A stretch of 64,000 nucleotides of DNA, taken from Poseidonibacter lekithochrous. GTDB lineage: Bacteria > Campylobacterota > Campylobacteria > Campylobacterales > Arcobacteraceae. The notes under the pieces are model-generated. The model was not told the origin of the DNA, did not search any database, and was given only the letters and a program-made list of their open reading frames with translations. The translations under genes and the position numbers were made by a program. The DNA is taken from NCBI RefSeq assembly GCF_013283835.1, contig NZ_CP054052.1, positions 2,604,001 through 2,668,000 of the forward strand, in the 5' to 3' direction. Of this stretch, positions 1-64,000 are shown piece by piece (positions within the stretch are counted from its first letter, which is position 1; each line of letters starts with the position of its first letter).

Positions 1-1195
1 GTCTCCATTGGTGGGCAATATTACCAATCATATCCCCCATAGCTGCAAGTTTTGCTTGGGCAAATAATTGTTCTTCTTTCTCTTTATTTTTTTTAATTTC
101 TTCTTTTACTTTATGTTCAAGATTTTCATTTAGTTCTTGCAACTCTTTTGTTTTTTCACTTACCTTATGCCCTAAAACAACATTTAGTTTTTTTGTATCT
201 TTTAAAATAAAAAATAGCTTTTTTAGATATTTTGAAAAAAGAATACTCATTAATAGAGATAATAAAACAATAATTAAAGAAACAATCAAGTACTGGTTTA
301 ATTTCTCTTTTTGATTTTTTACTAAATACTCATTTTTAAACTGTACTAGTATTTTGAGTTTTTCAGGAGTATCAAAATCTAAGCTTTTTGATATAAATTT
401 TTTATTTTGAATCAAATTATCTTTTAGTATATATTTTGTATAAATATTAAATTCATTTTCTAATGCATTTTCTTCATTATTATAAAAAGACCAATTTTTT
501 GTATTGTCATGATGGACTAAATAGTCACCCTTTTCATTTAATAAAATAATATCATATAAAGAAGTATGTATTAACTCATTTAAAGCATCTGCCATAAAAT
601 AATTGATGATTAAAACTCCAGCAAATTCATTATTAAAAGATATTGGTAACATAGCTCGAAGTGTTGGAATAAAAGGTTTTATAACTTTTCCCTTTTCCAT
701 ATTTAAATCAATATTTGAATACCATACTTTTTCAATCTCTTTTTCTTTTGAGTCAGAAAAATAGTATCTATTTGATTTATTCTGTAAACCATTTTTATTT
801 ACAATAATAGGTTTTAAATCTTTGTTCTTTCTATCAATTCTAATTTTTTCAATACCATTTTTATCAATAAATCTAAACTGCATAATATTTTTATTTATAC
901 TTGATATTGTAAGAAAGATATCATCAAGTTCACTTTTATATAATTTTGGATTATTTAAATACTTATTAAAATAGTTTGATTTACGAGTAGACTCTAAAAT
1001 ATCTTTTGGAGTGTTAAAATAAGATGAAAATGTCTTTTCTTTTTCTTTAATTTTCGACAAGGCATTATTCATTGCTGTTTTTTCTAATTGGTCTGAGAAA
1101 AATGTCATATCTACTAAGACAAATGTTATTATAAGACCTAAAGAAAAAACGAAAAAGTACGATGATATTTTTTGATGTTCCGTTATTTTATTCAT
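1..1195 (-). CDS. Cache-domain sensor histidine kinase, partial (C-terminus outside window)
   Basis: The frame is open from an ATG at 1195 to the window edge, giving about 398 residues. It opens with a short cytoplasmic tail and a membrane segment (about residues 13-31). A long extracytoplasmic part of about 260 residues follows, with features of double Cache sensors (for example FRFIDKNGIEKIRID and GVLIINYFMADALNEL). A second membrane segment and a charged coiled coil come next. The visible end reads AKLAAMGDMIGNIAHQWR, the H-box style of Campylobacterota histidine kinases (HQWRQPL), so the His of AHQWR is the likely phosphorylation site. The ATPase domain should lie outside the window. The ligand is unknown; Cache domains usually bind small organic acids or amino acids. 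No response regulator is visible on this side. Confidence 0.85.
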   Translation of the reverse strand, partial: MNKITEHQKISSYFFVFSLGLIITFVLVDMTFFSDQLEKTAMNNALSKIKEKEKTFSSYFNTPKDILESTRKSNYFNKYLNNPKLYKSELDDIFLTISSINKNIMQFRFIDKNGIEKIRIDRKNKDLKPIIVNKNGLQNKSNRYYFSDSKEKEIEKVWYSNIDLNMEKGKVIKPFIPTLRAMLPISFNNEFAGVLIINYFMADALNELIHTSLYDIILLNEKGDYLVHHDNTKNWSFYNNEENALENEFNIYTKYILKDNLIQNKKFISKSLDFDTPEKLKILVQFKNEYLVKNQKEKLNQYLIVSLIIVLLSLLMSILFSKYLKKLFFILKDTKKLNVVLGHKVSEKTKELQELNENLEHKVKEEIKKNKEKEEQLFAQAKLAAMGDMIGNIAHQWR

Positions 1196-1330
1196 TTTCT
1201 AATCTATGTTAATTTTATTGATATTATTATTTTATCACAGTAAGTATTATTATCTATTAAAATATAGGGTTTTTAGTTATAAATATACATATTTTATTAT
1301 TATTTAAATATAGAAAAGATTATTTTTATT

Positions 1331-1372
1331 AAGAGATAACTTTTATTAAATATTCAATAAAAGTTATCTTAT
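1331..1372 (-). terminator. Intrinsic terminator after trpC
   Basis: A perfect 14-bp stem pairs 1334-1347 with 1356-1369, only a few bases past the trpC stop. The stem is AT-rich, and U-rich sequence follows on the minus strand. It probably ends the trmN6-ykgJ-TPR-trpC transcript. Confidence 0.7.
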
Positions 1373-1374
1373 TG

Positions 1375-2166
1375 TTAGTTCATAGAGTTTTTAAATTTTG
1401 TAAGTTCGTCTTCTATGCTTGGTACTCTCATAAAATGCTCTCCAATTAAGAAAGCATCAGCACCAATACCACTTAATCTTTTAATAGTTTCTGTATTTGA
1501 AACTCCAGATTCAGCAACAATGATTTTTCCATTTGGAATCATTGGAATTAATTTATCACATAATTCCATATCCATTTCAAATGTATCTAGATTTCTGTGA
1601 TTAATACCAATAATATTAGCTCCACATTTCATTGCTTTAGTTAAATCTTCTTTATCATGAATTTCTACTAATACTTCTAATCCAACGTGTAAAGCATATT
1701 CATATAATTCTTTTAGTTCTTTAGTTCCTAAAGATTTTGCAATTAATAAAATAAAGTCAGCTCCATATACTAAAGCTTCAACAATTTGATACTTATCAAC
1801 AATAAAGTCTTTTCTTAATAATGGTGTTGGTACATATCTTCTAATAGCAGTTAAGTATTCTAAATTACCTTGGAAGTAATGTGGTTCTGTTAAAACAGAA
1901 ATAGCATTAGCTCCACTATTACTATATGCTTGAGCAATTGCAATAGGATCAAAGTCTTCTTTTATAATACCTTTAGAAGGACTAGCTTTCTTAACCTCAG
2001 AAATTATTCTAATAGGTTCTTCTTTTGTAGCAGTTAAATACGGTTTAACATCTCTTGGTGTAAATGGATTAGAAGAAAGGCTTCTTCCTAATAAATCCAA
2101 TGGTAAATCTTTTTTTCTTTTCTCTAAATCCGCTCTCGTTCGTTCATTAATTTCATCTAAAATCAC
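1375..2166 (-). CDS. trpC: Indole-3-glycerol phosphate synthase
   Basis: TrpC converts 1-(2-carboxyphenylamino)-1-deoxyribulose 5-phosphate to indole-3-glycerol phosphate in tryptophan synthesis. The 263-residue protein has normal single-domain length and shows the TIM-barrel signatures [13 protein letters not shown] (catalytic Lys region), [23 protein letters not shown] and VAESGVSN. The start is GTG (2166-2164), which overlaps the TGA of the upstream TPR gene as GTGA, so translational coupling is likely. It is the last gene of a four-gene operon with no other trp gene. TrpF lies about 7 kb away in another operon, so the pathway is dispersed here. Confidence 0.96.
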
Positions 2167-3485
2167 TTAGTACACTCCTTAATTTTATCCCAATGTTGTT
2201 TTATTTCGTTATCTTCTAGTCCAGCTTCATGCACAATATCTTTCATTAAATCATAAGCTTTTTTACAATTTTTTGACTTATATTCTCCCCAAGCAAGAGT
2301 ATCTAGATAAGCTAAGTTTTTTGGTTCTTGTTTTAAAGCCTTTGCAACTAAATCAAGACCTCGTTTAATATCAATATTATAATCAATTAATAAATAAGCT
2401 AAATAATTCTGGTACATAGCTTTATTAATTCCACCACCTAAAGCCTTATCAAATTTCGCAATTACTTCAGGTATTACTATTTTTTTATCACTAGCTAATT
2501 CAAACTCTAAAATTGCAATTTGTGCAAGATAGTCCAAGTTATTAGTTTTTAAATATAAATAGTTTAATAGTTCATATGCTTTTTTAGTATCATTAACAGT
2601 TCTATATAAAGCTAATAATAAATTATCTTTGATATTTTCTGTTTCTAAAAAAATAATAGCTTCATTTAAATTCTTTTGAGAAATATACCTTACTAGTAAA
2701 CCTCTTGTTCTCTCTAATATTTCTTTATTATTTTTATATTTATAGTTTTCATACATTTTATTTAATAAATCAAGTATTTTATTTCTATCTTTTTCTTGTT
2801 CATAAAAAGACAATAATTGAATACATAAATTATAGATATATCCATTCTGCGAAATATAGTTTTCTAATGACTCTTTTGAATTATCTTTATCACTTGTATA
2901 GTAATATTGAATATTTGTAAGAGTTAATAAAGTATTAGCAGAATTATTTAAAGCAAAAGCTCTTTTAAAATAATCTAATGCTTTTGTGAAATCTTTTGAT
3001 TGTAAATAAAAAGTACCTAATAATTCAAGATTTGTATCTGTTTCAAATTTAGATAAAAGCTTTTTAGCCCAAACAATAGACTTATCAAACTCTTTCAATT
3101 TAAATAAAGACAATGAATACAATCTTAATAATTCTTCTTCTTGTTTTATATTTTCAATATAATATTTATCTGTAGTGGAAATCACTTTTTTAAAATCACT
3201 TAATTGAAATGATAAAGCAAGATATTTTAATAAATACTCATATTTGTTTGTTTCTTCAAATAATTTCAAATACAATTCTCTTGCATTTTTAAAATATCTT
3301 TGATATTCATATTCAAGTGCAAACATAATATATTGATTCTCAGGTAAAAATTTTTTTGTTTTTACTTGAAAGTATTTCTCTTGTATAGTTGCTGTTTGTG
3401 CATTTAAATTAACAACTTCATTACTACATCCCGTTAAGGAAAATAATAAACTAGCTGCGATTAAATATTTTTTATAGCTGGGCAC
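2163..3485 (-). CDS. TPR-repeat lipoprotein
   Basis: The 440-residue protein begins with a lipoprotein signal, [13 protein letters not shown], with the lipobox Cys near residue 20. The rest is helical with repeated tetratricopeptide-like units (for example around residues 55-80, 150-185 and 375-405). It is therefore probably a membrane-anchored periplasmic scaffold. The start is GTG at 3485, inside the end of the upstream YkgJ-like gene (25-nt overlap), with a weak AGGT-type site about 10 nt before it. The gene overlaps trpC by 4 nt. Lipidated TPR proteins often help outer-membrane assembly or secretion, but no specific partner is visible and the exact role is unknown. Confidence 0.8.
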
Positions 3486-3844
3486 TCTTTATATACCTCA
3501 TTTACATTTTCTTTAAAATATTCCCAAAAAGGGAAAGTTCTGCACTGTATTGGTCTAGCTTCATAAATAGAACATTGTTTTTTTTCTAGATCAAAAAAAG
3601 TACAGGCATAGTTATTTACGTCTAATTGTATCTCTTTTATACTATATTTATAGCCTTTTTTTTCTAAAAATTTAATTCTTACTTCATCTAATGTAATATT
3701 TAAATGTTTAGATAAGAATTCAATCTCTTTAGGGTTAATCCAAATATAACCACTTTCCCCTATACAGCAGTTACCCCCACAGGCTTCACAACCACTTGGG
3801 TCAAAACCATAAGGATAACCTTCTTGTTTAATTAAATTGTTCAA
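3461..3844 (-). CDS. YkgJ-family cysteine-cluster protein
   Basis: This is a 127-residue protein of the YkgJ/CxxCxxCC (UPF0153-like) family, whose members are presumed to bind zinc or an Fe-S cluster. The N-terminal cluster CEACGGNCC (about residues 19-27), the middle Cys of YACTFFDLEKKQCSIYEARP and the late CRTFPFW and ECPAI cysteines fit the family pattern. Function is unknown. The gene overlaps its neighbours on both sides (17 nt with the methyltransferase, 25 nt with the TPR gene), so it sits inside a tightly coupled operon. Confidence 0.85.
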   Translation of the reverse strand: MNNLIKQEGYPYGFDPSGCEACGGNCCIGESGYIWINPKEIEFLSKHLNITLDEVRIKFLEKKGYKYSIKEIQLDVNNYACTFFDLEKKQCSIYEARPIQCRTFPFWEYFKENVNEVYKECPAIKNI

Positions 3845-4550
3845 GATCTACCTTTATACTGTGAGTTGAAGATTTTTTATATATCTCTTTAACTTCATTT
3901 GTGAATTCTAAATTATCAAAAACAAATAATGGTTTCATGATTTTTGTTAATGATTTAGAGTTCTTTCTTGCATATACTAATATTAATGTAGCATCCTTAG
4001 AAGCTTTAGGATGAACGAATTGAATTGATTCAACATTCAATTTATATTTACTAAGAAAAAGTAATATTTCATTAATTTGTTTCACATCGTAACAAAAAAA
4101 GAACTTGCCATTTTCTTTTAATATAGAGGCAGTTTTAGAGATAAAGTCCTCTAATGGCATAGAATCGTTGTATCTAGCGACTTTTATATTTTTATTTTCA
4201 CTTTTTATTACATTTGAATGATAAAAAGGAGGATTAGATACACAAATATCAAATTTCTTCTCAAACTCCATGTTTAGGTAAGACCCTTTATAAAGATTGG
4301 AATTTATTTTATTTGTTTGTGCATTTTTAGTAGAAAAAAATTGAAATTCATTTTGTAGCTCACATTGATTTAGATTTAACTTATCATATTCTCTAGCAAC
4401 CAATAAACCAAGTATTCCACTTCCACTTCCAATATCTAGAAGCTCACCTTTTATATTTTTAAATTTAATTAAATTCTCTACTACAAAGTTATATAGAAAG
4501 TGTGTATCACTATTATAACAATAACCATCCATTGGTTGATATAAAACCAA
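3828..4550 (-). CDS. tRNA1(Val) (adenine37-N6)-methyltransferase-like protein
   Basis: This 240-residue class I SAM-dependent methyltransferase has the SAM loop LLDIGSGSGILGLL (about residues 37-50) and the N6-adenine catalytic motif NPPF (in CVSNPPFYHS). This arrangement matches TrmN6/YfiC, which methylates A37 of tRNA-Val, though other substrates such as HemK-type targets cannot be excluded. The start is TTG at 4550. An AAGGAA ribosome site lies just upstream, and the first internal ATG (residue 7) has none. It is the first gene of the leftward operon that ends with trpC. Confidence 0.82.
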   Translation of the reverse strand: MVLYQPMDGYCYNSDTHFLYNFVVENLIKFKNIKGELLDIGSGSGILGLLVAREYDKLNLNQCELQNEFQFFSTKNAQTNKINSNLYKGSYLNMEFEKKFDICVSNPPFYHSNVIKSENKNIKVARYNDSMPLEDFISKTASILKENGKFFFCYDVKQINEILLFLSKYKLNVESIQFVHPKASKDATLILVYARKNSKSLTKIMKPLFVFDNLEFTNEVKEIYKKSSTHSIKVDLEQFN

Positions 4551-4574
4551 AATATTCCTTTATTAATTTTAGAG

Positions 4575-4580
4575 ATTATA
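4575..4580 (-). promoter_or_regulatory. Probable -10 box of the trmN6-trpC operon
   Basis: The minus strand shows a perfect TATAAT, 24 nt upstream of the TTG start. No good -35 hexamer lies 16-18 bases before it, which is common in Campylobacterota sigma-70 promoters that rely on an extended AT-rich upstream region. Confidence 0.5.
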
Positions 4581-4856
4581 TCTAAGATAAACATATAGGA
4601 TAGTTAAGAATAAAGTTTCCTTTTTGAAACTAAATGTAATTAATATACAACTAATAGATAATTAACAAAACTAATATGCAATTACTTAGAAAATAAATTA
4701 CGTTATTTTATTAAGCAATATCACAGTTTGAAGCCACTTTTATTACACTATTTTATTTTGATGTAGCAAAATGTAACAAGAGAGTAAATAAGCATTTAAA
4801 AACAAAGTTTTATTTATTTATTAGATGTTTTATAGGTTATTATTCTTCCATAATAA

Positions 4857-4884
4857 TTGAAATTAAATCAACTATTGATATAAC
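4857..4884 (+). promoter_or_regulatory. Candidate promoter of oorDABC
   Basis: TTGAAA (4857-4862) and TATAAC (4879-4884) are separated by 16 bases. This would place transcription start near 4891, just before the AAGGGGA ribosome site at 4894-4900. Both hexamers are 5/6 matches to sigma-70. Confidence 0.45.
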
Positions 4885-4904
4885 AAAAAATTTAAGGGGA
4901 AATT

Positions 4905-5222
4905 ATGTCTAATATGGAAGCTCCTGCAAACACTCCAGTTTGGGTGAATGAAGATAGATGTAAAGCATGTGATAAGTGTGTTTCAGTTTGTCCAGCTGGC
5001 GTACTTGCGATGAGACAAGAGGTTACTTCAACTTTAGGTTCAATGATTAAAGTTGTACATCCTGATTCATGTATTGGCTGTACTGATTGTGAATTAGCAT
5101 GTCCTGATTTCGCAATTTATGTTGCAGACAGAAAAGAATTTAAATTTGCTAAATTAACAGATGAAGCAAAAGATAGAAAAGAAGCTGTTATTAAAAATAA
5201 TTATAGAGAATTAGAGGCTTAA
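4905..5222 (+). CDS. oorD: 2-oxoglutarate:acceptor oxidoreductase, delta (ferredoxin) subunit
   Basis: OorD is the 4Fe-4S electron-transfer subunit of the oxygen-sensitive enzyme that replaces 2-oxoglutarate dehydrogenase in the Campylobacterota TCA cycle. The 105-residue protein carries two ferredoxin motifs: CKACDKCVSVCPAGVL (about residues 18-33) and CIGCTDCELACPDF (about 56-69). It is first in the order D-A-B-C, the arrangement known in Campylobacter and Helicobacter. A strong AAGGGGA site precedes the ATG. Confidence 0.94.
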   Translation: MSNMEAPANTPVWVNEDRCKACDKCVSVCPAGVLAMRQEVTSTLGSMIKVVHPDSCIGCTDCELACPDFAIYVADRKEFKFAKLTDEAKDRKEAVIKNNYRELEA

Positions 5223-5231
5223 GGAGAATTA

Positions 5232-6362
5232 ATGGCAAGAGAATTAATATCAACAGGTAATGAATTAGCAGCAAAAGCTGCATTAGACTCTGATCTTGAG
5301 TTTTTTGGTGGATATCCTATTACTCCTTCAAGTGAAGTAATGCATGTATTATCAACAGCATTACCAGCTAGAGGACACGCATGTATCCAAATGGAAGATG
5401 AAATTTCAGGAATCTGTACAGCACTTGGTGCTGCTATGTCTGGAAAAAGAGCATTAACAGCGACTTCAGGTCCTGGTATATCTTTAAAAGCTGAAAACTT
5501 AGGTGTTGGATATATTTCAGAGATTCCATTAGTTGTTATCAATGTAATGAGAGGTGGTCCATCAACTGGTTTACCTACAAGAGTTGCTCAAGGTGACTTA
5601 TTACAAGCGAAAAACCCAACTCACGGTGATGTTAAATCAATCACTTTAGTTCCAGGTAACTTAAATGAATGTTATACTGAAGTAGCTAGAGCATTTAACT
5701 TAGCTGATAGATTTATGCAACCAGTATTCGTATTATTAGACGAAACTATTGGTCACATGAGTGGAAAAGCAACTATTCCTGATTTAGAGACTGTTCAAGC
5801 TGAAAAAATTTCTAGAAAGAAATTTGAAGGTGATAAAAAAGATTACAAACCTTACGATTGCGAAGATGATCAACCTGCTGTATTAAATCCAATGTTTGAA
5901 GGGTATAGATACCACTTCACTGGTTTACATCATGGACCAACAGGTCACCCAACTGAAGATGCAGATACTTGTGATGCTTTAATGAAAAGATTATTCAATA
6001 AAGTTGATGCACATATGGATGAATTAGAATTAAATGAAGAATATATGTTAGAAGATGCTGACATTATGATTATTGCTTATGGTTCTGTTTCATTAGGTGT
6101 AACTGAAGCTATTAATAGAATGAGAAAAGAAGGTATCAAAGTTGGTATGTTCAGACCTAAAACTATTTGGCCATCGCCTGCAAATAGAATTAACGAATTA
6201 ATGAAAAAATTTGACAAAGTACTTGTTACTGAGTTAAATATGGGTCAATTTGCTGATGAAGTACAAAGAGTTTCTGGAAGATCAGACTTCGATACTTTAT
6301 TCAAAGTAAACGGTAGACCATTATCTCCATTAGAGATTATTGAAAAAGTGAAAGGAATGTAA
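5232..6362 (+). CDS. oorA: 2-oxoglutarate:acceptor oxidoreductase, alpha subunit
   Basis: OorA supplies the pyrimidine-binding half of the thiamine diphosphate site that turns 2-oxoglutarate and CoA into succinyl-CoA with reduction of a low-potential acceptor. The 376-residue length fits the family. Visible marks are FFGGYPITPSSEVMHVLS near the N-terminus, QMEDEISGICTALGAAMSG, and the substrate-binding region RGGPSTGLPTRVAQGDL. The start follows a GGAG site 10 nt after the oorD stop. The close relative family is pyruvate:ferredoxin oxidoreductase, but the D-A-B-C order and subunit sizes favour Oor. Confidence 0.94.
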   Translation: MARELISTGNELAAKAALDSDLEFFGGYPITPSSEVMHVLSTALPARGHACIQMEDEISGICTALGAAMSGKRALTATSGPGISLKAENLGVGYISEIPLVVINVMRGGPSTGLPTRVAQGDLLQAKNPTHGDVKSITLVPGNLNECYTEVARAFNLADRFMQPVFVLLDETIGHMSGKATIPDLETVQAEKISRKKFEGDKKDYKPYDCEDDQPAVLNPMFEGYRYHFTGLHHGPTGHPTEDADTCDALMKRLFNKVDAHMDELELNEEYMLEDADIMIIAYGSVSLGVTEAINRMRKEGIKVGMFRPKTIWPSPANRINELMKKFDKVLVTELNMGQFADEVQRVSGRSDFDTLFKVNGRPLSPLEIIEKVKGM

Positions 6363-6364
6363 TC

Positions 6365-7198
6365 ATGGCATTTAATTATGATGAATATTTAAGAACTGAT
6401 AAAATGCCAACACTATGGTGTTGGGGATGTGGTGACGGAGTTATTTTAAAATCTGTAATTAGAGCTATTGAAAAAACTGGTTGGAACATGGACGATGTTT
6501 GTGTTGTTTCTGGTATTGGTTGTTCAGGAAGATTTTCTTCTTACATCAACTGTAATACAGTTCACACTACTCATGGTAGAACATTAGCTTATGCTACTGG
6601 TATTAAGTTAGCAAATCCAGAGAAAAAAGTAATCGTTGTTGGTGGAGATGGTGATGGTCTTGCAATTGGTGGTAACCATACAATTCACGCATCAAGAAGA
6701 AATATTGATTTAACTTATATTATTATCAATAACTTCATCTATGGATTAACTAACTCACAAACTTCTCCAACTACTCCTCAAGGTATGTGGACAGTTACAA
6801 TGAGTAAAGGTAATATTGATCCTACTTTCGATGCTTGTAAATTAGTTGAAGCAGCTGGAGCATCATTTGTTGCAAGAGAAACTATGCTTGATCCTAAAAA
6901 ACTTGAAAGAGTACTTGTAAAAGCATTCGATCACGTTGGATTCTCATTCGTAGAAGTATTCTCAAACTGTCACGTTAACTTAGGTAGAAAAAACAAAATG
7001 GCAACAGCTATGGCTAACTTAGAATGGATTAAATCTATCTCTATTGGTAAAGCTAAGTTTGATAAACTTGAAGCAGAAGAGAAAACTGGATTATTCCCTA
7101 CTGGTATCTTAAAACATGACAAAGATGCTCAAGAGTATTGTTTAGCTTATGACAAAGTTAAAGAAGCTAACAGAACAAATACTATGGTTCAATTTTAA
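6365..7198 (+). CDS. oorB: 2-oxoglutarate:acceptor oxidoreductase, beta subunit
   Basis: OorB binds thiamine diphosphate. The 277-residue protein shows LWCWGCGDGVILK at the start and the ThDP/Mg motif VVGGDGDGLAIGGNH followed by NNFIYGLTNSQTSPTT. It contains conserved cysteines (WCWGCGDG, GIGCSGRF) as in the Fe-S containing beta subunits. It begins 2 nt after the oorA stop, so the two subunits are probably translationally coupled for 1:1 assembly. Confidence 0.94.
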   Translation: MAFNYDEYLRTDKMPTLWCWGCGDGVILKSVIRAIEKTGWNMDDVCVVSGIGCSGRFSSYINCNTVHTTHGRTLAYATGIKLANPEKKVIVVGGDGDGLAIGGNHTIHASRRNIDLTYIIINNFIYGLTNSQTSPTTPQGMWTVTMSKGNIDPTFDACKLVEAAGASFVARETMLDPKKLERVLVKAFDHVGFSFVEVFSNCHVNLGRKNKMATAMANLEWIKSISIGKAKFDKLEAEEKTGLFPTGILKHDKDAQEYCLAYDKVKEANRTNTMVQF

Positions 7199-7207
7199 GG
7201 AGACATC

Positions 7208-7777
7208 ATGGCTAAAACATTAATGAGATTCACAGGTGTTGGTGGACAAGGTGTTCTTCTAGCAGGTTCTATTTTTGCAGCAGCAAAGATTAACAATGGT
7301 GGTTACGGTTTAAAAACTGCAACATATACATCTCAAGTAAGAGGTGGAGCAACTGTTGTTGATATTACATTACAAGATGAAGAAATCTTATACCCTTATG
7401 CAAATGATGGTGAAATTGATTTCATGTTATCTGTTGCTCAAGTTTCTTATAATCAATTCAAACATGGTGTAAGAGAAGGTGCAACTATTGTAGTTGAGCC
7501 TAACTTAGTTACTCCAACTGAAGAAGATAAAAAAAGATGGAATATCATTGAGATTCCAATTATTACTATTGCAAAAGAAGAAGTAGGAAATGTTATTACT
7601 CAATCAGTACTAGCACTTGCTATGGCTAACTACTTTACTGGTGAAACAGTAGCAAATGAAGTACTTAGAGAAACAATGCTTTCTAAAGTACCTGCAAAAG
7701 TACATGAACTAAATAATAAAGCTTTTGACTTAGGTCTTAAGTATGCAGCTGAAGCACAAGCGGCTAAAAACGCATAA
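7208..7777 (+). CDS. oorC: 2-oxoglutarate:acceptor oxidoreductase, gamma subunit
   Basis: OorC is the 189-residue gamma-type subunit. It shows FTGVGGQGVLLAGSIFA near the N-terminus, TYTSQVRGGATVVDI, and the family's closing region. It begins after a GGAG site 9 nt from the oorB stop, and the operon ends with a strong terminator right after it. In Campylobacter this enzyme donates electrons to the quinone pool through flavodoxin and the Nuo complex. Confidence 0.93.
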   Translation: MAKTLMRFTGVGGQGVLLAGSIFAAAKINNGGYGLKTATYTSQVRGGATVVDITLQDEEILYPYANDGEIDFMLSVAQVSYNQFKHGVREGATIVVEPNLVTPTEEDKKRWNIIEIPIITIAKEEVGNVITQSVLALAMANYFTGETVANEVLRETMLSKVPAKVHELNNKAFDLGLKYAAEAQAAKNA

Positions 7778-7778
7778 T

Positions 7779-7812
7779 AAAAAAGGGAAGTAGTTAACTA
7801 CTTCCCTTTTTT
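7779..7812. terminator. Strong intrinsic terminator after oorC, usable from both sides
   Basis: A 34-nt perfect palindrome centres on GTTAAC at 7795/7796. It has a GGGAAGTAG stem flanked by A-run and T-run tails in both directions. It closes oorDABC and could also stop transcription from the facing HD gene. Confidence 0.9.
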
Positions 7813-7833
7813 TATACTCTTACAAACAAAAAA

Positions 7834-8376
7834 TCAATTAATATAACTCTTATAATTTTCCATTCTTTCTTCTAATCTTTGAGATAAATAAATATTCGAA
7901 TTTTTTAAACAAGATAAAATAAAACTAGCTTCTTTTAAATAAGCTTTCTTTTTATCATTATCCCAATGTTTTGGTGGAGTTGATAGATTAGTAATTCTAT
8001 CAGCTAGTTTAACCATTTGAACCTCGTAAGGTTGATTCATTAGTTTTTCAATACTATCTTGCATTTGAGCTTGTTTAGTACCTAAAGTTTTATCTTTAGT
8101 AAGAGCTTCAACTCCATTGGCAACCTCATCAGAAAAATCTACATACAAATCATCATAAGTTATATCTGTATCTTCAATAGTATCATGTAATAAAGCACAA
8201 GAAATAGCTAAATTAGCTTTCTCTTCATCTAAACTAGACTTTTCACAAGCATGTAATACTTCCATTGCTACGCTAACTATATGAGTGACATAAGGTAAAT
8301 CAGTTGGTGTTTTTTGTTCACCATGAGCTTTTGCCGCATAAGTTAATGCTTTTAAATATACATCTTGTGAAAACAT
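7834..8376 (-). CDS. Single-domain HD hydrolase, SpoT/Mesh1-like (small alarmone hydrolase candidate)
   Basis: The 180-residue protein consists only of an HD domain of the RelA/SpoT hydrolase type. It shows LPYVTHIVSVAMEVL, the metal-binding HDTIEDT (about residues 64-70) and the late KLADRITNL motif, all of which belong to (p)ppGpp 3'-pyrophosphohydrolases. The usual GQxR near the N-terminus reads GEQK here, so the substrate arginine is not obvious. No synthetase, TGS or ACT domain is present. It may degrade ppGpp or a related nucleotide; this is inferred. An AAGGAAAAATAATC leader precedes the ATG, and the gene lies just behind the exonuclease gene with a 2-nt gap. Confidence 0.78.
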   Translation of the reverse strand: MFSQDVYLKALTYAAKAHGEQKTPTDLPYVTHIVSVAMEVLHACEKSSLDEEKANLAISCALLHDTIEDTDITYDDLYVDFSDEVANGVEALTKDKTLGTKQAQMQDSIEKLMNQPYEVQMVKLADRITNLSTPPKHWDNDKKKAYLKEASFILSCLKNSNIYLSQRLEERMENYKSYIN

Positions 8377-8378
8377 GA

Positions 8379-9230
8379 TTATTTTTCCTTTTTAGGTTCT
8401 ATTTCTTTTTTTTCTTTTACTTTTTTAATATCTTTAACTTTTGAACTCTTAGCAAACTTAATTAAATCTTCTACTGTTTTAACTTTTTTTCTATCTAAAT
8501 TAGAAAAAGATTTTTCTAAAATATACGTAGTTGCTAAGGCATCATAATAAGCTCTATGATGATTATCAACCTCTATCTCTAAAGTTTCCTTTAAAGCTCT
8601 AAGTCCATACTTTTCTGACTCTATTGTACGTCTTGCTAAATCAATTGTACAAAGTCTTCTATTTTCTAATTTTCCTAAATTATATTTTTCAAATGAATCT
8701 GATATAAACTCATAATCAAACTTGATATTATGTGCAATAAATACATCATCACCTAAAAAAAGTTTAAACTCTTTTAATACTGTTTCAGCAATTGGAGCAT
8801 CTTCTAACATTAAAGGAGTTATATTTGTAACTTCTTGAATATATTCAGGTATTTCTTTTGCATATACCAAAGATTCAAACTTGTCAATTATTTCACCGTT
8901 TCTGTATTTTACAGCACCAACTTCAATAACTTGAAAACCTTTTTTAACTGAAGAGCCATTTGTTTCAATATCTACAATACAAAAAGTTTGTTCTTCTATA
9001 CTATTTTTTGTTGTTTTTAAATATACATTATTTTCATCATCAAACTCTAATGGTAAACCATTAGAAAGCAATAATTCAAACTCTAACTCTGGATTATCAA
9101 AAAATGTATCACTTGATTCATCTAACATATTTAAAAATAAATCATAGTTAATAGGTGCAAGTACTAACTTATCAATTAAATTAATAAGTTTTGGTTTAGC
9201 TTTAGGAATTATTCTTTTTTTAAATTTCAT
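8379..9230 (-). CDS. DnaQ-like 3'-5' exonuclease
   Basis: This 283-residue protein has a DEDDh exonuclease domain in its second half: FCIVDIETNGS (Asp87, Glu89), HNIKFDYEFI and HHRAYYDALAT supply the acidic and His residues. It resembles the epsilon proofreading subunit of DNA polymerase III. An N-terminal extension of about 80 residues has no motif I recognise, and the C-terminus is very lysine- and glutamate-rich. Whether it is the replicative epsilon subunit or another DnaQ-family exonuclease cannot be decided here. It overlaps the trpF end by 11 nt. Confidence 0.85.
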   Translation of the reverse strand: MKFKKRIIPKAKPKLINLIDKLVLAPINYDLFLNMLDESSDTFFDNPELEFELLLSNGLPLEFDDENNVYLKTTKNSIEEQTFCIVDIETNGSSVKKGFQVIEVGAVKYRNGEIIDKFESLVYAKEIPEYIQEVTNITPLMLEDAPIAETVLKEFKLFLGDDVFIAHNIKFDYEFISDSFEKYNLGKLENRRLCTIDLARRTIESEKYGLRALKETLEIEVDNHHRAYYDALATTYILEKSFSNLDRKKVKTVEDLIKFAKSSKVKDIKKVKEKKEIEPKKEK

Positions 9231-9813
9231 TTGCCGCGTTTATAAAATTAATCATTTTTTGTTTGTCTTTTTTGCCCTTTGAGGCTTCAACACCAGAACT
9301 TACATCAAGACCATAAAATTTAAAACCTTTTAGTTCTTGAAGATTATTTTCATTTAAACCACCTGCTAAGATGATATTAGTATTATCTTTTTTATCAAAC
9401 CATTCAAGAGCAACTCTTTTGCCCTCCCCACCAAATGATTCTACAAAAGCATCTACTAAAACAAAATCATCAGCAGAGATATTATCTATATCTTCTTTAC
9501 TCTGAGCTCTTAATACTTTTATATATCGAACATCTAAAGAGTTAAAATCTGTATAGTTATCATCATCAATAATTTGAGCTAATTGCATTTTTGCATTATT
9601 ACAGGCTTGTTTGATAAATGAATTATCTTCATTTACAAACAGACCAACTGTCATTACAAAAGGAGGTAGTTTCTCTACAATTTTTCTAGCAGCGAAAGGT
9701 TCTATAAATCTAGGTGACTTAGGATAAAAAACAAATCCTAAAGCATCTGCACCTGCATTTATAGCATCTTGTGCATCTTCTAAATTAGTAATACCACAAA
9801 TTTTTACTTTCAT
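9220..9813 (-). CDS. trpF: Phosphoribosylanthranilate isomerase
   Basis: TrpF performs the Amadori rearrangement of N-(5'-phosphoribosyl)anthranilate in tryptophan synthesis. The 197-residue TIM-barrel starts with KVKICGITNLEDAQDAI (catalytic Cys) and continues with GADALGFVFYPKSPR, VLVDAF and the phosphate-binding LAGGLNENN and GLDVSSGVE. It starts one base before the rpe stop region and is not linked to trpC, which lies in another operon. Confidence 0.96.
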   Translation of the reverse strand: MKVKICGITNLEDAQDAINAGADALGFVFYPKSPRFIEPFAARKIVEKLPPFVMTVGLFVNEDNSFIKQACNNAKMQLAQIIDDDNYTDFNSLDVRYIKVLRAQSKEDIDNISADDFVLVDAFVESFGGEGKRVALEWFDKKDNTNIILAGGLNENNLQELKGFKFYGLDVSSGVEASKGKKDKQKMINFINAANEI

Positions 9814-9814
9814 A

Positions 9815-10456
9815 TTAAACCTGTAAACTCTTTATAGCTTCACCATAATTATCATTTCCAAATACAAATGATCCAGCAACAACTACATCAACTCCTGCAT
9901 CTTTAAGTTCATGGATGTTTTTATCATTAACACCTCCATCAACTTCGATAAGACAGGCTGGGTTTCTTTTATTAATCAATTCTTTTAATTGTTTTGCTTT
10001 TTCTACTACTGATGGAATAAACTTTTGTCCACCAAATCCAGGATTAACTGACATTAATAAAACCATATCTAAATCTTCAAGTAAATACTCAATAGTTGAA
10101 GGATTTGCATGAGGGTTTAATACTACTGCTGGTTTAATTCCATATGATCTAATCTTTTGAATTAATCTATGTGGGTGTTTTTCACTTTCCATATGAAATG
10201 AAATATATTCAGGTTTTAAAGGAGCAAAAAGTTCTACAAAAAATGAATTATTTTCTACCATTAAGTGAACATCTAAGGGTTTAGTTGCAGCTTTTGCAAC
10301 TGGACTTACAACAACAGGACCAATAGTCATATTTGGTACAAAATGACCATCCATTACATCTACGTGAATTAAATCACATCCGCCATCACAAATAGCTTTA
10401 ATTTCCTCATCTAGTTTTCCAAAATCTGCTGATAATATCGAAGGAGCTACAAGCAT
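9815..10456 (-). CDS. rpe: Ribulose-phosphate 3-epimerase
   Basis: Rpe interconverts ribulose 5-phosphate and xylulose 5-phosphate. The 213-residue protein has all family marks: APSILSADFGKL, HVDVMDGHFVPNMTIGP (metal His and Asp), DVHLMVEN, VLLMSVNPGFGGQKFI, and EVDGGVND with VVAGSFVFG at the end. It is the first gene of a leftward set rpe-trpF-exonuclease-HD with overlaps or 1-2 nt gaps. An AAAAAGG site lies upstream of the ATG. Confidence 0.96.
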   Translation of the reverse strand: MLVAPSILSADFGKLDEEIKAICDGGCDLIHVDVMDGHFVPNMTIGPVVVSPVAKAATKPLDVHLMVENNSFFVELFAPLKPEYISFHMESEKHPHRLIQKIRSYGIKPAVVLNPHANPSTIEYLLEDLDMVLLMSVNPGFGGQKFIPSVVEKAKQLKELINKRNPACLIEVDGGVNDKNIHELKDAGVDVVVAGSFVFGNDNYGEAIKSLQV

Positions 10457-10615
10457 ATAATAACCTTTTTAATTTATAATTTTTCGCGATTATATCATTA
10501 TCTCACTTTTATTAAGTATAGAGTTCTTTACTTTAAAAAAAATTATTACAAATACAATAAAAACGTAATATATATTAGTGTAAAATCAACCATAATATTA
10601 TTTTAAAGGAATTTT

Positions 10616-11623
10616 ATGAAATACAAATTATTATTATTTATATTTATTTATGTTTATTCAAATGCACAAACAAGCGAAGAGTTTTTCAAAAAAGCTCAAG
10701 AGTACGAAAACAATAATAATTATAAAAAAGCTATGGAGTTTTATAAAAAAGCTTATACTCAAAAAAATATAACGACCAGTTTAGAAAATGAATTAAATAA
10801 AAAAGATGAAGTACAAACATTTACTAAAATTAAAAAAGAGTTTTACGCAAAAAAAATGGCTAAATCAGATGACCCAGAAACAAAAAAAACCATTGAACAA
10901 GTTATTACTTCTGATTTTGAACTATATCCTTATAAAAAGAACTATTTATTACCAGCAACTTATGATTTAAATGAAAGAGATGATAGAAAACAATTTGAAA
11001 CTAAATTTCAATTTTCAGTTGAAAAACCAATTTCATATAACTTTTTAGGTCTTGATGAAACTATATCATTTGCATATACACAGAAATCATTTTGGCAAAC
11101 AAGTGAAAAATCTTCTCCTTTTAGAGAAACAAATTACCAACCTGAAATTTTTGCCCTATTCCCTTATGAAAATAGTGATCATGTAAAAGCATATAAAGTA
11201 TCATTAATTCATGAATCTAATGGACGGAATAATGAATTTTCAAGGTCATGGAATAGAATCTATTTAGAAACATATTTAAAACTATCTAATTTATTTATAA
11301 TTCCAAAAGTTTGGTATAGAATTCCTGAAAAAACAGATGAAGATGATAATCCAGATATTGATAAGTATTTAGGTTATGGAGATTTAACGTTTTTTTACCC
11401 ATACAAAAAACATATCTTTGAATTAAAACTAAGAAATAACCTTCGATTAAACTCTCAAAATAAAGGCTCAGCTCAATTTGATTGGACATTCCCTTTACCT
11501 TATTCAGTAGGAGAGACTAATACTTTTGGATTTATACAAGTATTCTCAGGATATGGTGATAGTTTAATTGATTATGATAAAGAGATTAATAAAATAGGAT
11601 TTGGAATAGCCTTATCAAGATAA
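10616..11623 (+). CDS. pldA: Outer-membrane phospholipase A (OMPLA)
   Basis: PldA hydrolyses acyl ester bonds of phospholipids in the outer membrane when lipid asymmetry is lost. The 335-residue protein has a signal peptide (about residues 1-17). A short TPR-like helical part with EYENNNNYKKAMEFYKKAY lies at residues 20-50, and a beta-barrel follows. The catalytic triad is readable: His199 and Ser201 in HESNGR and Asn213 in RSWNR, with the spacing of E. coli H142/S144/N156. An AAAGGA site precedes the start. Its stop codon lies inside a hairpin shared with the facing cytochrome gene. Confidence 0.92.
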   Translation: MKYKLLLFIFIYVYSNAQTSEEFFKKAQEYENNNNYKKAMEFYKKAYTQKNITTSLENELNKKDEVQTFTKIKKEFYAKKMAKSDDPETKKTIEQVITSDFELYPYKKNYLLPATYDLNERDDRKQFETKFQFSVEKPISYNFLGLDETISFAYTQKSFWQTSEKSSPFRETNYQPEIFALFPYENSDHVKAYKVSLIHESNGRNNEFSRSWNRIYLETYLKLSNLFIIPKVWYRIPEKTDEDDNPDIDKYLGYGDLTFFYPYKKHIFELKLRNNLRLNSQNKGSAQFDWTFPLPYSVGETNTFGFIQVFSGYGDSLIDYDKEINKIGFGIALSR

Positions 11624-11630
11624 GGTTATT
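11605..11630. terminator. Shared hairpin between convergent pldA and cytochrome c
   Basis: Bases 11605-11615 pair with 11620-11630 (11 bp, one G-U) around a CAAG loop. The stem holds both stop codons: TAA of pldA at 11621-11623 and the minus-strand stop at 11626-11628. Confidence 0.6.
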
Positions 11631-12060
11631 TCTTAAGAGTTTTAATATATGTATATATAGCTTCAACTTCTTCTTCAACTAAGAAGTAAGTAGGCATTAC
11701 ATTTGAATAATATATAAGTTTTTCACATACTTGTTCTGGAGTAAATTTTCTTTTTTTATTTTTCTTTGCATTAATTTTAGAAGAAAACTTCCCATACTTA
11801 GTATCTGTAATACTAGGAATTACTAAAGAGCAGTTGTATTCAACTTTATTGTAAGTATGTTTGAAATTTACGATACTTTTACCTTTGCCATCATTACCAT
11901 GACAAGTATTACAACCAATTCCTCTAGGGTTATTAAAAAGCATTTTTCCATATTCTGCTTTTGTAATAAATGAATTATCATCAGAAGATGTTAAAACATC
12001 ATTGGCAAAAGTAAAACTAAAAAATGATACTAAAAATATACTAATTACGATTTTTTTCAT
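11626..12060 (-). CDS. Periplasmic class I c-type cytochrome
   Basis: The 144-residue protein has a cleavable signal peptide (KKIVISIFLVSFFSFTFA) and one haem-binding motif CNTCH followed by GNDGKGK, as in c553/c4-like mono-haem cytochromes. The likely axial Met is in YYSNVMPTYF near residue 125. A second Cys pair (YNCSLVI, PEQVCEKL) may form a disulphide. It would carry electrons in the periplasm, perhaps to a terminal oxidase or peroxidase. The neighbours do not reveal the partner. Confidence 0.88.
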   Translation of the reverse strand: MKKIVISIFLVSFFSFTFANDVLTSSDDNSFITKAEYGKMLFNNPRGIGCNTCHGNDGKGKSIVNFKHTYNKVEYNCSLVIPSITDTKYGKFSSKINAKKNKKRKFTPEQVCEKLIYYSNVMPTYFLVEEEVEAIYTYIKTLKK

Positions 12061-12109
12061 TATGACTCTATTTTGTTATATTCTGGATTTTAATATATTT
12101 TTTATAAGA

Positions 12110-12679
12110 TTAAGATTTATTTTTCAAGAACCAGTAAAAAGAAAACATTAACCCTGGAGTTTTTGCTTTTGATTCATCAAAAATAAATTCATCACTTTTT
12201 TCAATTGGCAGATACATAAGTTCAATTTGTTCATCATTTATTCCACCACCATCATGAATTTTCATAGAATCGTTGATTTTTGCATAAAATAAAGTTTGAA
12301 GACCACCACTTACACCAACATTAGTATAAAAAGAAGATATTTTTTCAATAGATTCTAATGGTACATCAAAACCACACTCTTCATCTATTTCTTCTCTTGC
12401 AATTTGCTCTAAGGATTTATCTTTATCAACAATACCTGCACATAATTCATAAGTAAAAAGTTTACTTTTATCATTAAGATATACCGGTGGACGAAATTGT
12501 TGAACAAGTAAGAAAGAGTTTTTTTCTTCATGGTATAAAAGTACAGCAACCGAGTCAAAACTCTTAACTGCTTCCCATTGTTTATCTACACCATTTTGAT
12601 TATAAGTAATTTTAACAGGATGGACAAACTTTGTATCTTCTAAAGTAGACATTTTAAAATCTTTAATTATATTATTCAT
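12110..12679 (-). CDS. Nudix hydrolase, ADP-ribose pyrophosphatase-like
   Basis: This 189-residue protein carries a Nudix box: GIVDKDKSLEQIAREEIDEECGF (residues about 92-114) matches GX5EX7REUXEEXGU with one extra residue. The region before it (VLLYHEEKNSFLLVQQFRPPVYLN) resembles NudF-type ADP-sugar pyrophosphatases. Substrates may be ADP-ribose or a nucleotide sugar. An internal Met at residue 10 is an alternative start, but the first ATG has the better upstream purine run. It lies downstream of the two-component genes, behind a hairpin. Confidence 0.86.
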   Translation of the reverse strand: MNNIIKDFKMSTLEDTKFVHPVKITYNQNGVDKQWEAVKSFDSVAVLLYHEEKNSFLLVQQFRPPVYLNDKSKLFTYELCAGIVDKDKSLEQIAREEIDEECGFDVPLESIEKISSFYTNVGVSGGLQTLFYAKINDSMKIHDGGGINDEQIELMYLPIEKSDEFIFDESKAKTPGLMFSFYWFLKNKS

Positions 12680-12711
12680 AAAAGTTCTTTCTGTTAATTT
12701 TATAGGCTTTA

Positions 12712-12746
12712 GACTAAAAAGTATTTTAAAATACTACTTTTTAGTC
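12712..12746 (-). terminator. Hairpin at the end of the histidine kinase gene
   Basis: A 12-bp perfect stem pairs 12712-12723 with 12735-12746, with an AT-rich inner extension. The kinase stop codon (12734-12736) lies at the edge of the stem. The downstream arm is T-rich. It would reduce read-through into the Nudix gene. Confidence 0.6.
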
Positions 12747-13930
12747 TCTAATTTACAATTTGCTCCAACAACAATAGATGAAAAGTCAATAAAGAAAGAT
12801 GAACCTTTTTCAATCTGAGATTCTAAGCTCATCACTAAATCGTACTCAGCACAAATTCTTTTTACAATATCAAGACCAATACCAAAACCACCTTCTATAT
12901 TGTTCCCTCTTTTATATCTTTTAAATATCTCTTTTTGCTCTTGTTCACTAATACCAATACCATGGTCTTCAACACATAAAAAGTTACCTTTAATTTTCAC
13001 ATTTACTGTTGAATTACTATTACTATATTTAACAGAATTTGAAATAAGGTTATTTACAATTTTTTGTGTTTTAGTTCTATCCATTAAAACAACACAAGAC
13101 TCTAAGTCTGCTTCAATTACAATATTTTTTGTAATTGAAATATCATTAAAGTAATCTACACTTTCAGATACTAAATCTTTTAAATCAAACTCTTGATGAA
13201 CATCTTCATTCATTTCATTAAAAGCTGAGAAGTGAATATCATTATATATTTGAGATATTTGTTTTGTACTACTTGTAATATATTTCATCATTTTTTCAGG
13301 ATTCTTACCTTTTTTAAGCATAGAAACCGAAGTCATAAGAACAGTAATTGGAGTATTTAATTCATGGGCAGAATCTTTAATAAATTTATCCATATGCTCG
13401 ACTTTTTCACGTACAGGTTTTAATAAAATTTTGGCAAGTAAGTACGCAATAAATCCAATAAAAATTGCACACATAACAAGTGCAATTAATATATAAATTT
13501 TTAGTTTATTTTTGTCAATTGAACCTTGACAAGTCTCTAGAACAATATATTTAATAGGAATCATTTTCTCATTAATAACCGCAATATAGAAATTAAATCT
13601 ATCTTTTGCATAAATACTTTGAGATAAGTCAACATATTTTTTACCATCTAAATAAGAATAAATTAGTTTTTTGTTTTTATCATATAAAGCATATTTAATA
13701 TGATCTGATTTTAATTTACTAGGCACGAATTTTTCATTTTTCATATAACTATTCATAATGTCAGTTTTTACTTGCATAGAAGCATTACTAAGCTCCATAT
13801 CACAAGATTCCTGAAGCATTCGTACTTCATTATTGTAATAAGTATACAAAATAACACCCACTAATAAAATAGCAGATCCCATGTATATTGATAAAAAACT
13901 AATTAATGCTTTTTTCTCATTTCTGTTCAA
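12734..13930 (-). CDS. Two-component sensor histidine kinase
   Basis: The 398-residue kinase has two membrane segments (about residues 9-29 and 143-167) around a roughly 110-residue periplasmic sensor of unknown ligand. The cytoplasmic part shows the H box DSAHELNTPITVL (phosphorylated His), the N box IVNNLISNSVKYSN, the G1 box VEDHGIGIS and the G2 box GGFGIGLDIV. It overlaps the response regulator gene by 14 nt, the normal arrangement of a cognate pair. Confidence 0.92.
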   Translation of the reverse strand: MNRNEKKALISFLSIYMGSAILLVGVILYTYYNNEVRMLQESCDMELSNASMQVKTDIMNSYMKNEKFVPSKLKSDHIKYALYDKNKKLIYSYLDGKKYVDLSQSIYAKDRFNFYIAVINEKMIPIKYIVLETCQGSIDKNKLKIYILIALVMCAIFIGFIAYLLAKILLKPVREKVEHMDKFIKDSAHELNTPITVLMTSVSMLKKGKNPEKMMKYITSSTKQISQIYNDIHFSAFNEMNEDVHQEFDLKDLVSESVDYFNDISITKNIVIEADLESCVVLMDRTKTQKIVNNLISNSVKYSNSNSTVNVKIKGNFLCVEDHGIGISEQEQKEIFKRYKRGNNIEGGFGIGLDIVKRICAEYDLVMSLESQIEKGSSFFIDFSSIVVGANCKLETKK

Positions 13931-14582
13931 ATTTGTACCCTATTCCTCTAATCGTTACGATTCTTTCTTTTCCTACAATTTCTCTTAGGTTTTTAATATA
14001 AACCCTAATTGTAGCATCAGTAGGCATATCTTCATAAGCCCAAATATTTTGTAGTAACTCTTCACTTGAAACTACTCTATTTTTGTGAGTGCAAAAGTAT
14101 TTTAAAATATCTCTTTCTTTTTGAGCAATACTAACACTTTTACCTTTTAAAGTAATCTGACAAGAATCAGGATCAAAAACAGTATTATCATCTATAATAA
14201 TTTGTGCATTTTGTTCAATTGAGAATTGTCTGCATAGTTTTAAGATTCTTTGATCTAACTCTTCTAAATCAAATGGTTTTTTAATATAGTCATCAACACC
14301 ATTTTCAAATGAATCTTTTAAGTGTTTGGTATCTTGATATGCTGTAAGCATAATTGCAGGAGTAGAGTTTTTATAATCTTCTCTAATAGTTTTTAGAACT
14401 TCCATACCAGTCATAATTGGAGTATTAATATCAAGTAAAGCTAAATCAAATTTTTCATCGATTAAATACTCTAAAGCCTCTTGACCATTTGTACATAAAG
14501 TTAACTCGTAACCTTTATCTTCAAGGTGGTCACTTAATAAATCATTTAATGCTGCATCATCTTCTAGTAGTAAAACTTTCAT
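13917..14582 (-). CDS. OmpR-family response regulator
   Basis: The receiver domain (residues about 1-115) has the acidic pair EDD, the phosphoacceptor Asp in LLDINTPIMTG, the conserved Thr in IMLTAYQD and the Lys in YIKKPFD. The second half is a winged-helix DNA-binding domain ending in RVYIKNLREIVGKERIVTIRGIGYKFE. I place the start at the ATG at 14582 (MKVLLLEDD). The first ATG at 14588 lies directly on the AGGA ribosome site, which leaves six bases to the second ATG. The target genes are unknown. Confidence 0.93.
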   Translation of the reverse strand: MKVLLLEDDAALNDLLSDHLEDKGYELTLCTNGQEALEYLIDEKFDLALLDINTPIMTGMEVLKTIREDYKNSTPAIMLTAYQDTKHLKDSFENGVDDYIKKPFDLEELDQRILKLCRQFSIEQNAQIIIDDNTVFDPDSCQITLKGKSVSIAQKERDILKYFCTHKNRVVSSEELLQNIWAYEDMPTDATIRVYIKNLREIVGKERIVTIRGIGYKFEQK

Positions 14583-14640
14583 AAACATTCCTAATATATA
14601 TAATTTCTATTATATTATAATTTTGTTTATGACTTGTGTA

Positions 14641-15396
14641 TTAAACGATTTTAAAATATTTTAGGATTTGACTTTGAATAGCTACATAAGAAATAGAGGC
14701 AATTAAAGCAATAATTGTTCCCCAGAATATTCCATAAGGTCCATATGTAAAATAAACAACTAATGAATAAATAACTACAGAACTTAATCCAAATGGTGTA
14801 TTTTTTATAATTGTTCTAGCTTGTAAATTACTATGTCTAAAGTGAATTATTAATAATAATGGTAAAAGAATAGTAGGAAAGGCTGAGAATATTCCTGCCA
14901 AATTAGCTGATACATATTGAGGTAAACTTGAAACTATTAAAAATATTGTTATAGTAATAATTGATCTAAAAGCTAAGTCTGAAAAACTAACTTTTTCTTT
15001 CTTTTCAATTTTGTAATTTTCTTTTTTTGAAAAATAAATAGTTGCAATAAGCATTAAGCTTATCACAATTAATGGAGTAAAGACTATGTGCGGTGGTACA
15101 TAAGAGAGTATAAGTGCTATTACTAAATAAAAAATAAAAGAAGTCACTAAACTTAGGGTAACTTCAAGTTTACCCTTGTAGAAAGTGCTTATGTAATAGC
15201 CTATACAAAAGGATAGTGCAGCAAATAGACCATGAATATTATATAATGCTACATTAGTAACATAGTCTACTCCATTTTCAATTGCAAAAAAGATTAATGT
15301 TATAGAACTCCCTACGGGCAAACCTGATAAAATTCCTGATAACTTAGGAGACAATTTCTCAGCGATAAAACTAAGGGTTAAGACTAGGCTTACCAC
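14641..15396 (-). CDS. Polytopic membrane protein with internal duplication, function unknown
   Basis: The protein is about 251 residues with eight or so hydrophobic segments. Two similar segments, KLSGILSGLPVGSSITLIFF near the N-terminus and NLAGIFSAFPTILLPLLLII after the middle loop, suggest an inverted or direct duplication, as in small transporters. The central loop (KKENYKIEKKEK) is charged. I do not recognise a family with known function. The annotated start is a GTG at 15396 with no ribosome site. An in-frame ATA at 15426-15424, correctly placed after AAGGA, would add ten residues and complete the first membrane helix. Confidence 0.65.
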   Translation of the reverse strand: MVSLVLTLSFIAEKLSPKLSGILSGLPVGSSITLIFFAIENGVDYVTNVALYNIHGLFAALSFCIGYYISTFYKGKLEVTLSLVTSFIFYLVIALILSYVPPHIVFTPLIVISLMLIATIYFSKKENYKIEKKEKVSFSDLAFRSIITITIFLIVSSLPQYVSANLAGIFSAFPTILLPLLLIIHFRHSNLQARTIIKNTPFGLSSVVIYSLVVYFTYGPYGIFWGTIIALIASISYVAIQSQILKYFKIV

Positions 15397-15504
15397 GGAA
15401 ATTGATTTTATTAGTAGAAGTTCTATAACAAATCCTTTTATTAAGGGAAGATTATATTAAAATTTCAATAAATTTCTTATTAATTGCAATTAATTTTCTA
15501 CAAA

Positions 15505-16008
15505 TTATCTAAAGTTATCAAAAACTAATGGTGCTTTTAATTCTAAACTCTTTAAATGTTTCATAACATTTTGTAAATCATCAATATTTTTACCAGTAAC
15601 TCTAATTTCATCACCTTGATTAACAGCAGTAACTTTTAGTTTTAATTTTTTGATTTCTGTTTGAATAGTTTTTGCTTCATCTTTTTCAATACTATCAATA
15701 ATTTTATATGTGAATTTTCTATTTCCACCACTTGCATCTTCTGCTTTAACTTCTTCAAGTGAATTAATTGAAATGTCTCTTTTATTCATTTTTGATATTA
15801 AAATATCTTTCATAGCATCAACTTTATTATCACTAGCACTAGTTAAAACTAAAGTCTTAGCTCCTTGATTTAAATCGATTTCTTTGATCATACCTTTGAA
15901 GTCATATCTATTATCGATCTCTTTTTGAGATTGAATAACTGCATTTTTCATCTCTTGCATGTCAAGTTTTGCAGATATATCAAATTGATGTTCTTTTGAT
16001 TTTGCCAT
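15505..16008 (-). CDS. yajQ: YajQ-family nucleotide-binding protein
   Basis: The 167-residue protein matches YajQ throughout: HQFDISAKLDMQEMKNAV at the start, IDNRYDFKGM, and the conserved end VTGKNIDDLQNVMKHLK. Family members have two ferredoxin-like folds, bind c-di-GMP in some bacteria and act as cofactors of transcription regulators. The ATG follows an AAGGAAAAC site. Confidence 0.95.
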   Translation of the reverse strand: MAKSKEHQFDISAKLDMQEMKNAVIQSQKEIDNRYDFKGMIKEIDLNQGAKTLVLTSASDNKVDAMKDILISKMNKRDISINSLEEVKAEDASGGNRKFTYKIIDSIEKDEAKTIQTEIKKLKLKVTAVNQGDEIRVTGKNIDDLQNVMKHLKSLELKAPLVFDNFR

Positions 16009-16140
16009 TTGTTTTCCTTGTGAATAATTAAAATTTTTTATTATTGTAACTAAGAAAAATAAAGTTTTTAATTAATAAAAAGAAGAGTTAGGAAAGTATT
16101 GTGTTTAAAGAAATTTTTGTTTTTTATTAGTTTGATTATA

Positions 16141-16170
16141 ATTTTAGTTAGGTCGAAACCTAACTAAAAT
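16141..16170 (-). terminator. UUCG-loop terminator after uraA
   Basis: A perfect 13-bp stem (16141-16153 with 16158-16170) closes, on the transcribed minus strand, a TTCG tetraloop within GGTTTCGACC. It begins at the base adjoining the uraA stop codon. UUCG loops closed by strong pairs are very stable. Confidence 0.8.
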
Positions 16171-17415
16171 TTATGATTCTTCGTTTTTTACTTTTGGTAA
16201 AATAAGATTTAAGAAAATACCAACAATTGCTCCAAGACCAATTCCTGAAAATGGAACACCACCAAAGTTGAATGTCATTCCACCAATTGAGAATACTAAA
16301 ATCATAGAAACAATTACCATATTTCTAGGACAAGTAAAATCAGTATTAGCTCGTACTAACGTAGAAATACCTAATGTTGCAATAATACCAAATAATAACA
16401 ACATAATTCCACCCATAATAGGAGTAGGAATAGTAGATAATAAACCACCTAATTTACCAACAAATGCAAGTAAAATAGCAGCAATTGCAGCCCAAGTCAT
16501 AATAGCTGGGTTGTAAGCTTTAGTTACAGTAACAGCACCTGTTACTTCAGAATAAGTAGTATTAGGTGGACCACCAAATAATGCAGCAACTGAAGTTGCA
16601 AGACCATCACCTAATAATGTATTTTTTAAACCTGGCTTTTTTAAATAGTCTTGTTTAGTTACATTCGAAATTGCTAACATATCACCAATATGTTCAATAG
16701 CAGGAGCAATTGCAATTGGTAAAATAAAGATAATAGCTTGCCAGTTAAACTCAGGAGCTGTGAAGTTTGGCATAGCAAACCAAGCTGCTTTTTCAAAAGT
16801 AGTAAAATCAACAATACCATAAGATAAAGCTAAAATATATCCAGCAATAATACCACATAAAATTGGAATTAATTTAAAAATGCCTTTAGATAATAATGAT
16901 ACAAAAACTGTAACAAATAAAGCAACCATTGACACTACAATAGCCGTTTCAAAAGGCACAAGTTCAAAAGAACCATCACCACTTTTACCCATAGCTAAAT
17001 TAACAGCAACAGGAGAAAGAATAAGACCAATAGACATAATAACTGGACCTACTACTACAGGAGGAAGTAATCTATGTAAAAAATTGTCACCTTTTAATCT
17101 AATAAGTAGACTTAAAATAACATATAAGAAACCAGCCGCAACTAAACCTGACATAGTTGCAGCAATTCCCCAAGTCTTAACACCGTAAGAAATTGGAGCA
17201 ATAAAAGCAAAAGATGATGCTAAAAAGATTGGAGGAATAGCTCCTCTATTAACGAATTGGAATACTAATGTACCAATACCGGCTGTAAATAATGCAACAC
17301 TTGGATCTAGTCCTGTAAGAATAGGAACTAAAACAAGTGCACCAAAGGCTACAAATAGAAATTGTAAACCTAAAATTGAATCCTTAACTCTGAAATTATA
17401 ATCAGTGGGTTTCAT
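16171..17415 (-). CDS. uraA: Uracil:H+ symporter, NCS2 family
   Basis: The 414-residue, about 14-helix permease belongs to the NCS2/UraA group. It shows LQFLFVAFGALVLVPILTGLDPSVAL at the start, the binding-site region IAPAIEHIGDMLAISNVT (conserved Glu-His) and the second binding segment GGPPNTTYSEVTGAV. Its divergent neighbour upp makes UMP from the imported uracil, which supports uracil as substrate over xanthine. An AGAGGT site precedes the ATG. Confidence 0.92.
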   Translation of the reverse strand: MKPTDYNFRVKDSILGLQFLFVAFGALVLVPILTGLDPSVALFTAGIGTLVFQFVNRGAIPPIFLASSFAFIAPISYGVKTWGIAATMSGLVAAGFLYVILSLLIRLKGDNFLHRLLPPVVVGPVIMSIGLILSPVAVNLAMGKSGDGSFELVPFETAIVVSMVALFVTVFVSLLSKGIFKLIPILCGIIAGYILALSYGIVDFTTFEKAAWFAMPNFTAPEFNWQAIIFILPIAIAPAIEHIGDMLAISNVTKQDYLKKPGLKNTLLGDGLATSVAALFGGPPNTTYSEVTGAVTVTKAYNPAIMTWAAIAAILLAFVGKLGGLLSTIPTPIMGGIMLLLFGIIATLGISTLVRANTDFTCPRNMVIVSMILVFSIGGMTFNFGGVPFSGIGLGAIVGIFLNLILPKVKNEES

Positions 17416-17533
17416 GATACCTCTTATTTTGATGAATTAAACCTATAATAATATCAAATAAAGAGTTAATAAAAATTAAATTTATATGCAATTTATAAGC
17501 AATTTTTATGTAAAATTAAAAAGATTAAATCAA

Positions 17534-17560
17534 AATAACTTTAAATTATACAAAGTTATT
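17534..17560 (+). promoter_or_regulatory. Leader hairpin before upp
   Basis: Bases 17534-17542 pair perfectly with 17552-17560 (9 bp), ending just before the AGGAAA ribosome site of upp. It could influence translation start or mRNA stability; no regulator site is recognised. Confidence 0.35.
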
Positions 17561-17573
17561 AATAGGAAATTAA

Positions 17574-18197
17574 ATGTATAAAGAAAGTACAAACGTTGTT
17601 GTAAAACATCTTGTAAATAGATTAAGAGATACTAGAACTGCTTCAAATGAGTTTAGGTTAACAATTGAAGAAATTTCAAGAATTGTTGTATCAGAAGCTT
17701 TAAGTAACTTTGAAACAGTAAGTCAAAATATTAATACGTGGCAAGGGCCATTAGATGTTCAAATGTTAGAAGTACAAAAAATTGTTTTAGTTCCAATTTT
17801 AAGGGCTGGGGAACCAATGCTTACTGGAATTTTAAAAACTCTTCCTTATGCAAGATCAGGTTTCTTAGCAATGAAGAGAGATGAAGAAACTGCTGAATCA
17901 AAATTATTCTATGAAAACATTCCAGATTTAGAAGGAAAAACTGTTTTATTACTTGACCCAATGGTAGCAACTGGTGGTTCATTAATTGATGGTATTGATT
18001 ACTTAAAATCTAAAGGTGCAACAAAAATTTTATCTTTAAACGTTTTAGGTTCACCAGAAGGTGTACAAAAAGTTCAAGAAGCACATCCTGATGTTGATAT
18101 TTATATTGCTCAGATTGATGAGAGATTAGATGAGAATAATTACATTAGACCAGGTCTAGGTGACGCTGGAGATAGAGCATTTAACACTAACGGTTAA
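17574..18197 (+). CDS. upp: Uracil phosphoribosyltransferase
   Basis: Upp converts uracil and PRPP to UMP. The 207-residue protein has LRDTRTASNEFR at the start, VPILRAGEPMLTG, the PRPP loop LLLDPMVATGGS and the C-terminal uracil-binding YIRPGLGDAGDRAFNT. It is divergent from uraA (157 nt apart), so import and salvage share a control region. Its stop codon overlaps that of the facing epimerase gene. Confidence 0.97.
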   Translation: MYKESTNVVVKHLVNRLRDTRTASNEFRLTIEEISRIVVSEALSNFETVSQNINTWQGPLDVQMLEVQKIVLVPILRAGEPMLTGILKTLPYARSGFLAMKRDEETAESKLFYENIPDLEGKTVLLLDPMVATGGSLIDGIDYLKSKGATKILSLNVLGSPEGVQKVQEAHPDVDIYIAQIDERLDENNYIRPGLGDAGDRAFNTNG

Positions 18198-18958
18198 TAA
18201 TACTCTAATGGGTTTGGATATTTATATTCAAATCCTAATCTTTCTATTTTACTTCCATCTATAATTCTATTTTTATACTCTTTTTTATTTTCAAATATTG
18301 GTTTTTCAAAATTATGTTTTTTAGCGTTTAATAAATATACTTCTTTTCTACTTGGATGAGAGGAAGCACATAAATTCAAAATACCATTTATATCATTTTT
18401 TATAGTAAAAATAGTAGCAGAAATCACATCATCTCTATGTACATAATTTACTTTTACATCCTCAGAATCTACTACTTTTCCTGCAAAATACTTACCCGCA
18501 ATTCTATTATAACCCATAAGACCAGAACATCTTAATATCACGTCTGTTCTGCTTTTTATTAAAACTTCTGCATCATAGACTTTTTGAGAAATAGGATTTT
18601 TTATCTCAAAATCCTCGTTAAATATAGTCTGTTCATTTGGATATATCGAAGTTGAACTAATAAAAATTAGCTTTTTTACCTTTGAAATATTTTTATGAGA
18701 ATAAATATTATTTAAGAATTCTAAATAGTTATTGAATTTTGAAGGAGGGAAATTTATAAATAGATAATCACACTCTAATAATTCATCTAAAAAGTCTAAT
18801 TTTTCTTCATTTAATAAATAAGGGTCTAAACCCTCATTTATATATTCTTCTTTTTTTTCATTCGTTCTAATTGATACTTTTACATTAAACTCATTTTTCA
18901 GTTCACTGGCTAAGGCATACCCTAACCAACCAGTACCTAGAATTGAAATTGTTTTCAT
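18194..18958 (-). CDS. NAD(P)-binding SDR-like epimerase/dehydratase (YeeZ-like)
   Basis: The protein of about 254 residues starts with a Rossmann loop, SILGTGWLGYALASEL. It has FISSTSIYP (the family Ser/Tyr region) and ILRCSGLMGYNRIAGKYF, typical of extended atypical SDR proteins such as YeeZ. The usual YxxxK is not clear, so catalysis is uncertain. I prefer the ATG at 18958, right after the ion-channel stop, with an AAAGAG site. A GTG three codons earlier would overlap the upstream gene. Confidence 0.75.
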   Translation of the reverse strand: MKTISILGTGWLGYALASELKNEFNVKVSIRTNEKKEEYINEGLDPYLLNEEKLDFLDELLECDYLFINFPPSKFNNYLEFLNNIYSHKNISKVKKLIFISSTSIYPNEQTIFNEDFEIKNPISQKVYDAEVLIKSRTDVILRCSGLMGYNRIAGKYFAGKVVDSEDVKVNYVHRDDVISATIFTIKNDINGILNLCASSHPSRKEVYLLNAKKHNFEKPIFENKKEYKNRIIDGSKIERLGFEYKYPNPLEYY

Positions 18959-18959
18959 A

Positions 18960-19760
18960 TTATTCACTCTTTTTTAAATCTTTTACTTCTTCTCTTAAAG
19001 CTTTAATCTCTTGAAGTAAAATATCTAACTTTAGATGATCTTCATGTAACTCTTCTTTCATATCAGCCTCTTGAAGTTTTTGCATTTCCCCAATAATAAC
19101 AGCAACAAATAAATTAAAGAATACAAATGCTGCAATAATTACAAAGGATACAAAATAAATCCAAGCCATAGGATAAACTTCCATAGCCTCGTACATAACA
19201 TCTGTCCAATCTTCAAAAGTTAGTACTCTAAATAAAGTAAGCATAGAGACTAAAAAGTCATTCCAAAGTCCAGATGGTAAATCATGGAAATAGAAATTCC
19301 CAATAATTGCATATATATAAAAAATTATAAACATTAAAATAACTATATCAATGATAGAAGGAATAGCTTTAATTAGCATATCAATGATTTTCTTTAATTC
19401 AGGACGTGCAGTAAAGAGTCGCAGAACTCTAAATACTCTTAACATCCTTGCAATTGCAGCAAATCCTGATTGCTCTAATGGTAATAGTGTAATTACAACA
19501 ATTACAAAATCAAAGACATTCCATCCTGATTTAAAGAAATTAACAAACTTTTTCTCAGCTACCATTTTAATTGCTATTTCAAATATAAAATATATTGTTA
19601 CAAAATAGTCTGCAAATTGTAAGAAAATAGAGTAATTAGTCTCTACTGTGTCAATTGTTTTAAAACCTAAAACAGAAGCATATGCAAGAATAATAAATGT
19701 TGTAAGATTTGAGAACCACCTAGCATCTCTTACTTGTTCAATCTTTTGCATTGTAGTCAT
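18960..19760 (-). CDS. One-domain voltage-gated cation channel (NaV/NaChBac family) with acidic, Ca-like filter
   Basis: The 266-residue protein has six membrane segments. S4 carries Arg105, 108, 111, 114 and 119 at three-residue spacing (in RMLRVFRVLRLF). The selectivity filter after the first pore helix reads TFEDWTD (residues 181-187), in the position of TLESWSM in NaVAb of Arcobacter butzleri. S6 ends near residue 225, and a charged C-terminal helix with heptad pattern (LKLDILLQEIKALREEV) should form the tetramer coiled coil. The filter has Asp at the positions of Ser178 and Met181 of NaVAb, so Ca2+ permeation is likely. An AAAGGA site precedes the ATG. Confidence 0.9.
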   Translation of the reverse strand: MTTMQKIEQVRDARWFSNLTTFIILAYASVLGFKTIDTVETNYSIFLQFADYFVTIYFIFEIAIKMVAEKKFVNFFKSGWNVFDFVIVVITLLPLEQSGFAAIARMLRVFRVLRLFTARPELKKIIDMLIKAIPSIIDIVILMFIIFYIYAIIGNFYFHDLPSGLWNDFLVSMLTLFRVLTFEDWTDVMYEAMEVYPMAWIYFVSFVIIAAFVFFNLFVAVIIGEMQKLQEADMKEELHEDHLKLDILLQEIKALREEVKDLKKSE

Positions 19761-19764
19761 TAAT

Positions 19765-20151
19765 TTAATCCTTTAAAATTGAGTATGTAGTTGTTAGCCA
19801 AGCTATAATAAGCAGTGTTCCACCAATTGGTGTTATTGCTCCAAGAATTGGCATATTAAAAATCACCAATGCATATAAAGAGAATGAAAAAATAATCATT
19901 CCTACTACAATAAGCCAAGAGCTAACAATAAGTTTTTTTGATTGTGGTTTAAAATTGATTAAAAGAGCCACTATTAAAAGCCCTAATGTATTATAGAAAT
20001 GGTATTCAACACCAGTATTATATACTTTTAGCATCTCAGCACTAACAATGGCTTTTAGACCATGAGCACCAAAGGCACCAATTGCAATAGCTAAAGCCAT
20101 CATAAACGATGCAATAGCAAGAAATTTTTTTGAATTGTTATCAAGAGTCAT
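19765..20151 (-). CDS. DUF423 family membrane protein (YgdD-like)
   Basis: About 128 residues with four membrane helices. The first, SFMMALAIAIGAFGAHGLKA, is diagnostic for DUF423, as is the later SSWLIVVGMIIFSFSLYAL and the TPIGGTLLIIAW segment. Function is unknown. I choose the ATG at 20151 because GGGAAG lies just before it; the upstream TTG at 20163 has no ribosome site. Confidence 0.88.
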   Translation of the reverse strand: MTLDNNSKKFLAIASFMMALAIAIGAFGAHGLKAIVSAEMLKVYNTGVEYHFYNTLGLLIVALLINFKPQSKKLIVSSWLIVVGMIIFSFSLYALVIFNMPILGAITPIGGTLLIIAWLTTTYSILKD

Positions 20152-20207
20152 TATACTTCCCAAAATTTAATTTTGCGGAAGTATATCAAAAAAAAGTTAA
20201 TAAAAAA

Positions 20208-20513
20208 CTACGCTTCTTCTGTAGATTTTTCTTTATTTTTTTCTTTGTCTTTATCTTTATCTTTTGACTTAGAGAAACCAGCACCTTTTTTCTCTTTTTT
20301 CTTTAAATCCAAATCATTAATTAATGTTTTATAATCCATACCTTCTTGATTCATTTTAGCAAAACAAGCTGCAATTGAAGCAATAGCATTTGGTACTTCT
20401 TTTTTCTTTTTATAAGCCTGGATGTTTTTTTCGCTAACTTTAATAAGTGCCGTAAATTTAGGTATCGTTAGCTCCGCATCTAGAAGCAATTTTTTGAATT
20501 CGATGAATGTCAT
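20208..20513 (-). CDS. Small HTH-like protein with charged low-complexity tail
   Basis: The 101-residue protein has an N-terminal helical part (residues 1-60). TIPKFTALIKVSEKNIQAYK in it resembles a Cro/XRE-like helix-turn-helix (skip of a turn between two helices, then a recognition helix). From residue 70 the tail is almost only Lys, Asp and Glu in a KDKDKDKEK pattern. It may bind nucleic acid, but no function can be assigned. A GGATAAATA spacer precedes the ATG. Confidence 0.6.
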   Translation of the reverse strand: MTFIEFKKLLLDAELTIPKFTALIKVSEKNIQAYKKKKEVPNAIASIAACFAKMNQEGMDYKTLINDLDLKKKEKKGAGFSKSKDKDKDKEKNKEKSTEEA

Positions 20514-20618
20514 TTATTTATCCGTTGTGTTTTTTTAGATTATACAGATAAATTTGTAAAAGTAAGATAAATTTATAATAAAATATAAATAAAGGTAATA
20601 AAATATATAGTTTTTATA

Positions 20619-20650
20619 AATTTAATTGGGTCAATTGACCCAATTAAATT
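20619..20650 (-). terminator. Palindrome at the end of the purine salvage operon
   Basis: A 32-nt perfect palindrome centres on TCAATTGA at 20634/20635. It reaches two bases into the phosphoribosyltransferase stop codon and has GGG/CCC in the arms. The most likely role is transcription termination, although a dyad operator is possible. Confidence 0.65.
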
Positions 20651-21095
20651 ATTTTACGTCAACTTCCCAGAAGAAGTCAATCCACTCGTTAGCTTCTCTA
20701 ACAGAGTAATCAGGTTTTAAAATAGCAGTACTTTTGTAGAAAAGTGTTGCTAATTTAAATTCCACATTTGGGAATTTTGCATTTAATATTTTAAGAATCT
20801 CTTGCATAGTTTCACCAGAATCAACAATATCGTCAATAACTAGAACTCTTTTTGCATGAGACATATCAGGAATATTGAAGATATTAAAAGTGTCTAATTT
20901 TAAATCACCCTCATAATGAATAGAGTTTAATGAATAAAGATTTCTCATATCTAAAGCTTGAGACATTAGGTGAGCTAAAGTAACTCCACCTCTTGCAACT
21001 GCTAATAATACATCTGGTTCATAATCTCTACAGCTATCTACTAGCTTTTGAGTATCTTCTTTAAATAAATCGTAACTGTAATAAAGTTTTTCCAA
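20649..21095 (-). CDS. Purine phosphoribosyltransferase (xanthine/guanine/hypoxanthine type)
   Basis: The 148-residue type I phosphoribosyltransferase shows the PRPP loop VLVIDDIVDSGETM (about residues 78-91) and VLLAVARGGVTLAHLM before it, like Gpt/XGPRT enzymes. The end, ANEWIDFFWE, resembles the purine-binding WI..PW region of XGPRT. It starts at TTG (21095) behind AAGGACAATTTT. It follows a purine permease gene by 10 nt, so import and salvage of a purine base are coupled. Confidence 0.88.
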   Translation of the reverse strand: MEKLYYSYDLFKEDTQKLVDSCRDYEPDVLLAVARGGVTLAHLMSQALDMRNLYSLNSIHYEGDLKLDTFNIFNIPDMSHAKRVLVIDDIVDSGETMQEILKILNAKFPNVEFKLATLFYKSTAILKPDYSVREANEWIDFFWEVDVK

Positions 21096-21105
21096 AAAAT
21101 TGTCC

Positions 21106-22398
21106 TTATAAAATAAATGCTAATGCACTAATAAATGTTATAACTAAAATACCTAAGTTTAAATCTGTAAACTCTTTTTTAGCTAGTTTGATAATAGTAT
21201 ATACTAAGAATCCCGCAGCAATACCATTTGTAATTGAGAATGTTAAAGGCATTAAAATAACAATTAAAAATGCCCCTGCACTTGTTGCTAAATCAGAATC
21301 TTCAAAATTAATTTTTCCAAGTTCTGTAAACATTAATACACCAACAACAACTAATACAGGGTAAATTGCATTTGATGGAATTGATTTAAATAATGGCAAC
21401 ATAAATAAAGTAGTTACAAAGAACATAGCAGTAAATACAGCTGTTAAACCTGTTCTACCACCCTCTTCAACTCCTGATGCACTCTCAATAAATGCAGTAG
21501 TAGTAGAAACACCAATCATAGCACCTGCTGTTGTAGCAATTGCATCTGCTTCTAATGTTTTCTGTAAAGATTTATCATCTTTATTATTCTCTTGAAATAA
21601 TTTAGCTCTTGTACCAACACCTGTTAATGTACCTAAAGTATCAAACATATCAGTAATTAAGAATGTAACAATTACAGGTAATAAAGATAATGATAAAGCA
21701 CTTAAGATATCTAATTTAAAGAAAATTGGTTCAATTGAAGCTGGTGCCGCAAGAATCTCTTTTGGTAACTCACCTAAACCAAGTGACCATGCAACAATAG
21801 ACGTAATACCTATTGCAAAAATAAATGCACCTTTAATTCTATATGCGTATAAAGAGAAAGAAAGAATTAATCCTAATACACCTATAAGTACATTTGGATT
21901 AGAGAAATCACCAAGCGAAACTAAAGTAGCTTCATTTGCAGTAATCATACCCATTTGTTTTAAACCAATAAAAGCGATAAAGGAACCAATACCCGCACTA
22001 ATTGCTCTTCTCAAGCTCATGGGGATGGATGTCATTATCCAAATTCTGAAGTTGGTTAATGATAATATTACAAACAATATACCTGATAAGAAAACAATAC
22101 CTAATGCAGTTTCCCAAGGCATTTTCATACCTAATACTAATCCGTATGAAAAGTAAGCATTTAACCCCATACCAACACTCATTGCGATTGGCGTATTTGA
22201 CCATAAACCTGAAAATAGAGTAGCTAAAATCGTAATTAAAGCAGTAGCTGTTACAACGGCATCCATTGGAAGACCAGCATCAGCTAAAATAAACCCATTT
22301 ACAGGAACGATATACATCATTGTTAAAAATGTTGTAAAACCAGCAGAAAACTCAGTTCCAACTGTCGTATTATGCTCTTTTAGTTTAAAAAAGTTCAT
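21106..22398 (-). CDS. NCS2/AzgA-type guanine-hypoxanthine permease
   Basis: The 430-residue, roughly 13-helix transporter starts with HNTTVGTEFSAGFTTFLTMMYIV. It contains SVGMGLNAYFSYG, ITDMFDTLGTLTGVGTRA and STTTAFIESASGVEEGGRTGLT, all standard in the AzgA/GhxP/PbuG branch. Substrates would be guanine, hypoxanthine or adenine. It sits upstream of the phosphoribosyltransferase on the same strand. AAGGAAAAG precedes the ATG. Confidence 0.92.
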   Translation of the reverse strand: MNFFKLKEHNTTVGTEFSAGFTTFLTMMYIVPVNGFILADAGLPMDAVVTATALITILATLFSGLWSNTPIAMSVGMGLNAYFSYGLVLGMKMPWETALGIVFLSGILFVILSLTNFRIWIMTSIPMSLRRAISAGIGSFIAFIGLKQMGMITANEATLVSLGDFSNPNVLIGVLGLILSFSLYAYRIKGAFIFAIGITSIVAWSLGLGELPKEILAAPASIEPIFFKLDILSALSLSLLPVIVTFLITDMFDTLGTLTGVGTRAKLFQENNKDDKSLQKTLEADAIATTAGAMIGVSTTTAFIESASGVEEGGRTGLTAVFTAMFFVTTLFMLPLFKSIPSNAIYPVLVVVGVLMFTELGKINFEDSDLATSAGAFLIVILMPLTFSITNGIAAGFLVYTIIKLAKKEFTDLNLGILVITFISALAFIL

Positions 22399-22520
22399 AA
22401 ACTTTTCCTTATTTTAAAATTAAGGACGAATTATACATAAAATTAAGTAAAAATTAATATAAATGGCAGCATTTTTTCGAAAAATTTCAAAAAGTTTCTT
22501 TTATTCTTATTTAACAACTG

Positions 22521-22534
22521 TTGATTCTCATCAA
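22521..22534. promoter_or_regulatory. Perfect FNR/CRP-family operator
   Basis: TTGAT-TCTC-ATCAA is an exact match to the FNR-type consensus TTGAT-N4-ATCAA. Its centre is at 22527.5, 63 bases before the start codon at 22591. A site at -41.5 would put transcription start near 22569, and a weak -10-like TACTAA lies at 22554-22559. This is the geometry of a class II activated promoter. Confidence 0.8.
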
Positions 22535-22590
22535 TGTAAAAATATATCTATTCTACTAAGATTTAAAAATAATAAATTTAGGAGAACGAA

Positions 22591-22935
22591 ATGAATTTAC
22601 TTCCAGAAGATGCAACAAAAATTGAAATCGATGGTTCAACAGTAGACTTTTTTGAATATAAACAAGATGGATTAATATATTATTACTTTGATACTTCAGA
22701 TAGAGGCGCACCAGAACCTATGGTAAATGCAATGGCAGGATTACAATTATTAGGAGAAGATAAAAAACTAATAATGATTAATCATAAGCCACCAATGGGA
22801 TTATTCCCAAGAATACAACAAAACTATAATTATGAAATTATTGAATTAGAAGATGGTAGACATAAAGTTGTTTTTACACATAAAGAAGGTTCAACACCAA
22901 ATGTAGACTTTTCAGCTAATACTTGCGCAGGATAA
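22591..22935 (+). CDS. DUF2249 domain protein
   Basis: The 114-residue protein fits DUF2249: DTSDRGAPEPMVNAMAGLQLL, then KKLIMINHKPPMGLFPRIQ, then a glycine-rich end. Small proteins of this SirA/TusA-like fold are frequent near denitrification and nitric oxide genes, where a redox or sulphur-related role has been proposed. The family's function is not settled. It ends in NTCAG with a lone Cys near the C-terminus. It is the first gene behind the FNR-type site, with an AGGAGAA ribosome site. Confidence 0.85.
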   Translation: MNLLPEDATKIEIDGSTVDFFEYKQDGLIYYYFDTSDRGAPEPMVNAMAGLQLLGEDKKLIMINHKPPMGLFPRIQQNYNYEIIELEDGRHKVVFTHKEGSTPNVDFSANTCAG

Positions 22936-22938
22936 AAA

Positions 22939-24174
22939 ATGACACAGATTTCACAGGACTTTGCACCACCATTTAAATTAATAGCACCATATTTTATTAT
23001 TGGTTCTATTTTTTATTTTTTATCAACACTTTATTCTTTTAATCTAGATATTTCTGAAATAAGTATTCATAGTACTAACTTATTATCATTAGCACATCTA
23101 TTTTTATTAGGTTTTGCAATGATGGTAATTTTTGGTGCAATGGCTCAACTTATCCCTGTGACATTAGAAGTTGGACATTTTAGTGTTGAGTTTTATTACT
23201 TAATATATCCATTTTTACTAATTGGAACAATATTAATGGTATTAGGTTTTTCAGTTAATAGTACATTGTTACAATATGGTGGAATACTAGTATTCATATC
23301 AATGATTATATTTCTTGCTGAGACATTTTTGACTATTAATAAAGTAAAACAATATTCAAATGTAATTAAAAGTATTGTTGTATCAAATATCTTTTTAACA
23401 CTTGGAATTATATTTGGAATTATAATGGCATTAACATATGCAGGGCAAATAAATACAAATATAGAAGAAATACTAAAAGCCCATGTATACTCAGTAATTT
23501 TGGGATATATAACAATTACTATAATGGCTTTATCATTAGTACTTATTCCAATGTTTGGTTTATCTCATAACTTTTCACAAAAGCCACTAAATAATGCTGT
23601 AATACTAATGAGTATATCCACAACATTTGTAATAATTTCATCTATTTTCTCAATTGCAATAATTGATAAATTAGCATATTTACTTTCAGTTGTTTCTTTA
23701 GCTATTTATTTTTATCAAGTATACTTAATTTTTAAAACAAGAGCAAGAAAAGAAAATGATATTTATGTACTATCACTATTTGTTGCTTTTATAGCTTTTG
23801 TATTATCTATAATTACAGGTTTCTTATGGATATTTATTGGTAATGAAAGATTATTAATAACAACAGCATGGCTAATGTTTTGTGGCTTTTTTACATTTGT
23901 AATTATAGGTCATTTATATAAAATTATTCCATTTTTAGTTTGGTTTGAGAAATTCTCGCCACTTGTAGGAAAACAAAAAGTACCGATGCTAATGGATATG
24001 GTTCCAAAAAAAGCTTCATATTATCAATTTACTTTTACATTACTAGGAACAATAGTTTCAACATTTGGATTAATACTTGCAGAAAATAGTTTATTTAAAG
24101 CAGGAATTTCATTTTTAGCAATAGGCGCAATTTTTTTAATAAATAATATAATATATATAATAAGGTATAAATAA
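22939..24174 (+). CDS. Twelve-helix membrane protein with threefold repeat, haem-copper-oxidase-like features
   Basis: The 411-residue protein has about 12 hydrophobic helices. Three segments are similar: LAHLFLLGFAMMVIFGAMAQ followed by LIPV (from residue 51), AHVYSVILGYITITIMALSL followed by VLIPMF (from 181), and WLMFCGFFTFVIIGHLYKII followed by PFL (from 311). Each is a helix ending in an I-P, and the segments carry His53, His182 and His325. Subunit I of haem-copper oxidases and NorB also has 12 helices with threefold pseudo-symmetry, so a distant relation is plausible, but the full six-His metal set is absent. The family function is unknown to me. It lies between DUF2249 and MIP18 genes and overlaps the latter by one base. 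Confidence 0.7.
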   Translation: MTQISQDFAPPFKLIAPYFIIGSIFYFLSTLYSFNLDISEISIHSTNLLSLAHLFLLGFAMMVIFGAMAQLIPVTLEVGHFSVEFYYLIYPFLLIGTILMVLGFSVNSTLLQYGGILVFISMIIFLAETFLTINKVKQYSNVIKSIVVSNIFLTLGIIFGIIMALTYAGQINTNIEEILKAHVYSVILGYITITIMALSLVLIPMFGLSHNFSQKPLNNAVILMSISTTFVIISSIFSIAIIDKLAYLLSVVSLAIYFYQVYLIFKTRARKENDIYVLSLFVAFIAFVLSIITGFLWIFIGNERLLITTAWLMFCGFFTFVIIGHLYKIIPFLVWFEKFSPLVGKQKVPMLMDMVPKKASYYQFTFTLLGTIVSTFGLILAENSLFKAGISFLAIGAIFLINNIIYIIRYK

Positions 24175-24476
24175 TGTATACAAAAGAAGAAATATTTAAA
24201 GCAGTATCAACAGTTAATGATCCTGAAGTTGGATTTAATCTAGTAGAGTTAGGTCTTATTTATGATGGAACTTGTGATGAAGAAGGAAATGTAATTGTTA
24301 CAATGACTTTATCAACAAAAGCTTGTCCATTACATCAAATGATTGTAAATTGGGTTGAAGAAGCAGTTTTAAGAGAGCTACCAAAAGCACAAAATGCAAC
24401 AGCAAATGTAATTTGGGAGCCAGCATGGAATATTACTATGGCAGAAGATCATGTAATAAAGGCATTAGCAAATTAG
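24174..24476 (+). CDS. MIP18-family (DUF59) metal-sulphur cluster assembly factor
   Basis: The 100-residue protein has the DUF59 pattern: VNDPEVGFNLVELGLIYDGT (Asp-Pro-Glu region), VTMTLSTKACPLHQMI (reactive Cys) and VIWEPAWNITMA at the end. Relatives SufT and PaaD mature Fe-S proteins. The start overlaps the membrane protein stop as TAATG, so the two are probably co-translated. Within an FNR-type operon it may help mature an Fe-S target; this is inferred. Confidence 0.9.
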   Translation: MYTKEEIFKAVSTVNDPEVGFNLVELGLIYDGTCDEEGNVIVTMTLSTKACPLHQMIVNWVEEAVLRELPKAQNATANVIWEPAWNITMAEDHVIKALAN

Positions 24477-24494
24477 ATTTTCAATCTAATTTGC
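24468..24494. terminator. Shared hairpin between convergent MIP18 and aminotransferase genes
   Basis: A perfect 12-bp stem (24468-24479 with 24483-24494) closes a TTC loop. It contains the last codons and stop of the MIP18 gene (24474-24476) and the stop of the facing gene (24486-24488). It likely serves as a bidirectional terminator. Confidence 0.7.
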
Positions 24495-25643
24495 TTTAAA
24501 ATACTTACTAAATAAACTCAAACAAATACTCTCTTTTGAAACATCATTTTCATCAATAATAGATGCCAATATTCTAACACCTTTTTCAATATCCTCAAAA
24601 GAAGAATTAGTAAAATTCAATCTTGCTTCATTAGTTTTTTTATTTAAATAAAATACTTCAGCAGGTACAAAAGCAAGACCTTTTAAAATTGCCTCTTCCG
24701 CTAACTTCATACTATTCCTATTAAAACTACCATAAATAAACATTCCACCATTAGGTCTAGTAAACTTAAATGAAGGAATATATTTTTCTAAACAATCTGC
24801 CATAAAATTCATTTTCATTCTATAATCAATATTTAATTTTTTAATATGAGAAAATAAATCATGAGAAGTTAAATATTCATCTAAAATCATTTGATTCAAA
24901 GTAGAAGTATGTAAATCTAATGACTCTTTCACAACTAATAAATTATCTATAAACTTCTTATTAGCTCTTATCCAACCAATTCTTAAACCAGGAGCAACAA
25001 TTTTAGAAAAGGAACCTAAATGAAAGGCTCTTTCACAATATTTTGAAATAGGTGTATTATATTCATTATCAAAATTTAAAAAAGTATATGCACCATCTTC
25101 AATAAAAAAAGATTTTTTTCTATTAATTATATTTATTAAAATTTCTCTCTCAATACTATTATAAGAATTTGTTGAAGGATTTTGAAAATCACTAATTGCA
25201 TATAAAATATTTGAACTATTTAATTTATTAGGTAACTCACTTATATATTTAAAAGAATCAATCTTCATATTTAAACTTTTAAAAGCACCTATTGCTCCAA
25301 TATAAGATGGTTGTTCAATAATTACATTCTTTTTATCTAATGATTTAACAATAATATCAAAGGCTTGTTGACTTCCACTTGTAATTAATATTTCATCAGC
25401 AGATGTTTTAAAACCTAATTTTTCTGTATAAATATCTGCAATTTTTTGTCTCAATCCAAATAATCCTCTAGATGAACTATATTGTAAAGCTTTACTATTT
25501 TTTAATACAATAGCACTTGCATTTTGAATCTCTTCTAATGGGAATAATCTTTCATCCGGTAAACCACCAGCAAAAGATATTATATTCTCATCAATAACAT
25601 CTAAAATTTCTCTAATATATGATCTTTTATTTCCTTTACTCAT
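24486..25643 (-). CDS. PLP-dependent class I/II aminotransferase (MocR/2-aminoadipate transaminase-like)
   Basis: About 385 residues of fold type I aminotransferase without an HTH domain. It shows ISFAGGLPDERLFP at the start, ILITSGSQQAFDII, DFQNPSTNSYN (Asn-Pro), the PLP lysine region HLGSFSKIVAPGLRIGW and the carboxylate Arg in EARLNFTNSS. These resemble LysN/AlaA-like enzymes and the catalytic half of MocR regulators. The start at 25643 (MSKGNKRSYIREIL) has AGGAAG in front, while the longer frame from 25709 has no site. It is divergent from an AraC regulator that may control it. Confidence 0.88.
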   Translation of the reverse strand: MSKGNKRSYIREILDVIDENIISFAGGLPDERLFPLEEIQNASAIVLKNSKALQYSSSRGLFGLRQKIADIYTEKLGFKTSADEILITSGSQQAFDIIVKSLDKKNVIIEQPSYIGAIGAFKSLNMKIDSFKYISELPNKLNSSNILYAISDFQNPSTNSYNSIEREILINIINRKKSFFIEDGAYTFLNFDNEYNTPISKYCERAFHLGSFSKIVAPGLRIGWIRANKKFIDNLLVVKESLDLHTSTLNQMILDEYLTSHDLFSHIKKLNIDYRMKMNFMADCLEKYIPSFKFTRPNGGMFIYGSFNRNSMKLAEEAILKGLAFVPAEVFYLNKKTNEARLNFTNSSFEDIEKGVRILASIIDENDVSKESICLSLFSKYFKAN

Positions 25644-25751
25644 TTTTCTTCCTATTTTTATTTGTAGTATAGGAAAATAATTTATTTTCTTCTTTATCTT
25701 ATATTTCATTTTATTTGTCTTATATTGCTATTATTTTTGTTATAATGAAAT

Positions 25752-26606
25752 ATGAAAAAAGAAACAAAACAAGAAAGAGCCGATATAATTAACAAAAGTA
25801 TCTACTATATGTATAAATATATAGATACAAATATTACACTAGACGAACTATCAAAATTAAATCATATATCAAAATATCATTATCATAGAATTTTTAAAGA
25901 AGAAACAGGTGATAATTTCTCAGATACTCTAACTTCAATTAGATTACAAAAAGCAGCAAATTTATTAATCTCTAATAGATTATCTACAATTACAGAGATT
26001 TCAATAAATTGTGGTTATACATCTCATTCCTCATTTATAAAAGCTTTTAAAAAAAGATTTCACTATACTCCAAGTCAATGGAGAAAAGGTTCATATAAAG
26101 AATATACAAAACAATTACTAGATGAAAAAGATATAAAACCTTTAAATTTAGAAGCAACAATAAAAGTAAATGAAGAAATCCACTGTGCATATATAAGACA
26201 CAAAGGGTATAACAAAAATATCAAATATACATGGGAAAGATTAAGAGCCTTTGCATATGAGTTAAATATTAGTAACTTTGACGAAATTGGATTACATCAT
26301 GATAACCCAAGTATAACACCTTTAGAAGAGTGTAGATATGTTGCAGCAATAAGTATTCCAAAAGATATAGAAATAAAAAATAGGATTTCAACTTTTACTA
26401 TTCCAAAATCATTATGTGCTGTGTTTAAATATACAGGTAAATATGGAGATATAATTAATCTAATTAGATATATTCACCATGAATGGATAGAAGACAAAGG
26501 TTATGAGATTACAACACTACCTAGTTATGTAAAATATATAAAAAATCATTTTATAGATAATGATGAATTTGAAATAGAAATAAATATCCCAATAAAAGTA
26601 ATATAA
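25752..26606 (+). CDS. AraC-family regulator with GyrI-like effector domain
   Basis: The 284-residue protein starts with two AraC HTH units (residues about 10-110), including LNHISKYHYHRIFKEETGDN and the conserved CGYTSHSSFIKAFKKRFHYTPSQWR. The second half is a GyrI-like/SOUL-type small-molecule domain (IHCAYIRHKGY, CRYVAAISIP). Such regulators (Rob/SoxS/BmrR-like combinations) often sense toxic compounds. It overlaps the following DMT exporter by one base, which fits a regulator-exporter pair. Confidence 0.9.
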   Translation: MKKETKQERADIINKSIYYMYKYIDTNITLDELSKLNHISKYHYHRIFKEETGDNFSDTLTSIRLQKAANLLISNRLSTITEISINCGYTSHSSFIKAFKKRFHYTPSQWRKGSYKEYTKQLLDEKDIKPLNLEATIKVNEEIHCAYIRHKGYNKNIKYTWERLRAFAYELNISNFDEIGLHHDNPSITPLEECRYVAAISIPKDIEIKNRISTFTIPKSLCAVFKYTGKYGDIINLIRYIHHEWIEDKGYEITTLPSYVKYIKNHFIDNDEFEIEINIPIKVI

Positions 26607-27514
26607 TGAATATAAAAAATAAATTAATCACAAATGGCTATGTATTTGCATTATTAGCAACAATTCTTTGGTCTGGCAATTTTATTGTAGCAAGGGATAT
26701 AAGAGATATTGTTGATCCCTTCAGTTTATCGTTTTACAGATGGTTTCTTGCAACTATAATTTTATTACCTTTTGCAATAGTACCTTTAATAAAAAATATT
26801 GTTATAGTTAAAAGACATTTTATCTATTTAAGTATTGTGTCAATACTAGGTGTTAGTTTATTTAATACACTTATTTATATAGCTTCACACACAAGCTCAG
26901 CACTAAACCTCTCAATTATATCCATAACTTTCCCAATTATTGTAATCATAATATCTAGAGCCATATTTAAAGAGCATATAGGTATAAACAAGTTTACTGG
27001 AATATTAATAGTATTAGCAGGAGTTTTATTACTTATAACAAGAGGTGATATTTCAGTATTAGTAAATATATCATTCAATATAGGAGATCTATGGGTTTTA
27101 TTAGCAGCTATATCCTTTGCCGTATATAGTATTTTATTAAGATATAAACCAAAAAGTTTATCAATGATTACTTTCCAATTAATTACTTTTATATTAGGAA
27201 CAATGTACTTAACACCATTATATTTAATGGAGTTTGATACAAGAATAATAAATGAGCCAACAGTAACTAATACAATTTCTATATTATATATTGCAATATG
27301 TTCATCTTTGTTAGCCTTTATTTTTTGGAATAAATCAATAGAATTATTAGGTGCAACAAAAGCTGGAATGATTTATTACACATTACCTATTTTTACTGGA
27401 TCTTTAGCATTTATTTTTTTAGATGAAATAATAAGTTATGTACACTTATTTAGTATATTGCTAATATTCATAGGAATATATATAACAAATAAAAATAAAA
27501 AAGAAATATTATGA
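26606..27514 (+). CDS. EamA/DMT-family exporter
   Basis: The 302-residue protein has ten membrane helices in two EamA repeats: LLATILWSGNFIVARDIRD at the start and LWVLLAAISFAVYSILLRYK after the middle. The family exports amino acids and other small metabolites or drugs. The start overlaps the AraC regulator stop (TAATG), and the gene's own stop overlaps the next start (ATGA), so the three genes form one operon. Confidence 0.9.
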   Translation: MNIKNKLITNGYVFALLATILWSGNFIVARDIRDIVDPFSLSFYRWFLATIILLPFAIVPLIKNIVIVKRHFIYLSIVSILGVSLFNTLIYIASHTSSALNLSIISITFPIIVIIISRAIFKEHIGINKFTGILIVLAGVLLLITRGDISVLVNISFNIGDLWVLLAAISFAVYSILLRYKPKSLSMITFQLITFILGTMYLTPLYLMEFDTRIINEPTVTNTISILYIAICSSLLAFIFWNKSIELLGATKAGMIYYTLPIFTGSLAFIFLDEIISYVHLFSILLIFIGIYITNKNKKEIL

Positions 27515-27861
27515 TTCAAGTAAAAAGAATATGCTCATTAATAATAATTACAAGCACACTCTTAGCTTGTGCTAATAAATCACAACATATAGAACCTAAT
27601 AGTTATACAAAAGAAGGTTATTGTGTTGTAGATACAGATGAGCAAATGCAAATAGGATTAAATAGATTTAATACAAAAAAAGAGTTTAAAAAAAAATGTA
27701 ACAGCAAAATGATATTCAGATTTAAAGAGAATCAATGCACCAAATTTACAATGAAAGATATGAAGTTTAATATTTTAATACAAAATAATAAAGATAAATA
27801 TACATTTAAAATAGGTGAAGAAAGAACAATATGTGGAAAGACAATAATAGAAAGTATTTAA
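27511..27861 (+). CDS. Small lipoprotein of unknown function
   Basis: The 116-residue protein has a lipoprotein signal with lipobox STLLAC (Cys at about 19). The mature part is cysteine-containing (GYCVVD, KKKCNSK, NQCTKF, RTICGK), perhaps forming two disulphides. I recognise no family. It is the last gene of the AraC-exporter operon, convergent with the rRNA operon. Confidence 0.7.
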   Translation: MIQVKRICSLIIITSTLLACANKSQHIEPNSYTKEGYCVVDTDEQMQIGLNRFNTKKEFKKKCNSKMIFRFKENQCTKFTMKDMKFNILIQNNKDKYTFKIGEERTICGKTIIESI

Positions 27862-27903
27862 TAAAGGAATAAATTTAGATAGATAAAAAAAAGGGCTAAA
27901 AAA

Positions 27904-27945
27904 AAAGCTTAGTTAAAAACACCTAAATGTTTTGAACTAAGCTTT
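27904..27945 (-). terminator. Terminator of the rRNA operon
   Basis: An 11-bp perfect stem pairs 27904-27914 with 27935-27945. On the minus strand a run of T residues follows, and a second T run lies a few bases later. It lies just past the 5S gene. Confidence 0.85.
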
Positions 27946-27956
27946 GAAAAACTCAA

Positions 27957-28074
27957 GAGCTGGCAGCGGCCTACGTTTCCACAAGGGGACCCTGCAGTAT
28001 TATCAGCGATGAAGTGCTTGACTTCCAGGTTCGGAATGGGACTGGGTATTGCCACTTCTCTATTACCACCAGCA
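27957..28074 (-). rRNA. rrf: 5S ribosomal RNA
   Basis: The minus strand carries the conserved core CCATTCCGAACCTGGAAGTC and a 5'/3' closing stem (GCTGG with CCAGC). Length is about 118 nt. The ends are set from the stem and could be off by 1-3 bases. It is the last gene of the 16S-23S-5S operon. Confidence 0.93.
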
Positions 28075-28138
28075 ATATGAGTAATCAACATATTATAAAA
28101 AATATATTCATTACTCACATTAAGTGAGTTATAAAAAG

Positions 28139-28222
28139 TAATGTTAAAGTCTTTGCGTTATTTCTAACGTCTTTGTTGACACTTAATTATTAAGTATACA
28201 CTTAATAAGATAGTAAACCAAG
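28139..28222 (-). repeat. 3' half of the 23S processing stalk
   Basis: Bases 28139-28154 are the exact reverse complement of 31342-31357 (16 bp), and 28203-28214 of 31194-31205 (12 bp). CCAAG at 28218-28222 pairs with 31187-31191. Together they form a long stem that brackets 23S rRNA, a typical RNase III substrate. Confidence 0.75.
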
Positions 28223-28230
28223 TTATAAAA

Positions 28231-31140
<2,910 letters not shown>

Positions 31141-31527
31141 TAATTTAGTTGATACAAGTATCAACCGCTTTTTTGAATAATTATTCCTTGGCTACTATCT
31201 TATTAAATTTACATTTAATAAGTTAGTTGTGTCTATCTATACTTTTTATTTAAACTTTCATTTAAATAAGTTTTTTTAGATATAAAATTTTTTATTTTTA
31301 ATAAATTCTTCATACGAAAGATTTTATTAACGAAAAAATTAAAGACTTTAACATTATGTTTTTAAATATCATTTTGATTATAAAACCAAATATAAATCTT
31401 ACTCTTTGTAAAACTTATATTTAGTTTCAAACTTACGGCTTATATAATCTTTATAAACCGAATATAGAAAAGGTTCAATAAACCTTTTTAGTTTTGAGTT
31501 TAGAAACGAATCTAAACTCTTTCTCTG
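31141..31527 (-). other. 16S-23S internal transcribed spacer without tRNA genes
   Basis: The spacer is about 387 nt and very AT-rich. I find no cloverleaf or T-loop GTTCGA in it, so the usual tRNA-Ile and tRNA-Ala are missing. It contains the 5' half of the 23S stalk (31187-31205 and 31342-31357) and the 3' half of the 16S stalk (31445-31469). Confidence 0.85.
31445..31469 (-). repeat. 3' half of the 16S processing stalk
   Basis: These 25 bases are the exact reverse complement of 33163-33187, located on the other side of the 16S gene. Confidence 0.85.
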
Positions 31528-33040
<1,513 letters not shown>

Positions 33041-33162
33041 TAAATGAATGTTTGAAACTGACAATTTTTGTATTAATTACAAAATTATCACTCAAATGTT
33101 TTTACTTAATGTAAAAAGCTTAAATAGACAAGAAACTTGTTCTTGTTTTGTTTTATTGTTTA

Positions 33163-33187
33163 TTCTATATTCGGTTTATAAAGATTA
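33163..33187 (-). repeat. 5' half of the 16S processing stalk
   Basis: This leader segment pairs over 25 bp without mismatch with 31445-31469 behind 16S. The stem would be cut by RNase III to release pre-16S. Confidence 0.85.
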
Positions 33188-33206
33188 CTTCTTTTTAAAC
33201 CATCTG

Positions 33207-33219
33207 TTTTTAAAGATCA
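33207..33219 (-). promoter_or_regulatory. boxA-like antitermination element in the rRNA leader
   Basis: The minus strand reads TGATCTTTAAAAA, close to the E. coli rrn boxA TGCTCTTTAACAA. It lies about 50 bases past the promoter and before the processing stalk, the position expected for Nus-factor loading. Confidence 0.65.
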
Positions 33220-33263
33220 TATCTCTTCAGAACTTTGTGTCGTTCCTCTGAAATTGGACGGGA

Positions 33264-33292
33264 ATTATAGACAAATTAATCCCCTTTGTCAA
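33264..33292 (-). promoter_or_regulatory. Consensus sigma-70 promoter of the rRNA operon
   Basis: On the minus strand TTGACA (33292-33287) and TATAAT (33269-33264) are separated by exactly 17 bases. The discriminator after the -10 is GC-rich (TCCCGTCC), as in stringently controlled promoters. An A-rich stretch upstream of the -35 may act as an UP element. Confidence 0.92.
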
Positions 33293-33459
33293 GGGAGTTT
33301 TCTTAATATAACTTTAAATTTTTACTTTTGTGCTTTTTTTACTGCTTTTTTATATTTCTGAGTAAGATTTACTAGTTTTTATTTGTATTGTTTGTTTTTT
33401 TGTATTCGTTTTTTGAATATATTTGTAATTTTGTATTTATAGGAGATAAAAGTAGTTTT

Positions 33460-33801
33460 TTATTTTTTATTAAAGTCTTTATTATATATGTATTCTGATA
33501 TATCTTCTAGAGTTGTCTTATCATATGCTAGGTTTGGCATTAAGTTATATAATTCTATAGAGTCTTTCATTATAGAGTTTATTTCGTTTGGCTTATATAC
33601 CCATGTACTCATATAATATATAAAGTCTTTTTTATTTGGAAAGGCTTCTTTATATTTATTTTGTATTTCTATTATAGTGGGTGCTGATTTATTATTGTTA
33701 TTAGTATTATGGCAGGTAATACAGTTACCATTGAAAAGTAATTCTTGATAGTTTGCATTTAATATATTGATTAATAGTATTAGTATAAATAATGATTTCA
33801 T
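33460..33801 (-). CDS. Small periplasmic c-type cytochrome
   Basis: The 113-residue protein has a signal peptide (KSLFILILLINILNA) and one haem motif CITCH at about residues 28-32. The likely axial Met is in YNLMPNLAY near residue 89. It resembles very short c553-like cytochromes. The middle is lysine- and asparagine-rich. It sits alone between the rRNA and tRNA operons. Confidence 0.83.
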   Translation of the reverse strand: MKSLFILILLINILNANYQELLFNGNCITCHNTNNNNKSAPTIIEIQNKYKEAFPNKKDFIYYMSTWVYKPNEINSIMKDSIELYNLMPNLAYDKTTLEDISEYIYNKDFNKK

Positions 33802-33850
33802 TTGATTATTTTAGCTAAGTTATAATTTTTTTGGATTGATTTAGGTTAAG

Positions 33851-33927
<77 letters not shown>

Positions 33928-33948
33928 ATCTTATTTTAGTTTAAAGCT

Positions 33949-33997
33949 AAAAAGCCTTACATAAAAAGTCTGAAAGACAATTTATATAAGGCTTTTT
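33949..33997 (-). terminator. Long hairpin between tRNA-Gly and tRNA-Arg
   Basis: An 11-bp stem (33949-33959 with 33987-33997) continues through ATAAA/TTTAT and GTCT/AGAC pairs to a TTC loop, about 20 bp in total. The descending arm ends in TTTTT on the minus strand. It looks like an intrinsic terminator, yet tRNA-Arg lies just beyond, so it may be partial or a processing signal. Confidence 0.65.
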
Positions 33998-34000
33998 ATA

Positions 34001-34077
<77 letters not shown>

Positions 34078-34089
34078 AATTAAATTATG

Positions 34090-34164
34090 TGGCTCCGGCA
34101 CCTGGATTCGAACCAGGGACCAAATGATTAACAGTCATCTACTCTACCACTGAGCTATGCCGGA
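34090..34164 (-). tRNA. tRNA-Asn (anticodon GTT), fourth copy in transcription order
   Basis: 75 nt with encoded CCA. The acceptor stem pairs TCCGGCA with TGCCGGA, and the anticodon loop CTGTTAATC carries GTT. It is identical in sequence to the three copies upstream. Confidence 0.96.
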
Positions 34165-34191
34165 TTATAATATAATTGTTTTTTTTGAAAA

Positions 34192-34266
34192 TGGCTCCGG
34201 CACCTGGATTCGAACCAGGGACCAAATGATTAACAGTCATCTACTCTACCACTGAGCTATGCCGGA
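34192..34266 (-). tRNA. tRNA-Asn (anticodon GTT), third copy
   Basis: An identical 75-nt copy, separated from its neighbours by 27 nt on each side of unrelated AT-rich spacer. Confidence 0.96.
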
Positions 34267-34293
34267 TTATGTTTCAAAAATAATTTATCTAAA

Positions 34294-34368
34294 TGGCTCC
34301 GGCACCTGGATTCGAACCAGGGACCAAATGATTAACAGTCATCTACTCTACCACTGAGCTATGCCGGA
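34294..34368 (-). tRNA. tRNA-Asn (anticodon GTT), second copy
   Basis: An identical 75-nt copy. The spacers on either side differ in sequence, so only the gene itself is repeated. Confidence 0.96.
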
Positions 34369-34400
34369 ATCTAAATAAATTGTAACACTAAAAAAAAGAA

Positions 34401-34475
34401 TGGCTCCGGCACCTGGATTCGAACCAGGGACCAAATGATTAACAGTCATCTACTCTACCACTGAGCTATGCCGGA
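34401..34475 (-). tRNA. tRNA-Asn (anticodon GTT), first copy
   Basis: An identical 75-nt copy, first after the promoter at 34505-34533. Confidence 0.96.
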
Positions 34476-34504
34476 TTATTTGTTCCTTTTTTTAATGGAG
34501 TGGA

Positions 34505-34533
34505 ATTATAGTAAAAAAATATTTCTTTGTCAA
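34505..34533 (-). promoter_or_regulatory. Consensus sigma-70 promoter of the tRNA cluster
   Basis: TTGACA (34533-34528) and TATAAT (34510-34505) with a 17-base spacer on the minus strand. The core context CTTGACAAAG and TATAATTCC is the same as in the rRNA promoter, and the discriminator TCCACTCC is C-rich. Start of transcription would be about 20 bases before the first tRNA-Asn. Confidence 0.92.
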
Positions 34534-34549
34534 GAATATTTCTAGAAAA

Positions 34550-35467
34550 TTATGAAATTTTATAAAATTCTACTCCACTGCTATCAACAAGTGAGATTTT
34601 ACTATTTTTTACTAGCGAATCCACTATCTCCCTACTTTCAAGATCAAACATATTTTCTAAATCTTCTTTAGTTAGAGGTCTTCTTTTTAACATAATGAGT
34701 ATTTCTTCTTGCGAAAAACTATTAATTTGTTTCGGTCTATTTTTAAAAACAATGTTAGTATTAATGCCATCAAAGAAATTTGCAACTTTTTCTAAATAAG
34801 AATATTCAACAGGTTTAACTTTATAAGCAGGTGGTCTATCTATTGTTCCAATATCTACTCTTATTGGATTAATATCTTTTATTGCTTTATATAATAGTTT
34901 TAATTCACTATCTTTATCATTAACATCTTTTACAAAAAGTACTTCTAATACAAAATCATTTTTTGTTTGATTAGAAAAATCAATCATTGAAGTAACAATC
35001 TTATTAATATCTATACTTTTATGATTTCTATCAAGTTTTTTAAAACATTTTTCGCTAACACAGTCTAATGATAATTTCACTGTATCTAATTTAAGTAATG
35101 AATTAAATACATCTTTATTATAAATAGTACTACCATTTGAAAGAATTAATGTTTTTGCATTTTGTTTAATTTTATTTATCTCATCAATTAATTCATTTAA
35201 TTTTGGATATAAAGTTGGTTCACCATTAGCAGTAAGAGTTATAACCTCAATTTTTGGATGTTTAATAAAACTTTCTTTTATTGAAGATATCACTTCTTCA
35301 ACACTAGGGTATGTATCCATTGATTCTACTGTTTTAGCACCTTCTAATTCACAGTATAAACAGTCAAAATTACACTGTTTTTTTGAAGGAGATAAATCAA
35401 CACCTAATGAAATACCAAATCTACGAGATGGAATTGGTCCAAAAATAATTGAATTGGAATATGACAA
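34550..35467 (-). CDS. Radical SAM protein
   Basis: The protein is about 305 residues. The SAM cluster motif CNFDCLYC lies in SKKQCNFDCLYCELEG, preceded by IIFGPIPSRRFGISLGVDL, a family-specific opening. EVITLTANGEPTLYPKL is the GEPT SAM-binding motif. A C-terminal winged-helix-like part (LTKEDLENMFDLESREIVDS) follows. I place the start at a TTG (35467-35465), eight bases after AAGGA. The longer ORF would read through the hemE terminator. A hemE-radical SAM neighbourhood is also known in Campylobacter. The substrate is unknown. Confidence 0.85.
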   Translation of the reverse strand: MSYSNSIIFGPIPSRRFGISLGVDLSPSKKQCNFDCLYCELEGAKTVESMDTYPSVEEVISSIKESFIKHPKIEVITLTANGEPTLYPKLNELIDEINKIKQNAKTLILSNGSTIYNKDVFNSLLKLDTVKLSLDCVSEKCFKKLDRNHKSIDINKIVTSMIDFSNQTKNDFVLEVLFVKDVNDKDSELKLLYKAIKDINPIRVDIGTIDRPPAYKVKPVEYSYLEKVANFFDGINTNIVFKNRPKQINSFSQEEILIMLKRRPLTKEDLENMFDLESREIVDSLVKNSKISLVDSSGVEFYKIS

Positions 35468-35484
35468 AATTAAAATCCTTTTAA

Positions 35485-35516
35485 ATAAAAAAAGAGAAAC
35501 CCTAGGGCTTCTCTTT
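35485..35516 (-). terminator. Intrinsic terminator after hemE
   Basis: The stem AAAGAGAA/TTCTCTTT with an inner CCCTAGGG (35491-35516) is followed on the minus strand by a T-run. It lies between the hemE stop and the radical SAM start. Confidence 0.85.
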
Positions 35517-35549
35517 AATTTGTTTGTAATTATAAAAATAAAGTAATTA

Positions 35550-36587
35550 TTACTTTTTAGAAACTCTTTGACATTCACTTACAAAATGTTTTGCATTTTC
35601 AACAGGAACATCAGGTAAGATACCATGACCTAAATTGAAAATATGCCCTTCGCCCTGCATTGTTTCTTGAATTTTTTCTACACATTTAGTAGTTTCTTCT
35701 TTAGAGTATAATCTACAAGGCTCCATATTACCTTGAAGAACATAATCTTTTCCAAGTTTTTCTTTTGCCATAGACATAGGAGTTCCCCAATCTACACCAA
35801 ATACATCAAAGTTTCCATATACTCCACCCATATTAATAAATGCAGATACACCTTTAGGGAACATAATTACAGGGATATGTGGATATTTAGCTTTTAAATG
35901 CTCAGCAATTTCTACCATGTATTTCCATGAGAATTCATCATATCTACCTGGTTCAATTGCAGCTGCCCAAGAATCAAAGATTTGAACAACATCAGCACCA
36001 GCTTCAATTTGTTTTTCCATATAAATTTTTACTACATCAGTAACTTTTCTTAAAATTTTATGTAATAACTCAGGGTTAGAATACATCATTTTTTTACAAA
36101 TATTATATGTTTTAGTACCTTGACCTTCAATCATATATGTTGCAAGTGTCCATGGAGCACCTGTAAATCCAATTAAAGCTTTATCTTCTGGTAATCTTTC
36201 TTTTAAAAGTTTAATAGTGTCATAAACATAAGTAAGTTTATTAGCAGCTTCTTCTCCACCGATTAAAGCATCAATTTCTGCTTCATTCTTAATAGGATCT
36301 TTAAAAAGTGGACCTTCACCTTTAATGAATTCTAAATGCATTCCCATTTCATTTGGAATAACTAAAATATCAGAGAATAAAATTGCAGCATCTACACCAA
36401 CAATATCAAGTGGTTGAATAGTTACTTCACAAGCTCTTTCAGGGTCATGACAAAGGTTTAAGAAGTTACCAGCTTGAGCTCTTACTTCCATATATTCTGG
36501 AAGATATCTTCCAGCTTGTCTCATCATCCATACAGGAGTATAAGGAGTTTCTTTTCTAAGACATGCATCTACAAATATTTTTGACAT
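35550..36587 (-). CDS. hemE: Uroporphyrinogen decarboxylase
   Basis: HemE converts uroporphyrinogen III to coproporphyrinogen III in haem synthesis. The roughly 345-residue protein shows [15 protein letters not shown] (catalytic Arg), [10 protein letters not shown] (catalytic Asp), [16 protein letters not shown] and [16 protein letters not shown] place the start at 36587 ([12 protein letters not shown]), with AAAGGT upstream; the longer ORF adds 19 unrelated residues. It is last in an asd-UPF0114-hemE set. Confidence 0.96.
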
Positions 36588-36606
36588 ATTAATACCTTTA
36601 TTAAAT

Positions 36607-37119
36607 TTATTTTTTACCAACTTTTCCAAGAAAGAAAAGTCCAATTGCTAAAGCAGTTACCGCTAAAGCAAAATATAACATTTCTAAAGCGCCATTATAT
36701 TCAGTATGTAAAACTCTTTGAAAAAAGTTTACTACTAAAACCATAATAATTACTTTAGCAATTTTATCTTTTAGCTGATCAAGAGAAGTGATTGATAATA
36801 TTTTTTGATCATCAGTCGCTTCTTTTGAGTGATCTATTGGAGAAATAAATAATTCATAAATACCAAAAGCAAAGATAAGCATTACCACTGCTATTAAATA
36901 TAAATCTACTGCTCCAATAATTCCACTTACTAGATCTTCGTGAAAATTAGCAGGATGGGCACTAGTAATAATTGTAGTAAAGGCATATTTAGCAACACCA
37001 AATATATCCATACTTGCAACTACAAATAGAACTAAAGCTCCTATCAAACCAAAAATAACAGCAAGAATAACTAAGAATCTTGTCTGCCACATAGCTTTTT
37101 CAAAAAGCTTTTCAATCAT
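36607..37119 (-). CDS. UPF0114 (YqhA) family membrane protein
   Basis: 170 residues with four hydrophobic helices. ARFLVxxAV-like opening [20 protein letters not shown], the [20 protein letters not shown] segment and a late [14 protein letters not shown] helix fit UPF0114. Function is unknown. The start overlaps the asd stop as TAATG, which suggests coupling. The end lies 20 nt before hemE. Confidence 0.85.
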
Positions 37120-38156
37120 TAAATATCGTTCTCCATCTCAATCCATTTAAGAGCAATTCTAACAGAGTTAGTTGCTGCCCCTACTCTAACTTGATCTGCT
37201 ACATTAAAATAATGTACAATATTTTGAGCATATACATCTTTTCTAATTCTACCAACATATGTAATATCAGTATCCGTAGAAATAATTGGCATTGGATATG
37301 CATTGTTAGATAAATCATCAATAACTTCAACGTTTTCAAAATCAGCTAAAGAAGATCTAACTTCATTAACATCAACTTCAACGTCATCTTCAAATGTAAC
37401 TGTAATTGATTCAGAGTGTGATCTCAATACTGGTACTCTTACACAAGTTGCAGCAACTGCAATTTCTTTGTGAAGAATCTTTTGTGTTTCATTAACCATT
37501 TTCATTTCTTCTTTTGTGAAATCATTTGGTTGTTGAACATCAATTTGAGGAATTACATTTAAAGCAATTTGATGTGCAAATGCTTCTTTTTTAGCTTCAT
37601 CTAATTCAAATGCGAAAAATGCTTGCATTTGTTTTACAAGTTCTTCCATACCCGCTTTACCAGCACCTGATACTGCTTGGTAAGTAGATACGTCAACTCT
37701 TTTAATTCCATATAAATCATCTAATGGTTTTAATGATAATACCATCTGAATAGTTGAACAATTTGGATTTGCAATAATTCCTGATTCTCTCCAAGATGCA
37801 ATATCTTCTGGATTTACTTCAGGTACTACTAAAGGAATGTTTGGATCCATTCTAAAATGAGATGTGTTGTCAATTACAACAGCACCTGCTTCAACAGCAT
37901 ATTTTGCAAATTTTTCTGAAATAGAACCACCAGCAGAGAAGAAAGCAATATCAACTTCATTTTCTTCAAATGCTGTTTCAGTTAATTCTAATACAGTATA
38001 TTCTTTTTCTTTATATTCAATAGATGTACCTGCACTTTTTGCACTTGCTAATGGAATAATATTATTTACTGGGAAATCATATTCATCCATAACTCTAAAT
38101 AATTCTTCACCTACTGCACCAGTTGCACCAACAACTGCAACATTAAATTTTCTCAT
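37119..38156 (-). CDS. asd: Aspartate-semialdehyde dehydrogenase
   Basis: Asd reduces aspartyl phosphate to aspartate semialdehyde for lysine, threonine, methionine and diaminopimelate synthesis. The 345-residue protein has the NADP loop VVGATGAVGEELFRVM, the catalytic Cys in NPNCSTIQMV, the YQAVSGAG motif and VRVPVLRSHSESI (catalytic His). It starts 4 nt after the gyrA stop and is probably in the same transcript. Confidence 0.97.
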   Translation of the reverse strand: MRKFNVAVVGATGAVGEELFRVMDEYDFPVNNIIPLASAKSAGTSIEYKEKEYTVLELTETAFEENEVDIAFFSAGGSISEKFAKYAVEAGAVVIDNTSHFRMDPNIPLVVPEVNPEDIASWRESGIIANPNCSTIQMVLSLKPLDDLYGIKRVDVSTYQAVSGAGKAGMEELVKQMQAFFAFELDEAKKEAFAHQIALNVIPQIDVQQPNDFTKEEMKMVNETQKILHKEIAVAATCVRVPVLRSHSESITVTFEDDVEVDVNEVRSSLADFENVEVIDDLSNNAYPMPIISTDTDITYVGRIRKDVYAQNIVHYFNVADQVRVGAATNSVRIALKWIEMENDI

Positions 38157-38160
38157 TTAT

Positions 38161-40725
38161 CTATTCTTCCTCTTTTTTTTCTATATTCTCATTTGATGAA
38201 GGTGTTTCAACAGATTCTACAGTCTCAATGATTTCACCCTCTTCGTTATATCTAATAACATTACCATTTTCATCTAATTCTATCTCTTCATCCTCTTTAG
38301 GACATTTTGCAATAGAAACTACTTTATCACCCTTGTCAACATTTACAATAATTACACCTGAAGTATTTCTTCCAGCTTTTCTAATTGATTGCATATCAAC
38401 TCTAATCATCTTACCAATAGATGTTAATGCCATTAAGTCTTGAGTTTCATCTACTAGAACTTCACCAACAACATTTCCTGTCTTATTAGAAAGTTTCATA
38501 GAAATAACACCAGATCCAGCTCTATTTGTAAGTCTGTATTCTTCTACAAGTGTTCTTTTCCCAATACCTTTTTCAGATACGGTTAATAATTCTTGTTCTT
38601 CATTCGAAATAACATCAGCATCAACTACGAAGTCAGTGTCGTGTTTAAACTTAATACCTCTAACACCTCTAGTAGATCTACCTTGTTCTCTTGTTTTTTC
38701 AATTTCAAATCTAATACATTGACCTAAAGATGTGAATACCATTAAGAATTGTGATTCTACATCAGTAATCTTAGCAGTTACAATCTCATCTAAATCATCA
38801 AGAACAATAGCTCTTACACCATTTGATCTAATATTAGAGAATTCAGCTAATGATGTTCTTTTTACAATACCATTCTTAGTAAAGAATGCTAAAGATTTAG
38901 ACTCATCAAAGTCTGACGTTGGAATAATTTCCATAATTTTTTCATCAGGTCTTAAATTAATTAAGTTAACAACTGCTTTACCTTTAGCTGTTCTTGAACC
39001 TTCAGGAATTCTATATACTTTTAACCAGTATAATTGACCCATATTTGTTACGAACATTAAAGTATCATGAGTGTTAGATACAAAGAATCTTTCAATGAAA
39101 TCATCATCGTGAGTAGTAACAGCAACTTTACCTTTACCACCTCTTCTTTGTTTTTCATATGATTTAATTGGAACTCTTTTTACATATCCATTATGAGTAA
39201 TAGTAACTACCATTGGCTCATTAGGGATTAAGTCTTCCATATCAATTTCGTCATAAGAATCTTCAATCTCAGTTCTTCTCTCATCAGAGTATTTTTCTTT
39301 GATTTCAACTAATTCTTCAACAATAATTTCATTTAATCTTTCTTCAGATTTTAAAATTGCTTCTAATTCTGCGATTAATGCTAATAATTCTTGATATTCA
39401 GCTTCTAACTTATCTCTTTGAAGACCAGTAAGTCTTCCTAATCTCATGTCTAATATTGCTTGAGATTGGATAATACTTAAACCAAATCTATTTTGTAAAC
39501 TCTCTTTTGCTTCCCCATCATTTGCAGATGCTCTAATAATTTTAACAACTTCATCAATATTGTCTAAAGCAATTTTTAAACCTTCTAGAATGTGTGCTCT
39601 AGCTTTTGCTTTTTCTAAATCAAAAATTGTTCTTCTAATAATTACAGTTTTTCTGTGCGATAAGAAAATATTTAAAAGTTCAGGTAACTTAAATACTTTA
39701 GGTTCTTTATTATGAACTGCTAAAAGAATAATTCCGAATGTTGTTTCCATAGGAGTTGATTTATAAAGATTATTTAATACAATCTCATTCATCGCGTCTT
39801 TTTTAAGTTCAATTACAACTCTGATACCATCTCTATCAGATTCATCTCTTACTTCTGAAATTCCTTCAATAGCTTTATCTTTAGCTAAATTAGCAATTTG
39901 CTCAATAAGTCTTGATTTATTTACTTGGTATGGAAGTTCATCTAAAACGATTACTTCTTTTTTACCTTTTGTTTCAATATGATGTTTAGCTCTAATTTTA
40001 ACTCTACCACGTCCAGTATTATATGCATCAATAATACCTCTTCTTCCGAAGATTGTACCACCAGTAGGGAAATCTGGTCCTTTAATAAAATGCATTAATT
40101 CATCAGCTGTAGCTTCTGGGTTTTCTATCACATGTAAAATAGCATCTAATAATTCACCTAAATTATGAGGTGGAATTTTAGTTGCCATACCAACTGCAAT
40201 ACCTTCTGAACCATTTAATAGTAAAGTAGGAACTCTCGTTGGAAGAACAGCAGGTTCTTTCATCGTATCATCGTAGTTAGCAACATGATTAACAGTATCT
40301 TTATCAAGATCTTTTAATACTTCTTCAGAAATTTTAGTCATTCTAGCTTCGGTATATCTCATTGCTGCGGCGTTATCACCATCAACAGAACCGAAGTTAC
40401 CTTGACCATCAACTAAAGGAGCTCTCATTGAGAAATCTTGTGCCATTCTAACTAGCGCATCATAAACTGAAGTATCACCGTGTGGGTGATACTTACCAAT
40501 TACATCACCAACAATTCTTGCAGACTTTTTGTAAGCTGACTTTGAAGAAATATTTAAATCATGCATAGCATATAAAATTCTTCTGTGAACTGGTTTTAAT
40601 CCATCTCTTGAATCAGGTAGTGCTCTACCAATAATAACACTCATAGAGTAATCTAAATAAGAAGCTTTAACAGAATCTTCAATATTAATGTCAATAATAT
40701 CTTGGTTTTCAAAAAGGTTTTCCAT
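38161..40725 (-). CDS. gyrA: DNA gyrase subunit A
   Basis: GyrA cuts and rejoins DNA in the A2B2 gyrase. The 854-residue protein has the winged-helix domain, catalytic Tyr124 in [10 protein letters not shown], the quinolone region [17 protein letters not shown] (Thr85, Asp89), a coiled-coil, and a C-terminal pinwheel with the GyrA box QRRGGKG needed for negative supercoiling. The Thr at the resistance site is wild type for Campylobacterota. The last 40 residues are an acidic tail ending in EKKEEE. AAAGG lies before the ATG. Confidence 0.98.
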
Positions 40726-40808
40726 AAAAAAAGGCCTTTGTATTATAAAATTGAGCTATTTTATCTAAAAAGTGCTTAGTGTAAGTTGTAACGGGTCTTA
40801 GAGAGTAT

Positions 40809-40847
40809 AAAAGAAGCAAAAAAACCTAGTTTTTTTATACTTCTTTT
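40809..40847 (-). terminator. Intrinsic terminator after the DUF465 gene
   Basis: AAAAGAAG (40809-40816) pairs with CTTCTTTT (40840-40847). An inner A7/T7 stem surrounds CTAGG. It lies 13 nt beyond the DUF465 stop and is T-rich on the minus strand. Confidence 0.7.
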
Positions 40848-40859
40848 GCAGTTATATAA

Positions 40860-41072
40860 TTAACTATTTTTATGTTTTAGAATAGCGTTATATATTTCAT
40901 CTTTAAGTTTTAATTTTTCTTTCTTTTTGATTTCAACTTGAAACTGATCTGCATGAGATTTTTCCATCTCACAAATTTCTTCATCCAAATTATTATGCTT
41001 ATCAAAAATACTTACAAAGTAATTATCTTTGCTCTTAAGTTCATTAATTAAATCTCTGTGTTCGTGAAACAT
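40860..41072 (-). CDS. DUF465 (YdcH) family small protein
   Basis: The 70-residue protein is an all-helical hairpin typical of DUF465: HEHRDLINELKSKDNYFVSIFDKHNNLDEEI, then a charged coiled coil KKEKLKLKDEIYNAILKHK. Function is unknown. AGAGGA lies before the ATG. It stands alone between argJ and gyrA. Confidence 0.85.
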   Translation of the reverse strand: MFHEHRDLINELKSKDNYFVSIFDKHNNLDEEICEMEKSHADQFQVEIKKKEKLKLKDEIYNAILKHKNS

Positions 41073-41140
41073 TGCTACATCCTCTTAATTTAATTTGTTA
41101 TTAAAGTATACAAGGAGAAAACTTAATATAGTTTAAATTA

Positions 41141-42322
41141 TTAAGTTCTGTAGTCCGCATTGATTTCAACATATTTGTACCCTAAGTCACAACCATATGC
41201 TGTAAAAGATGCATTTCCTACACCAATATCACAGATTACTTTATATTTATCATTTTCTAAAACTTTAGAAGCTTTTGCTTCTTGAGCTTCATCAAAATAG
41301 ATTTCACCTTTATTAAAAACAATTACATCGTTATAAGAAATAACAAGTTTTTCTTCATCACAAGTGATTCTTGAAGCACCTATAGTTGAAGCAATTCTTC
41401 CAAAATTAGGATCTTCTCCATATAAAGCAGTTTTTACTAATAAAGAGTTTGATAAAGCTTTGGCAGCAATTTGGGCTTCTTCTTTTGAAGCTGCGTTAAT
41501 TACTTCAAAGGCAACAGCTTTTTTAGCGCCTTCTCCATCAGCAACCATCATCATTGCCATATCATGCATAACAAGTCTTAAGGCTTCAATAAAAGCTTCT
41601 TTATTATATGCATTTGATTTTTTGTTAGCTAATAACATTACTGTATCATTTGTAGAAGTATCCCCATCAACAGAAATGGCATTAAACGTACTATGAGAAT
41701 TAAGCTCAATAGCTTCTTTCATATCTTCTTTTGGAATATTTGCATCTGTACATATAAAACAAAGCATAGTTGCAAGATTGGGATTAATCATTCCTGCACC
41801 TTTTGATACTGCTCCTATTTTAAATGAGCTTCCATCTTCAAGTTTAACCTCATACATACAATTTTTTTCATAAGCATCAGTTGTCATTATTGCATGAGAC
41901 AAGTTTTGACCACCTTTTGCAGATAAATCAAAAGAGTTTGCACCATTTACAATTTTTTCAATTGGTAATGGATTTCCAATTACTCCTGTACTACTCATAA
42001 TTGGATTAACTAAGTCAAAATTCAAAGAAGAAAAAATTGTATTAATATCTTCAATTCCTTTTTTTCCAGTCATTGCATTTGCATTTTTTGAATTAATTAA
42101 AACAAAATTTGTTTTAAAATTCTCGTCATATTGTAAAAAATGTTTTAGTGGTGCAGCTTGAAATTTATTTTCAGTAAAGACAGCTTCTACATCACAAGGT
42201 TCATTAGTGTAAATAAACCCTAAGTCTTTATCACCACTTGGTTTTAATCCTGCGCTAATTCCATCACAGTTAAAACCATCTATTTGATCAATAAAACCTT
42301 TTATAGGTAAAATTGTAAACAT
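41141..42322 (-). CDS. argJ: Bifunctional ornithine acetyltransferase/N-acetylglutamate synthase
   Basis: ArgJ transfers acetyl groups between N-acetylornithine and glutamate in the cyclic arginine pathway. The 393-residue protein has the self-cleavage site NPNLATMLCFICTDA (nucleophile Thr of ATML), the N-terminal GxxxGLK-like opening and VDGDTSTNDTVMLLAN in the beta chain. The last part GCDLGYKYVEINADYRT is standard. The start overlaps the K+ channel stop as TAATG. Confidence 0.96.
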   Translation of the reverse strand: MFTILPIKGFIDQIDGFNCDGISAGLKPSGDKDLGFIYTNEPCDVEAVFTENKFQAAPLKHFLQYDENFKTNFVLINSKNANAMTGKKGIEDINTIFSSLNFDLVNPIMSSTGVIGNPLPIEKIVNGANSFDLSAKGGQNLSHAIMTTDAYEKNCMYEVKLEDGSSFKIGAVSKGAGMINPNLATMLCFICTDANIPKEDMKEAIELNSHSTFNAISVDGDTSTNDTVMLLANKKSNAYNKEAFIEALRLVMHDMAMMMVADGEGAKKAVAFEVINAASKEEAQIAAKALSNSLLVKTALYGEDPNFGRIASTIGASRITCDEEKLVISYNDVIVFNKGEIYFDEAQEAKASKVLENDKYKVICDIGVGNASFTAYGCDLGYKYVEINADYRT

Positions 42323-43443
42323 TATATATCCTCTGGTTTATTTTTTAAATTAATAATTCTTTTTGATCTAGCAATACCTTTTTGAGAACCAACTAATAAC
42401 AGCTTACATTTAGCATTAATAATTGTTGTTCCTTTTGGCATCTGAATAAACTTACCTTTTGATTCTGTAATACCAATAACTGAAACTTTTAGTCTATCTC
42501 TTAAATGTAAATCTTTAACTTCATGATTAACAACCCAAGAATCTTCAGAAACTATAACTTCTTCCATATCAATAGGTGTATCTCTTTTGTATAAGAATTC
42601 ATCTAAAACATTTTCCATATCTGGTCTAATTGCCATTGCAGATACTCTTTTTGCCATTAATGACGGAGTTGCAACAACTTTATCAGCACCAAGTTTTTTA
42701 AGTCTAATCTTTTCATTTTGTGTTTCGGCATTAGAAATAATTAAAAAAGGACTACGTCCTAGCTCTTTTTCATATAGTCTTACAGATGCAATTAAAGTAA
42801 TATTGTCTGAAATATTTTTTGATAAAGATATTGCGCCTTTTGCAGAACTCAAATGTGATTTAAGAAAAGCAAGCTCTTTATAAGGCTCTTCTTTTACATA
42901 ATATGGATAACCATTCTCTTTTGCTATTTGTTCAATATCTTCACTTGGATCAACTACAACAAACGGAATATGATTTTCCCTAAATTGTTTAGCTAACTGA
43001 GCTGTATATTCATTGTGATAGAAAATAACAAAGTGACGTCTAAGTCTAGCAATTTTATAAAGCATATTTCTTTCCTTATAAAGATCAAATAACCTACCCT
43101 TTACAACAGCATCAATTAATACAGCAGTAGATAATGTAAATAATGCAAACCCAAAAATAATTAATGTAATAGTAAAAAATCTTCCAGCTGGTGAGATAGG
43201 AGCAATTTCTCCAAATCCAACAGTAGTAAAAGTAATACCAGTTTGATAAATAGCATCTAATATTGGAAAATCATCAATAATGATATATCCAAGTGTTCCA
43301 ATCATCATAATGACTTGAACTAATACAAGTGGTAATCTAAAGGGTTTTAATTGTGAGTATATTACGGGGTTAAGGTCGTATTCAGGCTTGGCTGTTCTTA
43401 TTTCCCAGCCAAGTGCTTTTTTTATTCGCTTGAGTAAGCTCAT
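42322..43443 (-). CDS. RCK-domain potassium channel
   Basis: The 373-residue protein has two membrane helices around the K+ filter TTVGFGE (residues 73-79), then an RCK/TrkA-N Rossmann domain (HFVIFYHNEYTAQLAKQF, the unusual YHN in place of GxG) and a TrkA-C-like part. It resembles the H. pylori channel encoded next to rpmB (HP0490, HpKchA), and rpmB is also the upstream neighbour here. It begins with an ATG that directly follows a hairpin, with no ribosome site visible. Confidence 0.9.
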   Translation of the reverse strand: MSLLKRIKKALGWEIRTAKPEYDLNPVIYSQLKPFRLPLVLVQVIMMIGTLGYIIIDDFPILDAIYQTGITFTTVGFGEIAPISPAGRFFTITLIIFGFALFTLSTAVLIDAVVKGRLFDLYKERNMLYKIARLRRHFVIFYHNEYTAQLAKQFRENHIPFVVVDPSEDIEQIAKENGYPYYVKEEPYKELAFLKSHLSSAKGAISLSKNISDNITLIASVRLYEKELGRSPFLIISNAETQNEKIRLKKLGADKVVATPSLMAKRVSAMAIRPDMENVLDEFLYKRDTPIDMEEVIVSEDSWVVNHEVKDLHLRDRLKVSVIGITESKGKFIQMPKGTTIINAKCKLLLVGSQKGIARSKRIINLKNKPEDI

Positions 43444-43466
43444 GAAAGCACTTTTCTAGTGCTTTC
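43444..43466 (-). terminator. Hairpin filling the rpmB-channel gap
   Basis: GAAAGCAC (43444-43451) pairs perfectly with GTGCTTTC (43459-43466), loop of seven. It begins at the rpmB stop and ends at the channel's ATG. It could attenuate transcription after rpmB or control translation of the channel. Confidence 0.6.
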
Positions 43467-43655
43467 TTAAGAGTGTTTTTTAAGAGTTCTTAGCTCTTTA
43501 GCAGAAATTCTGATCTTTTGAGTAGTACCGTCTTCTAAAGTAACTCTTACAGTTCTTAAGTTTGGTAAAAATCTCTTTTTAGTTCTGTTTTTCGCGTGAC
43601 TTACGTTGTTTCCAACCATAGGTCCTTTTCCTGATAATGCACATCTTCTTGACAT
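43467..43655 (-). CDS. rpmB: 50S ribosomal protein L28
   Basis: The 62-residue protein is L28 from start to end: [20 protein letters not shown] and [10 protein letters not shown] with a lysine-rich tail. AAGGAAGAC precedes the ATG. Confidence 0.97.
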
Positions 43656-43716
43656 TTGTCTTCCTTATATAGTGAATAATATTTGCGTATTGTATCCAAT
43701 AAATCTTAAGCGTAAT

Positions 43717-44586
43717 TTAAACACTCTGTATAATCTCATTAACTCTTTGTAAATTTTTTAATAATGTATATTTCTTGGCAATATTTCTATTTTGTTTCTT
43801 AATTTTCTTTAATTCATCTTTTTGCATAAGTAGTGCATCAACTTTAAAGGGAGCTGATCTATCACTAGGACTTTCCATAGTAGCGAATACATCAATTAAC
43901 TCTTTTGAATGATTATTAGCAGTTGTAAATACTGCACATTTACAGAACATTGCTTTTAAAACATTAGTTGCAAAACTACTATTATGTGTAGGTAAAAGAA
44001 ATATATCAGAAGCTAAGAATAGTTCATTCATATTATCATAATCCTCAACTAACATAATTCGTTCTGAATAATCAAATTTTGAAAGTTGGAATTTTAATGA
44101 ATATATTTGTTTATGATCAGCTGCAATTAAAGCAATAAAATTGTCTTCATTTAATGAAAATATAGTTTCAATAAATTCTTTTACCCCTGAAGACTTAATA
44201 TTATTTCCAGTAAAAAGAACTATTCTTTTTTTAGGATCAATTTCTAGCTTCTCACAAACTCTTTGTTTTACTATTTTAGTTTTTTCATATTCAAGATTTA
44301 CACTTGGGTAAACAAGTTCAATAATCTCTTCATTTATATTAGCCTTAGAGGACATGTCTTTTTTTAATTTTAAAGAAGGAACAATTACTTTTTTTGCATT
44401 GCTTGCATTTTCTATTGCTTTATCATCAATAGCTCCAGAGTGAAAATATACATCAGCATACTCTTTTTTTGAAAAAGACAGTTTTTTTAATAAACCTTGA
44501 TCTTCTAAAGTTTTAATATTTTCTTGTTTTTCTAATTCTTCAATTAATTTTGTTTTTGCTTTATATGTTATAGATATTGTACTCAT
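43717..44586 (-). CDS. GT4-type glycosyltransferase (short)
   Basis: The 289-residue protein has the GT-B C-terminal domain of family 4: RIVLFTGNNIKSSGVKEFIE (donor-binding loop), RIMLVEDYDNMNELFLASDIFLLP and FATNVLKAMFCKCAVFTT in place of the usual E-x7-E, with Asn where the first Glu is normally found. The N-terminal acceptor domain is shortened. The absent Glu makes catalysis uncertain. It follows an unknown gene with 9 nt gap and lies next to the ADP-heptose operon, so a role in LPS is likely. Confidence 0.78.
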   Translation of the reverse strand: MSTISITYKAKTKLIEELEKQENIKTLEDQGLLKKLSFSKKEYADVYFHSGAIDDKAIENASNAKKVIVPSLKLKKDMSSKANINEEIIELVYPSVNLEYEKTKIVKQRVCEKLEIDPKKRIVLFTGNNIKSSGVKEFIETIFSLNEDNFIALIAADHKQIYSLKFQLSKFDYSERIMLVEDYDNMNELFLASDIFLLPTHNSSFATNVLKAMFCKCAVFTTANNHSKELIDVFATMESPSDRSAPFKVDALLMQKDELKKIKKQNRNIAKKYTLLKNLQRVNEIIQSV

Positions 44587-44595
44587 TAAAACTCT

Positions 44596-45339
44596 TTATT
44601 TGTGAAATGCATAAATTGGGCTTTGCGAAATTTTTATATTATCTTTTTGTAATACTCCAAATTTATCGTAAACTTTATTAAAATCAGTTAACTCTATTAC
44701 TCTATTCCCATGTGTCCAGATAATATCTAATTTCTGTGATTTCTTACTAAGTGTAAGAACATATAAATCTTTTGAAACAGTAAAGTTTTCAAATTTACTA
44801 TTAGCTAAATACTCTTTCATCGTTTCATTAATAGAAATTAACTTCTCAGATAAAGTTGTGTTTTTATATGAAATAAAAAACTTATCAATTTTACGTGAAG
44901 CAAAAACTAACAAGCAATATCTTAGATAGTTATTTAGTTCTTCTTCTTTTGAAATACTATCTTGGAAGTTAAGTTCAAAATAAAGATTATCATTTGTAAT
45001 TCTTTTACTTAACATAGATAAAGAATAATACATATCAATTTTTTTGCTAAAATTGAATATACCTAAGTTTTTCTTTTCCGGTATATCTGAATTCTTAACA
45101 TTTAGATTAATTAATGTTTTATCATATAAAGGAGATTCATTATCAAAAAATGATTTTATTTTTGAAAATAAAAATATTTCCTTCGTATCATTATTATCAT
45201 TGATAGTTAATATAGTTAATTTTTTTTCATCTTTTTTGGGATTTAAAAAATCATCATAATTTAGCTTTTTTCCTTTTAGGATATAAGAAAAAAGAAAAAT
45301 AAGTGGATAAATTAACGCTGAATGTAGGGTACTTTTCAT
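44596..45339 (-). CDS. Membrane-anchored protein of unknown function with glycoside-hydrolase-like C-terminus
   Basis: The 247-residue protein starts with a hydrophobic anchor (SALIYPLIFLFSYILKG). The middle is lysine- and asparagine-rich without motifs. The end, WTHGNRVIELTDFNKVYDKF with SQSPIYAF, resembles the closing strand of GH39/GH5-like beta-barrel enzymes, but no catalytic Glu pair is recognisable. It is divergent from gmhB and sits before a glycosyltransferase, so a role in surface glycans is possible. No firm family. Confidence 0.5.
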   Translation of the reverse strand: MKSTLHSALIYPLIFLFSYILKGKKLNYDDFLNPKKDEKKLTILTINDNNDTKEIFLFSKIKSFFDNESPLYDKTLINLNVKNSDIPEKKNLGIFNFSKKIDMYYSLSMLSKRITNDNLYFELNFQDSISKEEELNNYLRYCLLVFASRKIDKFFISYKNTTLSEKLISINETMKEYLANSKFENFTVSKDLYVLTLSKKSQKLDIIWTHGNRVIELTDFNKVYDKFGVLQKDNIKISQSPIYAFHK

Positions 45340-45418
45340 ATTGACTCTTTTTAAATTTATTTTTGCAGATTATAAAAATTTTACTTCACTATTTCTTAAT
45401 CCAGTTAAAAACATATTA

Positions 45419-45427
45419 TGATATAAT
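45419..45427 (+). promoter_or_regulatory. Extended -10 promoter of the ADP-heptose operon
   Basis: TGATATAAT contains a TG dinucleotide one base before a perfect TATAAT (45422-45427). It lies 34 bases before the TTG start of gmhB. No clear -35 is visible, as expected for extended -10 promoters. Confidence 0.65.
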
Positions 45428-45461
45428 ATTTACCTTTATAATATAACAAGGAATAAAAACT

Positions 45462-45992
45462 TTGAACAATAAAAAAACTATTTTTTTAGATAGAGATGGT
45501 GTTATAAATATTGACAAACATTATCTTTACAAAATAGAAGACTTTGAATTTACAAATAAACTATTTGAAACTTGTAAACATTTTCAATCTTTAGGATACC
45601 AAATAATAGTAATTACAAATCAATCAGGTATTGGTAGAGGTTACTTTAGTGAAGAAGACTTTAATAAATTAACTACATGGATGATTAAAGAATTTAAAAA
45701 TAATAACATTGATATTCTTGATGTATTTTATTGTCCTCATGAACCTAATGATAATTGTGAATGTAGAAAACCTAAACCTGGCATGATTAATGAAGCTTGT
45801 AAAAAATATGAAATTGATTTAAATAACTCGTGGATGATTGGGGATAAACCATCAGATATTGAAGTGGCTTTTAATGCAGGGATTAGTAATTCTATTTTAA
45901 TTAATAGTGAATATACGAATAATAAAGATGAAATAAAAACAAATAATATTGTAACAACAATTGAAGAAACTATAAATATAATCAAGGAATAA
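45462..45992 (+). CDS. gmhB: D-glycero-beta-D-manno-heptose 1,7-bisphosphate 7-phosphatase
   Basis: GmhB removes the 7-phosphate in ADP-heptose synthesis. The 176-residue HAD protein has FLDRDGVINID (nucleophile and acid Asp), the zinc loop CPHEPNDNCECRKPKPGM, and MIGDKPSDIEVAFNAG. The start is TTG (45462-45464) with AAGGAATAAAAACT upstream. It opens a rightward operon of four heptose genes. Confidence 0.95.
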   Translation: MNNKKTIFLDRDGVINIDKHYLYKIEDFEFTNKLFETCKHFQSLGYQIIVITNQSGIGRGYFSEEDFNKLTTWMIKEFKNNNIDILDVFYCPHEPNDNCECRKPKPGMINEACKKYEIDLNNSWMIGDKPSDIEVAFNAGISNSILINSEYTNNKDEIKTNNIVTTIEETINIIKE

Positions 45993-45993
45993 T

Positions 45994-47001
45994 ATGAACT
46001 ATACAGATATCGATTTTAATAAAAAAACTATTCTAATTACAGGAGCTGCTGGATTTATCGGTAGTAGCCTTGCATTCTATTTTCAAGAAAACTATCCAAA
46101 CGCAACTGTAGTTGCATTTGATTGTTTTAGATCAGGGGAAACATTCTCAAATGGAAACCTAAAAAGCTTCGGTCACTTTAAGAACCTACTTGGTTTTAAA
46201 GGTATAGTTGTAAGCGGAGATATTAACGATAAAGTTGCATTAAAAGAATTAGAAGATAACTATAGTTTTGATTATATTTTCCATGAAGCAGCTATTTCTG
46301 ATACAACCGTGTTAGAACAAGATGTAATGATGAAAACAAATGTAAATGCATATGAAGATTTATTAAAAATTGCAATTAAACATAATGCAAATATGATTTA
46401 TGCAAGTTCTGCGGCAACATATGGAGATAGCGATAGATTTGAGATAGGATATGAGCAACCAAATAATGCTTATGGATTCTCAAAAGTTGTGATGGATAAT
46501 GTAACAGCCCAATATCTAAAAAAAGATTTAGATATCTCTATTGTAGGATTAAAATATTTTAATGTTTATGGAAATAGAGAATTCTTCAAAAATAGTACTG
46601 CTTCTATGGTAGTTCAATTTGGACATCAAATAATGAAAGGTTTAACTCCAAAATTATTTGAAGGTAGTGATAAAATTCTAAGAGACTTTATTTATATTGA
46701 AGATATTATCCAAGCAAATATTAAAGCTTGTGCTCCAAAAAAATCTGGAGTTTACAATGTAGGAACTGGAAAAGCAAGATCTTTTGAAGATATTGTAAAT
46801 ATTTTACAAAAAGAATTAGAAATTGATAATGGTAAAGAGTATATACCAAATCCATTTGTAGGTTCATACCAATTCTTTACAGAAGCAAATATTGAATCAA
46901 CAAAAGAAAATCTAAACTATGATCCTAAATATACAATGGAAGATGGAATAAAAGCATATATTCCAGAGATTAAAAGATTATTCAAAACAGAGGTTAAATA
47001 A
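45994..47001 (+). CDS. hldD: ADP-L-glycero-D-manno-heptose 6-epimerase
   Basis: HldD inverts C6 of ADP-D-glycero-D-manno-heptose. The 335-residue SDR protein has the NADP loop ITGAAGFIGSSLAFYF, the catalytic YASSAATYGD and YGFSKVVMD (Tyr and Lys), and NVGTGKARSFEDI. It starts 1 nt after gmhB with AAGGAATA in front. Confidence 0.95.
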   Translation: MNYTDIDFNKKTILITGAAGFIGSSLAFYFQENYPNATVVAFDCFRSGETFSNGNLKSFGHFKNLLGFKGIVVSGDINDKVALKELEDNYSFDYIFHEAAISDTTVLEQDVMMKTNVNAYEDLLKIAIKHNANMIYASSAATYGDSDRFEIGYEQPNNAYGFSKVVMDNVTAQYLKKDLDISIVGLKYFNVYGNREFFKNSTASMVVQFGHQIMKGLTPKLFEGSDKILRDFIYIEDIIQANIKACAPKKSGVYNVGTGKARSFEDIVNILQKELEIDNGKEYIPNPFVGSYQFFTEANIESTKENLNYDPKYTMEDGIKAYIPEIKRLFKTEVK

Positions 47002-47003
47002 AT

Positions 47004-48440
47004 ATGATAAATATAAATAATAGACCAAGTATTTTAGTAATTGGTGACTTAATGATTGATCACTATTTATGGGGAAGTAGCGATAGAATTTCACCAGAAG
47101 CACCAGTACCTGTAGTAGATATTAAAAATGAAACTACAGTTTTAGGTGGAGCAGGAAATGTAATCAATAATCTAAGAAGTTTAGGTAGTGATGTAGGAGC
47201 TATTTCTGTAGTAGGAAAAGACTATATTGCTGTTGAATTAAAAGAATTACTTACAAAAACTGGAACTCAATCATATTTAATTGAACAAGATGGAAGAAAA
47301 ACTTCAAAAAAATCTAGAATTATGGCTTCTAGAACTCAAGTTGTAAGATATGATCAAGAGAGTAAAAATTCAATATCATTAGAATCAGAAAAAAAAGTTT
47401 TTGCTAAATATCAAGAGATATTAAATAGATATGAACTAATTATTCTTTCTGATTATGGAAAAGGTGTTTTAACGGAAAGCTTATGTTTAAAAATTATTGA
47501 TTATGCAAATGAGAAAAATAAGAAAGTTTTAGTTGATCCAAAAGGCGAAGATTATTCTAAGTATTCTGGAGCTTATCTTTTAACACCAAATAAAAAGGAA
47601 GCAGAAGTTGCATCTAAAATTGAGATCTATAATGATGCTACATTAAAAAAATCATTATTAAAATTAAAAGAAGATGCAAATTTAACTCTTTCAGTAATTA
47701 CATTAAGTGAAAATGGAATAGCAATTTTAGATAATGATGAAGTAACTATAAAACCAACAGTTGCTAGAGAAGTATATGATGTAACTGGTGCAGGAGATAC
47801 AGTAATTGCATCTTTAGGATTTGCTCTAAGCTTAGGGAATGATATATATAAATCAATCGAGTTTGCAAACTTAGCAGCTGGTGTTGTTGTAGGTAAAATA
47901 GGAAGTGCTACAACTACAATTGATGAAATTACAGAATATGAATCAAGTTTACATAAATCAAATAGCTATAGCCATATTAAAACTATAGAAGAGATAGCGA
48001 AATTATCTAAAGAGTTAAAACAAAGAGGTAAAAAAGTAGTATTTACTAACGGTTGTTTTGATATCTTACATGTAGGACATGTTAAATATCTTGAAACTGC
48101 AAAAAGCTTTGGGGATGTATTAGTTCTAGGACTAAATTCTGATGATTCAGTAAAAAGATTAAAAGGTCCATCTAGACCTGTTAATACTCAAGAAGATAGA
48201 GCTTATACTCTAGCAGCACTTGAAAGTGTTGATTATGTTGTATTATTTGAAGATGATACTCCATATGATTTAATTAAAACTGTAAGTCCTCAAATACTTG
48301 TAAAAGGTGGAGACTACGAAGGTAAAGATGTAGTGGGACAAGATTTAGTTGATGAATTAAAACTTGTTGAATTTGTAGAAGGAAGAAGTACTACAAGAAC
48401 TATTCAAAGGATAAAAGAAAATGAAGCAAACGATAAGTAA
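47004..48440 (+). CDS. hldE: Bifunctional heptose 7-phosphate kinase / heptose 1-phosphate adenylyltransferase
   Basis: HldE forms heptose bisphosphate and later ADP-heptose. The 478-residue fusion has a ribokinase-like half (residues 1-310; [36 protein letters not shown]) and a nucleotidyltransferase half (from about 345; [31 protein letters not shown]). Both catalytic domains look complete. It overlaps gmhA by 20 nt. Confidence 0.96.
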
Positions 48441-48987
48441 CGAATTTCAATCACATTTAGAAACAATCAATAATGTAATAAATAATATGGAAGATGAACT
48501 TGTAAGTGCTTCTACATTAGCTGTAGAGACATTAAAAGCTGGTAATAAAATTCTTTTATGTGGAAATGGTGGAAGTGCTGCAGATGCACAACACATCGCG
48601 GCTGAACTTACGGGTAGATACAAAACAGAAAGAAGAGGATTACCTGGAATCGCTCTTACAACTGATACAAGTGCTTTAACTGCAATTGGAAATGACTATG
48701 GTTACGATAGAGTATTTGATAGACAAGTTGAATCTCTAGCTAATAAAGGTGATTTAATCATCGGAATTAGTACAAGTGGTAATAGTGGAAATGTAGTAAG
48801 TGCATTAAAACTAGGTCGAGAACTTGGTTGTAAGACATTAGGATTTAGTGGAAGAGACGGAGGAGCTATGAATGAAATGTGTGATATTAATCTAGTAGTA
48901 CCTTCTAATAATACTCCAAGAATTCAAGAAATGCATATATTATTCGGACATACTATTTGTCAAATAATCGACAATGAACTAAGCTAA
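48421..48987 (+). CDS. gmhA: Sedoheptulose 7-phosphate isomerase
   Basis: GmhA starts the pathway by converting sedoheptulose 7-phosphate to heptose 7-phosphate. The 188-residue SIS-domain protein has [35 protein letters not shown] and ending [17 protein letters not shown] (zinc His). It overlaps the hldE end and its stop lies in a hairpin shared with waaF. Confidence 0.95.
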
Positions 48988-49005
48988 TTATTTATTAATT
49001 AGCTT
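48981..49005. terminator. Shared hairpin between convergent gmhA and waaF
   Basis: A perfect 10-bp stem (48981-48990 with 48996-49005) around a TTTAT loop. It contains both stop codons, 48985-48987 and 48988-48990, which are directly adjacent. Confidence 0.65.
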
Positions 49006-49914
49006 TAGTACATCATCTGAGGTAATTGTTTTCATACAATCATGATGTTTTAAAGGACAAGTCCTTTTCATACAAGGTGAACACTCTAAATATTTTGAAA
49101 CTATTGTTTCTAATGGATTCTTCCATTGATTAGTTTCAGCAAAACTTGTAGGTCCAAAAATAGCAATAGTATTTACTTTATAAACAGCAGCTACATGCAT
49201 CGGACCACTATCATTTGTAATAAAAATATCTAAAGCTGCAATTTTTTCTATTAACTCCGGTATAGTTGTTTTACCTGCCAAGTTTTCATAATTACTCACA
49301 TCATTTTCAATCAAAGTCTTTTCAATATCAGCAGCCATCTCAGTTTCATTTGGACCACCAAATATCATAATATCATACTTTTTTGATAGTTCAATAGCAA
49401 CCTTAGCAAACTCTTCGGGATACCATCTTTTTGCACTTCCATAAGTAGCTCCTGGATTAATACCTAAAGTTGGTTTTTTATACCACTGAGGCTTAAATCT
49501 AAGCATTAGATCACTTGCTTTATACTCAGTATTTAAAGTCTTATTTAAAAAGTCATTATATTTCAATACTTGATGTTTAGTGATTTTTTCTTTTTCAAAA
49601 TTATAGTTCTCTTTAGTATCTAAAAACTTTAATAAAAGTTTTGAGTAAAATGAGCTTCTAAAAGATATAGCATAATCAAAATCTTTTGCTTTTTTTGCTA
49701 ATTGATAAACTGATAAAAGTCTAACTAAACTCTTTTTTGTATTATCAACTATAATATTAGTAATACGCTTGTCATTAACAAAAAGTTGTGTTGATACGTA
49801 TGAACCAACAATAGTAACTTCTGCACCTTTATAGTGCTTTAGAAGGTTTTCAATAGCAGGTGTTGACATAATAGCATCACCTAACCAAGTAGGTATCTCA
49901 ATTAATAACTTCAT
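48988..49914 (-). CDS. waaF: Lipopolysaccharide heptosyltransferase II
   Basis: WaaF adds the second L,D-heptose to the inner core. The 308-residue GT9 protein has EIPTWLGDAIMSTPAIENLL at the start, LGINPGATYGSAKRWYPEEF (heptose/ADP site) and FITNDSGPMHVAAVYKVNTIAIFGPT. The C-terminal cysteine-rich CSPCMKRTCPLKHHDCM is usual in WaaF. It overlaps the upstream glycosyltransferase by 17 nt and is the last gene of the leftward LOS operon. Confidence 0.9.
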   Translation of the reverse strand: MKLLIEIPTWLGDAIMSTPAIENLLKHYKGAEVTIVGSYVSTQLFVNDKRITNIIVDNTKKSLVRLLSVYQLAKKAKDFDYAISFRSSFYSKLLLKFLDTKENYNFEKEKITKHQVLKYNDFLNKTLNTEYKASDLMLRFKPQWYKKPTLGINPGATYGSAKRWYPEEFAKVAIELSKKYDIMIFGGPNETEMAADIEKTLIENDVSNYENLAGKTTIPELIEKIAALDIFITNDSGPMHVAAVYKVNTIAIFGPTSFAETNQWKNPLETIVSKYLECSPCMKRTCPLKHHDCMKTITSDDVLKLINK

Positions 49915-50938
49915 TTATAACTTCCAGTGTTTCTTGCACATTTTTTTCGATTGAAAAATTCTGAACAATTTTTAAATTTTCTTTTTTTAGTTTTTCTATT
50001 TTATCATCATTTACAAGCAGGTCATCTATTTTTTCTACTATAGAATAATCAGTAGGAGTAATCATTGTATACTTATTATTTAATATTTCACTTGCACCAT
50101 TTTGTTTTGTAGTAATAACAACATTTTCATAATTCATAGCCTCTAAAACTACATTTGAAAAAGGTTCATATTTTGTTGGGAATAAAAAGATATCACTAAT
50201 AGAATAAAAGTCTTTAACATCAGTTCTTGGACCTGTGAAAATTACCTTATCCTCAATATTTAATTCTTTAGCATAATCTTTATAATATTGAATCTTTTTT
50301 TCTTTACCAACAATAAAAGCTCTAAAGTTTTTATTTTGTAATTTTGATAAAATTTCTAAAAACTCTTTAACACCTTTTCTTTTAAAACCACTACCAACAT
50401 ATAAAATTGTTTTTTCTTTACTTCTTGAAGCCAAAGAGAATTCGTCTTTTAAATTACTATAAGACAATTCATAATTTGTCTCTTCTAATTTAAATCCATT
50501 ATAAACAACTTTTATTTTATCTTCACTAATTCCATATGTTTCTATAATTTCATTTTTAATCATATTAGAATTTGCAATTATTCTTTTCGAATTATTAAAA
50601 GTTCTTTTTTCTAAATACAAATATACTGCATGTAAAGGATTAAATTTGGATTTATTTTCAATACTTAAGAATACTTTGTGAACTCCATCCCCTGCTCTAT
50701 AAATATCAGGACAAGAGATTCTCTCCAAAGAAAAATAAAGAGAATCTTTTTTATTTTTACAAACCTGAATATTAAACAATATAACTCTTAACCAAGAAGG
50801 TAAAAATTTAGGGATATTAGAAAATACCAGTTCATGTTCAATATTAAGTTTTTTAAGTTGTTCAGATAAACGAGAGAGGTAAACCTCTGCTCCTCCAAAT
50901 TTTGTTTTATTTGCTCTTATAAATTTAATTTTCTGCAT
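49898..50938 (-). CDS. GT4 glycosyltransferase (WaaG-like)
   Basis: The 346-residue GT-B enzyme starts with FIRANKTKFGGAEVYLSRLSEQL. It has the WaaG-type SLERISCPDIYRAGDGVHK, and the donor-binding region ILYVGSGFKRKGVKEFLE and LFPTKYEPFSNVVLEAMNYENVVITT (E-x7-E). It probably adds a hexose to the heptose core. It overlaps waaL and waaF genes. Confidence 0.88.
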   Translation of the reverse strand: MQKIKFIRANKTKFGGAEVYLSRLSEQLKKLNIEHELVFSNIPKFLPSWLRVILFNIQVCKNKKDSLYFSLERISCPDIYRAGDGVHKVFLSIENKSKFNPLHAVYLYLEKRTFNNSKRIIANSNMIKNEIIETYGISEDKIKVVYNGFKLEETNYELSYSNLKDEFSLASRSKEKTILYVGSGFKRKGVKEFLEILSKLQNKNFRAFIVGKEKKIQYYKDYAKELNIEDKVIFTGPRTDVKDFYSISDIFLFPTKYEPFSNVVLEAMNYENVVITTKQNGASEILNNKYTMITPTDYSIVEKIDDLLVNDDKIEKLKKENLKIVQNFSIEKNVQETLEVINEVIN

Positions 50939-52217
50939 TTATTTCTTCTTTAGTTTTAATATATAAAGCAAGAGCAATTCCATATAAAGTATAAAAATAT
51001 AATTGTTCACTATCACCAAAGAAGCTACCAAACATCATTGAAGCAATATAACCTATAGTTCCTAAGAAAATAAAAACTCCCACAAATTTAAATTCTTTAT
51101 TATATTTAAATATATAATGACTGATTTTTAAAAGATAATATAAAAAAATCATAAAAAAAGTTAAACCAAATATTCCTAGACTCAATAATATACTTATAAA
51201 ATCGTTATGAGCTTGTCCATATAATTTATAAGGAATATTTTCTGGTTTATCTTTCCAAATATCATTTATTTGATTATTATACAAAAATCTACCATACCCC
51301 AAGGGGATAAATGGTTCTTGAATTCTATACAGTATTACAGTCTTCCACATGGCTAATCTTGAAGCTGTTGAATGACCTAAAGAATGTTCTTTAATCAGTA
51401 TGTTATATTCAGAAGGAGAATAATCACCTAAAAATTTAGTTTTAATAATCATGTTATAAATATTATATCTTGTATCAAAATTTTTTGAAGAAAATGTAAA
51501 TCCAACCAAAAAACATAAAACAGTAAATAATGATATAAATTTAATTAATCTGTTTGAATAAAAGAAAAGAAAATTGGAAATAAATATAAGAATCATACCA
51601 ATAAATGTAGCTCTAGTATTATTTCCAATTATAGATAATAAAAATACAATAAAAAGAATAATTCCAATATTTTTATATTTTGTAAATAATAAAGCAATTG
51701 AAATAGAAATTGAATACGTAGCCCAGATACCAAACCTTTCTCCACCACCATTATCAAGTAATCCACCTGCTCTAAATGGCCAAAGAGCACCTTCATACCA
51801 CATAAATAAATTAATCATTGCATGGATAACCAAACAAAATATTACTATATAGATCAAATAATATATTTTTTTTTCATTATGTTTTACTATAAATATAAAT
51901 AAACAAATTAAAACAAAAAAAGGCTTTAATATTTCTCCTCTTATTTCACTTAATGTTTCTTTTAAATCAATTGAAAAAAAAGCAGAAATGAGAGATATGA
52001 GTAGCAGACCAAAAAAGATAAATAAGAAATATTTAAGTTTTTTAATTTTTGAAAAAAACTCTTTATTTGTTGTAGAAAATAATACAATAGCAAAAATAAG
52101 AAATGAATAATTCTGAATTGCTGTAACTTTTGCAATTGGTAATGTCACAAAAAAAATAAATAATAAAAATAAATCTAAATGCCATTTATCATTAATTCTT
52201 TTTATATTATTAATCAT
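50925..52217 (-). CDS. O-antigen ligase / Wzy-like membrane protein
   Basis: The 430-residue protein has about 11 membrane helices and one large periplasmic loop (about residues 245-335). The O-antigen ligase signature RLAMWKTVILYRIQEPFIPL with GYG and AHNDFISILLSLGIFGLTFF is visible. Family members join O-chain to lipid A-core or polymerise O-units. No flippase, polymerase or O-chain initiator is visible nearby, so ligation of a short glycan is more likely. It overlaps the next gene as TAATG. Confidence 0.85.
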   Translation of the reverse strand: MINNIKRINDKWHLDLFLLFIFFVTLPIAKVTAIQNYSFLIFAIVLFSTTNKEFFSKIKKLKYFLFIFFGLLLISLISAFFSIDLKETLSEIRGEILKPFFVLICLFIFIVKHNEKKIYYLIYIVIFCLVIHAMINLFMWYEGALWPFRAGGLLDNGGGERFGIWATYSISISIALLFTKYKNIGIILFIVFLLSIIGNNTRATFIGMILIFISNFLFFYSNRLIKFISLFTVLCFLVGFTFSSKNFDTRYNIYNMIIKTKFLGDYSPSEYNILIKEHSLGHSTASRLAMWKTVILYRIQEPFIPLGYGRFLYNNQINDIWKDKPENIPYKLYGQAHNDFISILLSLGIFGLTFFMIFLYYLLKISHYIFKYNKEFKFVGVFIFLGTIGYIASMMFGSFFGDSEQLYFYTLYGIALALYIKTKEEINAEN

Positions 52218-53176
52218 TAAATAATCTCCATAATTTTTTTAACAACTAGATCAGGTTTAATATTATTAGCAATTTTACTTTTATCTTGAAGTACCAAATC
52301 TTCATACCCCCAAGGGTACCACTTATTCATATTAGTTTTCCCACTAATAGAAATAGTTTTTGTTCCAACGGCAGGAGCTAGATGCATAGCACCTCCGTCT
52401 AATGTTATAAATAATTTCACATTTTTAATTAAACCTGATAAATCATGTAAAGATTTAGTTTTTATAAAAAAAACATTATTAAATTTATTTGATAATTCTT
52501 CAGCCATTAAAAAATCATCAGGTTCGGCACTAATTAAAATCTTTTTATCATTTAATTTTTCAAAAATAGAAAAGTAATTTTCAATAAAATATTTATTTTC
52601 ATCAATACGTGAAGAAATATGAAATAAAATATGATCACTATATTCTGTGTATTTATTAAAAAGATATTCTTCAACAAAATAAAATGTATTTTCATTATCA
52701 TAATTTACACCAAAAGGTAATAAACAATCAAAACAAAACTCAACTTCATTTTTATTGTGATTAGCTTCTATATGAATAGAAAACTTATCTTTACCTTTTG
52801 GATCTTTGACACCAACTTTATATTTTGCATTTGTAATATTAGAAAATAGTTCTGCAGACTTAGAATAACCACTTCTAAAAATCACAACTGCATCATATTG
52901 TTCTCTTTTAATATCAAATAGTATTTTTAATTTACCAAAAGCAGCTTTAACTTTATTCAAAAAACTTTTTTTATGTTTTGGTTTAGTATAGCAATAAATT
53001 TTATTAACAAAAGGGTTACTGTTAATAGCATCAAAATTATAAGAATTCACTACTATATCAATTTGGGAATTTGGATATTTTTTTCTCAATCCTTCAATAG
53101 AAGGAGTAGTACAAACTAAATCTCCAACATTATCATTTCTAACTAATAAAATTTTCTTATTTGTCAAATCAATCAT
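52217..53176 (-). CDS. GT9 heptosyltransferase-family protein
   Basis: The 319-residue protein starts with KILLVRNDNVGDLVCTTPSIEGL and has LFITLDGGAMHLAPAVGTKTISISG, the GT9 donor-binding motif (with Leu-Asp in place of the usual Asn-Asp). The heptose-binding region is weaker than in waaC/waaF. Probably adds a heptose or other sugar to the core. Confidence 0.85.
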   Translation of the reverse strand: MIDLTNKKILLVRNDNVGDLVCTTPSIEGLRKKYPNSQIDIVVNSYNFDAINSNPFVNKIYCYTKPKHKKSFLNKVKAAFGKLKILFDIKREQYDAVVIFRSGYSKSAELFSNITNAKYKVGVKDPKGKDKFSIHIEANHNKNEVEFCFDCLLPFGVNYDNENTFYFVEEYLFNKYTEYSDHILFHISSRIDENKYFIENYFSIFEKLNDKKILISAEPDDFLMAEELSNKFNNVFFIKTKSLHDLSGLIKNVKLFITLDGGAMHLAPAVGTKTISISGKTNMNKWYPWGYEDLVLQDKSKIANNIKPDLVVKKIMEII

Positions 53177-53178
53177 AT

Positions 53179-54234
53179 CTAACCTACTTCTCTTACTATT
53201 TTATTATATACTTCATCTACACATATTTGATTCATTGTATCTTGAGTCCAATCTTTTTTTGAAAAAGACTTTGTATCAATTTTTATATCTTTTTGAATTA
53301 CATCATGCAGTTTTAAATCTTGATATGGTCCAAACATATTTGATTTAGTAGGACCAAATAAACAAATTGTTCTCTTTTTTAAAGCAATAGATAAATGCAT
53401 TGTTCCAGTATCGTTTGATACTAATAATTTCATTTGATTTAATATTGTGGGAAGAATATCAACTTTTGTTTTTGCACATAAATCTATTATTCTATCTTTT
53501 TCATTAACTTTTGAAATAAACTCTTTAGTTAATGTAACTTCGTATTTTGTAGCACCTAAAACAACAATTTGCAAAGTAGAGTCATCTTTTAATAATTTAT
53601 TTGCTAAATCAATAAAACTTTCTAGCGGCCACATTTTAAATGTATCTTGAGCACCAAGCTGAAAAGCAATATAAGTTTTACTTTGATCTTTAAAATAAGG
53701 TTCAGTATTATAAAATCTCTTAGGAACACTCATTATTGTACTTAAATTAACTCCTGAATATAATCTAACTAAATCTAATCTATTTTCAATATCATGTTGT
53801 TCTATACTTACAGGATTATTTAAAAAAATATCTTTATAGTCATGATTTTTATTGTGAGTCATTTTAAGAATAGCCCTTGCGCCTGATAACTTTGAAAAAA
53901 AGATATCTTCTGGACCATTCGAATGAAATAAGAAAATAGTGTCAATATTTAATTTTTTTAATTTTTTTATTAATTTTATTTGATTAAAAAAACCTGATTT
54001 ATATTTTAATACATTATCAACATACTCAAAATTTTCAAATAAAGAATAAAAATTAGAGTTTACTAAAAAATTAATTCTTATAGTAGGGTAATTTACTCTT
54101 AAAGATTTTATTGAAGGTGTTGTTAATATAGTATCCCCAAAACCTGTATTAGAAACAACTAATATATTCTTTAATTCAACATCTTTTTTACTTGAAAAAG
54201 GGATTATTTTATTTAAATACTTAATAATCTTCAA
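53179..54234 (-). CDS. GT9 heptosyltransferase-family protein
   Basis: The 351-residue protein has ILVVSNTGFGDTILTTPSIK near the N-terminus, FQLGAQDTFKMWPLESFIDL, and LLVSNDTGTMHLSIALKKRT with ICLFGPT. These are standard GT9 motifs. The start is TTG (54234-54232), placed between two genes with a 1-2 nt gap. Confidence 0.87.
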   Translation of the reverse strand: MKIIKYLNKIIPFSSKKDVELKNILVVSNTGFGDTILTTPSIKSLRVNYPTIRINFLVNSNFYSLFENFEYVDNVLKYKSGFFNQIKLIKKLKKLNIDTIFLFHSNGPEDIFFSKLSGARAILKMTHNKNHDYKDIFLNNPVSIEQHDIENRLDLVRLYSGVNLSTIMSVPKRFYNTEPYFKDQSKTYIAFQLGAQDTFKMWPLESFIDLANKLLKDDSTLQIVVLGATKYEVTLTKEFISKVNEKDRIIDLCAKTKVDILPTILNQMKLLVSNDTGTMHLSIALKKRTICLFGPTKSNMFGPYQDLKLHDVIQKDIKIDTKSFSKKDWTQDTMNQICVDEVYNKIVREVG

Positions 54235-54235
54235 A

Positions 54236-55324
54236 CTATTTCTCTAAAATCTTTTTATAAATCTCAATAATTTCATCTCTCATACTTATTTTAGAATATT
54301 TATTAACAACATAATCTCTTGAGTTTATTTTATAATTAGATAAAGTTTCTTTATCCTGAATTAAAGTATTAACATGATTAGCTATTGCACTTATATCATT
54401 TGGTTCAACTAAAAAGAAATTATCATTATTCTTTAAATCTTTTGTACTACCAACATTAGTAGCAATTACTGCTGTATTCATCATCAAAGCTTGATTCACT
54501 GATTGAGGCACACCCTCTTTTGAATCTGAAGTTAAAACAAAAATATCTAAAACAGATAATAATTCTTCTGGATTGTTAATATGTCCTAATAAAATAACAT
54601 TATCTTCAAGTTTATATTTTTTAATTAAATCTTCTATAATAAATCTTCTAGGACCATCCCCTGCAATAAAGAATTTTACATTTTCATGTTTTGACTTAAC
54701 AATTTTAGCCATTTCAATAAAAGTTTCATGTCTTTTAAATTCACGTAATACTGCAATAATACCAATTGCAATTTCATTATCAGATAATCCATACTTTTTT
54801 CTATTATTTAATATATCAAAATTATTAATATTAAATAAATCAGAATCTATACCAGTAGGAATTGACTTAATTTTTGAAGGATTAATTCTATTATATTTAA
54901 TCATATCATCTTTAACACTCTCACCAGTAGTAAAAATATAATCTGCTAATTCATTAATAAAATTTAGTCTTCCACTTCTTATTTTATTTGATAAATGCCT
55001 AGTTCTTATAAATTTTGCTCCAGATAGTTTTGCAGCTATTCCACCAACCCATGTATCTTTACCACTATGAGTATTTATAATATCAATTGTATTTTCTTTA
55101 ACAATTTTCATTAAAGCAAACATTGTTTTAAAGTCTACATTTCCTCTAAAAGGTAATATAAATACTTTAATATTATTTTCAAGTGCTTTTTCTTTTATTT
55201 TTGCATTATCTCTACAAGCAAGAAAAACTTCAATACCTTTTTCTCGTACAGCAATCATTTCATTAATAATTCTTATTTCTTGTCCACCCCAACCGTCAGA
55301 CCACTCTGTATGTAATACTTTCAT
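54236..55324 (-). CDS. GT4 glycosyltransferase
   Basis: The 362-residue GT-B protein starts with HTEWSDGWGGQEIRIINEMI. It shows FIRTRHLSNKIRSG, AIGIIAVLREFKRHETFIE and VLTSDSKEGVPQSVNQALMM (E-x7-Q in place of E-x7-E). The donor is unknown. It overlaps its upstream neighbour by 4 nt (ATGA). Confidence 0.87.
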   Translation of the reverse strand: MKVLHTEWSDGWGGQEIRIINEMIAVREKGIEVFLACRDNAKIKEKALENNIKVFILPFRGNVDFKTMFALMKIVKENTIDIINTHSGKDTWVGGIAAKLSGAKFIRTRHLSNKIRSGRLNFINELADYIFTTGESVKDDMIKYNRINPSKIKSIPTGIDSDLFNINNFDILNNRKKYGLSDNEIAIGIIAVLREFKRHETFIEMAKIVKSKHENVKFFIAGDGPRRFIIEDLIKKYKLEDNVILLGHINNPEELLSVLDIFVLTSDSKEGVPQSVNQALMMNTAVIATNVGSTKDLKNNDNFFLVEPNDISAIANHVNTLIQDKETLSNYKINSRDYVVNKYSKISMRDEIIEIYKKILEK

Positions 55325-56526
55325 TGTAAAATTTTCTTTCTTTTAAATATTTTTAATATAGGATTCATTAACTCTAAAAATAAATATAAATACTTATATT
55401 TAGCATCAATTTTAATCTCTTCTTTTCTAATTTCATTTATTTGTTTTAACCATTTTGGCATTAATGCAGACAAAGAATATTCTTGAACGTAAGAGTATGA
55501 TTTTTCACATATCTCATTATATTCTTCATCACTTTTCAATAATAATTCACTTATCATCGTTTCTACATCTTTTTCTTCTAATGAATTATTTCTTTCTCCT
55601 ACATTATAATAAGGTAAATCATTTAAAAAGCCATACGACTTACTATCTTTACTATTTTCTATTGCAACCAATGAAGGGACCTTTGAAAAAGAAGCTTCCA
55701 CAACAGAAGTACCCATACCAATAAATAGATATGCATCTTCTAAAACCTTAGAAAAATTAGAATAACTTAAATTACCATGTAATATTATTCTTTTTTCTAA
55801 AGAGTATTCTGCAATTTTTTTCTTCATATATGGCTCTAATTCACCAGTGCCATATATATCATAATGAATATCATAACCTTTTTTTACTAGATTATTAATA
55901 ATGTCAATCATATACAAATTATATGTTTTAAATTTAGCAAATCTACCAATAGAAATAAATTTATACTTTTTATAAGGTTTTTTACTACTATTCTCTTTAT
56001 CTGCAACAGGTAAAGGCCATATTGGTGAACTATTAAAATCTGAATTTAAATTATCACTATGGTGTTTTTTTGTATCTTCATTCATAAAAAGTATAGATTT
56101 ATTTTCTTGATTATCCAGTAAATATTTATAGCATAGCTTTTCAGAAAGGTGTAAGTCTTTATTAAAATATGCACGAGGATGATATACACCTGTAATATAT
56201 TTACATTTTAGATTCAAGTTATCAATAAGGTTACTAGCAATCCAGTTTGATCTAGGATGAAAAGACATTATATAATCAAACTTTTCAAAATTATTGCTTT
56301 GAGAAACTTTTCTTGAAATAAAAGGAAGATATAAATATCTATAATACTTACCTAATTCTATTACTTCAATTTTTGGATCTAATAAATCAGCTATCTCACC
56401 TCTTTTTCTTAATATTATAGAAACAGAGTATCCTTGAGAAATCAACCATTTACTCATCCTTAAAATAAGTGTTTCTATTCCACCAGTATATAAGTAATCA
56501 TAAACAAATAAAATATTTTTATTCAA
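55321..56526 (-). CDS. GT4 glycosyltransferase
   Basis: The 401-residue GT-B protein shows [20 protein letters not shown] at the start, [19 protein letters not shown] in the donor domain and [20 protein letters not shown] (E near the end of the motif). A basic C-terminal tail ([10 protein letters not shown]) may bind the membrane. The start is TTG at 56526 and overlaps the aminotransferase end by 8 nt. Confidence 0.83.
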
Positions 56527-57631
56527 AACTATGCCTATAATTATTCATTACACATATTACTCTGTTTGCATCGTCTAAAGATAAAATAGGACTAATAGGT
56601 AAACTTAATACTTCATCATGTATCTTCTCTGATATAGGATAACTATTTAATTTCCATTCTTTATATGCTTCTTGTTTATTTGGCGCAATTGGATAATGTA
56701 TTAATGTTTGTATTCCATTATCTAATAAATATTTTTGTAATTCTTCTCTTTTATTTGTTCTAATTACAAATACATGCCATACATGATTATTTTCATCAGT
56801 TAAAGTAGGTAATATAATATTTTTATTTTTTATTTTTTCTAAATATAAATTAGCAATAGTTCTTCTATGATTAGTATCTTCATCTAAATGTTTTAGTTTT
56901 ACTCTTAATAATGCAGCTTGAAGTTCATCTAATCTTGAGTTTACACCTTTATATAGGTTCTCATATTTTTTATGACTTCCATAATTTGCTATTGCTCTAA
57001 TAGTAGTAGCTAATTCTTCATCATTTGTCGTAATAGCTCCACCATCACCTAGTGCTCCAAGGTTTTTACCAGGGTAAAAACTAAAGCCACTAGCATCTCC
57101 TAAGTTACCACATTTTTTGTCTTTAAACATTGCTCCATGAGATTGTGCTGAGTCTTCTATTACTTTTAGATTATATTTTTTAGCAATTTTATTAATTTCA
57201 TCCATTTCACAAGTTTGACCATATAAGTGAACTGGTAATATAGCTTTAGTTTTAGAAGTAATATTTTTTTCAATTTCTTTTGGGTCAATCAAACAAGTAT
57301 TTATATTTGGTTCAACTAAAACTGGTGTTAGATTATTTTCACTAATTGCTAGTATTGAAGCAATATAAGTATTAGCTGGAACTATTACTTCATCTCCATC
57401 AGAAATAACACCTAATTCTTTATATGATCTTAAAGTTAAAGTTAATGCATCCAAACCATTTGCTACACCTATACAGTATTTAGTTCCACAATAAGCAGCA
57501 AATTCTTCTTCAAATGCTTTACACTGTGTTCCTTGGATATACCAACCGCTATCAATAACATCAGTACATGCAGAAATTAAGTCTTCTCTATATTTTGCAT
57601 TAATACCTTTTAAATCTAAAAATGGAATCAT
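56519..57631 (-). CDS. DegT/DnrJ/EryC1-family sugar 3-aminotransferase
   Basis: The 370-residue PLP enzyme has [15 protein letters not shown] at the start, [33 protein letters not shown] and the PLP lysine in [18 protein letters not shown]. With a neighbouring 3,4-ketoisomerase it fits FdtB/QdtB, which makes dTDP-3-amino-3,6-dideoxyhexose (Fuc3N or Qui3N). It overlaps the acyltransferase by one base. Confidence 0.9.
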
Positions 57632-58143
57632 TAATTTTTACCTTTACATTCTTTACAAACAAAAGTTTCATCAGCTTTTTGTCCACATTTACACACATAA
57701 GAACTAAATTTTGCAGGATTTCCATACCAAAGTTCATGTTCACCTACATTTTTAGTTACTACACTTCCTGCACCTATCATTGAATATTTTCCAAGAGTAA
57801 CTCCACCTAATATAGTAGAATTAGCACCAATTGAAGAATATTCTTCAACAACCGTTCTTAGAAATTCTTTTGGGTATTGTTTACTTCGAGGAGTAAAATC
57901 ATTTGTAAAAGTAACATTTGGTCCAATAAATGAATTATTCTTTAGAGTAATTCCATCCCAAACTTGAACTCCTGATTTAACAGTTACATTATCTTCTATT
58001 AATACGTCATTTTCAATAAGAACCTGTGCATTAATATTACAATTCTTACCAATTCTTGCATCTTTAAGAACAACACAGAATTGCCAAATATTTGTATTTT
58101 CACCAATGTTTTTACTTTGAACATCAGATAAAGGATGAATCAT
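57631..58143 (-). CDS. Hexapeptide-repeat N-acyltransferase with C-terminal zinc ribbon
   Basis: The 170-residue left-handed beta-helix protein resembles FdtC/QdtC sugar N-acetyltransferases: [30 protein letters not shown], and [20 protein letters not shown]. The C-terminus has a [20 protein letters not shown] element with four cysteines (CxC-x10-CxxC), likely binding zinc. It probably N-acetylates the 3-amino sugar made by the neighbouring aminotransferase. Confidence 0.87.
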
Positions 58144-58538
58144 TACTTAACTACCTTTAAAAACTCATTATAATCAGTTATATAATCTTTTGCATCATAA
58201 ACATCATTTGCTAAAACCATTAAAACACAGTCTTCACTAAAATCATGCATCGTGCCCCAAATTAAAGCATCTTGAAATAAACCAATATCACAATTATTTA
58301 AATCAAATGTCTCTTTTTCTTTTCCATTATCTAAAGTAACTTTACAAGAACCATTAACTGCAATTAAAAATTGTTTTGTTTTATAATGTGAGTGTTGTCC
58401 TCTTGGTAAATCAGAATTAGTACCAAAAATATAAAATACTCTTTTCATATCAAAGGGTATTTCCTTATTCTCTTCTAATGCTATAAGCTGACCTCTTTCA
58501 TCACCCATTACATTAAATTTTTGTAATTCACTTATCAT
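58143..58538 (-). CDS. dTDP-4-oxo-6-deoxyglucose 3,4-ketoisomerase (FdtA/QdtA family)
   Basis: This 131-residue small cupin converts dTDP-4-keto-6-deoxyglucose to the 3-keto sugar. It has the family's [38 protein letters not shown] (catalytic His pair) and [20 protein letters not shown]. It could give the galacto (FdtA) or gluco (QdtA) product; I cannot tell from the sequence. It overlaps rfbB by 11 nt. Confidence 0.9.
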
Positions 58539-59559
58539 TATATTTACCTAAATACCAATCAATAGTTTTAATAATTCCAGAATCAAAATTCTCATCTGCT
58601 TTCCAGCTAAGTTCATTCTCTAGTTTACTTGCATCAATTGCATATCTTCTGTCATGTCCAGCTCTATCTTCCACAAATGTAATTAATTCTTTATATGAAT
58701 TTAATTTTGAAGAAGGAACTTTCTCATCAAGAATAGAACATATTCTATCTACTATTTGTAGGTTTGTTCTTTCATTTCTTCCACCAATATTATATGTATT
58801 TGCTGTAATACCATTATGATAAACAATATCTATACCTTTACAATGATCTAATACATATAACCAATCTCTAATATTTTTACCATCTCCATATATTGGAATT
58901 GATTCATTATTTAGTGCTTTTCTAATTATTGTAGGAATTAGTTTCTCATCATGTTGTTTAGGACCATAATTATTAGAACAGTTTGTTATTATTGTATTTA
59001 ATCCATATGTCTCATTATATGACCTAATAATCATATCTGAGCTTGCTTTACTAGCTGAATATGGAGAATTTGGTGCATATGGTGTTGTCTCAGTAAATAA
59101 ATCCTTTGGATCTTCAGAAAGTGTTCCATATACTTCATCTGTTGAGATATGATGAAATCTACATTCTTTATAATTATCTTTATATTCAAATGGTTTATTC
59201 ATCCAGTAATTTTTTGCTACATCTACTAGGGTATATGTTCCATTTATATTTGTTTCAATAAAAATCCCTGGATTTTTTATTGAGTTATCCACATGTGATT
59301 CTGCGGCAAAGTGAATTACCCCTTGAATATTATATTCTTCAAATATGAATTCTATTAATTCTCTATTAGAAATATCACCTTTTATAAATTTATATCTTGG
59401 ATTTACTTCACACTCTTTTAGATTTTCTAAATCTCCTGCATATGTTAATAAATCAATATTTATTAAATTATACTCTGGATACTTCTCTAGAAAGTATGGA
59501 ACAAAATTACTTCCAATAAATCCTGCTGTTCCAGTTAGTAAAATACTTTTTTTAATCAT
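58528..59559 (-). CDS. rfbB: dTDP-glucose 4,6-dehydratase
   Basis: RfbB makes dTDP-4-keto-6-deoxyglucose. The 343-residue extended SDR protein has [30 protein letters not shown], the STDEVYGTL triad and [11 protein letters not shown] (Tyr-x3-Lys). It overlaps rfbA by 8 nt. It feeds the 3-aminosugar branch rather than rhamnose, as rfbC/rfbD are absent here. Confidence 0.96.
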
Positions 59560-60421
59560 TTTCTACTAACTCCACTAGATATTTCCCATAACCATTTTTT
59601 GATAAAGGTTTTGCTATTTCTAAAACTTGTTCTTTTGAAATCCATTTATTATTGTAAGCAATTTCTTCTAAACAAGCTACTTTATAACCTTGTCTGTGTT
59701 CAATTGTTTGTACAAATTGTCCAGCTTCAATTAAACTATCGTGAGTTCCTGTATCTAACCATGCAAAACCTCGTCCTAGTAATTCAACTTCTAGTTTATT
59801 TTGTTTTAAATATTCTTCATTTACTGTAGTAATTTCTAATTCACCACGTTCTGATGGTTTTACATTTTTTGCAATTTCAATTACACTATTATCATAGAAG
59901 TATAATCCAGTTACTGCAAAGTTTGATTTAGGGCTAACAGGTTTTTCTTCAATACTAATTGCTTTTTTATTTTTATCAAATTCAACAACTCCAAATCTCT
60001 CAGGATCTTTTACTTGATAACCAAAAACAACGGCACCATCTTTTATTGAAGCAGCTTTTTGAAGCATTGGAGAAAATCCTTGACCATAAAATATATTATC
60101 ACCAAGGATTAGACATACACTATCATCACCGATAAAATCTTCCCCTAAAATAAATGCTTGGGCTAATCCGTCAGGAGAGGGTTGAACTTTATATTCAAGA
60201 TTGATACCCCAATCACTTCCATTACCTAATAACTCTTCAAATTTTCCGATATCTTCTGGAGTTGATATTATTAATATATCTTTTATTCCAGCTAGCATTA
60301 ATACTGATAATGGGTAATAAATCATTGGTTTATCATATACAGGTAATAATTGTTTGCTTATTGATTTGGTAATAGGATATAGTCTTGTCCCACTTCCTCC
60401 TGCTAATATTATTCCTTTCAT
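59552..60421 (-). CDS. rfbA: Glucose-1-phosphate thymidylyltransferase
   Basis: RfbA forms dTDP-glucose. The 289-residue protein starts with [20 protein letters not shown] and has [20 protein letters not shown] and [15 protein letters not shown]. It opens the dTDP-sugar block and directly follows the GT9 gene with no gap. Confidence 0.97.
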
Positions 60422-61531
60422 CTATTTCCCCTTTACCATCTCATTAATATTTTTCTTAATAAACTCAAAATCTAGTTCCATTAAACAGTCACTAATTTTA
60501 GTTCCATTACAACCATCTTTTCCACATGGTAAACAATCCCTATTCTCAGCAATAACTCTATGTTTTCCCATTTGTTGGAAACCATTTCTTTTCAAGTAAG
60601 CACTTTCCATACAATTATTATCCCAAGGGCCCCAGTGGTCAGTCCCACTTGGTCCAAAAAATGCAAGTACAGGTATATCATTTGCAGCACTAATATGCAT
60701 AATTGAAGTATCAACACCAATAAATGCTAAAGCTTTTTTATTTAAACATGCTGTTTGTTTTAATGTAAACTCTCCAGCATAAGTAATAGGCTTTGATTTA
60801 CATAGTTTTAAAATTGCTTCTAGTTTATCTAATTCATGTTTTACAGGAGCTGCTGTTAAAACAATTTTTTTATTTAATTCTAATTCACAGTAATCAATAA
60901 TTTTTGCCATTGTTACATCACTGATACATTTGAACATCCATCTAGAAACTGCATGAATATGTATAAATTCTTTTTCTTTTAAATTAGATTCTTTTATCTT
61001 CTCTAACACTTTTTTATCATCATCTTTAGACCAAAAAATTTCTACTTTTTTCTCTTTTATATCTAAATCTAACTCTCTTAAAGAATCTAAATCCATCTCT
61101 AGAGTATGTCTAAATTCTTGAGAAGGTAAATATATATCAAAAACATTTTTAGTTAAAATATTTTTACTTCCTGGATAACCAATTTTTAATTGAGCACCAC
61201 TTAATAATGATAATTGAGCTCCCCTATCACCTTTAGTTGTATTTATAATAATATCATAATTATTTTTTCTAAAAGATAAAGCAAACTTTACTTCTTCAAC
61301 TACTCTTTTTAAAGGTGAAAGTTTTTTTACTTTATTTCTATCATAAATTATTACTTCATTAATATTAGGATTTAGAGTTACCATATCTTCACAGCCTTTA
61401 TTAACTGCTATATCAATTAAAGCATCAGGATATGCTAATTTCAAATTCTTAATTAAAGGAGTTGTTAATAAAACATCTCCAATATTACGAAATTTCATTA
61501 TTAATATTTTTTTAGGATTAGTTATTTTCAT
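60422..61531 (-). CDS. GT9 heptosyltransferase III-like protein (WaaQ-like)
   Basis: The 369-residue GT9 protein has ILIMKFRNIGDVLLTTPLIK, IHAVSRWMFKCISDVTMAKI and FIGVDTSIMHISAANDIPVL with AFFGPSG. These match putative LPS heptosyltransferase III (RfaQ/WaaQ). A cysteine-rich CLPCGKDGCNGTKISDCLM closes the protein. It overlaps the GT2 gene by 4 nt. Confidence 0.85.
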   Translation of the reverse strand: MKITNPKKILIMKFRNIGDVLLTTPLIKNLKLAYPDALIDIAVNKGCEDMVTLNPNINEVIIYDRNKVKKLSPLKRVVEEVKFALSFRKNNYDIIINTTKGDRGAQLSLLSGAQLKIGYPGSKNILTKNVFDIYLPSQEFRHTLEMDLDSLRELDLDIKEKKVEIFWSKDDDKKVLEKIKESNLKEKEFIHIHAVSRWMFKCISDVTMAKIIDYCELELNKKIVLTAAPVKHELDKLEAILKLCKSKPITYAGEFTLKQTACLNKKALAFIGVDTSIMHISAANDIPVLAFFGPSGTDHWGPWDNNCMESAYLKRNGFQQMGKHRVIAENRDCLPCGKDGCNGTKISDCLMELDFEFIKKNINEMVKGK

Positions 61532-62241
61532 TTTACGTATTTCCAGAATGTGTATTGAGAATAAAGCTTAGCAATAATGAAACCATGGTAGCCATCTAAA
61601 AAACCTTTTTTTATTATAAATAATTTAAAAAAAGTCCAATATGGATTAACAATAGCTTTGAATAAAGATTTCTTTTTATGATTTAAAGATGAATATCTAT
61701 TTTGTTTCTGAATAAATTCTTCAATACTATCATAAGCTAAATGTATCATATGATTTTTTAAATGACTTGGAGTTATTTTCATTTGCACACTTTCATGCAC
61801 AGGAACATCATTAAAAGACCCCTTAGTTCTATTAAATAATCTAATAGAATAATCAGGATAAAGACCACATGATTTAATATCTTTTCCAAAGAAGTTATTT
61901 AATCTTGCAACAAAATATCCATCTGAATTAGGATTTTCAATAGTTTTAAGTATTTCATCTTTTAATTCATTTGGTATTCTCTCATCACTATCTAAAACAA
62001 AAACCCAATCATTTGAAGCTAGTTCAACTGCTTTATTTTTTTGAGCACCAAATCCTAACCACTCTTGAAATAAAACTTTTGCACCTAATTCTTTTGCAAT
62101 TTCACATGTTTTATCAGATGAACCACTATCTAAAATAAGCACTTCATCAGCAAATAAAGAAGATTTAATTGCATCTGCAATAAATTTTTCTTCATTTTTA
62201 GTAATAATTACAATTGAAAGCTTATTTGTATAAGTGTTCAT
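61528..62241 (-). CDS. GT2 glycosyltransferase (WaaE/KdtX-like)
   Basis: The protein is about 237 residues. It has LSIVIITKNEEKFIADAIKS, VLILDSGSSDKTCEIAKELG and the metal-binding VFVLDSDERIP, followed by the YPDYSIRLFNR motif of beta-1,4-glucosyltransferases that act on the first heptose. The start at 62241 has GGAAGA upstream; the longer ORF adds 48 residues that overlap the acyltransferase in another frame. The real overlap is 20 nt. Confidence 0.9.
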   Translation of the reverse strand: MNTYTNKLSIVIITKNEEKFIADAIKSSLFADEVLILDSGSSDKTCEIAKELGAKVLFQEWLGFGAQKNKAVELASNDWVFVLDSDERIPNELKDEILKTIENPNSDGYFVARLNNFFGKDIKSCGLYPDYSIRLFNRTKGSFNDVPVHESVQMKITPSHLKNHMIHLAYDSIEEFIQKQNRYSSLNHKKKSLFKAIVNPYWTFFKLFIIKKGFLDGYHGFIIAKLYSQYTFWKYVK

Positions 62242-63112
62242 ATTGATTCTTCCATCTTTGGTGTAACCAGAACCACTCTTCGGGTTTATCTTCAATAATT
62301 TTTTGTGTAACATCAGCTTGTGATTGTACACATTTTCTAATATCTTCTTCTTTATTATCTGTATTATCAACTGGTATTGCTTCAAAAAACTTAACTACAA
62401 AATCACCATCATTCTTATTTTGAATAAATGCTGGAATAATTATAGCATCAAACTTTTTAGCAAGTACTGCAATACTTGGAGTATGTCTTGCTTTTTTACC
62501 AAAGAAATCAATTAAAATACCTTCTGTATCTTTTGTATTTTGATCTACAAGTAATCCAACTGGTCTATTAGATTTTAATGATTTAACCATTCCCTTCATA
62601 GCACCAGATTTACTTAACAATTCAATATCAAACTGCTCTCTATTTTTTGTAAGAATTTTATTCATTACTTCTGAATCTAAATCTCTTCCAACAACAGCTA
62701 AAGGCGTAAATTTAGCGGCAATACTTAAAGATAGTAGTTCCCAGTTTCCATAATGAGCAGTAAGTAATATAATTCTTTTATTTTCACTTAAAGCATTTTC
62801 AATAATTTCACTATTTTCAAAAGTAACTTTTTCTAATACTTCTTCTTTACTAGCCCCTTGATTTTTTATAAAATCTGCTAATGTATAAATTAAATTCTTA
62901 TAACACTTTTTAGTAATATTTGTTTTTTCTTCTTCAGATATTCTATCTTCATAAGCTAAATCAAGATTTACTTTTGCTATTTTTCTGTGTTTTTTATCCA
63001 CAGAATAAATTAGAAAAGCTAAAAAGTTTAGAATTGGATTTATAATAAATTTAGGAGTAAATTTTATAAAAAATCTAAATACATAAAATATTGATAAATA
63101 AATACTATCCAT
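62222..63112 (-). CDS. Lipid A biosynthesis lauroyl/myristoyl acyltransferase
   Basis: The 296-residue HtrB/LpxL-type protein has an N-terminal membrane anchor, the HX4E motif in LTAHYGNWELLSLS, PVGLLVDQNTKDTEGILIDFFGKKA and the late WFWLHQRWKNQ. It adds a secondary acyl chain to Kdo2-lipid A. It lies between waaC and GT2 with 8 and 20 nt overlaps. Confidence 0.93.
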   Translation of the reverse strand: MDSIYLSIFYVFRFFIKFTPKFIINPILNFLAFLIYSVDKKHRKIAKVNLDLAYEDRISEEEKTNITKKCYKNLIYTLADFIKNQGASKEEVLEKVTFENSEIIENALSENKRIILLTAHYGNWELLSLSIAAKFTPLAVVGRDLDSEVMNKILTKNREQFDIELLSKSGAMKGMVKSLKSNRPVGLLVDQNTKDTEGILIDFFGKKARHTPSIAVLAKKFDAIIIPAFIQNKNDGDFVVKFFEAIPVDNTDNKEEDIRKCVQSQADVTQKIIEDKPEEWFWLHQRWKNQYEHLYK

Positions 63113-64000
63113 TTAATAAGTTCTTTGACATTTGTATTATAGTTTCCTCTTTAATTTCACATATTGAGAAATCATTTTTATTTAGTTTAAAGTGGTTTAC
63201 TTTAGAAGAAGATTTTACCACTTTATTAATTGGAGTTTCATAAACCCTATTTATTGGTGTTGGACCAAAAATTGTGATAGAAGGAATATTAAGTCCCCAT
63301 GCCATATGTGTAGGACCAGTATCATTTCCTATTAGTAGGTCAGATTTAGCAATTAAAGCCTTTAAAGAGTTTAAATTACATTTAGGCATAGCGTTAGCAT
63401 AAGAAGAGTTTTCTTCAATATATAAAGCTTTTTGTCTCTCGTTTTCATTTCCCCAAACAACAATACAGTTCTCTTTTAGTTCATTTGCAATATTTGCAAA
63501 CTTCTCTTTTGGATAGTTTCGACTTTCCCAAGTAGATCCAACAACAAAAACAATATTTTTTTTCTCTTGAGATAAAACTTCATTTACCACATCAGCTTCA
63601 TTGGAATAAGATAAAAAAGCTTTTTTATTTAATATATTTTCACTTGTAATATCAAAATCTAAAGGATTAGATAAAACTCTCACATTTCTATCAATTGTAT
63701 TTTCATCATAAGCAATATCTACTTGTTTATTATAAAACAAAGATGCAAACTTTTCACGAATTGAGTCTTTTGAGAATCCTGCAATATTTTTTCCTAATAA
63801 CTTAGCAACAATTGCAGATTTTATTAGTCCTTGTGCATCAATAACTAAATCATAATTATTCTTAGAATATTTTCTAAGTAAAGAAATTTGTGAAAATATT
63901 GCTTTTTTATTTTTTTTGATACTTTTTAGATTAACAGTATATATATTATCTATATCTTTATTTCCTTGAAGTACAGAAGAGAAAGCCTCTTCTACAAACC
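63105..64000 (-). CDS. waaC: Lipopolysaccharide heptosyltransferase I, 5' end outside window
   Basis: The frame is open from the window edge to the stop at 63105 (about 298 residues seen). It contains NYDLVIDAQGLIKSAIVAKL, GFSKDSIREKFASLFYN, VFVVGSTWESRNYPKEKF and LIGNDTGPTHMAWGLNIPSI with TIFGPTP, the GT9/WaaC signatures. The N-terminal part with the LSSIGDVV-type motif is cut off. WaaC adds the first heptose to Kdo2-lipid A. It heads the visible part of the leftward LOS operon. Confidence 0.92.
   Translation of the reverse strand, partial: FVEEAFSSVLQGNKDIDNIYTVNLKSIKKNKKAIFSQISLLRKYSKNNYDLVIDAQGLIKSAIVAKLLGKNIAGFSKDSIREKFASLFYNKQVDIAYDENTIDRNVRVLSNPLDFDITSENILNKKAFLSYSNEADVVNEVLSQEKKNIVFVVGSTWESRNYPKEKFANIANELKENCIVVWGNENERQKALYIEENSSYANAMPKCNLNSLKALIAKSDLLIGNDTGPTHMAWGLNIPSITIFGPTPINRVYETPINKVVKSSSKVNHFKLNKNDFSICEIKEETIIQMSKNLLNG

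Follow-up and report, generated by a model that had tools for sequence, protein, structure and literature searches.

A conserved DUF2249–membrane protein–MIP18 operon behind a predicted class II Crp/Fnr-type promoter in Poseidonibacter lekithochrous, a candidate accessory unit of nitrogen-oxide respiration

The 64,000-nucleotide stretch of Poseidonibacter lekithochrous DNA analysed here (the window) contains a conserved three-gene operon encoding a DUF2249/TusA-like protein, a twelve-helix membrane protein and an MIP18-type protein. Sequence comparisons support the view that a class II promoter of Crp/Fnr type faces this operon, and that nitrogen-oxide metabolism is its right context. On balance we favour a role for this conserved operon as an accessory to nitrogen-oxide respiration, keeping or supplying metal cofactors under NO. 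If the unit does protect or mature metal enzymes under NO, it would fill a gap among the accessory factors of denitrification and N2O reduction.

The putative Crp/Fnr-family operator, TTGATTCTCATCAA, is a perfect TTGAT-N4-ATCAA palindrome at 22521..22534 (no strand assigned), exactly where the original prediction had placed it. It is followed after 22 nt by a -10 element (TAAGAT, 22557..22562, + strand), the TA...T spacing of which is kept in relatives, and by AGGAGA (22580..22585, + strand), which resembles a ribosome-binding site and lies ahead of the first start codon. The predicted +1 is at about 22569, which would centre the operator at -41.5, that is, in a class II architecture.

In 77 relatives, 150 nt or more are available ahead of the called start. 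Of these, 44 carry the exact palindrome, 15 a copy with one mismatch and 18 neither; in random windows from the same loci (n=1540) the corresponding frequencies are 1.6% for the exact palindrome and 4.2% for one mismatch. A recount independent of start codons gave 40 exact, 16 one-mismatch and 19 neither in 75 loci, against a background of 1.8% and 3.9% (n=1600 random windows). Most orthologous operons (56/75) have thus kept the site with at most one mismatch rather than lost it. Of the other 19 relatives, three possess a two-mismatch TTGAC-type site together with a -10 element, and three more have no DUF2249 call and a site closer to the membrane protein gene. When the half-site was permuted, each of the 19 other permutations occurred in at most one of the 77 regions, compared with 41 for TTGAT; when the spacer was varied from N0 to N11, N4 alone was used except for one N11.

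The distance between operator and -10 box is constant. Counted from the operator's first base, positions 37, 38, 41 and 42 hold T, A, A and T in 55/55, 55/55, 53/55 and 55/55 relatives, these sites having been picked by their half-sites alone and cleared of identical 40-nt stretches, although the remaining sequences are still related. TAnnnT likewise occupies the -10 place in 56/56 of the recounted sites with at most one mismatch. The class II distance originally proposed is matched by a fixed 22-nt spacing. In a set of 30 loci the start-independent recount gave 20 exact and seven one-mismatch operators, and in lineages further removed exact operators precede the DUF2249 gene in 9 of the 13 loci having one. 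The closest match outside the genus (L034) also has an exact operator; its apparent absence there arose from gene calling that set the start codon too far upstream. The possibility that the operator is shared with the divergent permease gene (22398) was considered; in distant relatives the upstream neighbours differ and the three genes stay.

It is this conservation, together with the promoter architecture, that lifts the operator above chance. The bare palindrome count is uninformative since controls score similarly: there are 20 exact copies in the genome and 20 of the reversed control pattern, 7 of 18 genomic copies examined lie inside reading frames, and the 133 near-matches in the window (shuffle mean 117) were reached in 6 of 100 shuffles. 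The window has one more exact copy (1786), which was rejected as a chance occurrence, being located inside a 263-aa minus-strand frame with no -10 element in either direction.

The composite pattern (operator, 22 nt, -10) behaves quite differently from the bare palindrome, with 15 matches in the genome and none for its reverse. Downstream of 14 of the 15 sites there is a reading frame, its first start codon 21–92 nt past the predicted +1. The genes concerned include two napA, a nir cluster, nosZ and an operon that pairs a hemerythrin with a paralogue, as well as genes for a Rieske protein, a NiFe hydrogenase, cytochromes c and FeoA. Given the hydrogenase, Rieske and FeoA genes, a general anaerobic signal would fit this regulon as well as NO. 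As a simple regulon predictor, this promoter grammar might be tried in other genomes of the Campylobacterota.

Which kind of Crp/Fnr-family member would bind the site can be narrowed somewhat. The genome yields eight cNMP-domain matches at E<=0.001, six of them free-standing Crp/Fnr-family proteins, which were read, and two 610–619-aa open frames. The proteins read carry the FNR-type E-x-x-S-R motif, and in none of the six was the FNR-like N-terminal cysteine set (4Fe-4S) found. One Crp/Fnr gene is part of the nir/nor cluster, and another has an exact palindrome in front of its own start. In 22/80 loci the unit has a Crp/Fnr gene no more than five genes away. On loci L063–L158 the motif is present in 24/27 Crp/Fnr-like frames, the other three being frames of 104–155 aa, and each frame has at most one Cys within its first 40 residues. 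Because E-x-x-S-R is kept and the FNR-like cysteines are absent, a DNR/Nss-type, nitrogen-oxide-responsive regulator appears more likely than an oxygen-sensing FNR. The label "FNR-type" originally given to the site thus suits the DNA but not the regulator. DNR-type regulators also lack the FNR cysteines (PMC1274295). The Nss and DNR regulons (Wolinella NssA-C, TTGA-N6-TCAA; Pseudomonas DNR) have half-sites, a similar spacing to the start and nap/nos targets in common with the present regulon; the passages on their targets that were consulted do not name a DUF2249–membrane protein–MIP18 operon. That the operon is under a true oxygen-responsive FNR we consider quite unlikely: the site agrees with the FNR consensus at every base, and hydrogenase and Rieske genes do belong to the regulon, but the six proteins lack the cysteines and, according to a review, no FNR orthologue is known in the Campylobacterota (PMC6682613). 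The direction of control deserves some caution. In Nitrosophilus labii, also of the Campylobacterota, denitrification genes were expressed constitutively in anoxic culture, and for nosZ negative control by one Crp/Fnr regulator was inferred, a pattern which speaks against simple activation (PMC11539149).

The three genes are as tightly packed as originally described, with a 3-nt gap between the first two and one shared base between the second and third. Their order, which had been put forward for comparison among relatives, is, like the operator, kept widely across the Campylobacterota. In 30 loci of the membrane protein gene, window included, DUF2249 was present in 30/30 and MIP18 in 29/30; in a set of 80 loci, a DUF2249 orthologue lies upstream of the membrane protein gene in 77 and MIP18 is found in 76. 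Other lineages, with sequence identity down to about 33%, keep the order too; there a scripted call found all three genes in 11/16 loci. The remaining five comprise two loci in which MIP18 lies under an antisense frame (L065 and L076, read by eye), one gene-calling fault (L070) and two stand-alone paralogues (L063 and L071).

Gene 1 (22591..22935, + strand) specifies a protein of 114 aa with a Cys third from the C-terminus (C112-A-G). Its putative match to DUF2249 (PF10006) scores 22.4 bits, below the 29.5 cut-off (E 1.1e-4); genes of the Thermus and Ensifer units are annotated as DUF2249. In 80/91 orthologues the second or third residue from the C-terminal end is a Cys. We take COG4309 to be the same family as DUF2249. 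According to a 2005 study, COG4309 belongs to NnrR/DNR/NsrR regulons and was suggested to be relevant to NO reductase (PMC1274295).

Gene 2 (22939..24174, + strand) encodes the 411-aa membrane protein. A Pfam scan at E<=1 found no family match, COX1 alone being listed (E 0.44, 9.8 bits against a cut-off of 34.8), whereas the NorB-like protein of the same genome scores 186.4 bits with COX1; searching the PDB directly with a profile gave no relevant hit (best E 2.5). The fold became visible via the predicted structure only. The AlphaFold model (pLDDT 87.8, pTM 0.89) has twelve long helices arranged 4+4+4 and aligns with cbb3 chain 8smr_E (Z 32.2, rmsd 3.5, 381 residues; VIA-align) and with NorB 3o0r_B (Z 30.1, rmsd 3.6, 375 residues; VIA-align). 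Three internal four-helix units were recognized by hhalign, with probabilities of 93% between 1 and 2 (E 2.5e-7), 89% between 2 and 3 and 76% between 1 and 3. The protein listed originally as an uncharacterised twelve-helix membrane protein is indeed predicted to have twelve helices, and may now be assigned the heme-copper-oxidase fold.

The model and the histidine conservation suggest that this protein is probably a non-catalytic homologue of the heme-copper oxidases. H53 (TM2) and H182 (TM6) are the only invariant histidines in 21/21 divergent members. While the overall fold is common to the cNOR and CcoN catalytic subunits, four of their six metal-ligand His positions in TM2, 6, 7 and 10 are lost in gene 2 and two remain; W311 stands where the TM10 histidines would be, and TM7 has no conserved histidine pair. 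An active oxidase or NO reductase, which the whole-length fold match might otherwise bring to mind, is on this count extremely improbable. Aligning profiles with NorB gives a weak match only (probability 13%, E 0.002), in which the NorB TM2 histidine pairs with H182 when the whole protein is used but with H53 when unit 1 is used alone. Taking the fold, the internal repeats and this weak alignment together, we regard H53 as the equivalent of the low-spin heme ligand. H53 and H182, symmetry-equivalent in TM2 and TM6, would most likely hold one heme between them.

The closest known proteins are presumably the three-unit HCO-homology (HCOH) proteins of Pei et al. (2014), which reportedly consist of three homologous four-helix units with two conserved histidines able to bind one heme. 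Gene 2 resembles them in its twelve helices, its three units and its two conserved histidines. A denitrification gene context is common to both, and an association of DUF2249 with the heme-copper-oxidase superfamily is noted by a paper citing Pei 2014 (PMC11218638). The original description of the operon as an undescribed system must be qualified. As the 2005 study had tied COG4309 to DNR/NnrR/NsrR regulons (PMC1274295), the kind of system was already known, though not its biochemical function, and the DUF2249–heme-copper-oxidase link is likewise in print (PMC11218638). What the present genome comparisons contribute is the class II promoter and the set of constant partners.

A fold shared with NO reductase also brings to mind NnrS, described as a heme-copper-containing membrane protein in NO-linked regulons (PMC1274295). 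By analogy the gene 2 protein might bind or remove NO or dinitrosyl-iron species, the small proteins supporting its assembly. An NnrS gene does lie near the homologous Ensifer unit, and the hemerythrin-linked paralogue is under the same promoter. However, gene 2 has no NnrS match in the Pfam scan at E<=1, the Ensifer NnrS gene is separate from the unit, and the most constant partners, DUF2249 and MIP18, suggest a task in cofactor handling and not just NO chemistry. We would give NnrS-like tolerance limited credence, and retain cofactor maintenance or supply as the preferred role.

Gene 3 (24174..24476, + strand) encodes a 100-aa protein matching Pfam PF01883 (FeS_assembly_P) at 53.2 bits, above the 23.5 cut-off. 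C51, P52 and H54 (C51-P-x-H54) are invariant in 92/92 distinct sequences. Gene 3 falls below the cut-offs of the SufT, PaaD and SUF-associated NCBIfam equivalogs, the best being TIGR02945 (72.2 versus 143.4 bits).

Judged by its membrane protein, the unit occurs in 156 of 397 sampled genomes of the Campylobacterota. This call required a membrane-protein match at E<=1e-21 and took no account of DUF2249 or MIP18; 29 genomes with weaker matches were counted as lacking the unit, as were six with only a stand-alone paralogue, one of which (G308) was read and five judged by genus or by about 35% identity. Among genomes with the protein 114/156 have nosZ (PF18764 match) and 103/156 have NOR (match to the P. 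lekithochrous NorB-like protein at E<=1e-20), versus 14/241 and 25/241 of those without, these statistics ignoring shared ancestry. NapA is found in 151/157 with the protein, one genome at E 1.1e-21 having been added by hand, and in 180/240 without. Outside the phylum, plasmids of Thermus and Ensifer carry homologous units within denitrification islands, after nar in the former and between nor and nirK in the latter. The shared promoter and these islands bear out the nitrogen-oxide context originally anticipated from DUF2249. Upstream of the Ensifer DUF2249 gene no TTGAT-type operator was found; TTG-N8-CAA elements occur there, at -114 and -162.

One might read these figures as pointing to a dedicated maturation factor for a single denitrification enzyme, with NosZ and NOR the likeliest candidates, since the membrane protein is present in 114/128 nosZ genomes and 103/128 NOR genomes. 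COG4309 was suggested as relevant to NO reductase, as mentioned above, and a NapA-like gene, identified by sequence and by eye, is the next gene downstream of the unit in L072 and L076. But 32/156 genomes with the protein have a match to neither nosZ nor NOR, which is why we set this reading lower; 15 genomes of one genus (f10/g35) have the protein and no NOR match, and the neighbours vary between nar in Thermus and nor/nirK in Ensifer. A dedicated link to either enzyme therefore seems doubtful.

Thermus offers a further comparison in DrpA and DrpB, whose activator DnrT is presumably of the Crp/Fnr type. These are DUF2249 proteins whose expression depends on DnrT under anoxia and nitrate, and loss of both renders nar and dnr expression nitrate-independent; a role in nitrate signalling was proposed for them in Thermus thermophilus (PMC6282519). 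Membrane protein and MIP18 homologues do lie on a Thermus plasmid a few genes past two post-nar DUF2249 genes, the place described for drpAB. A nitrate or N-oxide sensor is nonetheless unlikely here: in none of the three operon proteins do Pfam and NCBIfam reveal a domain for signalling or for binding DNA, and the double drp mutant has much reduced nitrate reductase activity, which would also fit maturation (PMC6282519). A DrpB-like gene is absent from the window operon and the DrpA-like protein of the Thermus plasmid, unlike gene 1, has no C-terminal Cys tail.

For the accessory unit that we prefer, we would envisage that low oxygen together with nitrogen oxides causes a DNR/Nss-type regulator to bind the -41.5 palindrome and to activate the operon in class II fashion alongside nap, nir, nos and the hemerythrin-paralogue operon. 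The membrane protein, having no catalytic binuclear site, would carry one heme on its two histidines, and NO binding or electron transfer may take place at this heme. The two small proteins, DUF2249 ending in a Cys/His tail and the MIP18-type one bearing Cys-Pro-x-His, would act on the cytoplasmic side. The unit would most probably preserve iron-sulphur or other metal cofactors, or give metal or sulphur to respiratory enzymes, under the NO arising from denitrification or nitrite reduction. The "third pore" of oxidases and NO reductases is not known to hold a cofactor. Tentatively, the single heme could sit there, between units 1 and 2, and with the tailed DUF2249 protein as carrier and the MIP18-type protein as Fe-S factor form a relay driven by membrane redox for the repair or loading of metal centres under NO. 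Since just one membrane protein and its two invariant histidines are concerned, the unit would lend itself to a clean biochemical test.

The terminator scan listed nothing at the end of the operon, where a 13-bp perfect inverted repeat with a TTC loop (24467..24495, no strand assigned) was noted on reading the sequence. The scan probably missed it because its stem is A+T-rich, and it could possibly serve as a bidirectional terminator between the convergent genes.

The original prediction placed a TTGAT-N4-ATCAA palindrome at 22521–22534, and the sequence bears this out: it reads TTGATTCTCATCAA and lies 56 nt ahead of the first start codon of three plus-strand genes specifying a DUF2249 protein (gene 1, 22591–22935), a membrane protein (gene 2, 22939–24174) and a MIP18-type protein (gene 3, 24174–24476). 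The window (G000:C1:2604001–2668000) belongs to a genome of 3.57 Mb in a single contig. Among the best 80 of 297 loci, the named organisms whose membrane gene comes closest to that of the window are Arcobacter sp. UBA7394 (95% identity) and Poseidonibacter (70%). A MocR-like aminotransferase-domain protein, in which Pfam found no GntR DNA-binding domain, is read towards the operon at 24486–25709, and a complete ribosomal RNA operon (16S, 23S, 5S) occupies 27958–33044 on the minus strand.

The exact palindrome occurs 20 times in this genome, and since the reversed control pattern is equally common its frequency alone is no evidence. Among the 30 best loci of a phylum search (window included), 19 have an exact site and seven a singly mismatched one no farther than 300 nt from the called start; a recount independent of called starts gave 20 and seven. 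A public genome collection yielded 297 loci, and the best 80 form the second set, which has some genomes in common with the first; all are titled Campylobacterota except one titled only “bacterium.” Sufficient upstream sequence was present in 77 of these (44 exact, 15 one-mismatch, 18 worse). In the start-independent recount (n = 75) 40 sites were exact, 16 had one mismatch and 19 loci had neither, so that the operator is kept before orthologous operons with at most one mismatch in 56 of 75. Random windows from the same loci gave 1.6% exact and 4.2% one-mismatch sites (1.8% and 3.9% in the recount). Other permutations of the half-site were found at 0 or 1 of 77 loci versus 41 of 77 for TTGAT, and spacers other than N4 gave 0 or 1. 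Because the four spacer bases vary among relatives, it is the half-sites themselves that are kept, not an identical block of DNA. Three loci (L103, L129 and L154) possess TTGAC-type operators with two mismatches and a −10 element at the fixed distance; perhaps the operator preference has shifted in some lineages.

The decisive result for a class II promoter, which had been proposed from distance, is the −10 element at fixed spacing. In 55 sites picked by half-sites alone, with identical stretches removed, T37, A38 and T42 (counted from the first site base) are present in all 55 and A41 in 53; in the recount TAnnnT stands at the fixed place in 56 of 56 sites with no more than one mismatch. The consensus across relatives is TAtaAT, 22 nt past the palindrome (TAAGAT, 22557–22562, in the window), the spacing expected of a site centred at −41.5. 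According to the accessible text of PMC11539149, exact sites in another member of the Campylobacterota precede the transcription starts of napA, norE and nosB by 48–49 nt, which predicts a start at 22569 or 22570 in the window. Because the same text describes the denitrification genes of that organism as constitutively expressed, and one Crp/Fnr regulator as probably affecting nosZ negatively, we infer, rather than observe, that the Crp/Fnr site activates the operon promoter.

The composite pattern TTGAY-N4-RTCAA-N22-TAnnAT has 15 matches in the Poseidonibacter genome and its reversed form none. Fourteen of the 15 precede a reading frame, the first start codon being 21–92 nt past the predicted transcription start. 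Besides the operon itself the predicted targets comprise a Rieske protein, a cytochrome c/NirJ-like cluster adjoining cd1-type nirS and norCB-like genes, two napA genes with one site each (C1:589674–589715 and C1:1039514–1039555), nosZ, a NiFe hydrogenase small subunit, a multiheme cytochrome, a small cytochrome c, FeoA, an Lcl_C protein, a TonB receptor, a 144-aa protein without family, and a hemerythrin gene followed by a membrane-protein paralogue (L061:2943–4720, about C1:940942–942720; exact palindrome and −10). Of the eight exact palindromes within reading frames, two (L016 and L007) have TAnnnT at the fixed spacing and six do not; the L007 site also lies 55 nt ahead of a cupin gene. TAnnnT accompanies nine of the twelve remaining exact sites and is absent from L014, L021 and L022. 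At L022 (1520–1533; C1:3527519) the palindrome lies 19 nt before the start of a Crp/Fnr gene and has no class II −10, so this gene is possibly repressed rather than activated, and possibly by its own product.

The operator had been called FNR-type. The conserved site agrees with this, but none of the six cNMP-domain proteins read, from eight matches in the genome, has an FNR-like N-terminal cysteine set. Four of the six carry E-x-x-S-R, a motif which recognises TTGAT, as do 24 of 27 Crp/Fnr frames on loci L063–L158, the remaining three being short. Among the best 80 of 297 loci, 22 have a Crp/Fnr gene within five genes of the operon (18 CRP3-like, three CRP1-like and one CRP2-like). The available part of PMC1274295 gives TTGATnnnnATCAA as the DNR binding site and describes DNR, NnrR and HcpR as all lacking the FNR cysteine motif. 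A review (PMC6682613), in the part available, reports no FNR orthologue in the phylum and Wolinella Nss regulators that respond to nitrate, NO or N2O. Given the missing FNR cysteines and orthologue, the E-x-x-S-R motif and the N-oxide response of Nss, we prefer a regulator of the DNR/Nss type. The hydrogenase, Rieske and FeoA genes in the regulon would also fit a general anaerobic signal.

The membrane protein has no fitting family in Pfam or NCBIfam, and a profile search of the PDB by sequence returned nothing relevant. AlphaFold (48 sequences) predicts twelve long helices arranged as three sets of four (pLDDT 87.8, pTM 0.89), and Foldseek and VIA-align group this model with heme-copper oxidases; Z is 32.2 for cbb3 chain 8smr_E (rmsd 3.5, 381 aligned), 31.6 for cNOR 4xyd_A and 30.1 for NorB 3o0r_B. 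The four-helix units are mutually homologous (hhalign 93%, 89% and 76%). Of all histidines, only H53 and H182 are invariant across 21 divergent members, which come from Campylobacterota and from one Thermus and one Ensifer plasmid and include the L061 paralogue (25% identical, with both residues); H210 and H325 each occur in 17 and H80 in nine. H53 aligns opposite H182, where unit 3 has W311, and in a weak alignment of unit 1 with NorB (E 0.002) opposite the TM2 histidine of NorB. This pattern implies that ligand places remain in TM2 and TM6 but are gone from TM7 and TM10. Judged by its residues the protein has no binuclear centre, and possibly binds one heme between units 1 and 2, a position that would match the unoccupied pore of oxidases. 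Pei et al. 2014 reportedly described HCO-homology proteins built of three units, with two histidines that could bind one heme. Paralogues at L063 and L071 stand alone, without DUF2249 or MIP18 genes; that at L071 has an exact palindrome starting 62 nt ahead of its start. The operon is also present in L110, a metagenome record titled Helicobacter pylori PMSS1, probably wrongly, with a membrane protein 54% identical, like Sulfurimonas-type matches.

All 92 distinct sequences of the MIP18-type protein carry C51-P52-x-H54. Gene 1 shows TusA/DUF2249 likeness under the Pfam cut-off. In 80 of 91 orthologues the protein has a cysteine as its last-but-one or last-but-two residue, and in three the cysteine is set back four to six residues from the C-terminus; the eight without cysteine in the last ten residues are all His-terminated, and one Ensifer homologue has a Cys-rich tail and terminal His. 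Unlike these, the Thermus DrpA-like protein has no such tail. These counts suggest a flexible metal- or sulphur-carrying arm.

The clustering of DUF2249 with denitrification genes, as originally noted for other bacteria, is seen on two plasmids. Thermus pTHTHE1601 has, in order, a nar operon, two DUF2249 genes, a hypothetical gene, protoglobin, the membrane homologue and a metal-sulfur cluster assembly factor. Ensifer pT173d has norCBQD-type genes, hemN, DUF2249, the membrane homologue, DUF2249, a metal-sulfur cluster assembly factor, NnrS, nirK, a SUMF1-type gene and Crp/Fnr. At L072 and L076, both from the phylum search, the gene immediately downstream of the operon is NapA-like. In raw counts over 397 genomes, which include shared ancestry, nosZ occurs in 114/156 genomes with the membrane protein versus 14/241 without, NOR in 103/156 versus 25/241, and NapA in 151/157 versus 180/240; 32 of the 156 have neither nosZ nor NOR. 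The most likely role of the operon is cofactor maintenance under NO.

We consider the finding real and useful. It was put forward as an undescribed system, and no description of the three-gene unit was found in the literature searched, mostly papers free of subscription; however, the operon is an accessory to a type of regulon already known, and the fold of its membrane protein is also known. In 2005 COG4309 was tied to NOR and to the sites of NnrR, NsrR and DNR (PMC1274295, accessible part). DUF2249 is named in two of the papers searched, the available portions of which report induction of all four haloarchaeal DUF2249 genes under denitrification by RNA-seq (PMC11218638) and treat DUF2249 proteins in a DrpA/DrpB study (PMC6282519).

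An FmdE-like gene of about 200 aa, a possible fourth operon member, lies near the operon at L074:1825–2427 (the copy examined with Pfam), L069:4633–5241 and L077:2309–2923, and in seven of the best 80 of 297 loci; it is sometimes accompanied by a DUF1858-DUF2249 gene. On an 83-kb plasmid of Aliarcobacter butzleri (L161, NZ_CP104333.1) a copy of the operon is flanked on one side by a Tn3-family transposase and on the other by an IS21 element, a setting suggestive of horizontal movement.
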